Source of the DNA: Phycisphaerae bacterium | Lineage (GTDB): Bacteria; Planctomycetota; Phycisphaerae; Sedimentisphaerales; Anaerobacaceae | Reading direction: 5' to 3' | Assembly: GCA_030630315.1 (NCBI GenBank) | Contig: DAOVNI010000027.1 | Location: 1-10,083 of the forward strand | Length of the DNA: 10,083 bases | Shown: positions 1 through 10,083 of the stretch, one piece after another | How positions within the stretch are numbered: the stretch's first letter is position 1 | Layout: every line of letters starts with the position of its first letter | Program-made: the position numbers and the translations under genes | The notes under the pieces: generated by a model | What the model saw: only the letters and a program-made list of their open reading frames with translations | Told to the model about the DNA's origin: nothing | The model's database searches: none

Positions 1-1505
1 AAGAGCATCGCTGCCCCGACACAGTCGGCGATTCTGTACCTGTCAGCAAATAGCTTTATATTCGGAGCATAAACAACCAGGCGTTCATACCGGCTCTCGA
101 GACGGGCAATCACATCCTTTATGTTTGTTACCTCCGTCTCCCCACCCCCTTTGTTAAAATTACTCGCCGCCCATACCCAGAGATTGTTAATACAGGTTGC
201 AATTGCTTCTCCTCGCACTCTGTTACTGCGCTCCACACTGTCAATGTCAAAAACCTTTGATATGGCACCCCTTTTCAAATCGAGGTCTATCAGCAAACAC
301 TTTTGGTTCCTCTGTGCCAGATGCACCGCGACGTTTACAGGTATCGTTACCGGAAGCTCTTCGACACTCTCAGCGGCCATCAATATCGTCTTAGTAGGGG
401 CGGTTCGCAAACCGCCCCTACTTTCGATTAACTCCGCGATTGCCTCGTAATAATCACTATCTTTAATTTCTTCCCAAACCCACAAGCTCAAATCATTTTT
501 TTCGTCTTCGTTTCCGATAGATTGAGATTCATCGACCCATTCGAGGTCTTCGGACACTATTTTCTCGGTCTCGATGTTAGCGCTTGCAGCGGGATTTGTA
601 ATTTCAGTTAATTCAGCATCAATATATTCAACCGGCTCGGCCCGGCACTTTGACGGGTCGACGTCCGGCCCGGCACTTTGACGGGCTGCTTGTTCTGTGA
701 GCTCATCATTGGCGTCGGCAGACACAGAGCTTTTTCGGACGAGGTATCCAGAGGCCACGGCAGCAACCAGGGCGGGTATCTGTGTTATTAGACCTGCCCC
801 CACAGCTAAAGTCGCATATGTTTTTATTGATATCCCCGCAGTTGTTCCGCCAACTATTCCCATAGCCATCGAAGCCGCCATATTAACAAAGACAATCACA
901 AGTTCGATAACAGCAGCGCAAACTATAAATCTTGCAGCACCGACCATCGCAACAAAAAACCCGGCCTCACGAGCGATTTTACGCCGTAGGTTAAGGGCCT
1001 GGCTCTCGTTGATAAGCCCGGCGTTAAGGTCGCTGTCGATATTGATTTGCTTGACAGGGACAATATCCGCAGTAAACTCCGTCGCAGCCCGGCTAATATC
1101 CTTGACGGCTTTACAAATAGTTCTGAAGATGACTATTGCCAGCGCGCCAAAGACCAAAATTGCAAATACATAATTGTTCCTGACAACAATACTGCCGAAA
1201 AGACTAATGATGGTGCCGGCATTGCTCTGCGAGAGTATCAGTCGGCTGCAAGCCACGCTCAGGGCTATACGCAACATTGTGGCCAGCACGATTAACAAAG
1301 GGAAACCCTGAACCTGCAAAGCTCCCCGTGCTGAAAAAGTGATTATCAACACTGCCGCCGTTAAAGATACGCTAAATATTAGAAGCACATCGAGAATATG
1401 GGCTGGCAGTGGAAGTAAAAGCCCGGCAATAACTGCAATTACCACTGCTGTGAAAAGGGTTCGGGCACCATTTTGACGTGCCCCGGTTTCTCGAGCATCA
1501 AGCAT
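1..1505 (-). CDS. FlhA-like export-gate protein fused to a degenerate ParA/BY-kinase-like domain (3' end off window)
   Basis: The ORF is open from ATG at 1505 to the left edge: 501 codons and no stop. An AAAGG ribosome site overlaps the flhB stop, 9 bases before the ATG. Residues 15-258 align by eye with the FlhA export-gate domain. They hold about six membrane helices, the ATMLRIALSVACSRLIL segment (73-91), a cytoplasmic loop with VKQINIDSDLNAGLI (151-165), and GAGLITQIPALVAAVASGYL (236-255). Normal FlhA then has two more helices and a large cytoplasmic ring domain; neither follows. Residues 260-350 form an acidic linker. Residues 353-501 resemble SIMIBI P-loop ATPases (BY-kinase, ParA, CpaE): a helix, strand TKTILMAAES, helix NVAVHLAQ, then LLIDLDLKRG (404-413) like the Walker A' motif, and later YERLVVYAPN (473-482) like the Walker B strand. 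The GxxxxGK[ST] loop is absent (SVEELPVT instead) and the Walker B acid is Tyr. It is either a divergent FlhA or a paralogue; ATP binding is unlikely. Confidence 0.8.
   Translation of the reverse strand, partial: MLDARETGARQNGARTLFTAVVIAVIAGLLLPLPAHILDVLLIFSVSLTAAVLIITFSARGALQVQGFPLLIVLATMLRIALSVACSRLILSQSNAGTIISLFGSIVVRNNYVFAILVFGALAIVIFRTICKAVKDISRAATEFTADIVPVKQINIDSDLNAGLINESQALNLRRKIAREAGFFVAMVGAARFIVCAAVIELVIVFVNMAASMAMGIVGGTTAGISIKTYATLAVGAGLITQIPALVAAVASGYLVRKSSVSADANDELTEQAARQSAGPDVDPSKCRAEPVEYIDAELTEITNPAASANIETEKIVSEDLEWVDESQSIGNEDEKNDLSLWVWEEIKDSDYYEAIAELIESRGGLRTAPTKTILMAAESVEELPVTIPVNVAVHLAQRNQKCLLIDLDLKRGAISKVFDIDSVERSNRVRGEAIATCINNLWVWAASNFNKGGGETEVTNIKDVIARLESRYERLVVYAPNIKLFADRYRIADCVGAAML
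393..422. repeat. Perfect inverted repeat inside the flhA-like gene
   Basis: Two perfect 13-base arms, AGTAGGGGCGGTT and AACCGCCCCTACT, flank the 4-base loop CGCA, giving 30 bases or exactly ten codons. Read in the gene it encodes SRGGLRTAPT (residues 362-371), between the first helix and first strand of the P-loop-like domain, where an insertion would be tolerated. It looks like a dispersed palindromic element that landed in frame. It could form a strong hairpin in DNA or mRNA, but it has no T-run and sits mid-gene, so it is not a terminator. Confidence 0.8.
638..685. repeat. Direct repeat of 20 bases in the flhA-like linker
   Basis: CGGCCCGGCACTTTGACGGG occurs at 638-657 and again at 666-685, a period of 28 bases. 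Because 28 is not a multiple of three, the two copies are read in different frames, and together they encode about residues 274-290 of the acidic linker. On the coding strand each copy carries CCCGTCA...GCCGGG, the same ends as the palindrome near the start of fliO, so they may be shortened members of one element family. Confidence 0.7.
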
Positions 1506-1518
1506 CGCTTTTTGCCTT

Positions 1519-2583
1519 TCATTTTTTATGCCGCAGCCGATATATCAAAGCCAGCACCTCTGCTACAGCTATGTACAGCGTCTCCGGTATGGGACCGCCG
1601 AGCTTCACTGTTGAATATATTGTCCTGGCCAATTCCGGTTTTCTTACGATAGGCACCCCGTAAGCCTGTGCGATTTCTTTGATTTTTTCTGCCAGATGAT
1701 CTGCTCCTTTTGCCACCATAATAGGTGCTTCCATCGTCTTGGCCTCGTAACGCAGCGCAACAGCTACGTGTGTTGGGTTGACAAGAACCACGTTGGCCTT
1801 GGGCACTTCCTGCATCATACGCTTCAGCGACATCTCGAACTGCTTCTGTCGGAGCCGCCTTTTGACCTCAGGCGAACCTTCTGTCTGCTTGCGCTCTTCT
1901 TTTACCTCCTGACGCGTCATCTTCAAATCCTTGATGTATTTCCATTTCTGGTAAAAAGTGTCGGCAATTCCTATAATCAGAAGCGCAATGCAAACACGAA
2001 TCATCAGCCCTAATATTATCTTCGCGATAGCTGCAAGTATCTGTAAAGACCAGGCCCATCGAAGGGGCGCAAGCATATCGATCCTGTCGCGAAGGTACAG
2101 CCAGACGATGATTGTGACAAAAAACAGTTTTACTATGGATGTTAAAAGGTGTACCGCAGACCTGGCATTTACCAGCTTTTGTAACCCTGCTATTGGGTTT
2201 ACCAGATTAAATCTCAATTTTATAGCTCCCAGCGTGAAATTAAAGCCGCTGATAGCAACGTTGGTCACAATAGACCCCGCACAAAGTGCTGCAAGAATAG
2301 GCCAGATAACAAGTACCGAATCGGTAATCTTTGCGTTGAAAAAGCTTATAAACGTCTTGCTGTTGGCAAAAATTGCGTTTTGGCACGACATCCCTTGCCT
2401 TATTTGCATAATGAACCATTGCATCATCCTTGGTGCCAATAAAGTTACTATTGTTACCAGCACCAGAATTGACACAGCCGACATCAGTTCGAGGCTCTGC
2501 GGAACCTGCCCTTGCTCTCGGGCTTTGCTCAGTTTTCTCGATGACGGCTGTTCTGTCTTTTCAGCGGCTGGTTTGTCTGCCAT
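1519..2583 (-). CDS. flhB: Flagellar export switch protein FlhB
   Basis: FlhB is the inner-membrane component that closes around the FliPQR gate and switches the export apparatus from rod/hook to filament substrates after self-cleavage. The product is 354 residues, normal for the family. A hydrophilic N-terminus (SSRKLSKAREQGQVPQS, 14-30) is followed by four hydrophobic segments (about 34-60, 88-115, 145-165, 183-209), a charged linker (212-250) and the cleavage domain with NPTH at 269-272, inside VVLVNPTHVAVALRYE. I chose ATG at 2583 because it gives the usual MAD..EKTEQPS start and has AGG 8 bases upstream; a TTG two codons earlier (2589) is possible but too close to that site. A 56-base gap separates it from fliR, and the flhA-like gene follows after 13 bases. 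Confidence 0.96.
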   Translation of the reverse strand: MADKPAAEKTEQPSSRKLSKAREQGQVPQSLELMSAVSILVLVTIVTLLAPRMMQWFIMQIRQGMSCQNAIFANSKTFISFFNAKITDSVLVIWPILAALCAGSIVTNVAISGFNFTLGAIKLRFNLVNPIAGLQKLVNARSAVHLLTSIVKLFFVTIIVWLYLRDRIDMLAPLRWAWSLQILAAIAKIILGLMIRVCIALLIIGIADTFYQKWKYIKDLKMTRQEVKEERKQTEGSPEVKRRLRQKQFEMSLKRMMQEVPKANVVLVNPTHVAVALRYEAKTMEAPIMVAKGADHLAEKIKEIAQAYGVPIVRKPELARTIYSTVKLGGPIPETLYIAVAEVLALIYRLRHKK

Positions 2584-2645
2584 ACTCAATACCTATCATA
2601 TTAGCGGAGAGAGAAAGAAAACTATACGATGAGTGCTATCCGCTG

Positions 2646-3398
2646 TTAAAGGGGCAGCAGTTTGCCCATCCAATCAGCGAATTCAGCCACAAATCCGTTA
2701 ATAAATGGCACAAATATCGCTGCCATTAACAATCCCAGGCCCACACGCAGTGGCAAACTGATAAATAGGATGTTCATTTCCGGAACTATCCGTGCTAACA
2801 CCGCTAACGCAACCATCAACACCAGAAACGCTGCCAATATCGGAGCGGACAATCTCAAGCCGGCCATTAACAATGTTGAGCCGGCTTTAATTATTCCGCT
2901 GGCCAAAACGGCCATCGTCGGGATATTGCCGGCCGGAAACGCTTCGTAACTTCGCGAGATAATTAACAAAAACATGTGGTGACCATTAGCGCTCAAAAAC
3001 AGCAGTATAAATATCGTCTCCAGAAGCATACCCAGTGGCTGAGCTTGCTCGCCGGTCAATGGGTCCAAAATCTGGGCCATAGCTAAACCCATCTGACGTT
3101 CGATAATACGCCCGCTGAATTTAACCGTAGCAAATACAAGATAAACAATTAGTCCCAGAGCCAATCCATAGGTGGCCTCATTGACCAGCAGCAATATCGC
3201 TTCCAATAAAGAAACCTCTCTGGGCTCGATAGCCGAAGGCGTTATCATCGAAAAGAAAATCGTCACCAGCACGGTTATTGCAACCTTAATCCTGATAGGA
3301 ATGCTTTTCCAGCCAAAGACGGGAAGCACTATAAAAAATGCCGAAATTCTTGTCAGAACCATCATAAAACCGAGCAGCTTTTCGATCATCAGTTCCAT
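2646..3398 (-). CDS. fliR: Flagellar export gate protein FliR
   Basis: FliR is a subunit of the FliP5-FliQ4-FliR1 gate in the inner membrane at the centre of the basal body. The 250-residue product has the expected length and about six hydrophobic segments. Family-typical stretches are FMMVLTRISAFFIVLPVFG near the N-terminus, ERQMGLAMAQILDPLTG with the conserved DP in the middle, and IVPEMNILFISLPLRVGLGL towards the C-terminus. The ATG at 3398 begins 3 bases after the fliQ stop, so the two are probably translationally coupled; no clear ribosome site is visible. A second in-frame ATG three codons on (3389) cannot be excluded. It lies between fliQ and flhB in the classical P-Q-R-flhB order. Confidence 0.96.
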   Translation of the reverse strand: MELMIEKLLGFMMVLTRISAFFIVLPVFGWKSIPIRIKVAITVLVTIFFSMITPSAIEPREVSLLEAILLLVNEATYGLALGLIVYLVFATVKFSGRIIERQMGLAMAQILDPLTGEQAQPLGMLLETIFILLFLSANGHHMFLLIISRSYEAFPAGNIPTMAVLASGIIKAGSTLLMAGLRLSAPILAAFLVLMVALAVLARIVPEMNILFISLPLRVGLGLLMAAIFVPFINGFVAEFADWMGKLLPL

Positions 3399-3401
3399 AA
3401 A

Positions 3402-3671
3402 TCAGTGCCCGATATTCTGAATATGGCCAAAAATTTCGGTGAAAAATCCAAGTATCACCTGGAGTGTCCGGCCACCGAAAAGGATTGTCACGACACTTAT
3501 AGCCAGAAGCTTGGGTACTATCGTTAAGCTCATATCCCGGACGGAAGTAACAGCCTGAAACAATGTTACCGTTACCCCTACTATCATACAGGTCAGCAAA
3601 ATCGGAGCGGCTACAACCAGAGCTGTTTCGAGAGTATGTCGGCCCAGATAAAGGGCAAAACTACTATCCAT
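3402..3671 (-). CDS. fliQ: Flagellar export gate protein FliQ
   Basis: FliQ is the small two-helix subunit wrapped around FliP/FliR in the export gate. The product has 89 residues, the standard length. It has two hydrophobic hairpin segments (about 15-40 and 51-78) joined by the family loop LFQAVTSVRDMSLTIVPKLL, where usual FliQ has Q-x-x-E-x-[TS]-L and this one has Asp for Glu. The ATG at 3671 is preceded by a GGGGA-type ribosome site. A 28-base gap follows the fliP stop, and fliR begins 3 bases after the FliQ stop. Confidence 0.95.
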   Translation of the reverse strand: MDSSFALYLGRHTLETALVVAAPILLTCMIVGVTVTLFQAVTSVRDMSLTIVPKLLAISVVTILFGGRTLQVILGFFTEIFGHIQNIGH

Positions 3672-3699
3672 ACGCTAAATCCCCAAAAAACTTAATGCT

Positions 3700-4539
3700 T
3701 CATTTGAAACCCAGGCTGAGACTCTTCGCCAGCAACCCCCACCCGTCGACAAGAATGAATAATATCAGCTTGAAAGGCAGCGAAATCATCACAGGCGGCA
3801 GCAGCATCATACCCGCACTAAGCAAGATACTTGCAATAACTATATCCACCAGCAAAAAAGGAATAAACAAAAGACAGCCTATCTCAAACGCCGTCCGGAA
3901 TTCACTGATGATGAATGCAGGAATTACTATGTGCATACCAATATCCATCGGACTTGCGGGCGGCTCTACCTTGGCCATTTGCACAAAAAGGGCCAGGTCA
4001 GTTTCCCGAACCTGACGGAGCATGAATTCCTTGATGCAATCGCCGGCTTTGCCACCCGCCGTTTGAAAATCAATCTCGTCCGCAAGATAAGGCTGGATGG
4101 ACTTATTGTTGATCGCCGAAAATGTGGGAGCCATCGTATATAGCGTCAGAAACAACGCCAAACCTACAATGGCAATGGTAGGTGGTATACTTTGCGTGGT
4201 CAAAGCCCGACGAATAAAAGCCAGGACTATAACTATTCGCGTAAACGATGTCATCATCACCAGAAGACTTGGCAAAATCGACAGGGCGGCAAAGATGATT
4301 ACAAGTTTGACGGGTGTGGACCAATCTTTGCCTTCGGACTCGCTGGTGGTTGCCTTATCTATAAGTGACATCAAATCGCTAATGCTTGGAACCGTCCCCG
4401 CTGCTTCGCTTTTGCGAAGCAAAACGGCGGGGACCAGCTCGCTCGCTGAGGAACTATCGTCAGTCTGGCCAAAAGACAAATCAGCCGGTGCAAAGACAAC
4501 AAACAATAAAAAAAACATTCTAATAAGTTTGCCGGCCAT
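3700..4539 (-). CDS. fliP: Flagellar export gate protein FliP
   Basis: FliP is the main subunit of the export gate through which flagellar proteins cross the inner membrane. From ATG 4539 it has 279 residues: a cleavable-looking signal sequence (about 1-24), a periplasmic linker (25-67), a first membrane hairpin running into MMTSFTRIVIVLAFIRRAL, a periplasmic domain with EFMLRQVRETDLALFVQMA, and the C-terminal gate helices with IPAFIISEFRTAFEIG and SAGMMLLPPVMISLPFKLIL. These are signature stretches of FliP. I prefer ATG 4539 over TTG 4551 because GAGGA (4545-4549) lies 5 bases before it. The fliO stop is 8 bases upstream. The linker contains a palindrome-derived insertion, described separately. 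Confidence 0.96.
   Translation of the reverse strand: MAGKLIRMFFLLFVVFAPADLSFGQTDDSSSASELVPAVLLRKSEAAGTVPSISDLMSLIDKATTSESEGKDWSTPVKLVIIFAALSILPSLLVMMTSFTRIVIVLAFIRRALTTQSIPPTIAIVGLALFLTLYTMAPTFSAINNKSIQPYLADEIDFQTAGGKAGDCIKEFMLRQVRETDLALFVQMAKVEPPASPMDIGMHIVIPAFIISEFRTAFEIGCLLFIPFLLVDIVIASILLSAGMMLLPPVMISLPFKLILFILVDGWGLLAKSLSLGFK
4394..4434. repeat. Interrupted palindrome in the fliP linker
   Basis: Outer arms GTCCCCGC (4394-4401) and GCGGGGAC (4427-4434) enclose an inner hairpin TGCTTCGC/GCGAAGCA (4402-4409, 4414-4421) with a TTTT loop; five bases on one side are unpaired. The 41-base unit is read in frame as residues 36-49 of FliP (VPAVLLRKSEAAGT), between the signal sequence and first membrane helix, a region not conserved in FliP. 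It resembles an inserted palindromic element rather than a terminator, since it lies within an intact reading frame. Confidence 0.75.
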
Positions 4540-4544
4540 TTTTA

Positions 4545-4549
4545 TCCTC
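4545..4549 (-). promoter_or_regulatory. Ribosome binding site that decides the fliP start
   Basis: GAGGA on the minus strand lies 5 bases before the ATG at 4539 and overlaps the fliO stop codon. It supports ATG 4539 over the TTG at 4551, which would include this site in the coding region, and it suggests coupled translation of fliO and fliP. Confidence 0.65.
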
Positions 4550-5078
4550 AATTATTATCTGTCTCTGTCGCTGATAAATCCATTTCCGAATTAAAAACGT
4601 CCCTGTTTTCAAAATCCCCGCTTCCGCGGGGACGAGCTTGCCCCTGCAACGGCAGGGGGCGGGAACCTTCGCATCCGGCTTCGGTTTCAGACAAGGCATC
4701 AGTTACATCAGCCAGCTTCGTAATGTTCTCGCTTGTGCTGCCTATAAGGAGCTGTTGATTACCTATTTTTAGCAGATGTACCATCTTACGCGGTCCGATG
4801 TGGGCCGTTTCGATGACGCGAATCTTTTTGCCGGGCAGGTTGGTAATCCTTGGCAGAAATTTCTTTGAAATGTAAATCACTGCTGCACCCAGGGCAACAA
4901 CGAGCAAAACCGAAAGCATCATTTTAAAGAACATCTCTCGGGCACCAGGGCTGTTGGCCGAGGAGAGGAAAAAATTGGGGTCGTTTGCGAACCCGGCAGT
5001 TTGCCCCAGGCAAACTGACGGGCTGACCAACGCAACCGCCACCAAAAACGCAACGATTTTTTTCTTATATGCCGCCAC
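4548..5078 (-). CDS. fliO: Flagellar export assembly protein FliO
   Basis: FliO is a bitopic membrane protein that helps assemble the FliP ring. The product has 176 residues: an N-terminal signal-like segment (8-25), a membrane helix (about 52-70) and the FliO core KKIRVIETAHIGPRKMVHLL followed by LLIGSTSENITKLADV (84-125). The tail from about 130 is low-complexity and acidic, and part of it is encoded by G+C-rich hairpins. The start is GTG at 5078; an in-frame stop lies about 40 bases upstream and no ATG is available before residue 49, but the ribosome site is weak. Its position directly before fliP is classical. The signal-like segment holds a cysteine (SVCLG, residue 23) and is itself overlapped by a palindrome, so its processing is uncertain. 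A sigma-54-type promoter lies upstream. Confidence 0.88.
   Translation of the reverse strand: MAAYKKKIVAFLVAVALVSPSVCLGQTAGFANDPNFFLSSANSPGAREMFFKMMLSVLLVVALGAAVIYISKKFLPRITNLPGKKIRVIETAHIGPRKMVHLLKIGNQQLLIGSTSENITKLADVTDALSETEAGCEGSRPLPLQGQARPRGSGDFENRDVFNSEMDLSATETDNN
4615..4658. repeat. Two G+C-rich hairpins in the fliO tail
   Basis: TCCCCGC/GCGGGGA (4615-4621 and 4626-4632, loop TTCC) and CCCCTGC/GCAGGGG (4641-4647 and 4652-4658, loop AACG) sit side by side. They encode residues 141-155 of FliO (PLPLQGQARPRGSGD), a proline/arginine/glycine-rich stretch in an otherwise acidic, poorly conserved tail. The reading frame stays open. Pairing could also form between the C-runs and G-runs of the two hairpins. 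Confidence 0.7.
4992..5022. repeat. Imperfect palindrome at the fliO signal region
   Basis: CAGTTTGCC (4997-5005) and GGCAAACTG (5009-5017) pair around the loop CCA. One mismatch beyond them, CCCG and CGGG extend the stem to 4992-5022. It encodes residues 19-29 of FliO (SPSVCLGQTAG), at the expected end of the signal sequence. The CCCGTCA...GCCGGG ends match those of the two shorter copies in the flhA-like linker. Confidence 0.65.
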
Positions 5079-5130
5079 GCTGTAAAATGCACCAAATATA
5101 GTTCCTGGATTCCTTTATGGCTATTTGGTG

Positions 5131-5147
5131 TGCAAATGGCGTGCCGA
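5131..5147 (-). promoter_or_regulatory. Sigma-54 (-24/-12) promoter for fliO and downstream genes
   Basis: The minus strand reads TCGGCACGCCATTTGCA. Against the known RpoN consensus YTGGCACGNNNNTTGCW it differs at one position (C for T before GG), and the invariant GG and GC have the required 10 bases between them. It lies in the only sizeable gap of the window, on the correct strand, and predicts a transcript start near 5120, about 40 bases before the fliO GTG. Sigma-54 control of flagellar genes is well established in several phyla. Its use here is inference. Confidence 0.6.
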
Positions 5148-5286
5148 AACATCAAAATGGGCGTTAATGCTCTGTTAACAGCGATTTTAATGCAGAATTG
5201 ATTGAAGAATCGGGCAAATTGTCGAAAAACTTGACAGATGCACAGAGCCCCCAAATGGCAAAAAACGCGTTTGAGACCCCAAAAAC

Positions 5287-6036
5287 CTAATCGTTTATCC
5301 TCAGCACCGCGATTAATATCTGCGACTGTCCGGAAATCGGGCTGTCCTGCGACACCCAATCGCCTCCCGGCCCCGCCCCCCATGAATAAACAGGCCAGTT
5401 GGCCCTGGAAGGCAGGATATCTTGCAGGAAGTCCGCAACCGCCTGAGCTCGCCTGGCTGAGAGTATCCACTGCTCTTTCTCGCTTGCTTCATCACCGGCT
5501 AAACCAAGCACATAGAGTCTGACGGCCTTGGAATCGGGGTCCTGTTGTAAATCCGAGCAAAATTTGGTTAAAAACCTCTTTGCCGGCTCATTCAAGGTCG
5601 CATCGCCCGCCGCAAAACGAATATTGGTTACTGAAAAATTCGTTCTTTCTGCGACTATTTGTGAACGCATAGTCTTCATAGACCGGCTCACTGCTTGAAA
5701 AGTCTGGCGAACCCTTTCTCCCTTTGCATCTATGGTCCTGCCTCCAGATTGCCTGTCAGGGCTGGTTATGAAATATTTTGGTTTAACATTGCCGAAGTCG
5801 GGCCCTTGCTTTTTGCCGTAAAACATTCCAAGCCCGAGGGTTCTAATCGCTCTAAAAAATGATTCTCGGCTCTCGGTATATCGACCCTTGCCGGGAAATC
5901 CCTCGTCCTGGACACTCGCAAAGCTCAGCAGCGTAATAAAGAACAACATCAGCAGCGTTACCAAAGCCGTGAATGTGACCAGATACGCAGGGGCACTAAG
6001 CCCTTTTTCCTCGACTACTTGGCCCTTATGATTCAA
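5287..6036 (-). CDS. Second MotB-like stator protein lacking the ion-binding aspartate
   Basis: The 249-residue product has a MotB layout. A single N-terminal helix APAYLVTFTALVTLLMLFF (15-33) is followed by a long periplasmic linker and a divergent OmpA/MotB-like domain (about 134-249) with IRFAAGDATLNEPAKRFL, ILSARRAQAVADFL and YSWGAG. In MotB the helix has the form P-x-W-x-x-T-F-x-D, and the Asp binds the driving ion; here that position is Ala24 (codon GCT at 5965-5967). Some peptidoglycan-contact features are also altered (GLAGD for GHTD, GQSQ for NRR). It starts at TTG 6036, overlapping the motB stop by three bases, with GGAG 9 bases upstream and no ATG nearby. Its place after motA-motB suggests a stator partner or regulator, perhaps in a mixed MotB dimer. 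It could also act on its own as a peptidoglycan anchor. Confidence 0.8.
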   Translation of the reverse strand: MNHKGQVVEEKGLSAPAYLVTFTALVTLLMLFFITLLSFASVQDEGFPGKGRYTESRESFFRAIRTLGLGMFYGKKQGPDFGNVKPKYFITSPDRQSGGRTIDAKGERVRQTFQAVSRSMKTMRSQIVAERTNFSVTNIRFAAGDATLNEPAKRFLTKFCSDLQQDPDSKAVRLYVLGLAGDEASEKEQWILSARRAQAVADFLQDILPSRANWPVYSWGAGPGGDWVSQDSPISGQSQILIAVLRIND

Positions 6037-6731
6037 TTGTATATGCTCCGTTCCAACAAGACAATCTCAAGCCTACGTTCAGTTCTTTGCCTTAGGTGGT
6101 CCGTCTCACCGCTTTCAAGGCCCTCCCGAGTTAGAGTGCTTGCTGCCGAGATGCTGAACCACCCCTTGTCAAGGCCTTGTTTTGTTGTAAGATACTCCAT
6201 CACCGCCCATGCCCGCAGCAGACCGAACTGTTCCTCCTCCTCGTCTCCCGGCCCATTCTCACTGATAACTATTCGGTTGGGTACCTCTTTCAGAAATGAT
6301 GCCATCGTCGCCAGGGTATTGCGCCCCTCAGACGAAATGGTCGCTCCTTTAGCCCAAAAAATCCTCTTTGATGAGATTAAAAATACCTTCCGGCTGTGAA
6401 AATCCGCAGACTCTGTCTCTTCTTTCAGGCCGGCCTCCCATCCTTCTGCTAAGGTAACTTTCTCGCTGCCTTCACCAAGGTATTCTATGGCCACAATTTG
6501 CTCCGTAGGCAAAAATGCACCTTTGTCCTCTTCAACCGGCGGAGTCTCTGCATACAGAGCCTTGGCGAAACTCATAGCCATTTCCTGAAAAACATCTACA
6601 TTAAAGGATGAAAAACTGAACAGCAGCACAAAGAACGTCAGCATCAGGGTCATACAATCGCAGAAAGTTACCATCCATAGCGGTGCACCTGCTGGCTCAT
6701 CGGCTTCTGACTGTCTTTTTGTGCCGCCCAT
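6033..6731 (-). CDS. motB: Flagellar motor stator protein MotB
   Basis: MotB is the stator subunit that conducts ions with MotA and anchors the motor to peptidoglycan. The product has 232 residues. The N-terminal helix APLWMVTFCDCMTLMLTFFV (16-35) contains the essential aspartate as Asp25. A linker and a divergent OmpA-like domain follow (about 112-227), with KVFLISSKRIFWAKGATI, LLRAWAVMEYL and TERRLEIVL, where the usual GHTD motif is not evident (ENGPGD). The ATG at 6731 overlaps the motA stop by one base (TAATG), so translation is probably coupled. The domain is shorter and more divergent than in enterobacterial MotB, but the helix makes the identification firm. The second, Asp-less MotB overlaps its end. 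Confidence 0.92.
   Translation of the reverse strand: MGGTKRQSEADEPAGAPLWMVTFCDCMTLMLTFFVLLFSFSSFNVDVFQEMAMSFAKALYAETPPVEEDKGAFLPTEQIVAIEYLGEGSEKVTLAEGWEAGLKEETESADFHSRKVFLISSKRIFWAKGATISSEGRNTLATMASFLKEVPNRIVISENGPGDEEEEQFGLLRAWAVMEYLTTKQGLDKGWFSISAASTLTREGLESGETDHLRQRTERRLEIVLLERSIYN
6046..6049 (-). promoter_or_regulatory. Ribosome binding site for the TTG start of the second motB
   Basis: GGAG on the minus strand, 9 bases before the TTG at 6036 and within the end of motB. With no in-frame ATG nearby, it is the main support for a TTG start. Confidence 0.5.
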
Positions 6732-7501
6732 TATATACTGGCCTTTACTTCTTCACGCCTCGCCGGGGATATAAAGGCCTGCATTTTTTCCCGAACAGCG
6801 GTCGGATTCTCACCTCTTGCAATAGCACTGATACCTTCTACAGTCATTTCCATTGCCGTAACCTCTGCTTTGGAATAAAGTCCCAGCTTCCCGGCCAGTG
6901 GAATAAAAATCAAATTAGCGGCCAGTGCACCATAAAAAGTGGTAAGCAAAGCTACCGCCATCCCCGCGCCAATCTTATCAGGCGAATCCAGGTTTTTAAG
7001 CATCAGGACCAGACCAATAAGTGTGCCTATCATCCCAAAAGCGGGGGCGGCCGAGCCCATAAATTCCAGAATCTTTTTACCGATTGAATGCCGGTCCTGA
7101 AGCGTTTGGACCTCCAGTGCCATAATATCCTTGATTGTCTCCACTTCCTGGCCGTCCACAAGCATTTGCAAACCCTTGATCAGAAACAAATCGCTTACAT
7201 TGCCAATTTCCTTCTCCAGGGCCAATGCCCCGTCACGCCTGTTAATAGCGGCGTAGTTGACCATTTTTTGAATCAGCTCCGACGGCGGCGGTATCTTCGT
7301 AACAATCGTCTTCTTGACCACCGAGAATATTCCCAGAAACTGTCGCAGTGAAAAATGTATAAGAGTAGCGCACAGCATTCCACCAATCGTTATCGCTAAT
7401 GAAGGAAGATGAATAAACATCTTCCCGCCGCCGCCGGCAACAATGGCGCTGACAATAACAAAAAAACCAAGAAGTATTCCTATTATCGTTGCAATGTCCA
7501 T
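6731..7501 (-). CDS. motA: Flagellar motor stator protein MotA
   Basis: MotA forms the pentameric ion-conducting ring of the stator and pushes on FliG of the rotor. The 256-residue product has four hydrophobic segments (about 4-22, 32-52, 150-168, 180-202). The cytoplasmic loop between helices 2 and 3 contains NRRDGALALEKEIG (87-100), with the Arg and Glu that engage the rotor in this family. AAPAFGMIGTLIGLVLML (151-168) with the conserved proline and AVALLTTFYGALAANLIFIPLAGKL (182-206, helix 4) are classical, nearest by eye to the PomA/MotP style of MotA. I do not assign H+ or Na+. The ATG at 7501 lies 4 bases after the stop of the motE-like gene; the stop overlaps motB. Confidence 0.96.
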   Translation of the reverse strand: MDIATIIGILLGFFVIVSAIVAGGGGKMFIHLPSLAITIGGMLCATLIHFSLRQFLGIFSVVKKTIVTKIPPPSELIQKMVNYAAINRRDGALALEKEIGNVSDLFLIKGLQMLVDGQEVETIKDIMALEVQTLQDRHSIGKKILEFMGSAAPAFGMIGTLIGLVLMLKNLDSPDKIGAGMAVALLTTFYGALAANLIFIPLAGKLGLYSKAEVTAMEMTVEGISAIARGENPTAVREKMQAFISPARREEVKASI

Positions 7502-7505
7502 AAAG

Positions 7506-8207
7506 TTACTCTTCGATTATTTGTTTTAACCTCTGGCACAAAAGCGCTGCAAGGTTGGGCTCAGAAGTGACTAACTCAGCTAACAGCTTCGCTTTGGTCC
7601 TCTCGGTCATATAGTGCAGAATCTTCACAGCGTCATCGAGGCTGCTGCCACCAACCCCACCCTTTTGCATTTGGGTCATATTAGTCAATATCTTGCTTGC
7701 ACTGGCCGAATCCATCTTGTCATAAGCAGCCGCTATTGTTGTCAGGTTCTTCTTTTCGGCCTTGGCAATCTCAACCCTGCTCTTAAGCAGCTTATCGTGC
7801 TCACTCTTAAGACTGGCAACGGTTGAAGCAAGTTCGATTCGCAGATTATTCAGCTCCTCGATGTCTTTTTTAATCAAATTGTGGGCTCTCTGTAACCTTT
7901 GCTCCCGCACTTCAAGGCCCTGAAGCTTACCGTGATACTCTTGTATCTTTTCCCGCACCTCATAAACAAGGCTCTTGAGTCGTTTTTCCGTCATAGCTTT
8001 TTTCATCTCGCTGCCGGCTGCGCCAACGGCACTTATCGCACCTGGCTCGACGGTTGGACCCTCGGATGGTTCGACGGCTGGACGCCCGGATGCTTCGATG
8101 GCTGAAGGGCTCACCGGTTCGGCGCCTGTAAGCCATGCAAAGATAAACGTCACCGCAAAGCTCACCAGCCCAGCCGCACCTATCATTATTATTCGTTTCT
8201 TACTCAC
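7506..8207 (-). CDS. MotE/YlxF-like coiled-coil membrane protein with MgtE-N-like C-terminus
   Basis: The 233-residue product has one N-terminal membrane helix (about 6-27) and a proline/glutamate-rich repeat linker (36-59). A long coiled coil follows (about 68-155, rich in Lys, Glu and Leu), and then a helical domain (157-233) with IAAAYDKMDSASASKIL, DDAVKILHYMTERTKAKLLAEL and LAALLCQRLKQI. That last part matches the MgtE N-terminal-like repeat fold of MotE and YlxF proteins, which sit beside fliJ or stator genes. MotE in rhizobia is known as a periplasmic helper of motor protein MotC; the role here, by position between fliJ and motA, is probably stator assembly or stability. The start is GTG at 8207 with a strong AGGAG site 7 bases upstream. 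The specific function is inferred. Confidence 0.75.
   Translation of the reverse strand: MSKKRIIMIGAAGLVSFAVTFIFAWLTGAEPVSPSAIEASGRPAVEPSEGPTVEPGAISAVGAAGSEMKKAMTEKRLKSLVYEVREKIQEYHGKLQGLEVREQRLQRAHNLIKKDIEELNNLRIELASTVASLKSEHDKLLKSRVEIAKAEKKNLTTIAAAYDKMDSASASKILTNMTQMQKGGVGGSSLDDAVKILHYMTERTKAKLLAELVTSEPNLAALLCQRLKQIIEE
8031..8102. repeat. Three tandem 24-base units in the motE-like linker
   Basis: On the coding strand, three consecutive 24-base units encode AIEASGRP, AVEPSEGP and TVEPGAIS (residues 36-59). The first two match closely at the DNA level; the third has diverged in its second half. They form a spacer between the membrane helix and the coiled coil, so copy number would set its length. 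Confidence 0.65.
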
Positions 8208-8214
8208 TGCTTAT

Positions 8215-8219
8215 CTCCT
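8215..8219 (-). promoter_or_regulatory. Strong ribosome binding site for the motE-like GTG start
   Basis: AGGAG on the minus strand, within AAGGAGATAA, 7 bases before the GTG at 8207. It is the clearest Shine-Dalgarno sequence in the window and fixes the non-ATG start. Confidence 0.75.
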
Positions 8220-8230
8220 TAAATGATTAT

Positions 8231-8686
8231 TCAATTATCAATCATCAATTTCTTTCTGGAGAAGGAAATTATGGCCCCCTCGTCCAGCTCTTTCTGCTCA
8301 AGTTTCTCTTGTTCCCTTATAAATTCCTTTTTTGCCTCAGCTCGTAATTTCTCCAGACCTTCCTTAAGACGTCTGACCTTTAAAACCTCTGCAATTTTTT
8401 CTCTCTGTTGTGATTTCAATTCGTTTACTTTATTTTTGAGCTTTTTAATCACCTCATCGATTGTCACCGAGCATTTCAAAAAAAACTCTTGTTCGCTTAA
8501 TCGCTCCTGAGATTTTTTCCCGGTTATGACCGCGATTATATCTTCCAATATCCTCTGCTGACTCAGCAGCTCACCTTGTGTCTCGGCCAGCTTTTCGATT
8601 ATCTTAAGCAATTCGCTTCTTTTTACTTCTTCCTCCCTTGTCTTTACGTCGAGAACAGTCTGCAGCCGCCATACAAATCGTTTCAT
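8231..8686 (-). CDS. fliJ: Flagellar export stalk protein FliJ
   Basis: FliJ is the coiled-coil stalk inserted in the FliI hexamer that links it to FlhA and promotes proton-driven export. The 151-residue product begins MKRFVWRLQTVLDVKTREEE, the typical FliJ opening, and is almost entirely charged helix (Lys, Glu, Leu, Gln) with heptad-like spacing and no membrane segment. The length matches the family's usual 145-150 residues. ATG at 8686; only a weak GGAA site is visible. It lies 46 bases after fliI, the standard neighbour, and 23 bases before the motE-like gene. Because sequence conservation is low in FliJ, the identification rests on the N-terminus, composition and context. Confidence 0.88.
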   Translation of the reverse strand: MKRFVWRLQTVLDVKTREEEVKRSELLKIIEKLAETQGELLSQQRILEDIIAVITGKKSQERLSEQEFFLKCSVTIDEVIKKLKNKVNELKSQQREKIAEVLKVRRLKEGLEKLRAEAKKEFIREQEKLEQKELDEGAIISFSRKKLMIDN

Positions 8687-8732
8687 TTAATTTCCAATTT
8701 TAAACTCTCAACACTTAACGGGTCCTTGCAGC

Positions 8733-10070
8733 CTATTGCGTTTGGGAACCCAGCAGCTCATCCCACGATTGGGTGATAGCGGTTAATCGTTTGATGGTTT
8801 CTTCGAAATCGGTTCTCTCTCGAATAGGCTGAACAAGAAAGCTATTTATTCTGTTAATCAAAGAAATCGCTCCGTCAATACGCCGATTGCTGCCTGGTGA
8901 AAATGCACCGATGTTTATTAAATCTTCCGCATCAATATAGGTGGCATATATCTCCTTGAGCTTCTGTGCAGCGGACTTGTGCTCTTTGCTCGTCACCGCA
9001 GGCATCAATCGGCTCACGCTTCCCAGAATATCCACAGCGGGATAATGTGCCCGGTCAGCCAGTTTTCTTGATAGAACTATGTGCCCATCCATAAGACTCC
9101 TGGCGCTATCAGCCACAGGGTCGGTCAAATCATCGTTTTCAACCAGAACCGTCAGAATACCTGTGATGCTCCCGCTCTCGGCGCATCCCAGACGTTCGAT
9201 GAGTCTCGGCATAAGTGAAAAAACACTCGGACAGTAGCCCTTTGTTGCCGGCGGCTCACCCGCTGCAAGACCTATCTGACGCTGGGCCTGCGCGAAACGC
9301 GTAAGCGAATCCATCATAAACAGAACATTTTTGCCCTTGTCCCTGAAATATTCGGCAATTGTAACGGCTACAAACGCTGCCTTTACGCGCTGAATCGGAG
9401 GTGAATCCGATGTAGCAACGACAACCACGCTGCGAGCCAGACCCTCCGGCCCAAGGTCTTCTTCAAGAAACTCGCGGACCTCCCTGCCGCGCTCACCTAT
9501 CAATGCCACGACATTGACAGCCGCCTCACTCGAATTGGCGATATCGCCGAGAAGTACACTCTTGCCAATTCCGCTGCCAGAGAAAATTCCTATTCGCTGT
9601 CCCTTACCACAGGTCAATATCCCATCTATCGACCTGATTCCTAAAGCTAAGGGCTCTGTAATTTTTTCGCGGCTCAAAGGCGGCGGACTACTTACGTCTA
9701 ATGCCTTCTTATCTGTCCCTCCTAACGGGCCTTTATTGTCGATAGGCTCTCCTAACCCGTTTACTACTCTACCCAGGGCACTGTCGCTTAGGGTAATATA
9801 GCGCGTAGTGGTTCGGGCAGTTACCGTATCGCCCGGTGATATACCCTCTATATGCTCTAACGGCAGCAGGATAAGATGGTCATTCTGGAAACCTACCACT
9901 TCAGCCAGCACACGCCGGCCATCGCGAATATGGATGCCGCACAGCTCACCTAAACCTATTACCGGGCCGGCAGATTCAACCGTCAAACCGGACACTCGTA
10001 CCACAAGACCACGGCAATCCAACAAATTCACCGTGCGCAGCGCCGAGTGAAATTTCTCAAAATCAATCAA
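8733..10070 (-). CDS. fliI: Flagellar type III export ATPase FliI
   Basis: FliI is the cytoplasmic hexameric ATPase at the base of the export apparatus; it is related to F1-ATPase beta. With the TTG at 10070 the product has 445 residues. An N-terminal beta-barrel-like part (1-95) is followed by the nucleotide-binding core: Walker A GSGIGKS (165-171), GERGREV with the catalytic Glu (192-198), Walker B VLFMMDSLTRF (249-259) and the ATPase signature PAVDILGSVS (344-353). A C-terminal helical part ends at TAG/TGA-type stop position 8733. All catalytic motifs are intact. The start is not certain: the frame remains open for the 13 bases upstream to the window edge (reading SENY before the TTG), with no ribosome site visible, so the true start may lie just outside. 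FliJ follows after 46 bases. Confidence 0.95.
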   Translation of the reverse strand: MIDFEKFHSALRTVNLLDCRGLVVRVSGLTVESAGPVIGLGELCGIHIRDGRRVLAEVVGFQNDHLILLPLEHIEGISPGDTVTARTTTRYITLSDSALGRVVNGLGEPIDNKGPLGGTDKKALDVSSPPPLSREKITEPLALGIRSIDGILTCGKGQRIGIFSGSGIGKSVLLGDIANSSEAAVNVVALIGERGREVREFLEEDLGPEGLARSVVVVATSDSPPIQRVKAAFVAVTIAEYFRDKGKNVLFMMDSLTRFAQAQRQIGLAAGEPPATKGYCPSVFSLMPRLIERLGCAESGSITGILTVLVENDDLTDPVADSARSLMDGHIVLSRKLADRAHYPAVDILGSVSRLMPAVTSKEHKSAAQKLKEIYATYIDAEDLINIGAFSPGSNRRIDGAISLINRINSFLVQPIRERTDFEETIKRLTAITQSWDELLGSQTQ

Positions 10071-10083
10071 ATAGTTTTCAGAG

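Follow-up and report, generated by a model that had tools for sequence, protein, structure and literature searches.

A truncated FlhA-like gate fused to a predicted BY pseudokinase in a flagellar operon of Phycisphaerae

Work on FlhA has so far treated it as a single indispensable nonamer whose tail serves for docking. What, then, is the gene behind flhB in the present flagellar operon, which starts out like FlhA and ends in a domain of another kind? The window, i.e. the whole stretch of DNA analysed here, is the complete 10,083-base contig C266 of a 1.81 Mb genome that is 69% complete. Its minus strand carries an operon in the order fliI, fliJ, a coiled-coil gene, motA, two motB-like genes, fliO, fliP, fliQ, fliR, flhB and the fusion gene, with motA, like fliI, fliP, fliQ and flhB, being named from its translation and from relatives in the same slot. 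The fusion gene encodes 501 amino acids and is open at the contig end. Its homologue P0001 from another assembly has 538 amino acids and is 98% identical to the window protein, so that about 37 residues are absent from the window copy. The following features were assigned:

3..1505, minus strand: fusion gene encoding a pseudo-FlhA gate and a predicted BY pseudokinase, truncated by the contig end (open reading frame, Pfam, homologues, model)
678..1433, minus strand: FlhA-like membrane domain, residues 25-276, with helices 1-6 and the FHIPEP loop, without helices 7-8 (Pfam FHIPEP, E 6e-63; model)
498..647, minus strand: disordered acidic linker, residues 287-336 (pLDDT below 50 in the P0001 model)
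3..473, minus strand: predicted BY-pseudokinase domain, residues 345-501, plus 37 residues in P0001 (sequence and structure comparison)
345..368, minus strand: former P-loop, residues 380-387 SVEELPVT (alignment to the CapB P-loop)
270..296, minus strand: Walker A'-like strand, residues 404-412 LLIDLDLKR (site counts among relatives)
63..83, minus strand: former Walker B, residues 475-481, with Tyr 479 in place of Asp (alignment to CapB)
1519..2589, minus strand: flhB, directly upstream of the fusion (named from translation; synteny)
2646..3398, minus strand: fliR (PF01311 at C266:2682-3374)
3402..3671, minus strand: fliQ (named from translation; homologues in the same slot)
3700..4551, minus strand: fliP (named from translation; homologues in the same slot)
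4548..5078, minus strand: fliO (Pfam FliO, E 1e-11)
8733..10082, minus strand: fliI, open at the other contig end (named from translation; relatives in the same slot)

Both of the adjoining motB-like genes (5287-6731, minus strand) matched MotB_plug and OmpA, and the pair is also present in most related loci. The coiled-coil protein between fliJ and motA (7506-8207, minus strand) gave a weak match to MgtE_N (E 0.03) and is, as we presume, possibly MotE-like.

The N-terminal half of the fusion is of the FlhA type. Pfam FHIPEP matched residues 25-276 with profile positions 1-255 of 657 (E 6e-63) and was likewise matched by all 78 relatives scanned, and the PDB matches of the membrane domain were SctV and FlhA chains (best E 1e-55). 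The P0001 model (mean pLDDT 83, pTM 0.57) contains six long helices (9-277) and, past a disordered segment (287-336), an alpha/beta domain that follows about residue 344. A preliminary description of this DNA had proposed an FlhA gate that runs up to helix six and lacks the nonameric tail, and both points hold. The FHIPEP alignment ends at position 255, residues 260-501 had no match to the nonamer-forming cytoplasmic domain of FlhA in Pfam, and since the linkers of all 78 relatives are free of transmembrane-like 19-mers, helices 7-8 are absent. The fusion thus differs from FlhA by lacking helices 7-8 and the cytoplasmic tail, while it shares helices 1-6, the FHIPEP loop and the residues D45, R94 and K203, the latter two as Lys or Arg.

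Beyond what had been described, residues of the proton path have degenerated in the gate half as well. The available excerpt of PMC3139655 gives R94, D208 and D249 as critical in Salmonella, and that of a 2026 preprint (PMC13308203) names an R85-D208 salt bridge and D249, N137 and Q254 as essential. We aligned 88 fusion sequences (78 from alignment A4 and 10 from additional loci, some of them near relatives of one another) with 25 canonical FlhA, 24 from the class and that of E. coli K-12, which served as the yardstick and whose letters at eight positions agree with the Salmonella residues in the paper. Kept among the 88 fusions were D45 (87), R94 as Lys or Arg (87), R270 as Lys or Arg (85), K203 as Lys or Arg (77), R85 (74) and Q254 (62), and D158 was found in 48. 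D249 and an Asn or Gln at position 137 are lost in all (0/88 each; position 137 is mostly Ile, with 6 Thr and 2 Ser), and D208 (19, plus 7 Glu) and R206 (7) in most; D199 occurred once, R147 in 12 and R154 in 4. Each counted site was kept by 24 or all 25 of the canonical FlhA, with one row gapped at several sites: D208 and D249 were each found in 24 (with one row a gap at both), position 137 was Gln in 24 and Asn in one, and position 270 was Lys in 23 and Arg in one. In alignment and model, the predicted FlhA fold of helices 1-6 is kept together with several structural residues, and because key proton-path residues are lost the membrane half looks like a gate subunit unable to conduct. In this respect the family would be a natural experiment that separates the structural residues of FlhA from those needed for proton coupling.

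A dead subunit of this kind might be an intrinsic brake, or a terminator of the ring: it would mix into the FlhA nonamer and, having no helices 7-8 with which to wrap its neighbour, would stop or inactivate gates, with the pseudokinase setting the timing. The excerpt of PMC13308203 describes helix 2-6 cores in the Salmonella nonamer, each decorated with helix 1 from one neighbour and with helices 7-8 from the second; helices 1-6 are retained in the fusion, which offers no transmembrane-like segment for 7-8. Moreover, the R94A, D208A and D249A mutants were dominant-negative, a result that the authors interpret as incorporation (PMC3139655, excerpt). However, the membrane half is only 30-52% identical, by segment, to the FlhA of its own genome, so mixing is not assured, and a separate ring is equally possible. 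We consider the brake unlikely as an explanation in its own right, and attractive as a sub-case of the explanation proposed below.

The C-terminal domain had been described as a degenerate SIMIBI domain of BY-kinase layout, and sequence and structure comparisons agree with this. AAA_31 gave only a weak match (residues 387-430, E 0.01, below cut-off). In sequence as well as structure the domain is nearer to BY-kinases than to MinD and ParA, and the structure comparison recovered the BY-kinase fold including its leading helix; with the full-length model most matches aligned through the kinase half only. TIGR01007 matched 20 of 21 domains at E up to 0.1, with 41.5 bits for the first member against a cut-off of 108, and is not decisive alone, since a MinD/FlhG-like protein encoded beside fliA also scores 55 bits.

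As previously described, the P-loop is missing and the LLIDLDLKR and VVYAPN strands are in place, which by sequence makes the domain a pseudo-enzyme. In a 78-row alignment built without motif selection, the Walker A Lys at 385 was found in none of the 77 readable rows (P0096 is a gap at the P-loop) and the Walker B Asp in none of 78, where Y479 and P481 are invariant (78/78 each). The Walker A'-like strand is retained with D407 (78/78), D409 (77/78) and R412 (78/78). P0081 has a GKT shortly ahead of the first strand, off the P-loop site. The helix motif EX2RX2R, a feature of BY-kinases, occurred in 0 of 87 fusions versus 13 of 15 kinases of the same genomes, and at least two Tyr in the last 30 residues in 6 of 88 versus 12 of 15. 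For the EX2RX2R comparison the fusions were found by their pseudo-P-loop motif (87 of 88; P0096 was not found) and the kinases were chosen by their P-loop (15 of 18 loci; L078, L081 and L089 were left out), so that the Walker A contrast in this row set is partly by construction. The former active-site pocket (L-P/G-V-T, D.D..R, Y-A-P) is almost unchanged among fusions. This near-invariant site of a dead kinase is a defined candidate site for a ligand or partner.

Compared with the BY-kinases CapB, Wzc, VpsO and BceF (TIGR01007), the domain shares the fold with its leading helix and the D.D of Walker A', but lacks the Walker A Lys, the Walker B Asp, EX2RX2R and, usually, the Tyr tail. By sequence and predicted structure it is a BY pseudokinase. 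EcpK and HfsB are BY pseudokinases that likewise have the BY-kinase fold without catalysis according to the available part of PMC12004946. EcpK, a proposed scaffold, is there a stand-alone protein that serves polysaccharide export and has none of the three motifs, whereas the fusion has an FlhA-like gate as its anchor and its family keeps Walker A' (PMC12004946, excerpt).

The preliminary description had further suggested a MinD/FlhG-like partner that ties the gate to polar positioning, and this part is not supported. MinD, ParA and FlhG ATPases belong to the same SIMIBI superfamily and the D.D of Walker A' is kept. A possible source is also at hand in the outgroup genome G238 (locus L106), with the order fliO-P-Q-R-flhB-flhA-(451 aa)-(291 aa)-fliA: the 451 and 291 aa genes are presumably flhF and flhG, a guess from order and length, and a deletion there could yield such a fusion. 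Against this, BY-kinases outscored MinD and ParA both in sequence and in structure, and in sequence they reached 27-49 bits versus 18.5 bits for one FlhG-like protein; the FlhG comparison consists of this one sequence, as the named rows of the structure comparison include no FlhG. FlhG and MinD carry the deviant Walker A KGGxGKT, which was not found in the fusion domain and its relatives, and the P-loop Lys is missing in all 77 readable relatives. A MinD/FlhG origin of the domain is disfavoured, and since the domain is nearer to BY-kinases the results give no pointer to polar positioning. A partner for such placement, whether MinD/FlhG-like or otherwise an active nucleotide binder, is very unlikely.

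Is the gene intact and real? An assembly error, a frameshift read-through or a decaying pseudogene might come to mind, as the contig end cuts the frame and both gate and kinase residues are lost. However, single open frames cover both domains in many separate assemblies, and near-invariant residues persist in members as distant as about 24-30% identity. The dN/dS of the fusion, computed between the window and G396, was 0.30 (membrane part 0.31, linker 0.43, pseudokinase 0.20), compared to 0.14-0.51 for the other eleven operon genes and 0.22 for FlhA; a pseudogene is rejected on this value, and we regard the whole group of artefact explanations as practically negligible. The fusion is real and not a product of chance: it is an FlhA paralogue in which both halves are dead, and it occurs across the order. 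Its recurrence in relatives, on which the preliminary description had made its case depend, speaks against the assembly-error reading. In a tree the fusions lie on one side of one branch (support 100/100), with branches much longer than those of FlhA; as long branches meet there, the tree is compatible with a single origin of the fusions rather than showing it. A literature search, covering partial full texts and few subscription journals, found no published FlhA of this build. PMC9380563, in its available part, concerns a different structure.

A contig scan with one sequence found one locus only. The similarity search gave 582 matches, the best 120 of which comprised 109 members of the fusion family (several of them fragments) and 11 ordinary FlhA. 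By domain profile search (more than 80 bits, frame of at least 480 aa, up to 20 candidates scored per genome) the fusion was found in 35 of 161 genomes of the order, in families f1, f3, f4 and f7. Contig-edge pieces were found in six more genomes (G298, G110, G424, G443, G448, G417), and G259 of family f5 has a shorter fusion frame of 416 aa (L173:3821-5071, minus strand), in which a GDG beside the former P-loop is possibly a remnant. A sample of 392 genomes across the phylum, with at most 8 candidates scored per genome, gave matches of 57-66 bits outside the order, in frames of 711-872 aa, which is consistent with ordinary BY-kinases.

Unlike a sole FlhA, the fusion coexists with a canonical FlhA in at least 31 of the 35 genomes; none was among the matches listed for G369, G423, G357 and G286, which are 82-85% complete. 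In the genome of the window this second, complete FlhA, also new relative to the preliminary description, has 722 aa and adjoins a fliA-like gene on another contig. In most other loci flhA is likewise away from flhB and beside fliA, and the place directly behind flhB is one that the fusion shares with the FlhA of G238. FliR was found in 32 of 35 fusion genomes versus 84 of 126 without fusion (Fisher p 0.003, which ignores kinship; at least seven genomes counted as fusion-free hold the above shorter frames or edge pieces, G259, G298, G110 and G424 with FliR and G443, G448 and G417 without). Flagella do not require the fusion, given these 84 FliR-positive genomes of the order without it. The fusion genomes in which FliR was not found are G406 (59% complete), G409 (whose contig ends soon after flhB) and G387 (96% complete); in G406 and G409 the fusion has flhB next to it, and a canonical FlhA is listed for all three.

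The flagellar slot of the fusion bears on whether its FlhA part might be a mere membrane anchor for a protein of an envelope or exopolysaccharide pseudokinase system. A stand-alone sister of the pseudokinase, a further addition to the preliminary description, speaks for such an anchor: in G222 a 241-aa protein combines one N-terminal helix with the same dead domain. Stand-alone relatives (more than 80 bits, frame of 200-460 aa, pieces of fusions left out) occur in about 37 of the 161 genomes, and 178 database proteins matched. FliR was not found in 11 of these 37 genomes, nine of which are also without a fusion match (G158, G425, G206, G400, G445, G146, G330, G241, G081), with G146, G158, G241, G081 and G206 at least 90% complete; the stand-alone form thus does not need flagella. 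The BY-kinases and pseudokinases of PMC12004946, as far as its excerpt goes, serve polysaccharide export. On the other side, in 28 of 33 loci flhB lies at most 400 bases upstream of the fusion and in the same orientation (it was not found upstream in G075, G093 and G333), FliR accompanies the fusion in the 32 genomes given above, and the conservation of D45 and of a FHIPEP loop 47% identical to that of the own FlhA exceeds the needs of an anchor. We find the anchor improbable. Downstream of the fusion, fliD converges in 25 of 33 loci, some of the remainder being at contig edges. In ten fusion-free flhB loci the convergent fliD is directly next to flhB in seven (G345, G295, G134, G393, G179, G105, G265), while the G271 locus stops with flhB, and in G229 and G226 a different gene follows it.

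The explanation that we propose, and hold to be an even call, is that the fusion is a lineage-specific FlhA paralogue that no longer works as an export motor and serves as a scaffold, with a normal FlhA doing the transport. It would be made together with FliPQR and FlhB, and its FlhA-like part would place it in or beside the export apparatus. The pseudokinase would be displayed on the cytoplasmic side as a binding scaffold, where binding of a partner or of a small ligand, one possibly belonging to the BY-kinase machinery for exopolysaccharide, might adjust export, and the FlhA encoded elsewhere in the genome would transport. We infer this scaffold or ligand-reading role by analogy with EcpK. 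Rather unlikely is the possibility that the dead FlhA co-assembles with the export apparatus and the pseudokinase reads a ligand or the state of the exopolysaccharide BY-kinase system through the conserved former active site, so that cells switch between flagellar assembly and matrix production. That a paralogue with a broken proton path and another cytoplasmic domain has been conserved suggests regulatory dummy subunits as possible components of export gates, and with the fusion the range of BY pseudokinases would widen from polysaccharide export to include flagella.

The stand-alone family (L090:1432-2157, minus strand; L125-L153, L155-L167) consists mostly of proteins of 225-305 aa with the LPVT and D.D..R signature. 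Just upstream of the stand-alone gene, 12 of 14 loci have a partner gene, which gave no convincing Pfam match in the two cases scanned. Its product has a DADILQC-like start, a variable and often coiled-coil middle, an FNLAEQI-like motif and an IIAEIVxRDI-like C-terminal end; examples, among others, are:

L155:7558-8718, partner gene
L156:7960-9312, partner gene
L159:5062-6627, partner gene
L162:5576-7126, partner gene
L163:7775-10381, partner gene
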